From positions 1 to 39,404 of IMG/VR virus record IMGVR_UViG_3300042350_000992: a stretch of DNA of 39,404 nt. One strand, written 5' to 3'. The DNA is from a virus. Below are positions 1-39,404 of the stretch, piece by piece. Position 1 is the first letter of the stretch, and each line of letters begins with the position of its first letter. A model generated the notes under the pieces. That model did no database searches. It had not been told where the DNA came from and saw only the letters and a program-made list of their open reading frames with translations. The position numbers and the translations under genes are program-made.

Positions 1-114
1 CTTTATGTTACCACTACCAGTATACATTGTACCTTGAGGCTTGTAAACTTGACCAACATTTTCTCCACCAGGGTTATATATACCGCCACTTGTTCTTGGT
101 CTTCCTATTGCCAT
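1..114 (-). CDS. Hypothetical protein, 3' part beyond window edge
   Basis: An ATG at 112-114 opens a frame that runs leftward off the window with 38 residues visible, beginning MAIGRPRTSGGIYNPGG. It starts 9 bases after the terminase stop, and an AAGGA ribosome site overlaps that stop, so the two genes are probably co-transcribed. The visible part is Gly/Pro-rich and has no motif I recognise. In many phages a small protein or the portal follows the terminase; this frame is not the portal frame seen at the right edge. The function is unknown. Confidence 0.6.
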   Translation of the reverse strand, partial: MAIGRPRTSGGIYNPGGENVGQVYKPQGTMYTGSGNIK

Positions 115-123
115 GTTATGTCC

Positions 124-2016
124 TTATCCGTATTGTTCGGCCCATTGTTCTGAAAAAGCCTCATCTAGGTTGATTGTATATCTTTGCGCTGACTGTGCAC
201 GGGTTGTCCACCTATTAGATGAAAACTTCTGCAAGTGATTTGTTTGTTGCATAAACTCCCGTGCTCTAAGCACAGCAAACCATAGTGCCATAACACAGTC
301 GGTTTTACCTCTAGTGCTTGGCTTCCAGGTAATCAACTGCTGAGTAAGAGACTTAAGTCCTTCAGAGTCAGTAGTAGATGGAAGTTCAATCATATTGTTC
401 TTCTGGAACTTTTCTTCTCGCATGGTTCCAAACAGGGTAGACATAGATGCTACACCAAATGCTGCGTCCCACTTATTTTTGTTAGTAACATGAGATTCAA
501 GTCTTACACCATACATACCAAGCCATTGCCGCAAGTCATCATCTAATGAGTATGCTTTCTGGTGGGCGTTAATTTCTACTCTAAATTCTTGTGGCTTGTA
601 TTTCAATACAAGTTCTTCTATCGTACTTCTAATCTTTTGCGGGTTCGGTTCACCCATGTTAATACAATCTAAAACATATATTCTAGAATCTATTCTGTTA
701 TAAGTAACTACTACGAAGGCTGCATGAGCCTTGTCTCCCATCGCTGGGTCGAATCCAATAATTGTGTAACCTTCAACTGCAGTCGGATGTCCCACCGCCC
801 CTTGGCGCAATGGACCTTTTCTGCGTTGCCCGTTGGTACTGCCTTGCACCAAAGCGGGTGGGAAGATGGAATCTTCTTCGACATCCTCCTGCTGATAAAC
901 TAAAGCCCATGTTGACGGTGTTACTTCACTACGTCTTTTCTTTAATGCTATCCCATCCCATTTCGGGAAGAGCCCCTCTTCGTCAGGTACGTCAGAATCC
1001 CCATCCCACGGGAGGTCCGACTTAGGCCAGAGCGTCTTCCAGTCTTTAGGGTCTTCTGAATATTCCAAAACAGCAGGCATGCCCATATAAGTAAAAGGGC
1101 TTTTACCACCAGACCAGTGTTTGGTTTCACGGAGTTCTTTATAGAAGTCTTGCGCTGCAATTCGTGTCCCTACGATTAGTAACTTGCCATTCTTACCCAG
1201 ACGGGTAATAACTTCTTTTTGTAACCAGTTGATTTGCTTTTCCCACTCATGGGCGTTGGCTGTAGTTATACAGTCATCAAGTATGATGAGGTCAGCACGT
1301 GCTCCATAAATCTGCCCACCCATACCAAGCGCCTGGATGGTGGGGTCTTTCTCTGATGAATTTCGTGCATCGCTCCCAAGATAAACGGTGTCAACTCGCC
1401 AAGTGTCTGAATCCTCTTTCCAACCACCTTCGGGGCCAAAAGTTGTTTGCAACTTTAACCAGCGTGGATGGGAGAGTCTCTGCTTGATTGCGTACACGAA
1501 CTCACGTGCTTTGACTAACGTTTTTGAAACCACAATTATGCGGACATTAGGATTGAGGGCGATGCGATATGTGGAGTAGTTTACGGTGACCACCGTACTC
1601 TTGGCGTGCTCAGGTGGCACGTTAACCAATAGACGGGTTGGGTCGTTCTTTTCGTAAACCATACTAGGGTGGAGCCATGAAGGCTCCCTATCTTCTAGTA
1701 AGTCAATCCAATCTTGATGGTGTGGAAACAATCTTTGATTTAAAAAAATTTGCGAGAACTGAGGGAAGTCTATTTCTTCCTTGGGGATACCTAGGGCGGC
1801 AAGGGAAGCATCCTTTGCGGTTGCCTTGGCCTCTGTTAAGTCGGCAGCAAACTTCTTATCCCTGAGGCACCAGATTCTTACTGTGTCAGGTTTCTTGCCA
1901 CACATTTCCATGGCTTTGTGAACAGAGTGGCCTTCGGCCACTAGGGCTAAAACCTTAGCCTTTGCTCCTACCATAGCCAAAGATTGGGGGTTGTTTCCCC
2001 CTTTTGTAAATGTCAT
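124..2016 (-). CDS. terL: Terminase large subunit with N-terminal HTH
   Basis: This is the packaging ATPase and nuclease that cuts concatemeric DNA and pumps it into the prohead through the portal. The 630 residues show a Walker A variant PPEHAKST at 134-141, a Walker B LIILDD at 243-248 and a motif III-like LLIVGTR at 279-285. The RNase H-fold nuclease has acidic residues at D423 (GFDPAMGD), E481 and D573. Residues 20-70 form an extra domain with the pattern of small-terminase helix-turn-helix regions (AEGHSVHKAMEMCGKKPDTV, then RDKKFAADL). No separate small terminase gene is visible, so the DNA-recognition part may be fused here. The start ATG at 2016 follows a GGGACAGGA stretch. The gene diverges from the early genes. 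Confidence 0.93.
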   Translation of the reverse strand: MTFTKGGNNPQSLAMVGAKAKVLALVAEGHSVHKAMEMCGKKPDTVRIWCLRDKKFAADLTEAKATAKDASLAALGIPKEEIDFPQFSQIFLNQRLFPHHQDWIDLLEDREPSWLHPSMVYEKNDPTRLLVNVPPEHAKSTVVTVNYSTYRIALNPNVRIIVVSKTLVKAREFVYAIKQRLSHPRWLKLQTTFGPEGGWKEDSDTWRVDTVYLGSDARNSSEKDPTIQALGMGGQIYGARADLIILDDCITTANAHEWEKQINWLQKEVITRLGKNGKLLIVGTRIAAQDFYKELRETKHWSGGKSPFTYMGMPAVLEYSEDPKDWKTLWPKSDLPWDGDSDVPDEEGLFPKWDGIALKKRRSEVTPSTWALVYQQEDVEEDSIFPPALVQGSTNGQRRKGPLRQGAVGHPTAVEGYTIIGFDPAMGDKAHAAFVVVTYNRIDSRIYVLDCINMGEPNPQKIRSTIEELVLKYKPQEFRVEINAHQKAYSLDDDLRQWLGMYGVRLESHVTNKNKWDAAFGVASMSTLFGTMREEKFQKNNMIELPSTTDSEGLKSLTQQLITWKPSTRGKTDCVMALWFAVLRAREFMQQTNHLQKFSSNRWTTRAQSAQRYTINLDEAFSEQWAEQYG

Positions 2017-2068
2017 AGTCCTGTCCCGTTTTCATCAGTTGTAACAGTAATTAGATACAGCCTGTAAC

Positions 2069-2089
2069 GCAAGTCCCCCAAGGACTTGC
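2069..2089. repeat. Perfect inverted repeat, 8-bp stem
   Basis: GCAAGTCC at 2069-2076 is complementary to GGACTTGC at 2082-2089, with a 5-base loop. It lies about 55-75 bases upstream of the terminase start. In a leftward transcript it would be a leader hairpin. No T-run follows on the minus strand, so a terminator is unlikely. It could be a protein-binding site or an mRNA stabiliser. Confidence 0.55.
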
Positions 2090-2114
2090 TACTGTTAAAA
2101 AAAGAAACAGCCTC

Positions 2115-2127
2115 TATATAGTATAAT
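2115..2127. promoter_or_regulatory. Candidate two-way -10 region
   Basis: TATAAT at 2122-2127 is a perfect -10 on the plus strand. The overlapping AGTATA at 2120-2125 reads TATACT on the minus strand, towards the terminase. Neither direction has a good TTGACA-like -35 at normal spacing, so these may be activator-dependent or use a phage sigma factor such as the one at 11411-12079. The call rests on the -10 words and the divergent context only. Confidence 0.35.
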
Positions 2128-2139
2128 CTGTCCAAACAG

Positions 2140-2157
2140 GTAAAACGGACGTTTTAC
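2140..2157. promoter_or_regulatory. Operator-like 18-bp palindrome
   Basis: GTAAAACGGACGTTTTAC consists of perfect 7-bp arms with a 4-base centre. It starts 13 bases after the plus-strand TATAAT, where a repressor would block an early transcript, and lies near the -35 position of the opposing TATACT. The dyad suggests binding by a dimeric regulator. No repressor gene is recognised in the window. Confidence 0.45.
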
Positions 2158-2196
2158 AACAAAGTATTTTTTAAAGCATGCAAAAAACCTATACAA

Positions 2197-2215
2197 ATTA
2201 GGACATATTAGGACA
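2197..2215. repeat. Tandem direct repeat ATTAGGACA
   Basis: ATTAGGACA occurs at 2197-2205 and again at 2207-2215. The 10-base period is close to one helical turn, so both copies face the same side of the DNA. This is a possible protein-binding pair or very short iteron. ACTGTA follows at 2215-2220, 2232-2237 and 2265-2270. Confidence 0.4.
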
Positions 2216-2284
2216 CTGTATATGGGATACTACTGTACGGGAAAATCTTTTATGTTGATACTAGACTGTATAACAGACCATATT

Positions 2285-2321
2285 AAACAGTCTGGGGTCA
2301 TAAATGACCCACTAACTGTTT
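2285..2321 (+). other. Two-part hairpin in control region
   Basis: An outer stem AAACAG (2285-2290)/CTGTTT (2316-2321) encloses a perfect inner stem GGGTCA (2295-2300)/TGACCC (2305-2310) with a TAAA loop. An alternative pairing AGACTGT (2263-2269)/ACAGTCT (2287-2293) would compete with it. It may be the 5' part of the structured RNA to its right or a separate binding site. Confidence 0.45.
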
Positions 2322-2327
2322 AAGATA

Positions 2328-2367
2328 CTGTCCTGTCGTCCTGTACAGGTGGACGCTGGGCGGACAG
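2328..2367 (+). other. Nested inverted repeats in control region
   Basis: CTGTCC (2328-2333) pairs with GGACAG (2362-2367). Inside it, CCTGTACAGG (2340-2349) is a perfect 10-bp palindrome, and GTCC (2338-2341) can instead pair with GGAC (2351-2354). Pairing of this density continues through the GC-rich stretch that follows. Confidence 0.4.
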
Positions 2368-2441
2368 CAGTCTTCGGCGCCTTTAAATACATCTGTGGCG
2401 CCTCAGTTAAACTAAAATCCTTAAGACTTAAAAACAAAAAC

Positions 2442-2808
2442 GGAACTGGTTACTATGTCAGTTCCTTGTGCCTACTCCAAGCCTCGGCTAAATGCAGCCT
2501 CGTCTAGGAGTATTGGTGTTCGCTCCAAGCGTTACGGTGCACAGCCCCTCCACGCAATGCGCTCACCTACCAACACACACAGTCGGACGCAGGCCACGGC
2601 TCTCACTGGCTATCGCCAGTTTCTGTTCGAGCCTACGTTCGTAGCCTACCTCGCTCTGGCTCGGCTTAACGGCTACTCACAAGCCTGCTGAACCTTACAC
2701 CGCACTGTCAAATCGCTTAACGCGATTGTCGCCCATGCTCGTCTGGCCTCGGCCAGACTGGGCAAGAGTGACAGCGGGATGTCGCGGTTTCCCGCCAGTA
2801 TGTGCTGG
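2442..2808 (+). ncRNA. Candidate structured RNA upstream of early genes
   Basis: This GC-rich, gene-free stretch holds many short perfect stems: GGAACTG 2442-2448/CAGTTCC 2459-2465; GGCTC 2598-2602/GAGCC 2629-2633 around ACTGGC 2605-2610/GCCAGT 2615-2620; GTAGCC 2641-2646/GGCTAC 2671-2676. CTGTCA 2705-2710/TGACAG 2769-2774 closes a junction holding AATCGC 2711-2716/GCGATT 2722-2727 and GTCTGGC 2741-2747/GCCAGAC 2752-2758. GCGGGA 2774-2779/TCCCGC 2790-2795 and CCAG 2795-2798/CTGG 2805-2808 follow. The order and nesting suggest a folded RNA, either a stand-alone ncRNA or the 5' leader of the gene at 2840. Large phage RNAs such as GOLLD and ROOL are families to compare, but I cannot assign it to any family by eye. 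Strand is inferred from the downstream gene. Confidence 0.5.
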
Positions 2809-2839
2809 TGAAATATATACATGAACAAAGGAGATAGAC

Positions 2840-3256
2840 ATGAATAATGAAGTCATAGTTCAAAACCAACTTACCCTAATGAACGAATGCTTCCATTGTC
2901 AGCAACTAAATGAACTATGCGCCGACTGCCTCGAAGCCAAAGAGGCTCGAGACGCAGTCATCGCCAACCAGTTGGTTGATGAAGACATATACAGATACAA
3001 GCCAATGTATACAAGCATGAGCAAAATCCAAGATGAGCCTTCGGCTCATGAATGGATTTCTAGTGAGGTTATCACCAGAATCAATACAAAGACTGGTGAT
3101 AAAACAACGAGGGCTGAGTTCTTCGAGCAGTCCTCGTGGCTCATAGACAGGCTCTTCGACTTGGAGGATTCTATCGAACTCCAAGTCTTCGAGTGCATAT
3201 GCTCTACTTGCCACTATACAATAAACAAACACGCAGTTTGTCCTAACTGCAACTAA
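2840..3256 (+). CDS. Hypothetical protein with two zinc-binding cysteine clusters
   Basis: First gene of the rightward early block, 138 residues, with a strong AAAGGAGATAG ribosome site 5' of the ATG. Cysteines at 17/20 and 27/30 (CxxC-x6-CxxC) and again at 121/124 and 134/137 suggest two small zinc-binding units, one at each end. The middle is acidic and polar with no motif I know. Zinc-ribbon proteins at this position often act on host transcription or nucleic acids, but nothing here proves that. The codon pattern and ribosome site support a real gene. Confidence 0.7.
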   Translation: MNNEVIVQNQLTLMNECFHCQQLNELCADCLEAKEARDAVIANQLVDEDIYRYKPMYTSMSKIQDEPSAHEWISSEVITRINTKTGDKTTRAEFFEQSSWLIDRLFDLEDSIELQVFECICSTCHYTINKHAVCPNCN

Positions 3257-3264
3257 CTAACCAA

Positions 3265-3301
3265 GGCGACTCCCCTACACTTCGTGATAGGGGAAGCCGC
3301 C
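3265..3301 (+). other. Intercistronic hairpin
   Basis: TCCCCT (3271-3276) pairs with AGGGGA (3289-3294), with CAC/GTG inside and GGCG (3265-3268)/CGCC (3298-3301) outside. No T-run follows. A ribosome site (AAAGGAGAT) lies 12 bases on, so it may stabilise or process the mRNA rather than end it. Confidence 0.5.
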
Positions 3302-3327
3302 CCAATCAAACTAAAGGAGATACACAA

Positions 3328-3630
3328 ATGAATACATTCACATACACAGAGTCAATCCTGAAGGGTGTCCGTGATTACCAAACAGTAATCAAAGGCACGG
3401 TGGTTGACCGTAGAGAAGATGTGCAACCAGATGGTTCCACAAAATCCAAGTTCGTTGCTGCTCGTCAAGTAACATTCACTGACCCAATTTTGGTGGAGTT
3501 CGTTCGCCAAAATTTCAATGCTACATCTGAATACAAAGTCAATATCACTGGCTATGAGACCAGCACTTACTCTGAGAAAAACGAGAAGTGGTATGATAAC
3601 AAAATCGTTACTGATATAGCACTAGTATAA
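3328..3630 (+). CDS. Hypothetical small beta-rich protein
   Basis: A 100-residue protein with an AAAGGAGATA ribosome site before the ATG. Alternating hydrophobic stretches (VIKGTVVDRR, KFVAARQVTF, YKVNITGYET, KIVTDIALV) suggest a small beta barrel. A compact OB-like nucleic-acid binder is possible, but no diagnostic residues are visible and I do not recognise a family. It sits alone between an intercistronic hairpin and a strong terminator, so it may be expressed as its own short early transcript. Confidence 0.65.
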   Translation: MNTFTYTESILKGVRDYQTVIKGTVVDRREDVQPDGSTKSKFVAARQVTFTDPILVEFVRQNFNATSEYKVNITGYETSTYSEKNEKWYDNKIVTDIALV

Positions 3631-3636
3631 CAAGCG

Positions 3637-3680
3637 AGTAGGGTGGGGGCTTAGGCTCTCACCCTACTTTACTTTTTTTT
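3637..3680 (+). terminator. Rho-independent terminator
   Basis: AGTAGGGTG (3637-3645) pairs perfectly with CACCCTACT (3660-3668), a 9-bp stem, followed by TT, AC and a run of eight T. It directly follows the stop of the gene at 3328-3630 and should end the first early transcript, at least in part. Confidence 0.85.
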
Positions 3681-3729
3681 GCACCGCAGGTAACATTAAC
3701 GGTAAGTAATGAGTCGAACAGGAGATAGT

Positions 3730-3891
3730 ATGTATTTAGATACAGGAACGATGATTGGCATTACCATAGCATTAATTAGTTCTATACTTGCATTATGCTA
3801 TGCATTCTATATAATCAGACTACAAGACAAGCACATTGAACGTCTAACTAGGAACAATTACAACAGAACAAAGAGGGATACCAATGCGTAG
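3730..3891 (+). CDS. Small single-span membrane protein
   Basis: A 53-residue protein with one hydrophobic span (about residues 8-30: MIGITIALISSILALCYAFY) and a basic C-terminal tail. I place the start at 3730 because AGGAGATAG lies just before that ATG. An in-frame ATG at 3709 would place the ribosome site inside the gene. The predicted topology is N-out with the charged tail in the cytoplasm. The role is unknown; small early membrane proteins in phages sometimes alter host envelope functions. It overlaps the next gene by 8 bases. Confidence 0.6.
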   Translation: MYLDTGTMIGITIALISSILALCYAFYIIRLQDKHIERLTRNNYNRTKRDTNA

Positions 3892-4045
3892 CAGAGAGGA
3901 ACTACTTAAGATTAAAGAAGCCTTTGCATATGCCATGATAGATATGCTTGATGTATACGATGAACTGCTTGCAACAGGCAGAGTATATGTAGATGAACCT
4001 ACAATTAATGACCTCGCCAAAAATCAGGAGGAATCAAATGCTTGA
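3884..4045 (+). CDS. Hypothetical 53-residue helical protein
   Basis: A short gene with a moderate AGAGGG ribosome site, overlapping the genes on both sides by 8 bases, typical of translational coupling. The protein (MRSREELLKIKEAFAYAMID...) is probably mostly helical and acidic towards the C-terminus. I do not recognise a family. Its reality rests on the overlaps, the ribosome site and the ribosome site for the next gene lying within its 3' end. Confidence 0.5.
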   Translation: MRSREELLKIKEAFAYAMIDMLDVYDELLATGRVYVDEPTINDLAKNQEESNA

Positions 4046-4223
4046 TGAGGATACCCCACAATGGGAGCATACCGTGTGGATACTAGCCAAAGTTAGATGC
4101 CGAACCACACATATAAACATAGACACAGCAGGTGATGAGGCTCTTGATGACCCTGATAATTGGTATGTGTTAGAGTTTGATAAGGGTGTAAAACACAGCC
4201 AAGAGATTGTCAGGGTGAGATGA
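4038..4223 (+). CDS. Hypothetical 61-residue protein
   Basis: The start is set at 4038 because AGGAGG lies seven bases upstream; an in-frame ATG at 3993 has no ribosome site. The protein is acidic and Trp-rich (MLDEDTPQWEHTVWILAKVR ...), with a likely small alpha/beta fold. No family is recognised. It overlaps neighbours by 8 and 4 bases in the small-gene operon. Confidence 0.5.
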   Translation: MLDEDTPQWEHTVWILAKVRCRTTHINIDTAGDEALDDPDNWYVLEFDKGVKHSQEIVRVR

Positions 4224-4318
4224 TTGACAACTTCATTATCAATTCATACCTCACGCCATCACAAACCTGGACATTCCTCATACTCTTTGGCTATATCACA
4301 TGGAGGTTTATTAGATGA
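4220..4318 (+). CDS. Micro-gene for 32-residue membrane peptide
   Basis: ATG at 4220 overlaps the preceding stop (ATGA), and its own stop at 4316-4318 overlaps the next gene's ATG at 4315. The peptide has one hydrophobic span (TWTFLILFGYITW) and ends WRFIR. The ribosome site is weak (AGGGTG), so translation would depend on coupling. It also carries the GGAGG site for the following transglycosylase gene. It may encode a small membrane peptide or serve only as a coupling frame. Confidence 0.4.
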   Translation: MIDNFIINSYLTPSQTWTFLILFGYITWRFIR

Positions 4319-4737
4319 AGAGGATATTAGCAGGGTATTTGAGTTGGCTACTGGCGTTCTTATCAGCGCCATTCTTTCCAACTCCAGCCTACGCAGTGGC
4401 AATAGCAACACAGTTGGAAGCCAACTGCTTAAACGACTTGTCCCTTTGGACACCACGAACAGCCAAGGCATACGCCAAAGGGTTAATGAAATGGAACTAC
4501 CCACATTGGAACAGGTCTGAATGGGTAGCACTAGATAAACTCTGGACCAAAGAAAGTAACTGGCGTAAAGAAGCAAAGAACAAACACTCTAGTGCAGGTG
4601 GTATCCCACAAATACTAGGACTTAATCCTAAGACGCCAGCCCCGCATCAGATTGAGCGGGGGCTGGAATATATAGTTCATCGTTACGACAAGCCATCAAT
4701 TGCATGGGCTCATTGGCGCAGCAAAGGATGGTATTAA
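4315..4737 (+). CDS. Secreted lytic transglycosylase-like protein
   Basis: 140 residues with a clear signal peptide (basic start, hydrophobic 5-22, PTPAYA cleavage site near residue 27). Residues 66-140 match the short actinobacterial lysozyme/SLT-type domain: LDKLWTKESNW with a probable catalytic E80, AGGIPQILG at about 94-102, and a C-terminal Gly-Trp-Tyr preceded by RYDKPSIAWAHW. It should cut peptidoglycan outside the membrane. It lies in the early block, far from the CHAP endolysin, so final lysis is probably not its main job. A role in wall remodelling during infection is possible. GGAGG precedes the ATG. Confidence 0.75.
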   Translation: MKRILAGYLSWLLAFLSAPFFPTPAYAVAIATQLEANCLNDLSLWTPRTAKAYAKGLMKWNYPHWNRSEWVALDKLWTKESNWRKEAKNKHSSAGGIPQILGLNPKTPAPHQIERGLEYIVHRYDKPSIAWAHWRSKGWY

Positions 4738-4825
4738 GTTTGGCATAGTGAACCAGCGTAAGGAGAACCTCTCCAAAAAGCAGCGTAGTTTATGCCAACT
4801 TCCTGAGCATGAAGTCAAACTGCTC
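4737..4825 (+). other. Structured intercistronic spacer
   Basis: AGTTTGGCATA (4737-4747) pairs with TATGCCAACT (4791-4800) with one bulged base. GGAGA (4762-4766)/TCTCC (4770-4774) forms an inner hairpin that buries a Shine-Dalgarno-like AAGGAGA, and GAGCA (4805-4809)/TGCTC (4821-4825) follows. The spacer lies between the transglycosylase and a gene with its own AAAGGAGATAG site. A GTG-started frame from 4748 to 4846 also exists but lacks a ribosome site. Confidence 0.4.
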
Positions 4826-4848
4826 ACCACACAACAAAGGAGATAGAT

Positions 4849-5277
4849 ATGGCAAGGAGAAATGACAGAACAATCAATGTAAAGATACCTACAGTTAAGG
4901 TAATCGCAGCATTGGAATCTAAGTTAACCCAAATTAAAGGTGACTATATAAAGCAAGATGATAATGAGAAAAAATATCAGAAACAAATGGAAACTTGGAG
5001 AAAACAAGTTATTAAATTTGCAATGGACAACGTATCAAAGGCTGAGAATCTACGCACTAACTATCGTGCATGGAACTCAACACTTAATGTTGACTTCGAT
5101 TTAATCGTTAGTCAAGAGGGGTTTCCTAAAGAACCAAGTCGTGATTACGAACAGATAAACTCACATGCATACGAGGAAATGGTAGAGGAAATCAACAGCA
5201 CCATTCGTATCCTTAAACTTACTGATGAGGAAGTGGTGTCAACATCTACTTACAATTCAATAGCCCGTTACTTGTAG
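4849..5277 (+). CDS. Hypothetical 142-residue protein
   Basis: Strong AAAGGAGATAG ribosome site. The N-terminal half is highly charged and likely coiled coil (about residues 20-70: LESKLTQIKGDYIKQ ...). The C-terminal half is acidic with DEEVVSTSTYNSIARYL at the end. No family is recognised. It precedes the DUF4192-like and DUF932 genes but is separated from them by a GC-rich hairpin. Confidence 0.6.
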   Translation: MARRNDRTINVKIPTVKVIAALESKLTQIKGDYIKQDDNEKKYQKQMETWRKQVIKFAMDNVSKAENLRTNYRAWNSTLNVDFDLIVSQEGFPKEPSRDYEQINSHAYEEMVEEINSTIRILKLTDEEVVSTSTYNSIARYL

Positions 5278-5283
5278 CAAGAC

Positions 5284-5312
5284 GGGCGTCCGCCAGAAGG
5301 GGCGGGACGCCC
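5284..5312 (+). other. Intercistronic GC-rich hairpin
   Basis: GGGCGTC (5284-5290) pairs with GACGCCC (5306-5312), and CGCC (5291-5294) with GGCG (5301-5304) with one bulged G. No T-run follows; an AAAGGAGAT ribosome site starts 8 bases later. It resembles the hairpins at 3265-3301 and 8820-8853 in position. Confidence 0.55.
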
Positions 5313-5330
5313 TCAAACAAAGGAGATAAA

Positions 5331-5879
5331 ATGATAGAGACAAACTATGACTTACTTCGTAGTGAAGTAAAGACACAGTTAGTTGAGCAAGAAGGTAAGT
5401 ATAACTGGCAAGACCGTGATACAAATGTTCGTATTGTTGAGGACATTCGTAAAGCAATTGATGGATTAGCGGATGGAGTTACACCATCAGCCCAACACAT
5501 AGCAGAAGTAGCCATTGCTACTAATGAAAACCTAAGTATCCGTGACTTCTTAATGGGTGTTCAACTAGAAAAGGACATTGATTATGTAGGCGAATACATA
5601 TCATTACTTGGTAATGTTATTGTTAAAGACAAGGCAGTCCCATTAGCCACAGTATTTTGTGGATACCTATATCAAACTGAAGAAATAGAGCAGGCTAAAA
5701 TTATGCTGCTTGAAGTATTAAAACTTGATTCAGAGTATGCGTTGGCAAAGTTATTGAACAGAGTGTTCGATGCTAATTGGCCATCAGAAAGTTTCAAGGC
5801 TATGGCTGAACAACTACACTCACAAGTTGTTAATACTATCTATGCAATAGAGACAGAGGAAGTAACAGATGACAACTGA
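5331..5879 (+). CDS. DUF4192-like protein
   Basis: 182 residues. The C-terminal half (about 100-160: AVPLATVFCGYLYQTEEIEQ, then KLDSEYALAKLLNRVF) follows the C-terminal pattern of actinobacterial DUF4192 proteins: Pro-Leu-Ala, Gly, a helix, then LD-EYALA-LL. The N-terminal half of that family is missing or unrecognisable. The biochemical function of DUF4192 is not known. The gene overlaps the DUF932 gene by 11 bases, so the two products are made together. An AAAGGAGATA site precedes the start. Confidence 0.55.
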   Translation: MIETNYDLLRSEVKTQLVEQEGKYNWQDRDTNVRIVEDIRKAIDGLADGVTPSAQHIAEVAIATNENLSIRDFLMGVQLEKDIDYVGEYISLLGNVIVKDKAVPLATVFCGYLYQTEEIEQAKIMLLEVLKLDSEYALAKLLNRVFDANWPSESFKAMAEQLHSQVVNTIYAIETEEVTDDN

Positions 5880-6855
5880 TACACTCATACATGGAACTGC
5901 ACGTAAAGCAGCATGGCACAAAGCAGGTGTAGCAGTAGAGGCTACGTCAGCAAGTGAAGTAGCCAGCCAAGCAGGTCTTGATTGGTCAGTATCACTGCAT
6001 GATATCGATGCTAAGTATCAGATACCTGGCAACGAATTAGTTAATCGTATCTCAATTGATGATAAGAAAGCAGTCATCAAAACCCTGCCAACAGGTGAGA
6101 CATCAGCCATTGGAGTAGTAGGTAATCGTTATAAAGTATTTCAGAACAGTGAAATCTTTAGCACATTAGATAACCTTATTGATTCTAGTGGACTTAGATA
6201 CGCAGCAGCAGGTGAGTATGATGGCGGTGCAAAAGTATGGATGCTAATGGAAACTCCAATGGAGATGACCATTGCCGATGACCCACACTCAGCCTTCTTA
6301 CTTGCACGTACTAGCCATGATGGCAGCAGTTCAGTTATAATTAAACCAGTAATTGAACGACTGTTTTGTATGAATCAAATCAATAAAATATACAAGAACA
6401 AGAACAAGTATACTTATAGTTTAAACCATACAAGCAATGCCTTCCTATCCGTATCAGAAATTAGCAACATCATAAAACTAACTTATGATATGGCTAATGA
6501 TTACACTGCACTAGCAGACACATTACTTGGTAGACAAGCAAGCCATGAGCATGCAAAGAATTACTTTAAGCGTGTGTTCGCACTGCCTACTAAGTTAGAA
6601 GAAGCACCATATGACATGCTATCTACAGGTGAGAAGAAGCAATACACCAATGCTATGAAGGCTAGAAGTTTGGCCTTCAATATCTATTCAACCTCAGAGA
6701 CACAGGAAAACATACGAGGCACAGAGTTTGGTATGTGGCACGCAATCATAGAGTGGGCTGACTACAATGCTAAGGGTAAGAACCTTGCAGTTAGCACAAT
6801 GGCTGGACGTAATGATAGTATTAAGTCCAAGGCTCTTGAATTGTTGGGTGTTTAA
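5869..6855 (+). CDS. DUF932 phage/plasmid-like protein
   Basis: 328 residues with the DUF932 signature near residues 80-100 (GVVGNRYKVFQNSEIF), an upstream HGTARKAAWHKAG start region, and LLARTSHDGSSSV plus IERLFCMNQINKI in the middle. The family is common on phages and plasmids and usually sits beside recombination or replication genes; its activity is unproven. The length is normal for the family. The start ATG lies inside the end of the DUF4192-like gene and is translationally coupled. Confidence 0.85.
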   Translation: MTTDTLIHGTARKAAWHKAGVAVEATSASEVASQAGLDWSVSLHDIDAKYQIPGNELVNRISIDDKKAVIKTLPTGETSAIGVVGNRYKVFQNSEIFSTLDNLIDSSGLRYAAAGEYDGGAKVWMLMETPMEMTIADDPHSAFLLARTSHDGSSSVIIKPVIERLFCMNQINKIYKNKNKYTYSLNHTSNAFLSVSEISNIIKLTYDMANDYTALADTLLGRQASHEHAKNYFKRVFALPTKLEEAPYDMLSTGEKKQYTNAMKARSLAFNIYSTSETQENIRGTEFGMWHAIIEWADYNAKGKNLAVSTMAGRNDSIKSKALELLGV

Positions 6856-7052
6856 TGGATAAAAAAATAAGTCCAGGAACAGCAGCCCAAAGTCATGCTC
6901 GTAAAGAGTTATTAAAAAGACATCGTAAAGAATATGATGAAATCTATCGTGCAGAAATGATACGATTAGGTGGTAATCCAAAGCCAACAACAGAAGAAAA
7001 AATCCTTTTGTTGCAAGACCAAATAGAACAATTAAAAAAGGAGATAGAATGA
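6855..7052 (+). CDS. Hypothetical 65-residue coiled-coil protein
   Basis: The ATG overlaps the DUF932 stop (TAATG). The protein is very basic in the first half (residues 14-28 contain HARKELLKRHRKEYDE) and ends with a leucine-rich heptad segment (EEKILLLQDQIEQLKKEIE), so a short coiled coil is likely. No family is recognised. The 3' end holds an AAAAAGGAGATAG site for the next gene. Confidence 0.55.
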   Translation: MDKKISPGTAAQSHARKELLKRHRKEYDEIYRAEMIRLGGNPKPTTEEKILLLQDQIEQLKKEIE

Positions 7053-7507
7053 CAATGTATTACAGTGAAGTAGATGGTGCTGAACCAACAGTATCTATCC
7101 AAGTATCAGGTACCAAGTATACCTTTACCAATGAATCTCTTACAAGATTAATAGAAGAGAAAGAGAACCTCAAGGTAGAAGTAGCCCAAGCCGAACGTAA
7201 AGTTAAGAGTATGGGCTGGGATGTACGAGAGTTCTTTGAGTCAAGAAAAGAAGGCAACAATATTAATGAAGATATATGTTGCTCAGTTGAGGACATAAAT
7301 GAATTGCTTAGAGGTCTAGGAGTAGACCAACTAACTACCACTTGGTCAGCAACAATATTTATTACAGCCACAATTACAGGTATAGATGCACCAGATAAAG
7401 AAACAGCAGAAGAAATGGCTAAAGATAATATCGATGTTAACTACAATGACGATGGCGACATCTGGGTAGACGACATCGAGGTACAGTCAGTACATCCTGA
7501 AGCATAG
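7049..7507 (+). CDS. Hypothetical acidic 152-residue protein
   Basis: The ATG overlaps the previous stop by four bases after AAAAAGGAGATAG. Residues 26-55 look like a helical coiled segment. The C-terminal part (about 97-152) is beta-rich and very acidic, with TWSATIFITATITG followed by a DNIDVNYNDDGDIWVDDIEV stretch. That tail resembles the small ferredoxin-like or DNA-mimic ends of some phage early proteins, but I can assign no function. Confidence 0.55.
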   Translation: MTMYYSEVDGAEPTVSIQVSGTKYTFTNESLTRLIEEKENLKVEVAQAERKVKSMGWDVREFFESRKEGNNINEDICCSVEDINELLRGLGVDQLTTTWSATIFITATITGIDAPDKETAEEMAKDNIDVNYNDDGDIWVDDIEVQSVHPEA

Positions 7508-7511
7508 TATG

Positions 7512-7567
7512 TGATATACTAATCTTGAGTGCCCTGGTTTCGGCTATCTCCTTTCTCAGGGCAACTC
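7512..7567 (+). promoter_or_regulatory. Extended -10 promoter and anti-SD-mimic hairpin
   Basis: TGATATACT at 7512-7520 is an extended -10 (TGn-TATACT), giving a start near 7527. A hairpin begins at that base: GAGT (7527-7530)/ACTC (7564-7567) and GCCCTG (7531-7536)/CAGGGC (7557-7562) with one bulged A. The 20-base loop contains TCTCCTTTCT (7547-7556). CTCCTTTCT equals the 3' tail of actinobacterial 16S rRNA, and TCTCCTTT is the exact complement of the next gene's ribosome site AAAGGAGA at 7571-7578. It could gate translation of the exonuclease or bind other phage ribosome sites. Confidence 0.5.
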
Positions 7568-7580
7568 ATAAAAGGAGAAC

Positions 7581-8348
7581 ATGACATCAATAGAAATAGA
7601 TAGAGATAGGTACGGTAGACCATTGATAGTGCCACCCAAAGGTGGCAAAGCAATAGCCTATACAAGAGCAACCACAATTGCTAACTCATTAGATGATGCA
7701 TCAGCATTAGTAGCATGGAAGATGCGGATGGCAGCAATCGGGTTGACTACACGACCAGATATATTATTATCTATTAGTGCAGCACAAGAAGATAAGATGG
7801 CAGTTAACTCTTTGATTGAAGATGCTATGCAAGTAGCAGGTGCAAACAAAGCAGCCAACATCGGAACAGCAATCCATTCATTTGCTGAACAATTAGATTT
7901 AGGGCATGACCTAGGTGCGGTACCAGCAGAATGGTTACCAGATGTTAAAGCCTATGAACATGCAACTAAAATTCTCAACAACAAATTCATTGAACAGTTT
8001 AGTGTGCTAGACAAATACAAAGTTGCTGGCACACCAGACAGAGTTGTTGAGTATAAAGGCGAGTTGTTTATTGCAGATATTAAGACTGGTCGCATAGACC
8101 ATCCAAGTAATATCGCAATACAGTTAGCAATCTATGCTAACGGCTTGCCGTATGATGGTGCTACGGCAACCCGTAGTACATGGGGCGAAGTAAACAAAGA
8201 CAAGGCAATCATTATCCATCTACCCGCAGGAACAGGCACGTGCAAGTTAGTGTGGATAGATATTAAAGAGGGCTGGAAAGGTTTACAATTAGCCATGAAA
8301 GCAAGGCAGTGGAGGGACCAGAAAGGTCTGACCACTGAATTTGAATAG
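7581..8348 (+). CDS. PD-(D/E)XK exonuclease (RecB/Cas4-like)
   Basis: 255 residues with the order of motifs expected for phage recombination exonucleases: GTAIHSFAE with H99, GTPDRVV with D153, ADIKTG with D166 and K168, and Q181 in IAIQLAIYANG. These form a two-metal nuclease site. The enzyme would resect DNA ends for recombination or replication restart, together with the ATPase at 8870 and the resolvase at 9688. Ribosome site AAAAGGAGA lies just before the ATG and may be masked by the upstream hairpin loop. Confidence 0.85.
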   Translation: MTSIEIDRDRYGRPLIVPPKGGKAIAYTRATTIANSLDDASALVAWKMRMAAIGLTTRPDILLSISAAQEDKMAVNSLIEDAMQVAGANKAANIGTAIHSFAEQLDLGHDLGAVPAEWLPDVKAYEHATKILNNKFIEQFSVLDKYKVAGTPDRVVEYKGELFIADIKTGRIDHPSNIAIQLAIYANGLPYDGATATRSTWGEVNKDKAIIIHLPAGTGTCKLVWIDIKEGWKGLQLAMKARQWRDQKGLTTEFE

Positions 8349-8355
8349 GAGAATG

Positions 8356-8808
8356 ATGAGTAGTACAGAATCACCAATCAGTATCAATCTCAAAACAGCA
8401 GCAGGTACGCAGATAACTTTGCGTGCAGATACAGCAGACCAATTTGCTGACATGATTGCACAAGGTATACATACAATTACCGATGCAGTTACTGAAGTAG
8501 AACTAGCAGTCAAAGGAACAACAGGCAACAAGCCTATGTCCGTAGCAGATATTGCTTCTAGTTTTAATTCAAACATCTCATCCACAGAATCAGGTGGAGA
8601 AGAAACAGTAGAAGATAAATGGGGTAACACTTGGGTATACAACAAACCAGGTGCACCATCATGTGAACGTGGAGTTATGGTTCTTAAGTATGGAAAAGCA
8701 CAAAGCACAGGCAAGCCATACAAAGCATTTTATGACCCAGCAGCAGGACCTAATTGGTCAGGGCCTAAAATCCCAGCAGAACTACGTACTAAGCCAATCT
8801 TTGCTTAG
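8356..8808 (+). CDS. Hypothetical recombination-module protein
   Basis: About 150 residues. I chose the ATG at 8356 because TAGGAGA precedes it with usable spacing; ATG 8353 or a TTG at 8341 are alternatives. The N-terminal part (ISINLKTAAGTQITLRADTA) looks like a small beta unit. The C-terminal part has DKWGNTWVYN, then CERGVMVLKYGKAQSTGKPY, a pattern seen near zinc-ribbon or ssDNA-binding units, but only one Cys is present. Position between exonuclease and ATPase suggests an accessory DNA-binding role; this is inference. Confidence 0.6.
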   Translation: MSSTESPISINLKTAAGTQITLRADTADQFADMIAQGIHTITDAVTEVELAVKGTTGNKPMSVADIASSFNSNISSTESGGEETVEDKWGNTWVYNKPGAPSCERGVMVLKYGKAQSTGKPYKAFYDPAAGPNWSGPKIPAELRTKPIFA

Positions 8809-8819
8809 TGTCTGATAGA

Positions 8820-8853
8820 AAACGGGGCGTAGATAAAGTGCTACGCCCCGTTT
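8820..8853 (+). other. Perfect 13-bp intercistronic hairpin
   Basis: AAACGGGGCGTAG (8820-8832) pairs perfectly with CTACGCCCCGTTT (8841-8853) around an 8-base loop. Only TTTC follows, so termination would be weak. The next gene's AAAGGAG site begins six bases later. It may be a weak terminator, a processing site or a 5' stabiliser for the helicase operon. Confidence 0.65.
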
Positions 8854-8869
8854 CTAATAAAGGAGAGCA

Positions 8870-9691
8870 ATGAAAACATTAATTAGAAGTGTTAACAATA
8901 CTAATGTAGGTGGCGAGCCACTACCAGCAGTGTTTAAAGTATTTGAAAACGCAGGTATGATATTACGCAGAGCAGAAGTAACAGTCATAGCAGGTACACC
9001 TGGCGCAGGTAAGTCATCAATTGCTCTAGCAATCGCAGCAAAAACTAAACTACCAACCCTTTACTTTAGTGCGGATACTAACGCACATACAATGGCAATG
9101 AGATTGATTGCAATGACTGGCAACATCAGCCAACAGCAAGCCGAACAGTTAATCAAACGGCAACCAGACAAAGCAAAAGAAGTATTAGGTAACGGCAACC
9201 ACTTGTTCTGGTGTTTTGAATCCAGCCCCACACTAAAAGATTTAGATGAAGAAGTATCAGCATTCGAAACTATATGGGGCAGAAGCCCAGCACTTATAGT
9301 TGTAGATAATCTTATGGACATAGCAATGGATGGACACGATGAGTTCGGTGGTATGCGTGCAGCCATGAAAGAACTTAAGTATCTAGCCAGAGATACAAAC
9401 GCAGCACTACTTGTATTGCACCATACTAAAGAAGGATATGAAGGCAGTCCGTGTCAGCCAAGGTCATCTATCCAAGGGCTAGTCAATCAGATACCAGCAA
9501 TGGTATTGACTATTGGTCAGATGAAACAAGCAGATATGAACTACCTATGTGTAGCCGCAGTTAAGAATCGCTATGGCAAAGCCGACCAAACAGGCAACAA
9601 CTATGTTACTCTCGCATTTAATCCTGAGTCTATGTATCTAGATGATGTCATAGTCAGGTACATGCCACCACATCAGGAGGAATTAGAGTGA
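8870..9691 (+). CDS. RecA/DnaB-fold ATPase, probable helicase or loader
   Basis: 273 residues with Walker A GTPGAGKS at 42-49, Walker B ALIVVDN at 141-147 and a LVLHHTKEG motif at about 181-189 followed by SSIQG at 199-203. This arrangement is that of single-domain DnaB/RepA-type replicative ATPases (AAA_25/KaiC-like). There is no N-terminal primase-binding domain, so the protein is shorter than DnaB. It probably unwinds or translocates on DNA with the primase genes at 10016 and 10230. AAAGGAG precedes the ATG. Confidence 0.85.
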   Translation: MKTLIRSVNNTNVGGEPLPAVFKVFENAGMILRRAEVTVIAGTPGAGKSSIALAIAAKTKLPTLYFSADTNAHTMAMRLIAMTGNISQQQAEQLIKRQPDKAKEVLGNGNHLFWCFESSPTLKDLDEEVSAFETIWGRSPALIVVDNLMDIAMDGHDEFGGMRAAMKELKYLARDTNAALLVLHHTKEGYEGSPCQPRSSIQGLVNQIPAMVLTIGQMKQADMNYLCVAAVKNRYGKADQTGNNYVTLAFNPESMYLDDVIVRYMPPHQEELE

Positions 9692-10029
9692 GTAACCCAC
9701 GCAAAGCAAAAGGTTCTAGCGCAGAAAGAGATGTAGTTAATTGGTTAAAGAAATGGTTTCCATACGCAGAACGTAGAATAGCAGGGGCACATCTAGACAA
9801 AGGAGATATAGCAGGAGTTAACGGTGTAGTTATAGAGGTAAAGAATCATAGACGAATAGATTTATCTGCATGGATAAAAGAATTAGAAATAGAAATAAAA
9901 AATGACAAAGCATGGACAGGCGTAGTATTACACAAACGTATAGGTAAAGGAGATGTAGGAGAATGGTATGCAACAATGCCAGCAAAATTATGGATAGAAT
10001 TAATCAATAAAATCAATGATAAAACATGA
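9688..10029 (+). CDS. Hjc-like Holliday junction resolvase/nuclease
   Basis: 113 residues with the archaeal-Hjc-type PD-(D/E)XK pattern: GSSAERDVV with E13, KGDIAGV with D40, and VVIEVKNH with E50 and K52. It should cleave branched DNA made during recombination or before packaging. The start is GTG at 9688, chosen because AGGAGG lies seven bases upstream inside the end of the ATPase gene; the two overlap by four bases. Confidence 0.8.
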   Translation: MSNPRKAKGSSAERDVVNWLKKWFPYAERRIAGAHLDKGDIAGVNGVVIEVKNHRRIDLSAWIKELEIEIKNDKAWTGVVLHKRIGKGDVGEWYATMPAKLWIELINKINDKT

Positions 10030-10357
10030 TGTATCTGGCTACCTACTACACGTAGGCGCCACCCTGCCAGCAGTTGGGCATGGCTGGCGCAAGATGAAGT
10101 GTCCTTTTCATGGTGACAAGCATGCATCAGCAGCAATAAACTATGAAGACAATAGATTCAAATGCTTTGGCTGCGAAGCACAAGGTGATGTATATGATTT
10201 AATAATGTATAAAGAAGGAGGTAATTATATTGAGGCTGTCAAATTCGCAGAGAGCATATCTCTTGCAGGCAACAGACCAGTACAAAAAGGATTTACATCT
10301 GGCAGAAAGATATCTTTCAACTCGGCATCTATCGGTAGAAGAGGGCAGAACATTTAG
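10016..10357 (+). CDS. Primase zinc-finger (CHC2) protein
   Basis: 113 residues with a DnaG-type zinc finger: C29-P-F-H32 and C50-F-G-C53, followed by GDVYDLIMYKEGGNYIEAVK as in primases. It should recognise template DNA for primer synthesis. The frame ends soon after residue 90, so the catalytic core is not in this polypeptide. The catalytic TOPRIM part lies in the +1 frame starting at 10230, overlapping by 128 bases. The primase is thus split into two genes, or made by frameshifting. The start overlaps the resolvase gene and has no clear ribosome site. Confidence 0.8.
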   Translation: MIKHDVSGYLLHVGATLPAVGHGWRKMKCPFHGDKHASAAINYEDNRFKCFGCEAQGDVYDLIMYKEGGNYIEAVKFAESISLAGNRPVQKGFTSGRKISFNSASIGRRGQNI

Positions 10358-10865
10358 TCTAGGTGTAGTGGCAAACCCATTGCCAGGACATGAAGCATAC
10401 AAAAATAGATTAGCAATCCCTTACATCACACCATCAGGTGTGGTTGATATACGCTTTAGAAGTATGAACAATAACGAAGACCCAAAGTATATGGGTGTAC
10501 CTGGGGCTAAGACTACAATGTTCAATGCACAAGTAGTACTAACAGCAGGTAGTTATGTATGTGTAACTGAAGGTGAAATTGATACAGTTGTTTTGTCAGT
10601 CAAGACAGGACATCCATCAGTTGGTATACCTGGAGTTAACAACTGGAGACCATACTATGCCAAGATACTAGATGACTTCGAGACAGTAATTGTATTAGCA
10701 GACGGCGACAATGCTGGCCTAGAGTTTGGCAAAAGACTAAGCCGAGAACTACATAACGTTAATCTATTGCAGATGCCAGAAGGGCATGATGTTAATAGTA
10801 TTATTGTGCAAGAAGGAAAGGAGTGGATAGATGAGCGAATTAAAAAATGTTTGGGACAGCAATGA
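10230..10865 (+). CDS. Primase catalytic subunit (TOPRIM)
   Basis: 211 residues with TOPRIM motifs: VTEGEIDTVV at about 113-122 (catalytic Glu) and VIVLADGDNAG at about 154-164 (Asp-x-Asp). The N-terminal part (YLSTRHLSVEEG, then LAIPYITPSG) is the usual primase linker. The start is TTG at 10230, because AAGGAGG at 10215-10221 gives ideal spacing of eight bases. That site lies within the coding region of the zinc-finger gene. It synthesises RNA primers with the zinc-finger partner and probably works with the ATPase at 8870. Confidence 0.82.
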   Translation: MRLSNSQRAYLLQATDQYKKDLHLAERYLSTRHLSVEEGRTFSLGVVANPLPGHEAYKNRLAIPYITPSGVVDIRFRSMNNNEDPKYMGVPGAKTTMFNAQVVLTAGSYVCVTEGEIDTVVLSVKTGHPSVGIPGVNNWRPYYAKILDDFETVIVLADGDNAGLEFGKRLSRELHNVNLLQMPEGHDVNSIIVQEGKEWIDERIKKCLGQQ

Positions 10866-11142
10866 TGACTTCTGGAATTTTATTGGAGACAATAAAAAGT
10901 TAGTTGGCATTGCTATCTCTGGCAATCAAGGGCTAGACATACTCAATGCACTAAGAGATATCTATCTAACCATACAAGAAGAACCACAAGATGCACTCAA
11001 AATGCTTACACTATTAGGCACAGTTATATATGCAAGCAGCATAGGAGAAGGCAAAGAATTTGCCGATGAGATACAGATAGTATCAGCCATGGAACAATTC
11101 GATACCAGTATGAAGGAGATGTTAGATGAAAAACCCAAGTGA
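10831..11142 (+). CDS. Hypothetical 103-residue protein
   Basis: The gene overlaps the 3' end of the TOPRIM gene by 35 bases, with AAGGAGTGGATAG before the ATG. The protein is mostly helical and acidic (VGIAISGNQGLDILNALRDI, then a SMKEMLDEKPK end). No family is recognised. Tight overlap with primase and the DUF1599 gene suggests a DNA metabolism role only by position. Confidence 0.55.
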   Translation: MSELKNVWDSNDDFWNFIGDNKKLVGIAISGNQGLDILNALRDIYLTIQEEPQDALKMLTLLGTVIYASSIGEGKEFADEIQIVSAMEQFDTSMKEMLDEKPK

Positions 11143-11407
11143 TGTTGATGTAATCCTCAACGAACTGCGTACTATTATGATGAAGAAACAGGAAGATTAC
11201 GGACCTTTGAACATCGCCCTTGCCCCTGGCGGTGCGATGAATGGGCTGCGTGTGAGGATGTATGACAAACTGGCTAGACTAAATAACATGGCTGGTAAGG
11301 ACGCCACGCCGAACTTTGAATCAATTGAAGATACCCTTATAGACCTGGCTAACTATGCAATAATAGGACTATTGGTACAAAGAGGACAGTGGGAAGGCAT
11401 TAACTAA
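11126..11407 (+). CDS. DUF1599/MazG-like protein
   Basis: 93 residues matching the DUF1599 pattern: MMKKQEDYGPLN at about 18-29, NGLRVRMYDKLARLNN at about 39-54, and SIEDTLIDLANYAIIGLLV at about 66-84. The all-alpha layout with conserved Glu/Asp on helices resembles MazG-type nucleotide pyrophosphohydrolases. A nucleotide-pool or alarmone role is plausible but not shown. AAGGAGATG lies before the ATG, which overlaps the preceding gene by 17 bases. Confidence 0.75.
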   Translation: MKNPSDVDVILNELRTIMMKKQEDYGPLNIALAPGGAMNGLRVRMYDKLARLNNMAGKDATPNFESIEDTLIDLANYAIIGLLVQRGQWEGIN

Positions 11408-11410
11408 CGG

Positions 11411-12079
11411 ATGAATCAAGAGTGGGTACAAGAGTATGATTTGCTTGTGTCTACGCTTGGCATGGAATATTCCAAAAAATATTCTATAGTTGAACCATCT
11501 GATATAAAACAAATACTATGGATGTGGTTTGTTACACACCCCAAAAAATATAAAGAGTGGTCTGAGTTACCACCAAAAGATAAAGAAAAATTAATTGCTA
11601 AGTCATTACGCAACGCAGCCTTAGCCTATTGCGAAAAAGAAAAAGCCCGTAAGTTTGGCTACGACATGGCTGACCTTTACTACTATGACCCGTCAGTCAT
11701 CGAAGCATTTTTGCCATCTATCCTGGCAGATAGTTATGAGATACCAACTAAAATCAAAGACCTTAACTTTCAGTTTGGTAAATCAGGAGAAGTCACAGAT
11801 GGAAATAACTGGCTAGTTCTTAGGTCAGACATAGAAAAAGCATTCAACCAACTAGCAGAGGCTAAACAAAATATTTTAAGGCTAAGGTTTACGACGGAGA
11901 ACTGTGAGTGGAGTGAGTTAGGCAAGGAACTAGATACATCGGCTGATGGTGCACGCAAGCGAGTCGAACGTGCAATTAATTCATTGGTTAGAATCTTAGG
12001 TGGATGGCGTACGTTTAATGATACAGATGTAGTCCCAGATAAAAATGAAGATGAAGAAGCAGATGACTCAGGAACCTAA
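11411..12079 (+). CDS. Sigma-70-like transcription factor
   Basis: 222 residues. The region at about 155-195 reads as a sigma region 4 helix-turn-helix: ILRLRFTTENCEWSELGKEL, then TSADGARKRVERAINSLVR. The N-terminal part (VEPSDIKQILWMWFV) has the flavour of sigma region 2 but is divergent. An acidic tail follows. It probably directs host RNA polymerase to phage promoters, perhaps the late ones; the divergent -10 elements near 2120 lack good -35 boxes. No good ribosome site is seen; it follows the DUF1599 stop by three bases. Confidence 0.7.
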   Translation: MNQEWVQEYDLLVSTLGMEYSKKYSIVEPSDIKQILWMWFVTHPKKYKEWSELPPKDKEKLIAKSLRNAALAYCEKEKARKFGYDMADLYYYDPSVIEAFLPSILADSYEIPTKIKDLNFQFGKSGEVTDGNNWLVLRSDIEKAFNQLAEAKQNILRLRFTTENCEWSELGKELDTSADGARKRVERAINSLVRILGGWRTFNDTDVVPDKNEDEEADDSGT

Positions 12080-12302
12080 AGAGATAAAAGAATTGTTTAA
12101 GAAAGATTATACCAATGCTATGGACTTACGTGGTCATCCTATTGGAGACATATGTATATGTGGCTCAGAATTATTTACAATCATAGCAGCCTTTGAGTAT
12201 GGAGAAATATGTTTTTACTTTTTAGATGGTGAATGTGTAGACTGTGGCTCACTAGTAACCTTACCTACACCTTTAGATAATATAGGAATGGATTGTGATT
12301 AA
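12063..12302 (+). CDS. Hypothetical zinc-ribbon-like protein
   Basis: About 79 residues from the ATG at 12063; ATG 12045 is an alternative, and neither has a strong ribosome site beyond GAAGAAG. GDICICGSELF and GECVDCGSLVTLPTP give two Cys pairs typical of a zinc ribbon, with a beta hairpin between. It overlaps the sigma-like gene and is followed by the FmdB-type gene with a TAATG overlap, so three regulatory-type proteins are made in sequence. The precise role is unknown. Confidence 0.65.
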   Translation: MTQEPKEIKELFKKDYTNAMDLRGHPIGDICICGSELFTIIAAFEYGEICFYFLDGECVDCGSLVTLPTPLDNIGMDCD

Positions 12303-12463
12303 TGCCTTACTACGATTTTGAATGCAAAGTATGTACCAAGTTAGTAGAGATTAATGAACCCATACCGCCAATGTGCACAAGTTGCGGAGCGGTCATGGTT
12401 CGTATATGGTCAGCAGTACCAACCCATTTTAAAGGGAGTGGATTCTACTCAACAGGGGGCTAA
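12302..12463 (+). CDS. FmdB-type zinc ribbon protein
   Basis: 53 residues: MPYYDFECKVCTKLVEI, CTSCG at 25-29 and an ending with FKGSGFYSTGG. This follows the FmdB family pattern (start MP-Y-C-xx-C, second C-xx-CG, FKG-GFYST end). The family is a small putative regulatory zinc ribbon of unproven activity. The start overlaps the previous stop and the stop overlaps the WhiB ATG (TAATG on both sides). Confidence 0.85.
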   Translation: MPYYDFECKVCTKLVEINEPIPPMCTSCGAVMVRIWSAVPTHFKGSGFYSTGG

Positions 12464-12738
12464 TGAGATTCAGCGATAGGCCAGCATGTGATGGTATCAA
12501 TACAGAATTATTCTTCTCAGAAGACAGAGGTCAGCATACAAACTTTGCTTATATCAAAAGGATATGCGATACTTGCCCTGTACTAACCGAATGTTTTGAC
12601 TATGCTATAGACAATCTAGTGCATGGAATATGGGCAGGAACTAACAAAAAAGAAAGGGATAATTATAGAAGTAAGCATGGGATAATTGGTAAAACAGTTG
12701 TTCCAATCTCTATATTTAATAGTAACTATGATAGTTAA
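12463..12738 (+). CDS. whiB: WhiB-family iron-sulfur regulator
   Basis: 91 residues with the four cluster-binding cysteines C9, C35, C38 and C44 (C-x2-C-x5-C) and the G-[IV]-W motif GIWAGTNKKER at 55-65. WhiB proteins bind a 4Fe-4S cluster and act with the principal sigma factor. They are confined to actinobacteria and their phages, which is the best host indicator here. Phage WhiB copies are known in mycobacteriophages to repress host whiB genes or exclude other phages. It probably reprograms transcription during infection. Confidence 0.92.
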   Translation: MRFSDRPACDGINTELFFSEDRGQHTNFAYIKRICDTCPVLTECFDYAIDNLVHGIWAGTNKKERDNYRSKHGIIGKTVVPISIFNSNYDS

Positions 12739-13225
12739 TTTATCTAAAGATGAAGTAAGGGTATGTACTCTATTAGCAATAGAGCGTTGGCTTACTAAGT
12801 TTGGTTCTAAAGATAAACCTAACTATGCACAAGGTAAATTAGATGGCAAGTTAGAACCAGAAATAAATGCAAACATACGAGCCAATGTATGTGAGTGGGC
12901 AGTAGCAAAACAATATAACTTAGGTTGGAATACACCTTGGTATCCAAATGCTTTACATGCTAAACGGTATCCAATATCTGATGTAGGAAACAACATAGAA
13001 GTTAGGTCTATTAGAACTCAAACTAGTATTCCTTTTTGGGCTAAAGATAAAAGTAGAATTATTATTGGAACTAAATGTTTAGATATAGAATATTATTCTG
13101 AGGTAGAAATTTTTGGCTATATAAAACCAGAACAGTTTACTAAAGAAGAATACTATGATAGTTATATAAATGGATGGCGTGTGCCCATAACAGAATTTAG
13201 GGAGTATGATGTCAAAACTATCTGA
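12728..13225 (+). CDS. PD-(D/E)XK-like nuclease, divergent
   Basis: 165 residues from the ATG at 12728, overlapping the WhiB stop; an upstream TTG at 12686 is possible. NIRANVCEWAVAKQY (E56), DVGNNIEVRSIR (D85, E91, R93) fits a D-x(n)-E-x-K/R nuclease core with Arg in place of Lys. A following beta strand region (RIIIGTKCLDIEYY) supports this. The next gene encodes a second protein of the same apparent fold. Substrate is unknown; a role in cutting host or invading DNA is possible. Confidence 0.55.
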   Translation: MIVNLSKDEVRVCTLLAIERWLTKFGSKDKPNYAQGKLDGKLEPEINANIRANVCEWAVAKQYNLGWNTPWYPNALHAKRYPISDVGNNIEVRSIRTQTSIPFWAKDKSRIIIGTKCLDIEYYSEVEIFGYIKPEQFTKEEYYDSYINGWRVPITEFREYDVKTI

Positions 13226-13592
13226 CTTTGATTTAGACCTATCTGTTGGACATGAAGGCGAAGCATTAGTTAATGAACTATTAACTGGTGGTAAAACAAT
13301 TGAGGTTAAGACAGACCTTAAGTGGAAGAACACTGGTAACTTATATATAGAAACTGTGTGTTGGTCACACAACAATGATGAGTGGTACCCATCAGGATTA
13401 TCTGCAACTAAGGCTGACTACTGGGCATTTGTATTAGAAGGTTCAATATTTATTGTGCCAACAAAAGATTTAAGGCATGCTGTTAGCATACATGGCAAGC
13501 CAATTACCTGTAACATACCGCCCAACCCCAGCAAGGGCTATCTAATTAGACCCGATAAAGTATTTGAGATAGTAGCAGAGTTATCTAGGTAG
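13206..13592 (+). CDS. PD-(D/E)XK-like nuclease
   Basis: 128 residues. DLSVGHEGEALVNELL (E17 or E19) followed by KTIEVKTDLKWKNTGNLYIE (E33, K35, E49) fits the E-x-K core of restriction-type nucleases. A later SGLSATKADYWAFVL segment is common in this group. The gene overlaps the 12728 gene by 20 bases and AGGGAG precedes the ATG (ATG 13209 also possible). It is the last rightward gene before the two-way terminator. Confidence 0.65.
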   Translation: MMSKLSDFDLDLSVGHEGEALVNELLTGGKTIEVKTDLKWKNTGNLYIETVCWSHNNDEWYPSGLSATKADYWAFVLEGSIFIVPTKDLRHAVSIHGKPITCNIPPNPSKGYLIRPDKVFEIVAELSR

Positions 13593-13611
13593 TTAGGGGA
13601 AGACTATTTAG

Positions 13612-13663
13612 AAAACAAAAAAGACCCCCCGACCAGATAAAACTGGAAGGGGGGTTTTGTTTT
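13612..13663. terminator. Bidirectional terminator between convergent blocks
   Basis: CCCCCC (13625-13630) pairs with GGGGGG (13649-13654), and CCAG (13633-13636) with CTGG (13643-13646). An A-rich stretch lies to the left and TTTTGTTTT to the right, so each strand has a T-run after the hairpin. It separates the rightward early block from the leftward late block. Confidence 0.9.
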
Positions 13664-13670
13664 GCTAGTG

Positions 13671-13862
13671 CTACTTAGTAAGCCCAAATTCTGGCGCTGA
13701 CTTATCCAATGCTTTCAGGATAGGACCAACCAAACCTGCAACAAATGCTGCTGCTAATACTTTAGGGTCACGTTGTCCTGCTGTATACAACGCAACTGCT
13801 GCGGCAGCAGCGGCACGAATGTATGAGAGTGCAATTTGTTTTGCTTTTTCTTTGTCTATCAT
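13671..13862 (-). CDS. Small membrane protein, holin-like
   Basis: 63 residues with two hydrophobic stretches (about 11-28: ALSYIRAAAAAAVALYTA, and 35-50: VLAAAFVAGLVGPILK) and charged ends. It is the last late gene, directly after the endolysin gene, with AAGGAGAACC before the ATG. Position and topology suggest a holin or antiholin, but holins have no shared sequence signature, so this is an inference. Confidence 0.55.
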   Translation of the reverse strand: MIDKEKAKQIALSYIRAAAAAAVALYTAGQRDPKVLAAAFVAGLVGPILKALDKSAPEFGLTK

Positions 13863-13870
13863 GGTTCTCC

Positions 13871-14608
13871 TTAAAGGAACTTAACTAACTCAGCCCAAGT
13901 CTTTGGACCAATGATGCCATTAGAATCAATTATGTCATGGTTATCTTGGAACTTAATTACAGCAGCCTTGGTTTTAGGACCATAGACTCCATCAGCAATT
14001 AAACCAAGGGCTTTCTGTACAACCTTAACACCATTGCTCTTATCCCCAGGCTTAATAGTCCCAGGAAATTCTGGCTTATCTGATACTGGTACAGCAACAT
14101 TAACTTCATTGCCTGTGTAGTTAGGGCGACCAAAGCCAACGATAGATACCATTACCTTTTTCTTATTGGCAATATATCCACGAGTCTTAACCGCTACCTC
14201 ACCACCATTACGCTGGTCTCCCTTAGGATTGCCAGCAGTATTACCCTCGATACAGGTAAGAGTTCCATCTCCGTTGTTTTCAATTACAATACCAACGTGA
14301 GAGATTCTATCTACACCATCTCCAGGGAAATCAAAGAAAGCAATATCGCCAGGTACTGGCTTAGCATTCTTAGCATCAGTCCAAACGCCCATCTTTTTGA
14401 ATGCACCAGCACCAGCAACAGTAGATACCATATTAGGTACCTTCACTCCTGCTTGGTTAGCACACCACATTACAAATGAGCCACACCAAGGTAGGAAGTT
14501 TGCCTTAGTAAAGGCACCGTACTTGGTTTGATTATCCTTTGGACCTTCGATAGTTCCAACTTCTTTTTTGGCAACCTCTATGATTGCAGCGACTGTTCCC
14601 TTTTTCAT
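13871..14608 (-). CDS. Endolysin: CHAP-type amidase/peptidase with PG-binding domain
   Basis: 245 residues. The N-terminal domain (1-155) is NlpC/P60-CHAP-like, with WCGSFVMWC (C42), SHVGIVIE (H104) and TCIEGN (E121) forming the Cys-His catalytic set. The C-terminal domain (about 177-245) is a PG_binding_1 repeat: GVKVVQKALG, DGVYGPKTKAAVIKFQ, GIIGPKTWAEL. There is no signal peptide, so release needs a holin. The start overlaps the upstream membrane-protein stop (TAATG). It cuts host peptidoglycan at the end of infection. Confidence 0.9.
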   Translation of the reverse strand: MKKGTVAAIIEVAKKEVGTIEGPKDNQTKYGAFTKANFLPWCGSFVMWCANQAGVKVPNMVSTVAGAGAFKKMGVWTDAKNAKPVPGDIAFFDFPGDGVDRISHVGIVIENNGDGTLTCIEGNTAGNPKGDQRNGGEVAVKTRGYIANKKKVMVSIVGFGRPNYTGNEVNVAVPVSDKPEFPGTIKPGDKSNGVKVVQKALGLIADGVYGPKTKAAVIKFQDNHDIIDSNGIIGPKTWAELVKFL

Positions 14609-14919
14609 TAGTTGTAGTTAGGGTCAATCTTCGCTTGCTTGTCAGCAGCCTGACGATTTTCTACCTCTGTATCGGCAACAGTCTTAGCGCCTTTATCTAC
14701 AGTTGAGAATGCAGCATTGATTTCATCAAGAGATAGTTTGCCATCATCCATAAATGCACGGGCTAACTTCTCTACTACTGCTGCTACTGCTGTAAGACCA
14801 GCCACAGTTACTGCTGTAATTGTATCTACGCCAGCAATAGCACCAGCACCAATCACAGACAGACCAGATGCTGCAAAGACAGCAACGATACGCATTAATA
14901 CATTTTTAAGTGATGCCAT
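14608..14919 (-). CDS. Holin-like membrane protein
   Basis: 103 residues with a hydrophobic N-terminal half (about 5-55: IVAVFAASGLSVIGAGAIAG, then AVTVAGLTAVAAVVEKLA) that can form two spans, and a charged helical C-terminal half ending KQAKIDPNYN. This layout fits actinophage holins beside an endolysin. It overlaps the endolysin start and the upstream 56-residue gene stop by one to three bases. Confidence 0.7.
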   Translation of the reverse strand: MASLKNVLMRIVAVFAASGLSVIGAGAIAGVDTITAVTVAGLTAVAAVVEKLARAFMDDGKLSLDEINAAFSTVDKGAKTVADTEVENRQAADKQAKIDPNYN

Positions 14920-15089
14920 TATTCATCCTTTGGGTTACGTAGTTTGAAAGTAATACCCCATACGAATAGGGATAAAACAATTGCATAACCAACTACAGTT
15001 TTGGCTGAACCTTCTAGCACAACCCAGGCAATAAACATACCTAGTAATGTCCATAGTTGATTAAAAATATCTGAGAACCAGGCTTTCAT
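14919..15089 (-). CDS. Small two-span membrane protein
   Basis: 56 residues, MKAWFSDIFNQLWTLLGMFI and on, with two hydrophobic spans (about 12-25 and 31-48) and a charged end RNPKDE. A perfect AGGAGG lies 5' of the ATG, and start and stop overlap both neighbours (ATGA and TAATG). A second holin or an antiholin is plausible in this place; the sequence alone does not decide. Confidence 0.6.
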   Translation of the reverse strand: MKAWFSDIFNQLWTLLGMFIAWVVLEGSAKTVVGYAIVLSLFVWGITFKLRNPKDE

Positions 15090-16216
15090 GGTTTCCTCCT
15101 AAGTGCGGCTGCTGCACCAGCGGATGCTGCTGCTTGTGTTGCAATATTTCCAGCGATAACTGCAGAGATGATTACCTTTTCAGATTCTTCTCTTACCTCT
15201 GGTGACATGTCCGCCCCTACTTGACTCAGTGCAGCCAATGCTGCAGCAGGGTCAGTAAACAATTCTTGTAGTAAGGCAGCAGGGTCTTGCAATAAAGCAA
15301 TTGCTACTGCTTGTTCTTGAGTTAGTACTACACCATTATCAAGAACCACTGTCTCTTCTTCTAGTTCTTCAACTGGTACCACTTCTGGTACCAGTTCTGG
15401 CTCTGGTATAACTTCCTCTTCAACCTCTTCTTCAGGCTCTGTAATAGGCTCTGGAGCCTCTTCTGGGGCTATTTCCTCAGTCACTTCAGGCTCAGGCAAA
15501 GGCTCTTCCTCTTCAGGAACAACCACAGGTTCCTCTACAGACTCAGGTACAACCACAGGAACTACTGGTGGTATAGGTACAACAGGCTCAGGTTGAGATG
15601 TAGCCGTGCTACCATCTACTGGTGCAACAATTGTTGCCGTATCGGAAGGAACTGTTGATGTCTCAGTTGGTGCTGGGGTTACTGTTGGGGTTTCTGTTTG
15701 GCTGGTCTGTGTCTCTTGTGCAGAACTCGCAGAAGGCGAAGGTTCGGGAGTTGGAGAAGGAGTTGGTGAAGGTTCAGGGCTACTTGACGGACTCGGAGTT
15801 GGAGTTGCACTCTCTGAAGGAGTTGGTTCAGGAGTTGCAGTTACAGTCTCACTTGGTGAAGGAGAAGGAGTTGGTTCAGATGGAGTGGGACTTGAAGGGT
15901 CAGTAATTACTCCGTTGTAATAACCAAGAGCACCACCGTTAAGAGTATCACTGACATAAATGTTATAAGGAAGAGCATAACCACCTGTGCAATAGAAGGC
16001 TGGTATGTATCCCTTATCAGCAAAGAACTGATTAGAGTTATCCCAACCTATTTGAAATGTACGTTGTTCCCCTGCAGGGTTAGCACATATAACTGACGTG
16101 TTTGCAATATCAGCATTAGCAGATGGAATCATAAAGATAGATGTTCCAAATACTAAAAAGAATACTGCTAATAAATTATTTCTTTTCTGAAAGAAGAAAA
16201 TAGATTTGGTCGACAC
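15086..16216 (-). CDS. Secreted, membrane-anchored Pro/Ser/Thr/Glu-rich protein
   Basis: 376 residues from a GTG start. Residues 1-35 form a signal peptide ending SANA. Residues 36-105 are a folded-looking part with two Cys. Residues 106-190 are a Pro/Ser/Thr spacer (SPTPSEPTPSPSPSE and similar), and 208-290 a Pro/Val/Glu spacer. The C-terminal part has LTQEQAVAIALLQDPAALLQ, then a hydrophobic stretch (349-371) and RRKP. Signal peptide plus C-terminal anchor and a long spacer point to a protein crossing the cell wall. It lies between lysis and tail genes. Host-cell surface display, superinfection block or lysis aid are all possible. The start overlaps the upstream gene by 41 bases. Confidence 0.7.
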   Translation of the reverse strand: MSTKSIFFFQKRNNLLAVFFLVFGTSIFMIPSANADIANTSVICANPAGEQRTFQIGWDNSNQFFADKGYIPAFYCTGGYALPYNIYVSDTLNGGALGYYNGVITDPSSPTPSEPTPSPSPSETVTATPEPTPSESATPTPSPSSSPEPSPTPSPTPEPSPSASSAQETQTSQTETPTVTPAPTETSTVPSDTATIVAPVDGSTATSQPEPVVPIPPVVPVVVPESVEEPVVVPEEEEPLPEPEVTEEIAPEEAPEPITEPEEEVEEEVIPEPELVPEVVPVEELEEETVVLDNGVVLTQEQAVAIALLQDPAALLQELFTDPAAALAALSQVGADMSPEVREESEKVIISAVIAGNIATQAAASAGAAAALRRKP

Positions 16217-16379
16217 GGGTTTCCAATCGAGTAATGCGTCCCTCTAGGTTGTGTCCCCCGTTGCCATCAGGTTTAAGTTCTGATAGATAATGTTTTACTA
16301 GCCATCTAATTGAACCAGCAAAACTGGCTACAATAGTTGCGACTGCTACTGCTAAGCCAGCCCAATCTGTGCTACTCAT
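16176..16379 (-). CDS. Small membrane protein with C-terminal coiled coil
   Basis: 67 residues: one N-terminal hydrophobic span (about 6-27: WAGLAVAVATIVASFAGSIR) and a C-terminal heptad segment (LEGRITRLETRVDQIYFLLS). Such small proteins are frequent near actinophage lysis cassettes and may be holin-like or tail-associated. It overlaps the upstream beta-propeller gene stop (TAATG) and the downstream secreted protein gene. Confidence 0.6.
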   Translation of the reverse strand: MSSTDWAGLAVAVATIVASFAGSIRWLVKHYLSELKPDGNGGHNLEGRITRLETRVDQIYFLLSEKK

Positions 16380-18352
16380 TATACTGTCCTAATCGTAATC
16401 TCAATTACGCCTCCAAATCCATCAAACCTTCTGTCTGGTGGAGTCATACGAGTAAAAGATATCTGGTCAATAATTACTTGACGACTTTCACCAGTGGTTA
16501 AATCTTGCCAGGTAACAACATCGCCATTTTCTTCTATGTTTTCTAGTACTTGTAACCTCTGTAATGCTGAACCTTCATAGCCAGATATTACATTGTATCT
16601 ATCTGTCTCTAAATCAAAGCAGTAAACAGGAAACTTTAAGTTTCTTTGTCTAGGCGTAGCAATAGTAGCCTTTGCTTGATAGCCTTTAAATATAGGACCA
16701 GTTGATGTAGTACTTGAGTCACGATTAAATGTAAACTTATATGCTACATATTCTTGTGCAGTTTCAGGCTGAGATGTAGTTACCTCAACAGCAGTTACCC
16801 CTGTTTCATAGGTAATGTGGTCATATGGAACATCATTCTTATCTATAGTTGCTAGTGTTAATGAACCTTTAGTAAAGTCACCACGTGCTAATAGACGCTT
16901 AAAGTTCTTAGGTTCAAGGGTGCCGTATCTAATATAACCTGTAGTTATATAACCAGTTGTGGCTAAGACTGAGGTTGATTGAATAGCAATACCATTGCTA
17001 CCCGATGTAGTAAATGCTATCTGATTTGAGTTACCTACAAAATTTACAGTAGTAGCGTAGCCAGTAGCCCCATCTAAATAGGTGTCTTTGGCGTAAGCAA
17101 ACCGCAATGTCTCAAGTTCGTTACCTAAATCAATTCTATATAGCCCAGCATAACCATTAATAGAACCAGTTACCCACGCAAACCTATCTCTAAATGCAAA
17201 ATCTAACCCAGTATTGGCTGCTTCAATAATTAATGGACCATAAGATAGGTCTCCATTAGTATCTGATATCGTAGCAACACGGACACCTTTGTTAGTACCA
17301 ATTAATAGATACCCTAAATAAGATTCAATTTTATGAGCATACTCACCACTAGGTAGTTGCGCTGCAACTATACCTGAAGTAAGAGTTGGCATAACACCAG
17401 CAGTATTTAAAGTAAACTTATAGATAGCACCATTAGTACCAGCGTAGCCAGCAGCATAAATAGCAGAGCCACCTTCAGATATGGATGTCCACTCCCAAGA
17501 AGAGTTAGGATGGGTGTATATAGCAGTAGGTAAGTTATGGGTAGTACCCTTTGCATTAGTTAACTCATAGATAGATGCATCAATGCCAGCAACTAATCGT
17601 TGTTTAACCCAACTAAGAACTACCCTAGTTTTATCACCTTGAAAATCATAATACTTTGTATAGCCAGCAGTAGGTGTAGCAATAGGACCTGTATAAAGAT
17701 GGTCATTGTCTGCTATAAATAGATGAATACCATCAGTTGCAATATCTTTAATTGAAGTATCTAATGGTGACGGGCTAATACTAGTTACGTCTGTATAAGC
17801 AACAGCAGTACCAGCAGATGTGTAGTTATTAATAGTTGTACTTGCTGGAATCCAGCCAAGCAGTTTATCTGTAGAACCATCTACAATAGATAAAGATTTA
17901 TATACACCGCTAGTTACACCGCTAAGGTTGGCTGTTTCTTTAAGTAAGGTAACCTCACCTTTAACCCAAACATCTACATTGTTACTATCTGTAAACCTAT
18001 GTGCGACTATCTCGCCAGCAGATGGGTCATAGAACTTAATCCCAGTACCATTATGAAAAGATGATTGACTTCTTAGCCACCAGCCTGTAAGTGATTGCTC
18101 ACCTGGCTCTTGGTTATTATCAAATTGTTCTTTACGATATGGAGCAGTCTGTCTAATATATGGGCGTGCATCACCAATAGCGTATAAAAATGGTTGCCCA
18201 CCTAAGGCTACATCGTATGACTCACCTGAGTTTTGCCATGTTGAAGATGAAGATAGGATACCAATTTCTGCAATACCACGAGCGGTAGGTAAACCATCAT
18301 CTGCCAGTGGGTGTACATTATCGTCACCTTCGGTAATATCACGACCAGCCAC
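16379..18352 (-). CDS. Tail-associated protein, probable beta-propeller
   Basis: 657 residues. Repeated units with short beta strands and Gly/Asp turns (for example GTNKGVRVATISDTNGDLSY, DRFAWVTGSINGYAGLYRID, AAGYAGTNGAIYKFTLN) suggest a beta-propeller in the middle, about 190-450. The last 200 residues include a VTTSQPETAQEYVAYKFTFN region and a beta-rich end. It lies directly after the glycosyltransferase and glycine-rich tail genes, so a structural or receptor-contact role is likely. No enzyme motif is seen. The TAATG overlap with the next gene supports the end. Confidence 0.6.
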   Translation of the reverse strand: MAGRDITEGDDNVHPLADDGLPTARGIAEIGILSSSSTWQNSGESYDVALGGQPFLYAIGDARPYIRQTAPYRKEQFDNNQEPGEQSLTGWWLRSQSSFHNGTGIKFYDPSAGEIVAHRFTDSNNVDVWVKGEVTLLKETANLSGVTSGVYKSLSIVDGSTDKLLGWIPASTTINNYTSAGTAVAYTDVTSISPSPLDTSIKDIATDGIHLFIADNDHLYTGPIATPTAGYTKYYDFQGDKTRVVLSWVKQRLVAGIDASIYELTNAKGTTHNLPTAIYTHPNSSWEWTSISEGGSAIYAAGYAGTNGAIYKFTLNTAGVMPTLTSGIVAAQLPSGEYAHKIESYLGYLLIGTNKGVRVATISDTNGDLSYGPLIIEAANTGLDFAFRDRFAWVTGSINGYAGLYRIDLGNELETLRFAYAKDTYLDGATGYATTVNFVGNSNQIAFTTSGSNGIAIQSTSVLATTGYITTGYIRYGTLEPKNFKRLLARGDFTKGSLTLATIDKNDVPYDHITYETGVTAVEVTTSQPETAQEYVAYKFTFNRDSSTTSTGPIFKGYQAKATIATPRQRNLKFPVYCFDLETDRYNVISGYEGSALQRLQVLENIEENGDVVTWQDLTTGESRQVIIDQISFTRMTPPDRRFDGFGGVIEITIRTV

Positions 18353-18353
18353 G

Positions 18354-19100
18354 TTACTCCTTAGGTTTTAGTTTTTCTGCTTCTTCTTTTAATTTCATTG
18401 CTTGTTCTTGCATTGCAGCCATGTTCCAATACAGCGCATAGTAATCAATATCTAAACTAAATCTTTTCATATGCTTTACTAACGCACCTGTATGGGCGTG
18501 TACTGGTATACCAGCAGCCCTAACCTTACGGAAGAAAACAATATCTTCGCCAATAAACTGGTCGCCTAATCCTTCTTGCTCAGCAAACATAGACTGGCCA
18601 GGATACTTAGCACGTAGTTTTGGCACGATAGATTTGTGCATTAGCACAAACCCCATACCAGCAGAGTCAACCTCTAGTAATTTATCTTTAGGTAGTGGAT
18701 GTATGTACTGGATTTCATACTCAGATATGTTCTTAAAGATACAAGGGAATGGTCTCATTACTGAGGACTCATTCTCCTTTGAGATAAAGTAAACACCACT
18801 AACTATTGGGCGTAACTCTTTATCTGCTGCATCCCATACCTTCTTAAGTACATCTGTAGTTAGGTAGATGTCTGAATCTACCCATAGTATCCAGTCTGTC
18901 TTAACATCGTCAGCCCATTTATCAAGGGCTATCTGTCTTTGTCTGCCAATCTGATTACCCTGTACTCGCATAGCATTGTTAATATGCATGCCCGCTTGTG
19001 GGGCTGTAAGTATTACGTAGGTTAAACCTTCAGCAAACTTACCATCAACCATTCCATTATCACACCACGCAATAGTTACTGTTTCTTTTGGTCTTATCAT
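18354..19100 (-). CDS. GT-A family glycosyltransferase
   Basis: 248 residues. ILWVDSDIYL at 71-80 holds the metal-binding DxD (D75-S-D77) of GT-A enzymes. NQIGRQRQIAL precedes it as in GT2-like sugar transferases, and GEDIVFFRKVRAAGI at about 184-198 with HAHTG (H201, H203) matches the usual acidic base/metal region. It probably transfers a sugar from a nucleotide donor. Its place between two tail-type genes suggests that phage tail proteins or host surface glycans are the acceptor; which is not known. AAGGGGA precedes the ATG. Confidence 0.75.
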   Translation of the reverse strand: MIRPKETVTIAWCDNGMVDGKFAEGLTYVILTAPQAGMHINNAMRVQGNQIGRQRQIALDKWADDVKTDWILWVDSDIYLTTDVLKKVWDAADKELRPIVSGVYFISKENESSVMRPFPCIFKNISEYEIQYIHPLPKDKLLEVDSAGMGFVLMHKSIVPKLRAKYPGQSMFAEQEGLGDQFIGEDIVFFRKVRAAGIPVHAHTGALVKHMKRFSLDIDYYALYWNMAAMQEQAMKLKEEAEKLKPKE

Positions 19101-19122
19101 TGTGTCCCCTTATTTATTTAAA

Positions 19123-19962
19123 TTAACCAACAACTACTATAACTATTCCTGAACCGCCAGCGCCTCCAGCGTTACCATCAGTTCTATTACGAGTACCGCC
19201 TCCACCACCACCTGTGTTAGCAGTTCCAGCAGTGCTTGAATTTAAACCACCAGCACCACCACCACCTGTACCACCGCTTGCGCCACCACCATTATCATTT
19301 CCGCCCCCGCCGCCTGCATAGGTTACTGATGAACCAGTAATTGAATTAGCAGTACCATTACCACCAGCACCACCAACGCTTGCAGTTGCATTAGCACCTG
19401 CAGCACCAGCACCACCACCACCACCACTTCTATTACTATTACCTGCTCCACCGTTATTACCTTGTGAAAGTTGACTACTACCACCAGTACTGCCAGTGCC
19501 AGTTATACCGCCACCACTTCCACCGCTAAAACCAATAAGGGCTGGATTACCCTGTACAACTGCTGCACCAGCGCCACCACCAATTGCTACAAAATTGCCA
19601 ATAGCAGATGCATTTCCATTTAATCCAGCAGCGCCTGAAGTACCGCCACCTGTATATGTTTGACCAGCACCGCCAGCGCCAACAGTTACAGTTAATGTTC
19701 CAGCAGGAAGAATTGCTGCTGTATTATAAACAAATCCACCAGCACCACCACCACCACCTTCACCAACTCCACCTGAGCCTCCACCACCAACTAAAAGCAA
19801 TTCGCAAGTACCTGCTGTGCCAATAGTAATAGAACCAGAACCTGTAAACTTATAAATAGTTTTACCAGCACGGGTAGATGAATCAATATCTGGAGAACCA
19901 GTAGTAGCAGTTACGGTTGCTTTAGGTATTCCTCCTGCAGATACAGCACTAAATAATGGCAT
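19123..19962 (-). CDS. Glycine-rich tail adhesin-like protein
   Basis: 279 residues. A short N-terminal part (1-50) is followed by long Gly-rich stretches (LLVGGGGSGGVGEGGGGGAG and many more) divided by hydrophobic strands, ending in GIVIVVVG. This composition is seen in tail-tip adhesins with polyglycine-II sandwiches and in bacterial Gly-rich surface domains. It is a paralogue in style of the protein at 20863. A host-recognition role is likely by family and place but not proven. AAGGAGA precedes the ATG. Confidence 0.6.
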   Translation of the reverse strand: MPLFSAVSAGGIPKATVTATTGSPDIDSSTRAGKTIYKFTGSGSITIGTAGTCELLLVGGGGSGGVGEGGGGGAGGFVYNTAAILPAGTLTVTVGAGGAGQTYTGGGTSGAAGLNGNASAIGNFVAIGGGAGAAVVQGNPALIGFSGGSGGGITGTGSTGGSSQLSQGNNGGAGNSNRSGGGGGAGAAGANATASVGGAGGNGTANSITGSSVTYAGGGGGNDNGGGASGGTGGGGAGGLNSSTAGTANTGGGGGGTRNRTDGNAGGAGGSGIVIVVVG

Positions 19963-19971
19963 TATGTCTCC

Positions 19972-20517
19972 TTATGCGTACTTAATTGGACCAGCACCAA
20001 ATACAGTAAAGGTTGCTGATGCTGTTTTAACAATTGTATATGTGTATACATCTATAGCAGAAGCGTTGCCAGCAGCAGGTGCGGTTCCACCAGAATATTT
20101 AGGTGTTACGGCAGAGCCATCAATGTTAAATGCTGTTTGATAATATGCTGTGGCTCCATTAGTTACTAAAAAAGCAACAGTAATAGCATCACCTGTAGCA
20201 AGAACGGAGTTAAGAGTAGTGCCAGATGTGCCTCGTACATTTAATGTCCAGTTACCAGAGGCATCGGTTGTATAATAAAGAACACCCTGAGTAGAAGCAT
20301 CAAAGTTAACAGTTCCAGTAGCAGCAGTAGCCGATATAGTTGTACGTTCCTCTGGGCTAATAACTATAGGACTAGTTAAAGTAGGACCTGACGAAGCAGC
20401 CTTAGTATTAATCTGCGTCTGTATAGCAGAGGTAACTCCATCTAAGTAGCCTAACTCTGTTGCATCTACGGTAGAGGGTGCAGGGGCTGCGCTTGCTATA
20501 TCTCTTGCTTTAGTCAT
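19972..20517 (-). CDS. Tail fibre-like protein
   Basis: 181 residues. The N-terminal part has ATELGYLDGVTSAIQTQINT (about 19-39), the same module that ends the repeats of the large fibre at 22113. The rest is a beta-rich head (TTISATAATGTVNFDASTQG, then ALATGDAITVAFLV). It is probably a short fibre or the tip of a larger one. It overlaps the upstream gene by eight bases. Confidence 0.7.
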   Translation of the reverse strand: MTKARDIASAAPAPSTVDATELGYLDGVTSAIQTQINTKAASSGPTLTSPIVISPEERTTISATAATGTVNFDASTQGVLYYTTDASGNWTLNVRGTSGTTLNSVLATGDAITVAFLVTNGATAYYQTAFNIDGSAVTPKYSGGTAPAAGNASAIDVYTYTIVKTASATFTVFGAGPIKYA

Positions 20518-20863
20518 TGGTTACTTCCCTCCAGGTTAGGTCATCCTCTGACCAGTAGTAAAACTTACCTTCTGTTGTAGGCATAGGAGTAGGCGCTTGC
20601 CAACGGCAAGTAGCCTCATCTAATACCCAAGAGTTAAAAGGTTTAGGTGCTATAAAAGCATCTCTTGTAGCATCGTAGGTGTAACCTATACCTGCATAAT
20701 TCTTACGAATATTGTTATTGTAAGATGTTCTCTTACATACTTGACCTCTGAAGTTACCATACCAAGTTTCAGTATCTAATCCTTCAATAAGTTCAGTCTC
20801 ATCTATGCCTGTAATTACTTCAGTAACTACATTGTTGTTGTCTAAGAATGCGTAATGTGCCAT
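20510..20863 (-). CDS. Phage tail-associated conserved protein
   Basis: 117 residues starting MAHYAFLDNNNVVTEVITG; I use the ATG at 20863, which overlaps the upstream stop, rather than one 12 bases further out. KRTSYN, NYAGIGYTYDATRDAFIAPK and SWVLDEATCRW are a pattern I know from proteins beside tail fibres in marine and freshwater phages. The function is unproven; a fibre part or chaperone is usual for its place. Confidence 0.7.
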   Translation of the reverse strand: MAHYAFLDNNNVVTEVITGIDETELIEGLDTETWYGNFRGQVCKRTSYNNNIRKNYAGIGYTYDATRDAFIAPKPFNSWVLDEATCRWQAPTPMPTTEGKFYYWSEDDLTWREVTND

Positions 20864-21780
20864 TATGCCGCCCAACTTACATTTCCAGTACCAGCAGTAA
20901 TTGTGGTAACTTTATATGAACCATCTGTTGCAGTAGAACCAGTTAAACCAGCACCTATTGTAATTGTTCCGTCTACTGTTAAGTATCTAAGTATTACAAT
21001 ACCTGAACCACCTGCAGCACCTGCTCCAGTGTTACGGCTACCACCTCCACCGCCACCACCTCTATTGACGGTTCCAGCAGTACCATTACCACCACCGCCA
21101 CCACCAGCACCGCCTCCACCAGTTCCAGCAGCACCAGCATTAGGACTATCATAAGCACCACCGCCACCACCACCAGCATATGTAACTGATGAACCAGTAA
21201 TAGAAGTTGGAACGCCGCTTCCACCAGAGCCTGAATTAGAACCTGCAGCGTTACTACCTACAGCACCAGCGCCTCCGCCACCGCCTGATGTAGCACTAAC
21301 AGAGCCAAATCCACCGCCAAAACCTTGCCCGCTTGGGGTTGCAGTACCTCCAGGTTTAGTAGCACCAGGTCCAGAACCACCACCTCCGCCAGAACCGCCA
21401 TTATTTCCAGCAGCACCAGTTTTACCACCACCGCCGCCGCCAGTTGCAGTAATTGTAGAAAATACAGAGTTACTACCATTAGCACCTTGGTTATCGTTTG
21501 CAGCAGTTTGTGCAGCACCTGCTCCGACAGTCACCGTATAATTAATATTAGGTCTTAATATTAAAGAAGATTCTAAAGAACCAGTACCACCAGTACCAGT
21601 TACAGTGCAACGCATACCACCTGCACCGCCGCCGCCACCACCTTCTGAATCTCCTGCAGCAGTAGGAGAACCACCCGCTCCACCACCTGCAACAACAAGG
21701 TAATCAACAGTTACTATTTGAGCAGAAATTCCGTCCCAAAATTTATTACTAGGTCCGTATTTAAACGATGTAACTGCCAT
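20863..21780 (-). CDS. Glycine-rich tail adhesin-like protein
   Basis: 305 residues. The first 35 residues (ending VTVDYLVVAGGGAGG) lead into Gly runs up to eight long with short hydrophobic strands, then GSGIVILRYLTVDGTI and a C-terminal region of about 50 residues. It shares the start of the Gly part and the SSVTYAGGGGG motif with the protein at 19123, so the two are related. Likely role is receptor binding at the tail tip. Confidence 0.62.
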   Translation of the reverse strand: MAVTSFKYGPSNKFWDGISAQIVTVDYLVVAGGGAGGSPTAAGDSEGGGGGGAGGMRCTVTGTGGTGSLESSLILRPNINYTVTVGAGAAQTAANDNQGANGSNSVFSTITATGGGGGGKTGAAGNNGGSGGGGGSGPGATKPGGTATPSGQGFGGGFGSVSATSGGGGGAGAVGSNAAGSNSGSGGSGVPTSITGSSVTYAGGGGGGAYDSPNAGAAGTGGGGAGGGGGGNGTAGTVNRGGGGGGGSRNTGAGAAGGSGIVILRYLTVDGTITIGAGLTGSTATDGSYKVTTITAGTGNVSWAA

Positions 21781-22094
21781 TAGACTATCTCCACTCCTGA
21801 AATGTGAAAGTTAACTGTTGTTGCTGAGGCTAATCCTACAATAATTTTAGGAGTAGCATTGGCAGGTATTACTTGCTTAAGGTCAATGGTAAGTGTGTCA
21901 TTTGCTGCAATACTTACGTCATTTGCAATTTGAACTCCGTCTATTGACATATCAAATGTTGCTACTGCTGCTGCAGTATTAGCAACTAAAATATTAGTTA
22001 CTATTGTAGTAGTAGATGTAGTTGGAACTGTGTATAAGGTTGTGCTCGATGTTGATGCGGCTCCACGAAATAGAGCCTTAGATGTTACAGCCAT
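21780..22094 (-). CDS. Small beta-sandwich structural protein
   Basis: 104 residues of beta-rich sequence (TLYTVPTTSTTTIVTNILVA, DVSIAANDTLTIDLKQVIPA, VNFHISGVEIV). The pattern fits small phage virion proteins found beside tail fibres. No motif shows a function. It overlaps the Gly-rich gene start (TAATG or ATG at the stop) and lies after the large fibre gene. Confidence 0.6.
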   Translation of the reverse strand: MAVTSKALFRGAASTSSTTLYTVPTTSTTTIVTNILVANTAAAVATFDMSIDGVQIANDVSIAANDTLTIDLKQVIPANATPKIIVGLASATTVNFHISGVEIV

Positions 22095-22112
22095 TTGTAC
22101 TGTACCTTTCTG

Positions 22113-24074
22113 TTAGTATGCACCCATTATGGTCATAGTTATGTCTGAGTATTGCGTTAAATCTGGAGCAGGAACAGATGCCCATTCAAGACCTGTTGCA
22201 GTTCCTGAGTTAGCCTTTAAATAATATCCATCTATTCCTACTGTTAGTTTGCCTGGTGTATCTGCAGCGGTTGCTACAAGAATATCACCCTTAGCATCAA
22301 AGAGAGCCTTGTCAATAGCAGTAGCCAAGTCAAAGGCTGTAAAGGTAATAATCTCTAATACATCACCAGCAGCCAAGGCTGACAAGGATGCGATGCTTGT
22401 TCCATCAGATGCTGTGTAATCTGAACCACGAACCAATAGAACACCATTTAGATATACCTGCTCTTTACCAGCAATATAAGAAAGTGTTATGCCATTATCG
22501 TCTAGTCCAGACTCAGATGTCTCTCCACCAGCAGCGGTATACTTGTAGCGGAAGATTGCTGCAGTAGAGGAAATAGAACCCCAAGCAGAACCTGTCCAAG
22601 CAAACATAGTGTCGGCTACTGAGTTCCAATATAGGGCACCTTCAATTAATGCATCACCATCATTGTCTACAGATGGGGCAGTTGACTTAGCACCTAAGTA
22701 TCTATCATCAAAGTTATCATAAGTTGTAGCAGCGGCAGCAGCAGAGGATGCAGCAGCAGTTGCAGAACCAGCCACGGCATCTACATATAACTTAGTAGCA
22801 GCGTGTAGGTCTACAGTAGGAGCACCTGATAATGTCAAGGCACCAGTCATTGTAGAGCCAGCCTTTAGGACTACCGTGTCTGAAAAGTTTGCTGTATCTG
22901 CAAGAGCAGCAGCAATTTCATCAAGGGTATCAAGTGTGCTAGGAGCACCGTTGATTAGGTTAGCAATAGATGTATCTACATAAGCCTTGGTTGAAGCATC
23001 AGCATCAGCGGTAGGTGTAGCCAAAGATGTAATCTTCTGGCTGTTAAGAGATACCGCAGAAGTAGGCGCAGCCATCTGGTCTAAACGAGATGTTCTTACC
23101 TGTGTATCAAAGTCAGAGATAGTAGATGCTGTTTGAGTACCAGTATGGTTAGCACGTGCTAGTGGGTCAGATGCTAACTTACCTAGTGAGATAGCAGCAC
23201 CATTGGCAATATCTGTATTTACTATTCCACCAGTTAAAGATAACTTACCATAGGTAATACCAGCAGATGCATTGATGTCATCGTTTGTAATAGTGCCATT
23301 AGAAATCATTGCGCTAGTTACTGTGCTAGTAGGAAGGGTAACTGTGCCAGTAAATGTAGGGCTGGCAATAGGAGCCTTAGCATCTATCTGTGTTTGGATT
23401 GCAGAGGTTACGCCATCTACATAGTTAAGTTCGGTTACTGATAAAGTAGCACCATCAAGAATATTTAACTCAGCAGCAGTAGCAGTAACTCCATCAAGGA
23501 TATTAAGTTCTGCAGCAGTAGCAGTAACTCCGTCTAATATGTTAAGTTCAGCAGCACTTGCGGTAACACCATCTAAGATATTAAGTTCTGTAGAGGTTGC
23601 AGTTAATGCTACGTTTTCATTAATCTTAGGGCTAGTTAAAGTTTTATTTGTAAGGGTTTGAGTCTTGGCTGTACCTACTACATCACCTTCACCTGAAGCG
23701 ATTCCGTGTAGGTCGTGGGTAGCAGTTCCATCATTGTAAGCCGCCGTTGCTTCAATGTGTAGGTTAGATTCACGATAGTCACGGCCAATAGCCATATGTC
23801 TAACTACTGCACCAGCAGAGTGAGCCTGACCTGTACCACCAACCTCAATACCACGGGCTATGGTTAGGGTATTAGTTGATACTCCGCTGACATCTACAAT
23901 TTCTTCAAGGGCTGTATCTGGGTCAATTACTACTGTAAATCTTTCGGTTCCAGTTACTGTTGCACCACCTAGTAGTGATGTACCAGAACCAACAACCATA
24001 GTAGTAGCACCAGCCGTAATGGCTGATGTTAATGTAGTTTGCTGTGAGCGGGATGAGTATTTACGTGTTGTCAT
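22113..24074 (-). CDS. Large tail fibre protein with 13-residue repeats
   Basis: 653 residues. The N-terminal 150 residues are a probable virion-attachment part. Residues 163-227 hold five copies of ELNILDGVTATAA-like repeats ending with ELNYVDGVTSAIQTQI. Regions after 240 (LPTSTVTSAMISNGTITNDD, KITSLATPTADADASTKAYV) are typical of trimeric tail fibres. The C-terminus has LFDAKGDILVATAADTPGKL and GLEWASV, again fibre-type. It is likely the main side or tip fibre for host attachment. Confidence 0.85.
   Translation of the reverse strand: MTTRKYSSRSQQTTLTSAITAGATTMVVGSGTSLLGGATVTGTERFTVVIDPDTALEEIVDVSGVSTNTLTIARGIEVGGTGQAHSAGAVVRHMAIGRDYRESNLHIEATAAYNDGTATHDLHGIASGEGDVVGTAKTQTLTNKTLTSPKINENVALTATSTELNILDGVTASAAELNILDGVTATAAELNILDGVTATAAELNILDGATLSVTELNYVDGVTSAIQTQIDAKAPIASPTFTGTVTLPTSTVTSAMISNGTITNDDINASAGITYGKLSLTGGIVNTDIANGAAISLGKLASDPLARANHTGTQTASTISDFDTQVRTSRLDQMAAPTSAVSLNSQKITSLATPTADADASTKAYVDTSIANLINGAPSTLDTLDEIAAALADTANFSDTVVLKAGSTMTGALTLSGAPTVDLHAATKLYVDAVAGSATAAASSAAAAATTYDNFDDRYLGAKSTAPSVDNDGDALIEGALYWNSVADTMFAWTGSAWGSISSTAAIFRYKYTAAGGETSESGLDDNGITLSYIAGKEQVYLNGVLLVRGSDYTASDGTSIASLSALAAGDVLEIITFTAFDLATAIDKALFDAKGDILVATAADTPGKLTVGIDGYYLKANSGTATGLEWASVPAPDLTQYSDITMTIMGAY
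23394..23588 (-). repeat. Five 39-base coding repeats in tail fibre gene
   Basis: The repeats encode 13 residues each (E-L-N-I-L-D-G-V-T-A-T-A-A) at residues 163, 176, 189, 202 and 215 of the fibre. The near-identical units could allow copy-number change by slippage or recombination. Confidence 0.8.
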
Positions 24075-24082
24075 TTATGTTC

Positions 24083-24997
24083 CTATCGGCTGTAGTGAAC
24101 TCTGGCTGGATACTGTTGCTGTTGTGCTTTTGTTTCCTCTGCCAAACGTTGTGTGTATAGTGCAAAGAGTTGTCTTGTTGAATTTCCAGATGAACCAAAT
24201 GGACGCTTTGAGTCTGTCTCATCTGCTTGTGGGCTAACCATTGCAGAACGGGCTGGGTCAAGATATGTAAGTAATCTGTATGCTGCACCAATAATTACTA
24301 CATCACGAACTGATTCAGGTAGTCCAGTAACAGTTGTAAATACATCTGAGTTAGAACTTAATGCTTCTGGCTCTGTAGCATAGACAACCTTTACGGTTCT
24401 ACCTGGGGTAATAATGTCACCAATGGTTACTGTCTGAGTTGTTGCACCCCAAGTGTTAATCTCTGGCAACGCATCAAAGTCAAATCTCTTAACACGAATC
24501 CATTCTTTAGATGGACCAATACTTTCCCAGTGCATTGTTAGGATGTTTCTAATATTTTTATTCTCTAATTCATATGTAGTAATTGCTGCATTGTATGTAA
24601 AGGTTGTTTGTTTAACTGCAAAAATAGATGCGCCTAAGGCACGGATAGTATCGTTGATAGCCTTCTTAACTACATAACGTGGGAAGGTTGGGCTAATAAC
24701 TACCCTAGTTCCAGCAGCAGCAGTGGCTGCGGTAGTACCTAGATAGCCACGACCATACGGAGATACAGTGGCTGTATTAGCAATACGGTCAAATGAATCA
24801 ACCCATAATAATTCTTCGCCAATTTCAATAGTACCTTTACCAAGGTCAGTACTTGCAAGTTGTAGAATTGTAGGGCTAGCAATGGTAGATGTGGTAGTGG
24901 CTAATGCTGCAGTAAGATGTGTAGACTTATCTTGCTGTAGCGTATAGCCAGCAAGGTTGATAAGAACCTCATCAGTCATATCTTGTAGGGTTGACAT
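24083..24997 (-). CDS. Structural protein, probable head-tail adaptor
   Basis: 304 residues. A helical start (LQDMTDEVLINLAGYTLQQD) is followed by a beta-rich part with GEELLWVDSFDRIANTATVS and YGRGYLGTTAA, then helices with KKAINDTIRALGASIFAVKQ and a C-terminal RQLFALYTQRLAEETKAQQQ. This order resembles podovirus adaptor or tail-tube proteins, which link portal to tail. The family is not certain. It is the first tail-type gene after the small basic protein cluster. Confidence 0.5.
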   Translation of the reverse strand: MSTLQDMTDEVLINLAGYTLQQDKSTHLTAALATTTSTIASPTILQLASTDLGKGTIEIGEELLWVDSFDRIANTATVSPYGRGYLGTTAATAAAGTRVVISPTFPRYVVKKAINDTIRALGASIFAVKQTTFTYNAAITTYELENKNIRNILTMHWESIGPSKEWIRVKRFDFDALPEINTWGATTQTVTIGDIITPGRTVKVVYATEPEALSSNSDVFTTVTGLPESVRDVVIIGAAYRLLTYLDPARSAMVSPQADETDSKRPFGSSGNSTRQLFALYTQRLAEETKAQQQQYPARVHYSR

Positions 24998-25008
24998 TAT
25001 AATTTACC

Positions 25009-25245
25009 TTATCTGTACTTAGATGTTTTTTTGGCTATTGATTTAGGTTGTTTAACAAATTGTTTGCCCCGTTTATTACCAGCAGCCTTAGCCTTATTGG
25101 TTGCAGCCTTCTCGGCAGAACTTAATGCAGCCCATGCTTTTTCAGGTAAATATCTTTTCTTACCTTTAGATGGTTTACCATCAGAAGTTTTCCACTTCTG
25201 AGCAGTCCACTTCTTAAGTGATGCTTGAGACTTAGCAAGGGCCAT
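25009..25245 (-). CDS. Small basic protein, DUF5872-like
   Basis: 78 residues with about a quarter lysine or arginine: LKKWTAQKWKTSDGKPSKGK, RYLPEKAWAALSSAEKAATN. The pattern recalls DUF5872, a small basic family seen in phages and large viruses; I recall it rather than test it. Basic charge suggests binding to packaged DNA. Start and stop overlap neighbours or lie within 12 bases. Confidence 0.6.
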   Translation of the reverse strand: MALAKSQASLKKWTAQKWKTSDGKPSKGKKRYLPEKAWAALSSAEKAATNKAKAAGNKRGKQFVKQPKSIAKKTSKYR

Positions 25246-25430
25246 TACTTGTATCCTCCGCCAGCCTTCTTATATTGCACAGCAAGTAGTTGTGCTTTAC
25301 GTGCTGACCATTCCCCAGGGTCTCCGCCCTTTGAGCCAGCCTTAATCTTCTTAAACAATGATGCTCTCATACCAGGCTTGGTGTAGTTACCAGCGGCATT
25401 AACTTTAGACTTAGCCTTCTTCGCTGCCAT
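25245..25430 (-). CDS. Small basic protein (GNYTKPGMR type)
   Basis: 61 residues: NAAGNYTKPGMRASLFKKIK and GGDPGEWSARKAQLLAVQYK are conserved-looking motifs I associate with small phage proteins beside the capsid genes. Net charge is strongly positive. The TAATG overlap links it to both neighbours. Function unknown; a DNA-bound internal protein is possible. Confidence 0.6.
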   Translation of the reverse strand: MAAKKAKSKVNAAGNYTKPGMRASLFKKIKAGSKGGDPGEWSARKAQLLAVQYKKAGGGYK

Positions 25431-25726
25431 TACTTCTTACTCTTATTTCTTTTAGAGATTGCTGCAGCCTTAGCCTTAGCATCTGACTTTGAACTAGCAC
25501 CCCATGCTTGTAGTGATAAAAGTAATCTTGTTGGTGAGCCATCAGGCTTACGCTCAGGTCCTGGCATTCCGCCCATACGGGCCAAGAATGAGGCTCTACG
25601 GGGGTTGTCGCCGCTTTTCACGGGCGCCTTGAGTGTTCCACCCTTGTAGGATGCTCTGCCCTTAGCGTTGAGTCCACCCTTAGGATTCTTACCTTCTTTT
25701 CTTTGCCATGCTGCTGTCTTTGCCAT
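25430..25726 (-). CDS. Small basic protein (KGGLNAKGR type)
   Basis: 98 residues from the ATG at 25726, preceded by GGGGAG; upstream ATGs at 25735 and 25765 lie inside the neighbouring gene. AWQRKEGKNPKGGLNAKGRA, SGDNPRRASFLARMGGMPGP and PTRLLLSLQAWGASSKSDAK are motifs seen in cyanophage-type small basic proteins. It overlaps the 25689 gene by 38 bases. Function unknown. Confidence 0.6.
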   Translation of the reverse strand: MAKTAAWQRKEGKNPKGGLNAKGRASYKGGTLKAPVKSGDNPRRASFLARMGGMPGPERKPDGSPTRLLLSLQAWGASSKSDAKAKAAAISKRNKSKK

Positions 25727-25850
25727 GCTCCCCATACCTTCCAAGAATAGACCTAATGGTTCCATTTTTATTTATACGAACCACTAGGCCATCTTTAATT
25801 TGAACTGGATTAAAACCATCATGGCGCTTATAACTGCCAGATGATGCCAT
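25689..25850 (-). CDS. Small basic hypothetical protein
   Basis: 53 residues starting MASSGSYKRHDGFNPVQIKD and ending in MAKKRR. ATG at 25850 overlaps the upstream stop, with AGAGGTAG before it. It overlaps the next gene by 38 bases in another frame. Reality rests on the coupling, the ribosome site and the similar charge of the neighbours. Confidence 0.5.
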   Translation of the reverse strand: MASSGSYKRHDGFNPVQIKDGLVVRINKNGTIRSILGRYGEHGKDSSMAKKRR

Positions 25851-26059
25851 TATCTACCTCTACGTCCAGGTGCTGAAATTTTAGTTTCAGGTATAAACAG
25901 TCCTGGATATTTGTCTTCAATTGCTTTCTTAGCAGCAGCCTCAGCAGCAGCAATACCTGCAGGAGATATTCGTTTTTGATGTTGCTTAATAATTTCTTCA
26001 CGCTTTTGAATATCTGTTAACTTCTTAGGCTTTGGTTTAACTTGAGATGGTCTTGCCAT
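25850..26059 (-). CDS. Small basic hypothetical protein
   Basis: 69 residues, Lys/Arg-rich with a helical middle (DIQKREEIIKQHQKRISPAG, IAAAEAAAKKAIEDKYPGLF) and a basic end APGRRGR. Part of the run of short basic genes between capsid and tail. An AAGGATTA-type site precedes the ATG. No family recognised. Confidence 0.55.
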   Translation of the reverse strand: MARPSQVKPKPKKLTDIQKREEIIKQHQKRISPAGIAAAEAAAKKAIEDKYPGLFIPETKISAPGRRGR

Positions 26060-26068
26060 ATTAATCCT

Positions 26069-26308
26069 TTACTTTCCTGAACCAGCAATAGGTCCATACA
26101 TTCTATCAACATATGAATTATCTTTTGCTGTTGTTTTTGGTAGTTGTGCTCGTCTAGCCTTGCCAGCAGCAATCATATTTTTAATATAATTAGGGTCACC
26201 AGCACCCATACGTTTAGGAATAGGAACTGACTTTTTGGCATTTCTATCTTGCAATGTTTCCAGTCGATTAGCAATATCTTTTAAAGTAATCTTTTTCTTA
26301 GCAGCCAT
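26069..26308 (-). CDS. Small basic hypothetical protein
   Basis: 79 residues. The N-terminal half (KKKITLKDIANRLETLQDRN) is a likely helix. GDPNYIKNMIAAGKARRAQ and YVDRMYGPIAGSGK follow. Net positive charge. It starts two bases from the stop of the 44-residue gene. Function unknown. Confidence 0.55.
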   Translation of the reverse strand: MAAKKKITLKDIANRLETLQDRNAKKSVPIPKRMGAGDPNYIKNMIAAGKARRAQLPKTTAKDNSYVDRMYGPIAGSGK

Positions 26309-26309
26309 G

Positions 26310-26444
26310 CTACTTCTTCTTACCCATTTTTTTCATAGCCATCTTTTTCATGGTCATTTTCTTTGTTGACTTCTTGGCTGCTTTCTTAGCCATAGCCTTG
26401 CCCTTCATTGTGTAAGGGAACTTCTCTCCATTTACCATTGGCAT
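26310..26444 (-). CDS. Lys/Met-rich 44-residue protein, histone-H1-like in composition
   Basis: The protein MPMVNGEKFPYTMKGKAMAK continues with lysine- and methionine-rich repeats and ends KKMGKKK; 18 of 44 residues are Lys. TAGGAG precedes the ATG at 26444. The composition suits charge neutralisation of packaged DNA or nucleic-acid binding. It is too short and low-complexity for a family call. Confidence 0.5.
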   Translation of the reverse strand: MPMVNGEKFPYTMKGKAMAKKAAKKSTKKMTMKKMAMKKMGKKK

Positions 26445-26445
26445 A

Positions 26446-26763
26446 TTATGCTCCTAGTTCGTTGATTGTTTTAGCGGTTTTTTTATCTATGTGTCTAGCA
26501 TTTGGGTCCTTTTCAGCGTTGTAAGCCCTACCCAAATTCTCTGATGCTTTCTGTGCTGCTTCTATCTTAGCCATAGTAGTTCCTGCTGGCTGGATACCTT
26601 GCTTGCGAGCATCTCTATATGCTTGCAGTTCGCCCTCCCACTTACGTAATGGCATAGATGCTCTACCATTAGCATCACCTGTACTTAATTCTAGTGTGCT
26701 TATCTTGCATCCAAAGCAATCTTCTACAAATTCTGGATGTGTTCTTAATTGATGTAGACTCAT
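26446..26763 (-). CDS. Hypothetical head-region protein
   Basis: 105 residues: MSLHQLRTHPEFVEDCFGCK with a C16-x2-C19 pair, then GDANGRASMPLRKWEGELQA and helical segments to the end. The N-terminal HPEFVEDCFGCK line is one I associate with conserved phage proteins near the capsid gene. It overlaps the 26760 gene by four bases. Function unknown. Confidence 0.6.
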   Translation of the reverse strand: MSLHQLRTHPEFVEDCFGCKISTLELSTGDANGRASMPLRKWEGELQAYRDARKQGIQPAGTTMAKIEAAQKASENLGRAYNAEKDPNARHIDKKTAKTINELGA

Positions 26764-27029
26764 TGTGCTATAAAATTCTCTTCCGTTACCCCAACATTGG
26801 CTGCTATTAATCTAGCCTTTGTAGCATCGTCAACTATGTGACGGCTTCCACCAAGATAAACCTCTTGGTAATTCTGCAAGTCTTCATCTACTAAGTAGCG
26901 TACCTGCTTGTATATCCCGTTATCTCGGATAATAGTTATCCCACGATTTAATTTATAAAAGTAAAATAGGCGGTGTCCACCCGCTGGACCTTCTCTAACT
27001 ATTGGTGTATCAAAAATATATGTAGTCAT
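26760..27029 (-). CDS. Hypothetical head-region protein
   Basis: 89 residues with FDTPIVREGPAGGHRLFYFY, then KQVRYLVDEDLQNYQEVYLG and DDATKARLIAANVGVTEENF. It is beta-rich at first and helical at the end. First gene after the capsid gene, a place often used for head-completion or decoration proteins. An AAAGGA site precedes the ATG. No family recognised. Confidence 0.6.
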   Translation of the reverse strand: MTTYIFDTPIVREGPAGGHRLFYFYKLNRGITIIRDNGIYKQVRYLVDEDLQNYQEVYLGGSRHIVDDATKARLIAANVGVTEENFIAQ

Positions 27030-27049
27030 TTTAGTCCTTTATTAAGAGA

Positions 27050-27073
27050 GGGGCAGGGCGTAAGCCCCACCCC
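27050..27073 (-). other. GC-rich hairpin after capsid gene
   Basis: GGGC (27056-27059)/GCCC (27064-27067) with a 4-base loop and GGGG (27050-27053)/CCCC (27070-27073), with a small internal mismatch. On the minus strand it follows the capsid stop by about 10 bases. No T-run follows, so it is more likely an mRNA stabiliser or weak attenuator that sets capsid above downstream genes. Confidence 0.5.
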
Positions 27074-27082
27074 CCATTGCTA

Positions 27083-28288
27083 CTAAAGAGCAGCGATTGA
27101 TGAACCTGATTCGATTCGGTATAGCGCTTCTTCACGGTAGCGTGCAAAGCCAAGTACGCCGTACCAACCCATTGGGCGGTGACGCATTAACTTGTCAACT
27201 ACTGGTCCGATAACTACATGTGGCTCTTCAGCAACGGCTTGAGCCATTGCTTGCTGGCCTGCAATAATTGTGCGGAATACACGAGTTACAGGAGTTACGG
27301 TTACTACAGTTGTAGCAGTAACAGCAGCGGTATGAGCAACACTTACAGTGATTGTTGTTGTATCGCCAGATGTGGCAATAGAACTAATCTTTGCAGTAGT
27401 TGCAATACCTGTTCCTGAAATCTTGTCTCCAACCTCAGCACGTGCAGCGATAACTGAAGAAGAAGCAACACCAAAGGTAAACCCTGCTGATGTTCCTGCT
27501 ACTGTTACTGCTGTTGTTGCTAATGTTGCTTGGTCAGCACCATCCTTGGCTGAGTAAAGACGTGGTGATTCAATATAGAATGCACCTTCGTAGTTACCAA
27601 TTTCTCCAGCCCAGATGCGGTCCTGTGAAGAACCGTATTGGTTAGGAAGTAGCCAGCCTTGGCCAGATGATGACTCTGCACGTAGGTCATGGGATACCTC
27701 TGGGTGGATACCAGCCCAGTATAGTGAACCCTTGCGTGCTACAGCCTTAGCAGAACGTAACTTAGCGACAGCCCTACGGATGTCTGCTGAGTCAATTGTT
27801 GCTGCTGCTGTAACTGTTACTGTTGAGGTCGCTGTTGAACCTGAGAAAATCTTGTTATCTCCGCCACGCAATGTTTCCATTGCTACTGCGTCGATAGAAT
27901 CTGCTAGGTTGTAAGCAATAATGTTAGCGATTGCTGGGTCTACATCAGCAAGGCTGAATAGTTCCAACGCACGTGTTACCAACACTGAGTTACCGTACTC
28001 GTTAAGAGTAATAGAAACTGTTGTTGGTGTTGATAGTGCTACTGCATCTGGGTCAGTTGTCTCAGATAGAGTAGATGTCTTTTGTGCCAAGTCAACGTAC
28101 TTCTGTAGAACTACGGTTGAACCTGGGATTGATTGACGGGCAGGTGTTTTATCTGCGACTGAACGAATTAGTGGTTCAGAACGGAGAGCGAACTCCAGTA
28201 AGCGGTCATACGCTTGCTGAACAAGACCTGCACCACCGCTGGTACCGCCTAATGTAGCGGAGCCTATGCCTGTGTATGCATTTGCCAT
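27083..28288 (-). CDS. Major capsid protein
   Basis: 401 residues. The HK97-fold style seen in N4-gp56-type capsids is suggested by STVVLQKYVDLAQKTSTLSE, LNEYGNSVLVTRALELFSLA and, at the end, GPVVDKLMRHRPMGWYGVLG with FARYREEALYRIES. Residues about 252-334 are a Thr/Ser/Val-rich beta insertion (AGFTFGVASSSVIAARAEVG to TVVTVTP) between two capsid-type segments, probably a surface domain. Upstream is the scaffold gene. GGAGGTGA precedes the ATG and lies partly in a hairpin. It builds the shell. Confidence 0.85.
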   Translation of the reverse strand: MANAYTGIGSATLGGTSGGAGLVQQAYDRLLEFALRSEPLIRSVADKTPARQSIPGSTVVLQKYVDLAQKTSTLSETTDPDAVALSTPTTVSITLNEYGNSVLVTRALELFSLADVDPAIANIIAYNLADSIDAVAMETLRGGDNKIFSGSTATSTVTVTAAATIDSADIRRAVAKLRSAKAVARKGSLYWAGIHPEVSHDLRAESSSGQGWLLPNQYGSSQDRIWAGEIGNYEGAFYIESPRLYSAKDGADQATLATTAVTVAGTSAGFTFGVASSSVIAARAEVGDKISGTGIATTAKISSIATSGDTTTITVSVAHTAAVTATTVVTVTPVTRVFRTIIAGQQAMAQAVAEEPHVVIGPVVDKLMRHRPMGWYGVLGFARYREEALYRIESGSSIAAL

Positions 28289-28294
28289 TGTGTT

Positions 28295-28310
28295 GTCACC
28301 TCCAAGTGAC
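28295..28310 (-). promoter_or_regulatory. Capsid ribosome site in a small hairpin
   Basis: On the minus strand GTCAC and GTGAC form a 5-bp stem around TTGGAG, so GGAGGTGA, a near-perfect Shine-Dalgarno, is split between loop and 3' arm. Partial masking could tune capsid translation, or the loop could present the site to ribosomes. Confidence 0.45.
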
Positions 28311-28328
28311 TAGAAACTATGATTTGTT

Positions 28329-28808
28329 TTATTGATTTGCTTGGAGGATAGCAAGAATTTCTTCTGCTGATTCGGCATTAGAGATTTTTGTTTGTAAATC
28401 CTCCGTGCGTTCAGGGGTTAACGCATTCTGAGTGACAATATCTTGCTGCCGTAAGGCTGCTCGATTACTCTCTTGCTCAGGATTTTTAGACTCTTCAACT
28501 TTTAATCCAAACAAATCAGCATTATCATCGAGCCAGTTATTCACTGTCTCTTCGTTAATATCTTCTAAGTCTTTCATAATAAGCCTTGCAGCCTTAGCGT
28601 TTACGCCCTTCTTTTCCAGGACTTCTTTAATAGTACGCTCACGCTGCACCTTGGATAATCCCTCAAGTTGCTCAGTGAGTTCCTTGATACGCTTCTCATC
28701 AGAGCGCTTGGCTTTACGTAACTTTTTAAGTAAGTCACTGCCATCACCCACATTTGTGTCGGTATCTAGGTCGTCTTCTTCTTCTTCATCCCAGTAGTTG
28801 TTGCTCAT
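28329..28808 (-). CDS. Probable scaffold protein
   Basis: 159 residues from the ATG at 28808. The acidic N-terminus (DEEEEDDLDTD) is followed by a basic/acidic coiled coil (about 20-60: LLKKLRKAKRSDEKRIKELT) and helical C-terminus (ESAEEILAILQAN). Size, charge and position just upstream of the capsid gene fit scaffold proteins that guide prohead assembly. The open frame extends upstream to 28904, but that part has no coding look. Ribosome site is a weak GGTGG. Confidence 0.75.
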   Translation of the reverse strand: MSNNYWDEEEEDDLDTDTNVGDGSDLLKKLRKAKRSDEKRIKELTEQLEGLSKVQRERTIKEVLEKKGVNAKAARLIMKDLEDINEETVNNWLDDNADLFGLKVEESKNPEQESNRAALRQQDIVTQNALTPERTEDLQTKISNAESAEEILAILQANQ

Positions 28809-28882
28809 AGCAACCACCCACCCTTCTATTCGTTGATTAGTCGCAAGCCTCAAGTCAATTCGGGGAAATTGGTTGGCTCTTG

Positions 28883-28915
28883 CTACCAGACTTATACACC
28901 TCACGGGGCTGGTAG
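28883..28915 (-). other. Leader hairpin upstream of scaffold gene
   Basis: CTACCAG (28883-28889) and CTGGTAG (28909-28915) form a perfect 7-bp stem in the 126-base gap between the LysM gene and the scaffold gene. The gap could hold a promoter or processing site for the scaffold-capsid transcript. No clear -35/-10 pair is seen. Confidence 0.45.
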
Positions 28916-28934
28916 GTCCGTGTAGGGAATCTAT

Positions 28935-30347
28935 TTAGAACTGACCTGCTGAGGAACCTCTACGCAAGTATGTAGTTGACAGTCCTGCTGCACCTACGCC
29001 TGATGAACCGCTAAATGTTCCTATTTCTTTTTCTGCTAACTGTGTACGCTTACGCTGAGCAGAGGCAAGTCCTTTAAATACTTCTTCTTCTGCAACCTGT
29101 TGGTTGTAATTAATTTTATCTTCATCATAAATTTGAGATAACTTAGTAGTAGTAGGAAGTATGTCTGAAATAGTAGAGTATCCTCTACGTGCTGTGGCTA
29201 GGTCTACGCCAAATTTAGCCAATGATTCTGCGCTAGTCATACTAGTTGTAAGCCCACCCTGCGCTAATGCTGCGCTACCAATCTCTGCTGCAGTTACCTT
29301 TTCTTGTAATCTAGGTAAATTTTCTTTTGGACTTAAAAAGTAACTAACTAACTCTGTATCTGTAATTTTATAAAAATCACGTAGAGTTTTTTTAACTAAT
29401 GGGTCTGCATTCTCAACACGATTAACTACAGTAGATACTCTGTCTTTAAACTCAACAGGGGATATATCTCCACCAATAATATTAGCCATTGCAGCCTGTC
29501 GTGTTTTTTTATCTGTACCTAATAAGGCTTGTTGCCCATATGCACGAAGTGTTTCTGAGTAACTATCCTCAAGGGCTAGATACTCTCCTTCTGTTAATGC
29601 ATTAAGGCCAGCAGCAGTTCTTGTTGTGTTCCCAGCAAAACGTGTTTGATATGTTTTGTTTTGACGCAATTCAATAATTGCTTCATTTGAAGTTAATCCT
29701 TGTTTCATGTATCCAGCAATAACTGGAGCCAAATCATCTAATCCGTATAAAGCAAAAGTTGAATTAAGTAATGCAAAAGCATCTCTAGTATCTTTGCTTA
29801 TTTCAGAGCCTGCTCCACCCGCTCCAGCCGCTCCGCCTACTTCAGGTTTCTTAGGGCTACTAGCGTCTATCTTTGCTTGGATTGCAGCATTAATTGCTAG
29901 ACCTTGTTCAGCACCAGTTTTACCAGCAATTGCTGCTGCGTACTCTGCATCAGTTAAACTTGTTACTGGATTAAAAGTATCTCCATAATAACCAGCAGCA
30001 GATACACCACCTCTTGCTTCAATTTCTGCCTTAGTTGCTACACCAGCAGCAATAGCAGCAGCCTCTGCTGCGGGATTGCGAACAAATCCTGGCGGAGTAT
30101 TAGCGGCTCCTGTAGTAGTACCACCTGTGGCTGCACCACCAGTTGCTGTACTACCTGTAGCAGTACCTGTGGCTGTAGAACCAGTTGCTGTTTGTTTTCC
30201 TGGGATTAAAAATGTTTGTCCAGGTTTAATTAAATTAGGATTAGTTATTTGTGGGTTTGCTGCTTGAATTGCTTTAACTGTTGTTTTATTAGCCTTAGCA
30301 ATTGCTGATAATGTATCGCCTTTTTTAACCTGTACAGTCTGTGCCAT
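28935..30347 (-). CDS. LysM-domain virion protein
   Basis: 470 residues. Residues 4-49 form a LysM domain (VQVKKGDTLSAIAKANKTTV, then PNLIKPGQTFLIPG), which binds peptidoglycan. A Thr/Gly/Ala-rich linker (50-85) follows, then about 380 residues of helical, Ala-rich sequence without a known motif. No signal peptide or catalytic motif is seen, so it is probably a virion protein that meets the wall during DNA entry. It overlaps the upstream gene by one base (TAATG). Confidence 0.7.
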   Translation of the reverse strand: MAQTVQVKKGDTLSAIAKANKTTVKAIQAANPQITNPNLIKPGQTFLIPGKQTATGSTATGTATGSTATGGAATGGTTTGAANTPPGFVRNPAAEAAAIAAGVATKAEIEARGGVSAAGYYGDTFNPVTSLTDAEYAAAIAGKTGAEQGLAINAAIQAKIDASSPKKPEVGGAAGAGGAGSEISKDTRDAFALLNSTFALYGLDDLAPVIAGYMKQGLTSNEAIIELRQNKTYQTRFAGNTTRTAAGLNALTEGEYLALEDSYSETLRAYGQQALLGTDKKTRQAAMANIIGGDISPVEFKDRVSTVVNRVENADPLVKKTLRDFYKITDTELVSYFLSPKENLPRLQEKVTAAEIGSAALAQGGLTTSMTSAESLAKFGVDLATARRGYSTISDILPTTTKLSQIYDEDKINYNQQVAEEEVFKGLASAQRKRTQLAEKEIGTFSGSSGVGAAGLSTTYLRRGSSAGQF

Positions 30348-31591
30348 TAGCCTACCACTCCAAACATTCTAAGAATATCATTAGCATATCCTGCTGCTTC
30401 ATCTCTAGCATTCTTAGTCTTGCCCCATTCTGGTTTATTACGAAGTAACTTCTCAAACTCTGTAGTAGACATAACTCCAGGCTTACCATTGTTTCTTAGT
30501 GCTACTTGAATATCTTTATCAAACGCATCTAAAGATTCTGATGGTACTTCTAAAACTTGAGACTTTGTATTAGCAAACTGAGTTGCTAAATTTTTAATAC
30601 TAATTCCATTATCAATAGAATCACCTAGATTTGTATAGAAACTCTTAGCAAGATTACGAATCTTTTGTTGTTGCTGCTCTAGTTTACCAGTAGATAAACT
30701 GCCACCTGTCCTAAGCCCACCAAGCACATCATCAAGGGCTTCCTGTGTACTTAACTTAATACCATAATTAGCAGCATAACTCTTTAAGGATGAAATGCTT
30801 TGGGCTATAGAACCTGTACCAGAAGCAATGGCTTCTAAGGAAGTACCACGAACTGATGGCTTAATAGTATCTGCCATTATACGTGCATAATCTTCTTCGT
30901 TTAATAAAGAACCAGACTCAATTAATTTACCGCCAACTGTTTTTTGTTTAACAACAGCCTTCTTCATTTCTGCACTTACACTATCAAAGAAAGTTTTTCT
31001 TTCAGCAGGTGTCGCTTCACGCCCAAGCATATCTACTGTAAAGGCATCAATTAATTGATTAGCATCTTGCTTAGTTATTTCTTGCCCACGTTGTGTTGGC
31101 CCACCACCACCATAACTAGGTTGAGAATTAAGCCATGTATTAAAGGTAGTTAACTCACCACTTGCATTAGGATTAAATAAAAGGGCTTCTATAATCTCTT
31201 TACTTTGATTATTAGAAGCATCTAATATAGCATCGCTAAGTCCAGCATCTGATTTTGTATTATAATCTTTTTCTGTTAAGTAACCTTTGCGATATAAACC
31301 AGTACGCAATGCCTCTATATTACCGCCAGCATCTTTTTTAACTTCACGAATAATTTGATTATAGTCAGCAAAAGTAAAGTTTTTACCATCGGGTGTTATA
31401 TATAAGAAACGTTGATAAGCAGCACCGTCTTGACCAGCAACAGTAATAATACGCTTAGTGCCAGTTCTATCCCAACCAATTTCTAATTGATTTTCGGCAC
31501 CTTCGGCAAAATAGTTTTTAATTGTAGTTGCATTAGATGACCCAGGAGCACCGTAAACATTTAATGTTTCTGCCAATTTATCTACCCTCAA
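30347..31591 (-). CDS. Probable internal virion protein
   Basis: 414 residues, mostly helical, with ITPDGKNFTFADYNQIIREV near 85-104 and MLGREATPAERKTFFDSVSA at about 190-209. The end (EFEKLLRNKPEWGKTKNARD) is basic. It sits between the 1754-residue protein and the LysM protein, a set typical of ejected internal proteins in short-tailed phages. No enzyme motif recognised. It overlaps the upstream gene by 14 bases. Confidence 0.55.
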   Translation of the reverse strand: MRVDKLAETLNVYGAPGSSNATTIKNYFAEGAENQLEIGWDRTGTKRIITVAGQDGAAYQRFLYITPDGKNFTFADYNQIIREVKKDAGGNIEALRTGLYRKGYLTEKDYNTKSDAGLSDAILDASNNQSKEIIEALLFNPNASGELTTFNTWLNSQPSYGGGGPTQRGQEITKQDANQLIDAFTVDMLGREATPAERKTFFDSVSAEMKKAVVKQKTVGGKLIESGSLLNEEDYARIMADTIKPSVRGTSLEAIASGTGSIAQSISSLKSYAANYGIKLSTQEALDDVLGGLRTGGSLSTGKLEQQQQKIRNLAKSFYTNLGDSIDNGISIKNLATQFANTKSQVLEVPSESLDAFDKDIQVALRNNGKPGVMSTTEFEKLLRNKPEWGKTKNARDEAAGYANDILRMFGVVG

Positions 31592-34500
31592 TTCCTGCTA
31601 TAGTTGATTCTCTAGAATAGTAGTTAAGCAAGCCAGTAAATATAATTCTGGTTGCTTCTTTTACTTCTGGACTTGTTTGGCTAAGTTCTTTTAATATGTT
31701 AAGAACTTGTTCTTTTCTTGTTGATTTTAAATTACTAAAATCAAAACGTTTAGAAAGTCTTTCATCTTCTGCAAGAGTTAAAAAGTCTGAAACTTGACGG
31801 ACTGCAAGATTCATTGATGACCTTGTCTTCTTATCAATAGGAGAGTTAGGGTCCGCAACTGCATCCGCAAGGGTTTTAAACATAACCTTTAGATTTCCTC
31901 TATTGTCTCCCTTACCGCCAATTTCAGCATCAAGGTATGGGTTAGATATTAAAAGAGCGGTGCGTTCTTGTGAAGCCTTATCAATTAATTGTCGTCTATC
32001 TCCATAAACTGATTTTTTCTTTAAGGCTTCGTTTAGTGTATCTTCAATAGCAAAGTATCTTTGCTTATCCTCTGCTACCTGCACGCTAGTTAAGTAATCT
32101 TCAAACTCTGGAATATCTACTAAGCCTTCAGATTGCATCCAAGCATATATGTCTGGATTATATTCGCCAGACTTTGGTGCAAATAAATAACCTATTTCTT
32201 TGTAGGTATCAATAAACTTTTTATTTTTAATAGACCAATTTTTTACTTCACTGGTAGTAGCAATAAGAACTTTAAATTCTTTGGTATTGCGTGGTACTAA
32301 ATATATTACTTTTCCTGGATTTTTACCAACCCATGTAGCAACGGCTAAGTCAAATACATCTATGTCTTCATTTTCAACGTTGCGATTTAACGCATTGTAT
32401 ACATCCCAAAAAGATGATTTCCAAGTAGTAATACCAGTCTTCTTTAAAAATCCTGGTAATCCTTGAGAGTCACGTAAGGTTGGTTGGCCTGGAGATATTT
32501 GTCCAAGCATGTTACGTGCAACAACAATACTATTTGTTGAAATTTTAAGTTTAGAAATATATTTTGCACGCTCTTCTGTAGTTGCATCTTCTGGCAACCC
32601 ATTACCAAATGCTTGTGCATGAGCAATTGCCTGCAACATTGCAGTTCCCTTTTGCCTATCTAACTCAGTAGACAAAAGAGTAGAAAGTATGCTGTCACCA
32701 AACATAGGTAACAAAGCACTTCGCAATGTCATTCTATCGCCAAACTGACCTAGTGCTATTGAGTCAAATGTTTCAGCAATTTTAGTAGTTGATGGTTGTA
32801 TCTCATCCTTAAGCACGCTTGGAACAAGTGGTAACTCTCTTAGAAGTGCTCTGCTAACTACAACAGCAACAGATGCTAAAGGTCCAGCCAGTGCTGGTTG
32901 TCCTGCATCAGGTGAAAATGATGGGTTTGTTAATCTTAACTTAAGAGTAAACTCATTAAATGTTGGAATTTGCAATGTTTGGTTGCCAGTAAGCGTACGA
33001 AGTACTGGCTCTATTGCACCATTGATAATTGAATCTGTAGGAAAGACAATAAACTTATCACCCTTCTCATCTTCATAAACATCTCCAGATGCCTCAAGGC
33101 CTGTATGTAGTAGGCGAGTACGATATAAAGCCCGTAAAGGTTTCTTTGTATATAGACGCCAGACTCTACGATAAAAATCTTCAGTTGCTCTATAGAATCT
33201 ACCTACTGACCTAATAGAAATAGCAAAGTTGCTTCGAATAGATGGGTTATCTACAAACTCTAATAGTTCATCAGTAGCACGAGTAAGGGCTAACTGAGTA
33301 ACCTGTCTTTCAGCATGTTCTTTTCCACGTGCTTTAGCAATAGCAGTACTCAGTGTTGGATTTTCTTCAATTGCATTTTTAACATAACGCTCTTGAAATA
33401 CTTTTTCGTAAGGCTTTAAATCTTTAAGTGCTCTTTCTGTAAATAATAATAGAAAAGGATTACGATTAAACCCAGTTACGGTTGCATCCATAACATCCAT
33501 TGTCCAGTTTTGCCACTTTGAATAAAGGTAACCAATTCCTTCGCCCTCTTCAAATACCTTCATATCTTTTTCTGGACCAACATTATATAAACGTGTTTGT
33601 ACGTTTGTTGTTGGCTGATAACCTTGAGTTAAATCTTCAAATCTAGCAAAATCAATTTCAGCGGATGCTTTGCTCCAAGGGTCTTTAACTATCTTTGCAA
33701 CACCTTCAGCATTTGTTTCAATTGATTTTTTGGCTGCAGTAACTGCTTTAAATAATTTTTCATTGTAGTTAGTTGAACCGCCATGAAAAGTATTTCTCAT
33801 ATCCATTAGCATATTATCTACGTGGATACGGGCAATCTGTACATCTGAAATACCACGTTGACGATATAGTACTGTAGTACTAAACAAAGACAAAAATCCT
33901 TCTAACTTTGTTTTGCTCTCCATAATATAATCATCGTCAAAACCTTTTGGAACTCTTTCAACGCCTACATCTTTAAGAATACTATGACGTGCGTTAATAA
34001 AATCATCAGGTGTTTTTAATGCTTTGTATCTAAAGAAAGCATTAACTGGATTTACTACTGCACCTTCTGCAATTTTTTCACTGTTGTAAGAAAAACGAAT
34101 ATTCCAGTTATCGTAATGAGCAAGAGCAATTTGCTTTGTTGACATTTTATTAATATCTATAGCACGGTATGCTTTACCTAAAGCAAGACCTGCCTCATTG
34201 ACTGCTTTGGTTAAATTACTGCTAACAAAAACTGAATCCACATAATCAATATCAATTTTTCCAGTCATCATACTACGGGCAGCAACAGAGTTACCCATTG
34301 AATCAAGAATATTTGGACTGTATTTCATTAACCGAGTTAAAGTTTCTGAACTTATTGGACCATTTTTTCCTGTGTAAAGTTCCATAACTCTTAATAATGT
34401 TTCTTCTTTAATCGCCTGGTGAGCCACATCAGCAAGGGCTACTTCATATCCGTATTGTTTGGATAACTTAGCACGTACATCTTCTAAAATATTTAAACGG

Positions 34501-36842
34501 TCTTGGCTATTTAATTTTTTAGTTGGGTCTTTTGATGGAAATATTTTATAAAATCCACGCTTATACATACCCTGGGTTGTTTTAGAACCAGTGGTTGCTT
34601 CAAGTATTGTTCGGGCCTCACGACCACCAAATACAAAATTACGTAGGTCATTTGAATTTCCTGTAAGAGCATTAAAAACTGTTTCATCTATACTGCTACG
34701 CATTCCAAGACGTGGAAAAAGAGTATGGGTAACCCAAAAATCTAAAAAGAATTTTGAAAATTTATTTCTAGTAGCGCCGCCAATTACATTCATAAAATTT
34801 ATTTTTTCAGACAGTCTTGAACTTGCTGCTGTTTGATAAATTAAATCATATGGCAACGGAGCAATACTTTTTGCAACCTGTGATGGCTGAACAATTCCTT
34901 TAGATGCTTGAAAAAATGATTCGCCTTCACGCCTAATTAATGCTGGATGTAATACTCCAACTAGTTCAGTTGGTATTTGAGACTGGACTGTTGAAAACAT
35001 ACCAGTTTCATTAAAAGTAGCAGCAAGGATTTCATCTGCAACTTTTTGTCCATTAGGTGAGCCAAGCATTCCACTTTTTATCATAACTGCTGAATAAAGA
35101 TTACGAATCATTGTAAGTTGTATTTCTGGGCTTTCTTTTAAGAATGCCTCTGTAAATGCATAGGCTAAATCTTTTTTACCTAAAGCAAGTATTGCTAAAT
35201 TTCTAACATCTGATTCTGTTTTAACTGCATCTTCACCATACAAAATACGACCAGGGCTGCGTGTAAGTCCAACAGATATTTTATTCATTGCTTTACGGGT
35301 TTTAGAAATATCTCCCTGTAATTCAATAATATCTTTTACTGCTGGATTAATTAAATTATCGCCATCATCGGCTACTTTTTTTAATACATCTAATACAGTA
35401 GATAATTCTTTTTCGCCCTTATCAATATAAGATGTTATATTTGCATTTTTAGAAGTTGGATTAAAGATAGCATCAATTACTTTACTTGAAGCAGAACTAA
35501 GACTTCTAAAATTCTTTGCTACTGGAATTCCATTTCTACGGAAATTTACAGTATCAACACGACCAGATAATAATAAGCCCATGTCTTCATGGTCCATAAA
35601 GAATTTCTTTGCAGATGATGCATCAAAGACTTCTTCTTTTGCTAATTTTTTAACAACATCAAGATTGGCCCAGTCTGGAAAGTCAATACGTATTTGCTTA
35701 TATGCAAGACCTTTTGCAACAGAGCCTTCTGCATCTGCATAATTTTTAACTGCTTTGCCTAGTTGCTCATCCCAAAGTTTAATAACATCGGCTTGTTTAA
35801 AAACAAAATCTACTCCACCTTCAACATCTCCACGCTCAGAAAGAAAAACAAATTGGTCAGCAAGTCTTTCGCCACGACCTTTAATTCCACCAAAACGACC
35901 AACTGCTTCTGGTATCCCAGCAACACCTTTACCAATAGCACGGCCACCTTTAATAATTGGTCCAACGCCAGTATAGGTAAGTGGGTCAATTGCTAATTGA
36001 TAAGTAGCATCTAAAGGACCAGACACTATATTAGCGGCAGCAACTTGACCTTTTTTTGTAGTTAAGTCAATACCAATTGTTTTAAGAAGTTTAACAGCCC
36101 AATAATTTTTATCAACATCTGGGTCGGCTTTTAACATACTGCCAACCTTATCTCTGCCTGGAGAAACTTGAGTAAAAACTTTAATTTCTTTTAATAACTC
36201 ATTAAATTGCTCAGGCTCGTCTCCCATAAATTGAATTGCCTTAAGCATACTTTCATCCGAATCACCATATAGGTCAATTGACTCCCCTGGAGTTCTGCCT
36301 TCTATAGTGCCACGTATTAAAGTTACTAATGCTTTACCGTGTTTAGTTTCGTACTCAGAAACTTTATCCCATCTCCAAGAATTTTTTCCATCAAAAGCCT
36401 CGCTAATAAGTTTTTTGCTAAAACGTGAACCTTTATCTTGTTCGGCTTGTTGCTCAACTTGATAAGGAGTATTTAAAGTTTTATAATATTTATCGGCTAC
36501 TGTAAATCCTGCAATAAGTGGACTAAAATAAAGTTTAGCAGTATTACTTAATGTTTGACCTGCTGCTTCAACTACTCTACCAAGTGTACTTAATTCAGGA
36601 GAAAATCGTTTTTCTTTAGAAAAAAGATATCTAATATTATCTTGAACCACTGGGTCAAATTCAAGAAATTCTTTACGCCCTGCTTCTTCGCTAAGTTGTA
36701 AAAGTCTTTTTGCTTCTTTTCTGGCATAGCCTAATTGGCTAAGTTGTTTTTGTTGAGAAAGCGGCAAGCCAGCATCAATTGCTGCTTTATAAATATTAGG
36801 GCTTAGTTCACCTACAACAGGGTCTAATTTTATTTCGGCCAT
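31578..36842 (-). CDS. Giant internal virion protein (ejection protein)
   Basis: 1754 residues, the largest gene. It is mainly helical with repeated Lys/Glu-rich stretches and a few moderately hydrophobic segments (about 105-125 LYFSPLIAGFTVADKYYKTL; a Pro/Ala/Val-rich one near 1340). I see no Walker, protease or lysozyme motif. Its place between portal-side genes and scaffold/capsid, and the lack of a long tape-measure gene among the tail genes, fits a podovirus internal protein released into the cell with the DNA. A tape-measure protein is the other possibility. Start overlaps the 36842 gene stop (TAATG). Confidence 0.6.
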   Translation of the reverse strand: MAEIKLDPVVGELSPNIYKAAIDAGLPLSQQKQLSQLGYARKEAKRLLQLSEEAGRKEFLEFDPVVQDNIRYLFSKEKRFSPELSTLGRVVEAAGQTLSNTAKLYFSPLIAGFTVADKYYKTLNTPYQVEQQAEQDKGSRFSKKLISEAFDGKNSWRWDKVSEYETKHGKALVTLIRGTIEGRTPGESIDLYGDSDESMLKAIQFMGDEPEQFNELLKEIKVFTQVSPGRDKVGSMLKADPDVDKNYWAVKLLKTIGIDLTTKKGQVAAANIVSGPLDATYQLAIDPLTYTGVGPIIKGGRAIGKGVAGIPEAVGRFGGIKGRGERLADQFVFLSERGDVEGGVDFVFKQADVIKLWDEQLGKAVKNYADAEGSVAKGLAYKQIRIDFPDWANLDVVKKLAKEEVFDASSAKKFFMDHEDMGLLLSGRVDTVNFRRNGIPVAKNFRSLSSASSKVIDAIFNPTSKNANITSYIDKGEKELSTVLDVLKKVADDGDNLINPAVKDIIELQGDISKTRKAMNKISVGLTRSPGRILYGEDAVKTESDVRNLAILALGKKDLAYAFTEAFLKESPEIQLTMIRNLYSAVMIKSGMLGSPNGQKVADEILAATFNETGMFSTVQSQIPTELVGVLHPALIRREGESFFQASKGIVQPSQVAKSIAPLPYDLIYQTAASSRLSEKINFMNVIGGATRNKFSKFFLDFWVTHTLFPRLGMRSSIDETVFNALTGNSNDLRNFVFGGREARTILEATTGSKTTQGMYKRGFYKIFPSKDPTKKLNSQDRLNILEDVRAKLSKQYGYEVALADVAHQAIKEETLLRVMELYTGKNGPISSETLTRLMKYSPNILDSMGNSVAARSMMTGKIDIDYVDSVFVSSNLTKAVNEAGLALGKAYRAIDINKMSTKQIALAHYDNWNIRFSYNSEKIAEGAVVNPVNAFFRYKALKTPDDFINARHSILKDVGVERVPKGFDDDYIMESKTKLEGFLSLFSTTVLYRQRGISDVQIARIHVDNMLMDMRNTFHGGSTNYNEKLFKAVTAAKKSIETNAEGVAKIVKDPWSKASAEIDFARFEDLTQGYQPTTNVQTRLYNVGPEKDMKVFEEGEGIGYLYSKWQNWTMDVMDATVTGFNRNPFLLLFTERALKDLKPYEKVFQERYVKNAIEENPTLSTAIAKARGKEHAERQVTQLALTRATDELLEFVDNPSIRSNFAISIRSVGRFYRATEDFYRRVWRLYTKKPLRALYRTRLLHTGLEASGDVYEDEKGDKFIVFPTDSIINGAIEPVLRTLTGNQTLQIPTFNEFTLKLRLTNPSFSPDAGQPALAGPLASVAVVVSRALLRELPLVPSVLKDEIQPSTTKIAETFDSIALGQFGDRMTLRSALLPMFGDSILSTLLSTELDRQKGTAMLQAIAHAQAFGNGLPEDATTEERAKYISKLKISTNSIVVARNMLGQISPGQPTLRDSQGLPGFLKKTGITTWKSSFWDVYNALNRNVENEDIDVFDLAVATWVGKNPGKVIYLVPRNTKEFKVLIATTSEVKNWSIKNKKFIDTYKEIGYLFAPKSGEYNPDIYAWMQSEGLVDIPEFEDYLTSVQVAEDKQRYFAIEDTLNEALKKKSVYGDRRQLIDKASQERTALLISNPYLDAEIGGKGDNRGNLKVMFKTLADAVADPNSPIDKKTRSSMNLAVRQVSDFLTLAEDERLSKRFDFSNLKSTRKEQVLNILKELSQTSPEVKEATRIIFTGLLNYYSRESTIAGIEGR

Positions 36843-37261
36843 TAATATCCAGCATCATCTAGCATGCGAAATAACATTTCAGAATCGCCTGAAACATCAT
36901 ACTGTGCAAGGCCTCTAGCAATTTCTTTTATTGTTGGCTCTTGATTTGGTAATCTTCCAAGCGCAATCGAACCAGGGCCATCCCCAATATCTATACCACT
37001 AGTAATGCTTTCATTTTTACGAGATGTAGGAGCAAACAATGGTTGCAAATCTTCTAATGTATTTTGAGGAATTGGATTACCAGCCATAGGCGCTGCTACT
37101 TGTTGGTCGTAGGTTGCTTGTCCTTGTCCGTATGGTAATCCTGACATGTAGGTTGCGGCTTGTGTTGGACCCCCGTCAGTGCGTTGACTAAGAGCGCCAG
37201 GGCCTGATACTGGGGCTGGGTTATTCGGTTTTCTATATCCACCTTGCTCCATCATTGACAT
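36842..37261 (-). CDS. Hypothetical Pro/Gly-rich protein
   Basis: 139 residues. The N-terminal 90 residues are rich in Pro, Gly and Gln (PNNPAPVSGPGALSQRTDGG, GLPYGQGQATYDQQVAAPMA), likely disordered. The end (EIARGLAQYDVSGDSEMLFR) is helical. It lies between the Ntn hydrolase and the giant internal protein, so it may be a virion or maturation cofactor. AGGAGATATT precedes the ATG. Confidence 0.55.
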   Translation of the reverse strand: MSMMEQGGYRKPNNPAPVSGPGALSQRTDGGPTQAATYMSGLPYGQGQATYDQQVAAPMAGNPIPQNTLEDLQPLFAPTSRKNESITSGIDIGDGPGSIALGRLPNQEPTIKEIARGLAQYDVSGDSEMLFRMLDDAGY

Positions 37262-37269
37262 AATATCTC

Positions 37270-37839
37270 CTACTTAGTAAATTGTGTTTTTATATGAACA
37301 GGTCCACCGCACCAAATATTATATTGAATTGCAATGTTTACTGCCTTCTTAGCAGCGCTTGATGCTTTTGCATGTGTCTTTGTTTCAAGTTCCATTGATG
37401 CTAATGCACCAAGGGCTAATCCCCCACCAGAACCAATTCCATATAAACTTTTATCATCTCGCATATATCCAAAGTCATCGGTAACTTGATATAACTTTCC
37501 ATTAAAACAAACTAATGCATCCCAACCAGTATCATCATCGCTTTTGGTTTTAGGTGCTGGTTCATAGCCTGCATCTGTTAATGTTTGTTTCATAGATGGT
37601 AATACTCTTATCATCATAAAACGGTCTGGGTCTTGCGTCTTAATTACTTTAGGCGGTTGCCATAAGTTGTTAAGAATATCTCCTGCTATAGCATCACCTG
37701 CTACTGCAATTAGATACTCACCAACTTTAACTATCTTGTCATAACCCTTTGCTACATAAGGTCTTTCGGTATATGTAGTCATTGAATCTGCTGCTAAGAC
37801 AGCCCAGCCATTACCCTGTATGCCGACTATTACTGTCAT
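37270..37839 (-). CDS. Proteasome-beta/HslV-like Ntn hydrolase, candidate head protease
   Basis: About 189 residues. I prefer the second of two adjacent ATGs (37839), since it leaves Met-Thr and removal of Met exposes a catalytic Thr1. TVIVGIQGNGWAVLAAD aligns with the HslV/proteasome start; Asp17 and a Lys at position 34 (DKIVKV) take the usual Asp17/Lys33 places. YGIGSGGGLALGALA gives the GSG turn with the Ser129 equivalent. YNIWCGG has Asn and Cys where proteasomes have Asp166 and Ser169. The usual herpes-type or ClpP-type prohead protease is absent, and the gene lies next to portal. A role in prohead maturation is my inference. Its start is 12 bases from the portal stop. Confidence 0.8.
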   Translation of the reverse strand: MTVIVGIQGNGWAVLAADSMTTYTERPYVAKGYDKIVKVGEYLIAVAGDAIAGDILNNLWQPPKVIKTQDPDRFMMIRVLPSMKQTLTDAGYEPAPKTKSDDDTGWDALVCFNGKLYQVTDDFGYMRDDKSLYGIGSGGGLALGALASMELETKTHAKASSAAKKAVNIAIQYNIWCGGPVHIKTQFTK

Positions 37840-37854
37840 CATCCCCCGCTTAAG

Positions 37855-39404
37855 TTATCTTCTTACTACTGTCCTTGCACTAGCACTAGCCGTACCACCT
37901 GCACTTAAACTAGATAAAAGACTTTGTAGTCCTCCGCCTTGTTGTGGTGGTAGTGGTGAAGGTAAGCCTCCTGCTGGAGCCTCTGCGGGAGCAGGGGACG
38001 TTTGCTCAACCATTTGGGCACCAGCGGGAGGTAATTCTGGAGCAAAGATATCTTCAATCGCATCTTCAATCGAAATACCCTTTTGACGGGCTTTGATTAC
38101 TTGTGCGATTTTCTTTACGATATCAGATGCGTCCCCGCCTGATGCTGCCATTTGTGGAATGGCTTGTGTGTATGCCTGTAGTGAACCTACTAAAGCATTA
38201 CGCATTTCCTCTACTTCAATCTTTTCTTGTTCTTGCGTTACGTTAATACCAAATGGTAGTTCACGCATAGCCATATCCTTAGAGATTAATTTACCACCAA
38301 GGGCTTGTAGCATAAAGATAAGTCCCTGTGCTGGGTTAAGACCAGCAAGCATTCCATAACGTACATCGGCTGTATAGTCACCCTTAATATCTTTTGAAGG
38401 TGTGTACTCTAAAGAGTACGGTGAGCCAGCATCTACGCCACGAATTGTTTTAACAAAATTAAATAGTGTCTCATCCATCTCGAAACAGACAGAGATAACA
38501 TCTTTAAGTGCAGAAGCAAAGATTGCTTGTGCTGATTTAACCTGTGTATCAAAGCCACCCATAAGCGCTTGAACGCCTTGTCCCGTGACTATTGATGCAT
38601 CTATGTTTCCAGTTCTTGATTCTGGATAACGTGTTCCAGTACGCAACTCATTAAGCAATACTTGCTGCTCAGTGAATGCACCTGGTGGGATATTTAAATC
38701 TACACGTCGTACTCCAGCAGGGGAGTTGGTGCGAATAATCGCATCTCCACCCAACTGTAGTTCTTGAACATCGCCTGGTACAACAATTGGTGCCTGTACA
38801 GATTTCTCTGCTGCTTCCATCGCAAGTAATGCGAACCTATTACGAAGCAGTTGGATACCTAGTACGTCATCAAATTGACCACGCATCTCGCCATCTAGTG
38901 ATGGACGCTTTGCTACTATCACTTGCATCTTACCAAGTGGGTTCTTGGCTTGAGATAAAACTAAATTATTCCGTGATGGAATAAATATTGTTGATTGCTC
39001 TTTATCGTAATAACGAACAATATCAATACGTGCATCTAGGTTCTGCTCATAACGGTCAGCGCCTAGTAGTTGAATCTCAAACTCAGGGTACTGTGCCACC
39101 AGTTCTGCGAGTGTTAGTGAGTATTTCTTTGCGAAGGCAATACAACGTCCGTAGCGGTCAAACTCTGGGTAAGCCCCAATCGGACTTTCTATTCGGATAC
39201 GTGGTAGCCCTGCTTCTTCGTCTAATTCAACAATGAATGGGACGAAACCAAATGTGATGTATTGGTCTGCACCTTGATACATCTGTACTTGTAAATCTGA
39301 ATTACTAAAATAATTTGTTGCAATACGTGTTCGCTTATCAGCAAAGACTCTTGCTCTATCTGATACCTGATTTGCTGCAGAACAATTTACTGCTGGCAGT
39401 GGAG
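37855..39404 (-). CDS. Portal protein, 5' end beyond window
   Basis: The frame is open to the right edge, 41 residues beyond the ATG at 39282, and that extension (ending VFADKRTRIATNYF before SNSDLQVQMYQGAD) looks coding, so the true start lies outside. The visible 516 residues include RYYDKEQSTIFIPSRNNLVL, AKRPSLDGEMRGQFDDVLGI, EKSVQAPIVVPGDVQELQLG and the ESRTGNIDASIVTGQGVQAL region, typical of portal rings. The tail end is Pro/Gly/Ser-rich. The portal is the dodecameric DNA gate at one capsid corner, docking the terminase. Confidence 0.82.
   Translation of the reverse strand, partial: PLPAVNCSAANQVSDRARVFADKRTRIATNYFSNSDLQVQMYQGADQYITFGFVPFIVELDEEAGLPRIRIESPIGAYPEFDRYGRCIAFAKKYSLTLAELVAQYPEFEIQLLGADRYEQNLDARIDIVRYYDKEQSTIFIPSRNNLVLSQAKNPLGKMQVIVAKRPSLDGEMRGQFDDVLGIQLLRNRFALLAMEAAEKSVQAPIVVPGDVQELQLGGDAIIRTNSPAGVRRVDLNIPPGAFTEQQVLLNELRTGTRYPESRTGNIDASIVTGQGVQALMGGFDTQVKSAQAIFASALKDVISVCFEMDETLFNFVKTIRGVDAGSPYSLEYTPSKDIKGDYTADVRYGMLAGLNPAQGLIFMLQALGGKLISKDMAMRELPFGINVTQEQEKIEVEEMRNALVGSLQAYTQAIPQMAASGGDASDIVKKIAQVIKARQKGISIEDAIEDIFAPELPPAGAQMVEQTSPAPAEAPAGGLPSPLPPQQGGGLQSLLSSLSAGGTASASARTVVRR

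Follow-up and report, generated by a model that had tools for sequence, protein, structure and literature searches.

Proteasome homologs encoded by phages have been described before, among them those named PPH, AAH and CPH (Fuchs et al., 2021; PMC8665760). That study reported no genomic contexts pointing to a specific function, did not find AAH in Actinobacteria-specific phages, and raised the possibility that several of the homologs work without an ATPase. The superfamily also includes connectase, a member that is able to ligate (PMC8665760). Prohead proteases of the S78 (HK97) type or the ClpP/S14 type usually follow the portal gene, but they differ from Ntn hydrolases in fold and nucleophile.

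Here we analyzed a stretch of DNA of 39,404 nucleotides from a probable freshwater actinobacterial virus (IMG/VR record IMGVR_UViG_3300042350_000992, positions 1 to 39,404; hereafter the window), in which an Ntn hydrolase gene takes the place after the portal gene. Phage proteasome homologs as such are already known; the new elements are an actinophage clade that holds two fixed positions and is mutually exclusive with a small protein, and a related system available as isolates.

Results

Family assignment and predicted structure

The features of the locus are listed in Table 1. The open reading frame scored 25.5 bits against the Pfam Proteasome model PF00227 (curated cut-off 22.4) and matched the PHROG profile phrog_1040, the 'peptidase HslV family', with E=1e-27 (E=6e-31 in a second run). 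Searching the PDB with the single sequence returned the beta-proteobacterial proteasome homolog BPH (5ovs, E=3e-4), and a profile built from 27 sequences returned BPH with E=5e-11 and HslV with E=7e-11. The protein is not an archaeal proteasome beta equivalog by the NCBIfam model (28.1 bits, cut-off 224).

Table 1. Positions of the Ntn hydrolase gene, its key codons and the surrounding phage genes in the window.
Feature	Position	Strand	Remarks
HslV/BPH-like Ntn hydrolase gene	37270..37842	minus (37842..37270)	ORF of 190 aa
Probable start, second ATG	37839	minus	Met-Thr..., 189 aa; Met-Thr start in complete homologs
Nucleophile Thr1 codon (Thr3 of ORF)	37834..37836	minus	invariant in all aligned homologs; in the model, on Thr1 of BPH/HslV/proteasome beta
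Asp17-equivalent codon	37786..37788	minus	invariant
Lys33-equivalent codon (Lys34 here)	37735..37737	minus	invariant
Gly47 codon (oxyanion hole)	37696..37698	minus	invariant in close clade and in A2
Asn173 codon, clade-specific replacement of Asp166	37318..37320	minus	Asp in several deeper relatives
Cys176 codon, clade-specific replacement of Ser169	37309..37311	minus	Thr in most deeper relatives
Terminase large subunit	124..2016	minus	phrog_38, E=4e-70; before portal if record is read as circle
Portal protein	37855..39404	minus	5' part past window end; phrog_104, E=3e-27; ~43% identical to Beephvirinae portals
139-aa protein	36842..37261	minus	phrog_8200, Beephvirinae gp7 family; far edge of variable slot
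Giant 1754-aa protein	31578..36842	minus	
470-aa protein	28935..30347	minus	between giant protein and scaffold
Probable scaffolding protein	28329..28904	minus	phrog_7813; family of Streptomyces phage Dennebes gp36, annotated as scaffolding
Major capsid protein, N4-gp56 family	27083..28288	minus	TIGR04387, 102.9 bits (cut-off 60); phrog_1357

An AlphaFold2 monomer model (25 input sequences, pLDDT 89.1, pTM 0.87) displayed the Ntn layers and two helix pairs, with no C-terminal helix beyond the last strand. For this model Foldseek ranked BPH first and HslV second, VIA-align gave Z values of 19-20 with BPH, HslV and proteasome beta, and model residue Thr2 superposed on Thr1 of all three. As judged by sequence and predicted structure, the ORF encodes an Ntn hydrolase of the HslV/BPH/proteasome-beta superfamily and combines the predicted Ntn fold with the N-terminal Thr, Asp17, Lys33 and Gly47 characteristic of the proteasome superfamily. 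A sequence-only reading of the window had proposed such an enzyme from the N-terminal Thr, Asp17, Lys33-equivalent and GSG turn; profile search and structure prediction bear out the gene and its family, and the ORF reads on the minus strand. In the BFVD, 41 viral predicted structures matched the model at E<=0.001, so proteasome-like proteins are widespread in phages.

Active site, start codon and selection

Among 81 close sequences, Thr1, Asp17, Lys34 (equivalent to Lys33) and Gly47 showed no variation, and the GSG turn is present and conserved. M1, T2, D18 and K35 were invariant in a 27-sequence alignment reaching down to 25% identity. Every homolog running complete starts with Met-Thr, including all 81 close relatives, which supports the previously suggested second ATG as the start. 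According to the methionine aminopeptidase rules, a Met-Thr start would expose Thr1 without the need of a propeptide. Pairwise dN/dS values of the gene (~0.02-0.16) indicate strong purifying selection on the protein. We rejected an inactive fold, which had been considered as a borrowed one, because the active site is invariant and dN/dS is low.

Two supporting residues had been noted as changed, Asp166 to Asn and Ser169 to Cys. Both changes are real and fixed in the close clade. In sister clades the Asp166 site carries Asp, Thr or Ser and rarely Asn, and the Ser169 site carries mostly Thr; among deeper relatives, Asp or Thr prevails at the first site and Thr or Ser at the second. The two replacements might be taken to mean that the protein is no protease in vivo but a ligase-like enzyme of the connectase type, some other enzyme acting on amide bonds or a scaffold without catalytic activity, and connectase does provide a ligating member of the superfamily (PMC8665760). 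We regard this as highly improbable: Thr1, Asp17, Lys33 and Gly47 are intact and invariant, the helical S3/S4 insertion typical of connectase is absent from the predicted secondary structure, and the Asp166 site varies in sister clades too.

Head genes and closest relatives

The record appears to be a near-complete circularly permuted genome, with the terminase gene at one end, a truncated portal gene at the other and a short piece missing between them. Read as a circle, the minus strand encodes in order the terminase, the portal, the Ntn protein, the 139-aa phrog_8200 protein, proteins of 1754, 414 and 470 aa, the scaffold and the coat. The portal stop codon lies 12 nt upstream of the Ntn ORF and the portal assignment is firm (Table 1), so the position directly after the portal gene was read correctly. 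A WhiB gene (PF02467) in the record indicates an actinobacterial host. Profile searches detected no S78 or ClpP-type protease in the window, nor did a classical prohead protease turn up when the larger late genes were scanned against PHROG, in agreement with the sequence-only reading.

Several neighboring proteins have features of their own. For the giant protein, neither Pfam nor PHROG gave a convincing match. Beephvirinae and records G001, G012, G013 and G015 encode counterparts of ~1610-1680 aa at the corresponding position, and the protein changes rapidly: in many loci with portals >80% identical, its identity is 23-46%. The coat protein is ~85 aa longer than in G001 and Beephvirinae, the extra part spanning approximately residues 255-335 and perhaps representing an inserted surface domain. 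The 470-aa protein has an endolysin/transglycosylase-like N-terminus and is perhaps a virion lysin.

Among cultured phages, OX376640 and OX376641 come closest in portal (77% identical) and coat (81% identical); they are the Planktophila isolates E7 and F5 (PMC10202952). For E7, portal and coat are 73-81% identical to those of the window. As far as its main text covers gene annotation, that paper counts some genes for host protein degradation among the annotated ones and does not name the Ntn gene. The two genomes (LanE43-AprE7 and LanE43-AprF5; our loci L088 and L252) are unannotated and were entered as 'Caudovirales sp. ct2KA10'. In both, an Ntn gene adjoins the portal gene as in the window, but the Ntn proteins are only ~31% identical despite the close flanking genes. 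Next nearest are the Streptomyces Beephvirinae (43-54% identical in portal and coat), which share the order terminase, portal, small genes, phrog_8200, giant protein, scaffold and coat. Profile searches revealed no Ntn gene in three complete Beephvirinae genomes and no S78 or ClpP-type protease in the cultured member Immanuel3.

The slot between portal and phrog_8200

We combined a portal-based scan (80 loci whose portals share 83-95% identity with that of E7) with a scan for E7-type Ntn genes. The Ntn gene was found in the slot at 79 loci and not at 16; the Ntn-less records are partly fragments, and a very divergent protease could lie elsewhere in them. All 13 Ntn-less loci in which the slot is covered encode an unrelated protein of 73-79 aa there. 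Of 92 informative portal-matched loci, 79 thus have the slot filled by a member of the Ntn family, and these members come from four deep clades, mostly ~30-40% identical to one another. This occupancy could reflect a selected late, head-linked role, or one linked to the virion. Across all loci, the Ntn gene and the small protein never occurred together (141 loci with the former, some of them overlapping, versus 13 with the latter). The small protein is conserved and has an acidic C-terminus (L147:11576-11800, L163:9928-10146 and 11 other loci); it gave no PHROG match above noise. In G001, a 37.5-kb record with a portal 75% and a coat 67% identical to those of the window, sequence, profile and PHROG searches found no Ntn gene anywhere.

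A second position in the early operon

Scanning for the close clade at >=60% identity yielded 122 loci. The Ntn gene follows the portal gene in 64 and lies in an early operon in 53, while the contig ends too soon in the remaining 5. At the 53 early loci it is the first gene and is accompanied by genes for a RecE/Cas4-like exonuclease, WhiB, DnaB, RusA and primase; those that were compared share 79-84% identity with the protein of the window. Three longer records of the early type carry a single Ntn gene each, in the early operon or, in one case, at the contig end. In these records the slot after the portal is taken by a protein of 69-70 aa that, on visual comparison, looks like Beephvirinae gp6, and phrog_8200, giant protein, scaffold and coat lie downstream of it.

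In a tree of the Ntn proteins the portal-slot members of the close clade form one group nested among the early-operon members, with moderate support and an unsure root. The gene likely moved from the early operon into the late slot. Locus L024 has a portal 97% but an Ntn protein only 80% identical to those of the window, and at L004 the silent-site difference to the window is 0.61 in the portal gene and 0.19 in the Ntn gene. On sequence comparison, the Ntn gene recombines independently of the portal gene. Homologous exchange via the conserved flanks would suffice for its replacement in place.

How can one enzyme be useful in both settings? It could be a threonine peptidase of the virion programme, made late and packaged, which either processes head or ejection proteins or is ejected against host proteins. 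If so, the sister phages would get the same effect by early expression. We consider this possible but unlikely. The enzyme might be packaged, enter the cell with the DNA and attack proteins of the host as infection begins, and this would reconcile its late-structural place in one set of phages with its early-operon place in the other. Such an early effector is rather improbable in our view, as there is no known packaging signal and its presence in virions is purely putative.

Ntn genes in other phages and in bacteria

In DSL-LC01 (before WhiB), D'Alembert, XacN1, Pitbull, AAS21 and MTATph1, the Ntn gene lies outside the head module. Pantoea phage AAS21 carries it in a nucleotide-metabolism operon and encodes, in addition, an S78 prohead protease that a profile search confirmed; in Arthrobacter phage Pitbull, where the Ntn protein is gp77, a distinct protein is likewise annotated as capsid maturation protease. 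This coexistence indicates that the Ntn family is no general substitute for prohead proteases. Scanning genome contigs with the close clade yielded no bacterial relatives. A plasmid search with a sister clade gave only weak matches (23-25% identity among the matches listed), mostly to rhizobial plasmids and two Streptomyces records.

The sequence-only reading had raised, from the gene position, the idea that the enzyme might be the capsid protease. In such a role it would cleave scaffold, coat or internal head proteins at assembly. The gene does lie between the portal and the other head genes, a classical prohead protease was not found in the record, and four deep Ntn clades share the portal slot. 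Yet relatives with closely similar portal and coat, such as G001, and the cultured Beephvirinae, with the same scaffold and coat families, do without the gene, other relatives carry it in the early operon, the coat is of the N4 type with a separate scaffold gene, AAS21 has an Ntn gene alongside a genuine prohead protease, and the gene is exchanged by recombination independently of the portal gene. A prohead protease defined by function is expected to be conserved with the head genes of its lineage, and here relatives whose head genes are homologous lack the gene, have another in its stead or carry it elsewhere. The inference of a capsid protease is therefore unsupported, and we judge this role quite improbable.

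Discussion

We think it probable, with moderate confidence, that the gene is a movable accessory one whose product is an HslV/BPH-type threonine peptidase, competent for catalysis, and not a dedicated capsid-maturation protease. Methionine aminopeptidase would remove Met1 to expose Thr1, and the subunits may form rings like those of HslV and BPH. Such a ring might clip unfolded or small proteins of host or phage during infection, or borrow a host ATPase. That the enzyme would be made together with structural genes in this phage is explained by the recombination-prone slot between portal and phrog_8200 in which its gene sits. Of the sequence-only reading, the family, fold, catalytic residues, Met-Thr start and position stand, while the inference of capsid maturation does not.

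A profile search found no AAA_2 (HslU/ClpX-type) ATPase in the record, although all control genomes matched; the search covers the phage only, and a host HslU is possible. With no HslU-type ATPase encoded, the Ntn enzyme would need none or borrow that of the host. Taken further, the protein could be a partner or competitor of the host degradation machine, using a host unfoldase or disturbing the host proteasome/Clp system. Besides the lack of an AAA_2 unfoldase in the phage record, the actinobacterial host is compatible with this idea (WhiB; E7 and F5 are presented as Planktophila phages in PMC10202952), but no docking motif was identified and we see little chance that it is correct.

A single Ntn clade with an intact active site thus occupies two fixed alternative positions, the portal slot and the early replication operon, and in the portal slot it is swapped with deep homologs or with an unrelated small protein. 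The two addresses, the exchange in the slot and the intact active site together argue for a selected accessory role in infection. This function is testable, as isolates of the related phages E7 and F5 exist together with their cultured host LanE-43; these phages infect actinobacteria that are abundant in fresh water, and a homolog occupies the corresponding slot in their genomes.

Among characterized proteins, BPH (5ovs, 5ovt, 5ovu) is the best match by Foldseek and by full-length profile. Thr1, Asp17 and Lys align and both proteins are compact subunits, but identity is ~20% and the VIA-align Z value of 19.6 is equaled by other superfamily members. HslV (ClpQ), the peptidase of HslUV, resembles the phage protein in fold, Met-Thr start, GSG region and compact C-terminus. 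It differs in that the NCBIfam HslV models score the phage protein at 22.4 and 22.8 bits, far under their cut-offs of 157.75 and 137, which sets it apart from HslV proper, and in that the phage record lacks an HslU-type ATPase. PPH comprises ~140 aa and is missing helix H2, whereas the phage protein has 189 aa and both helices are predicted (residues 50-58 and 71-89), placing it outside PPH (Fuchs et al., 2021; PMC8665760). With AAH, CPH and PPH it shares the lack of a C-terminal extension (PMC8665760). Within phrog_1040, a broad family that also includes the proteins of E7, Pitbull and AAS21, the more distant annotated phages examined carry the gene outside the head module, unlike the phage described here.
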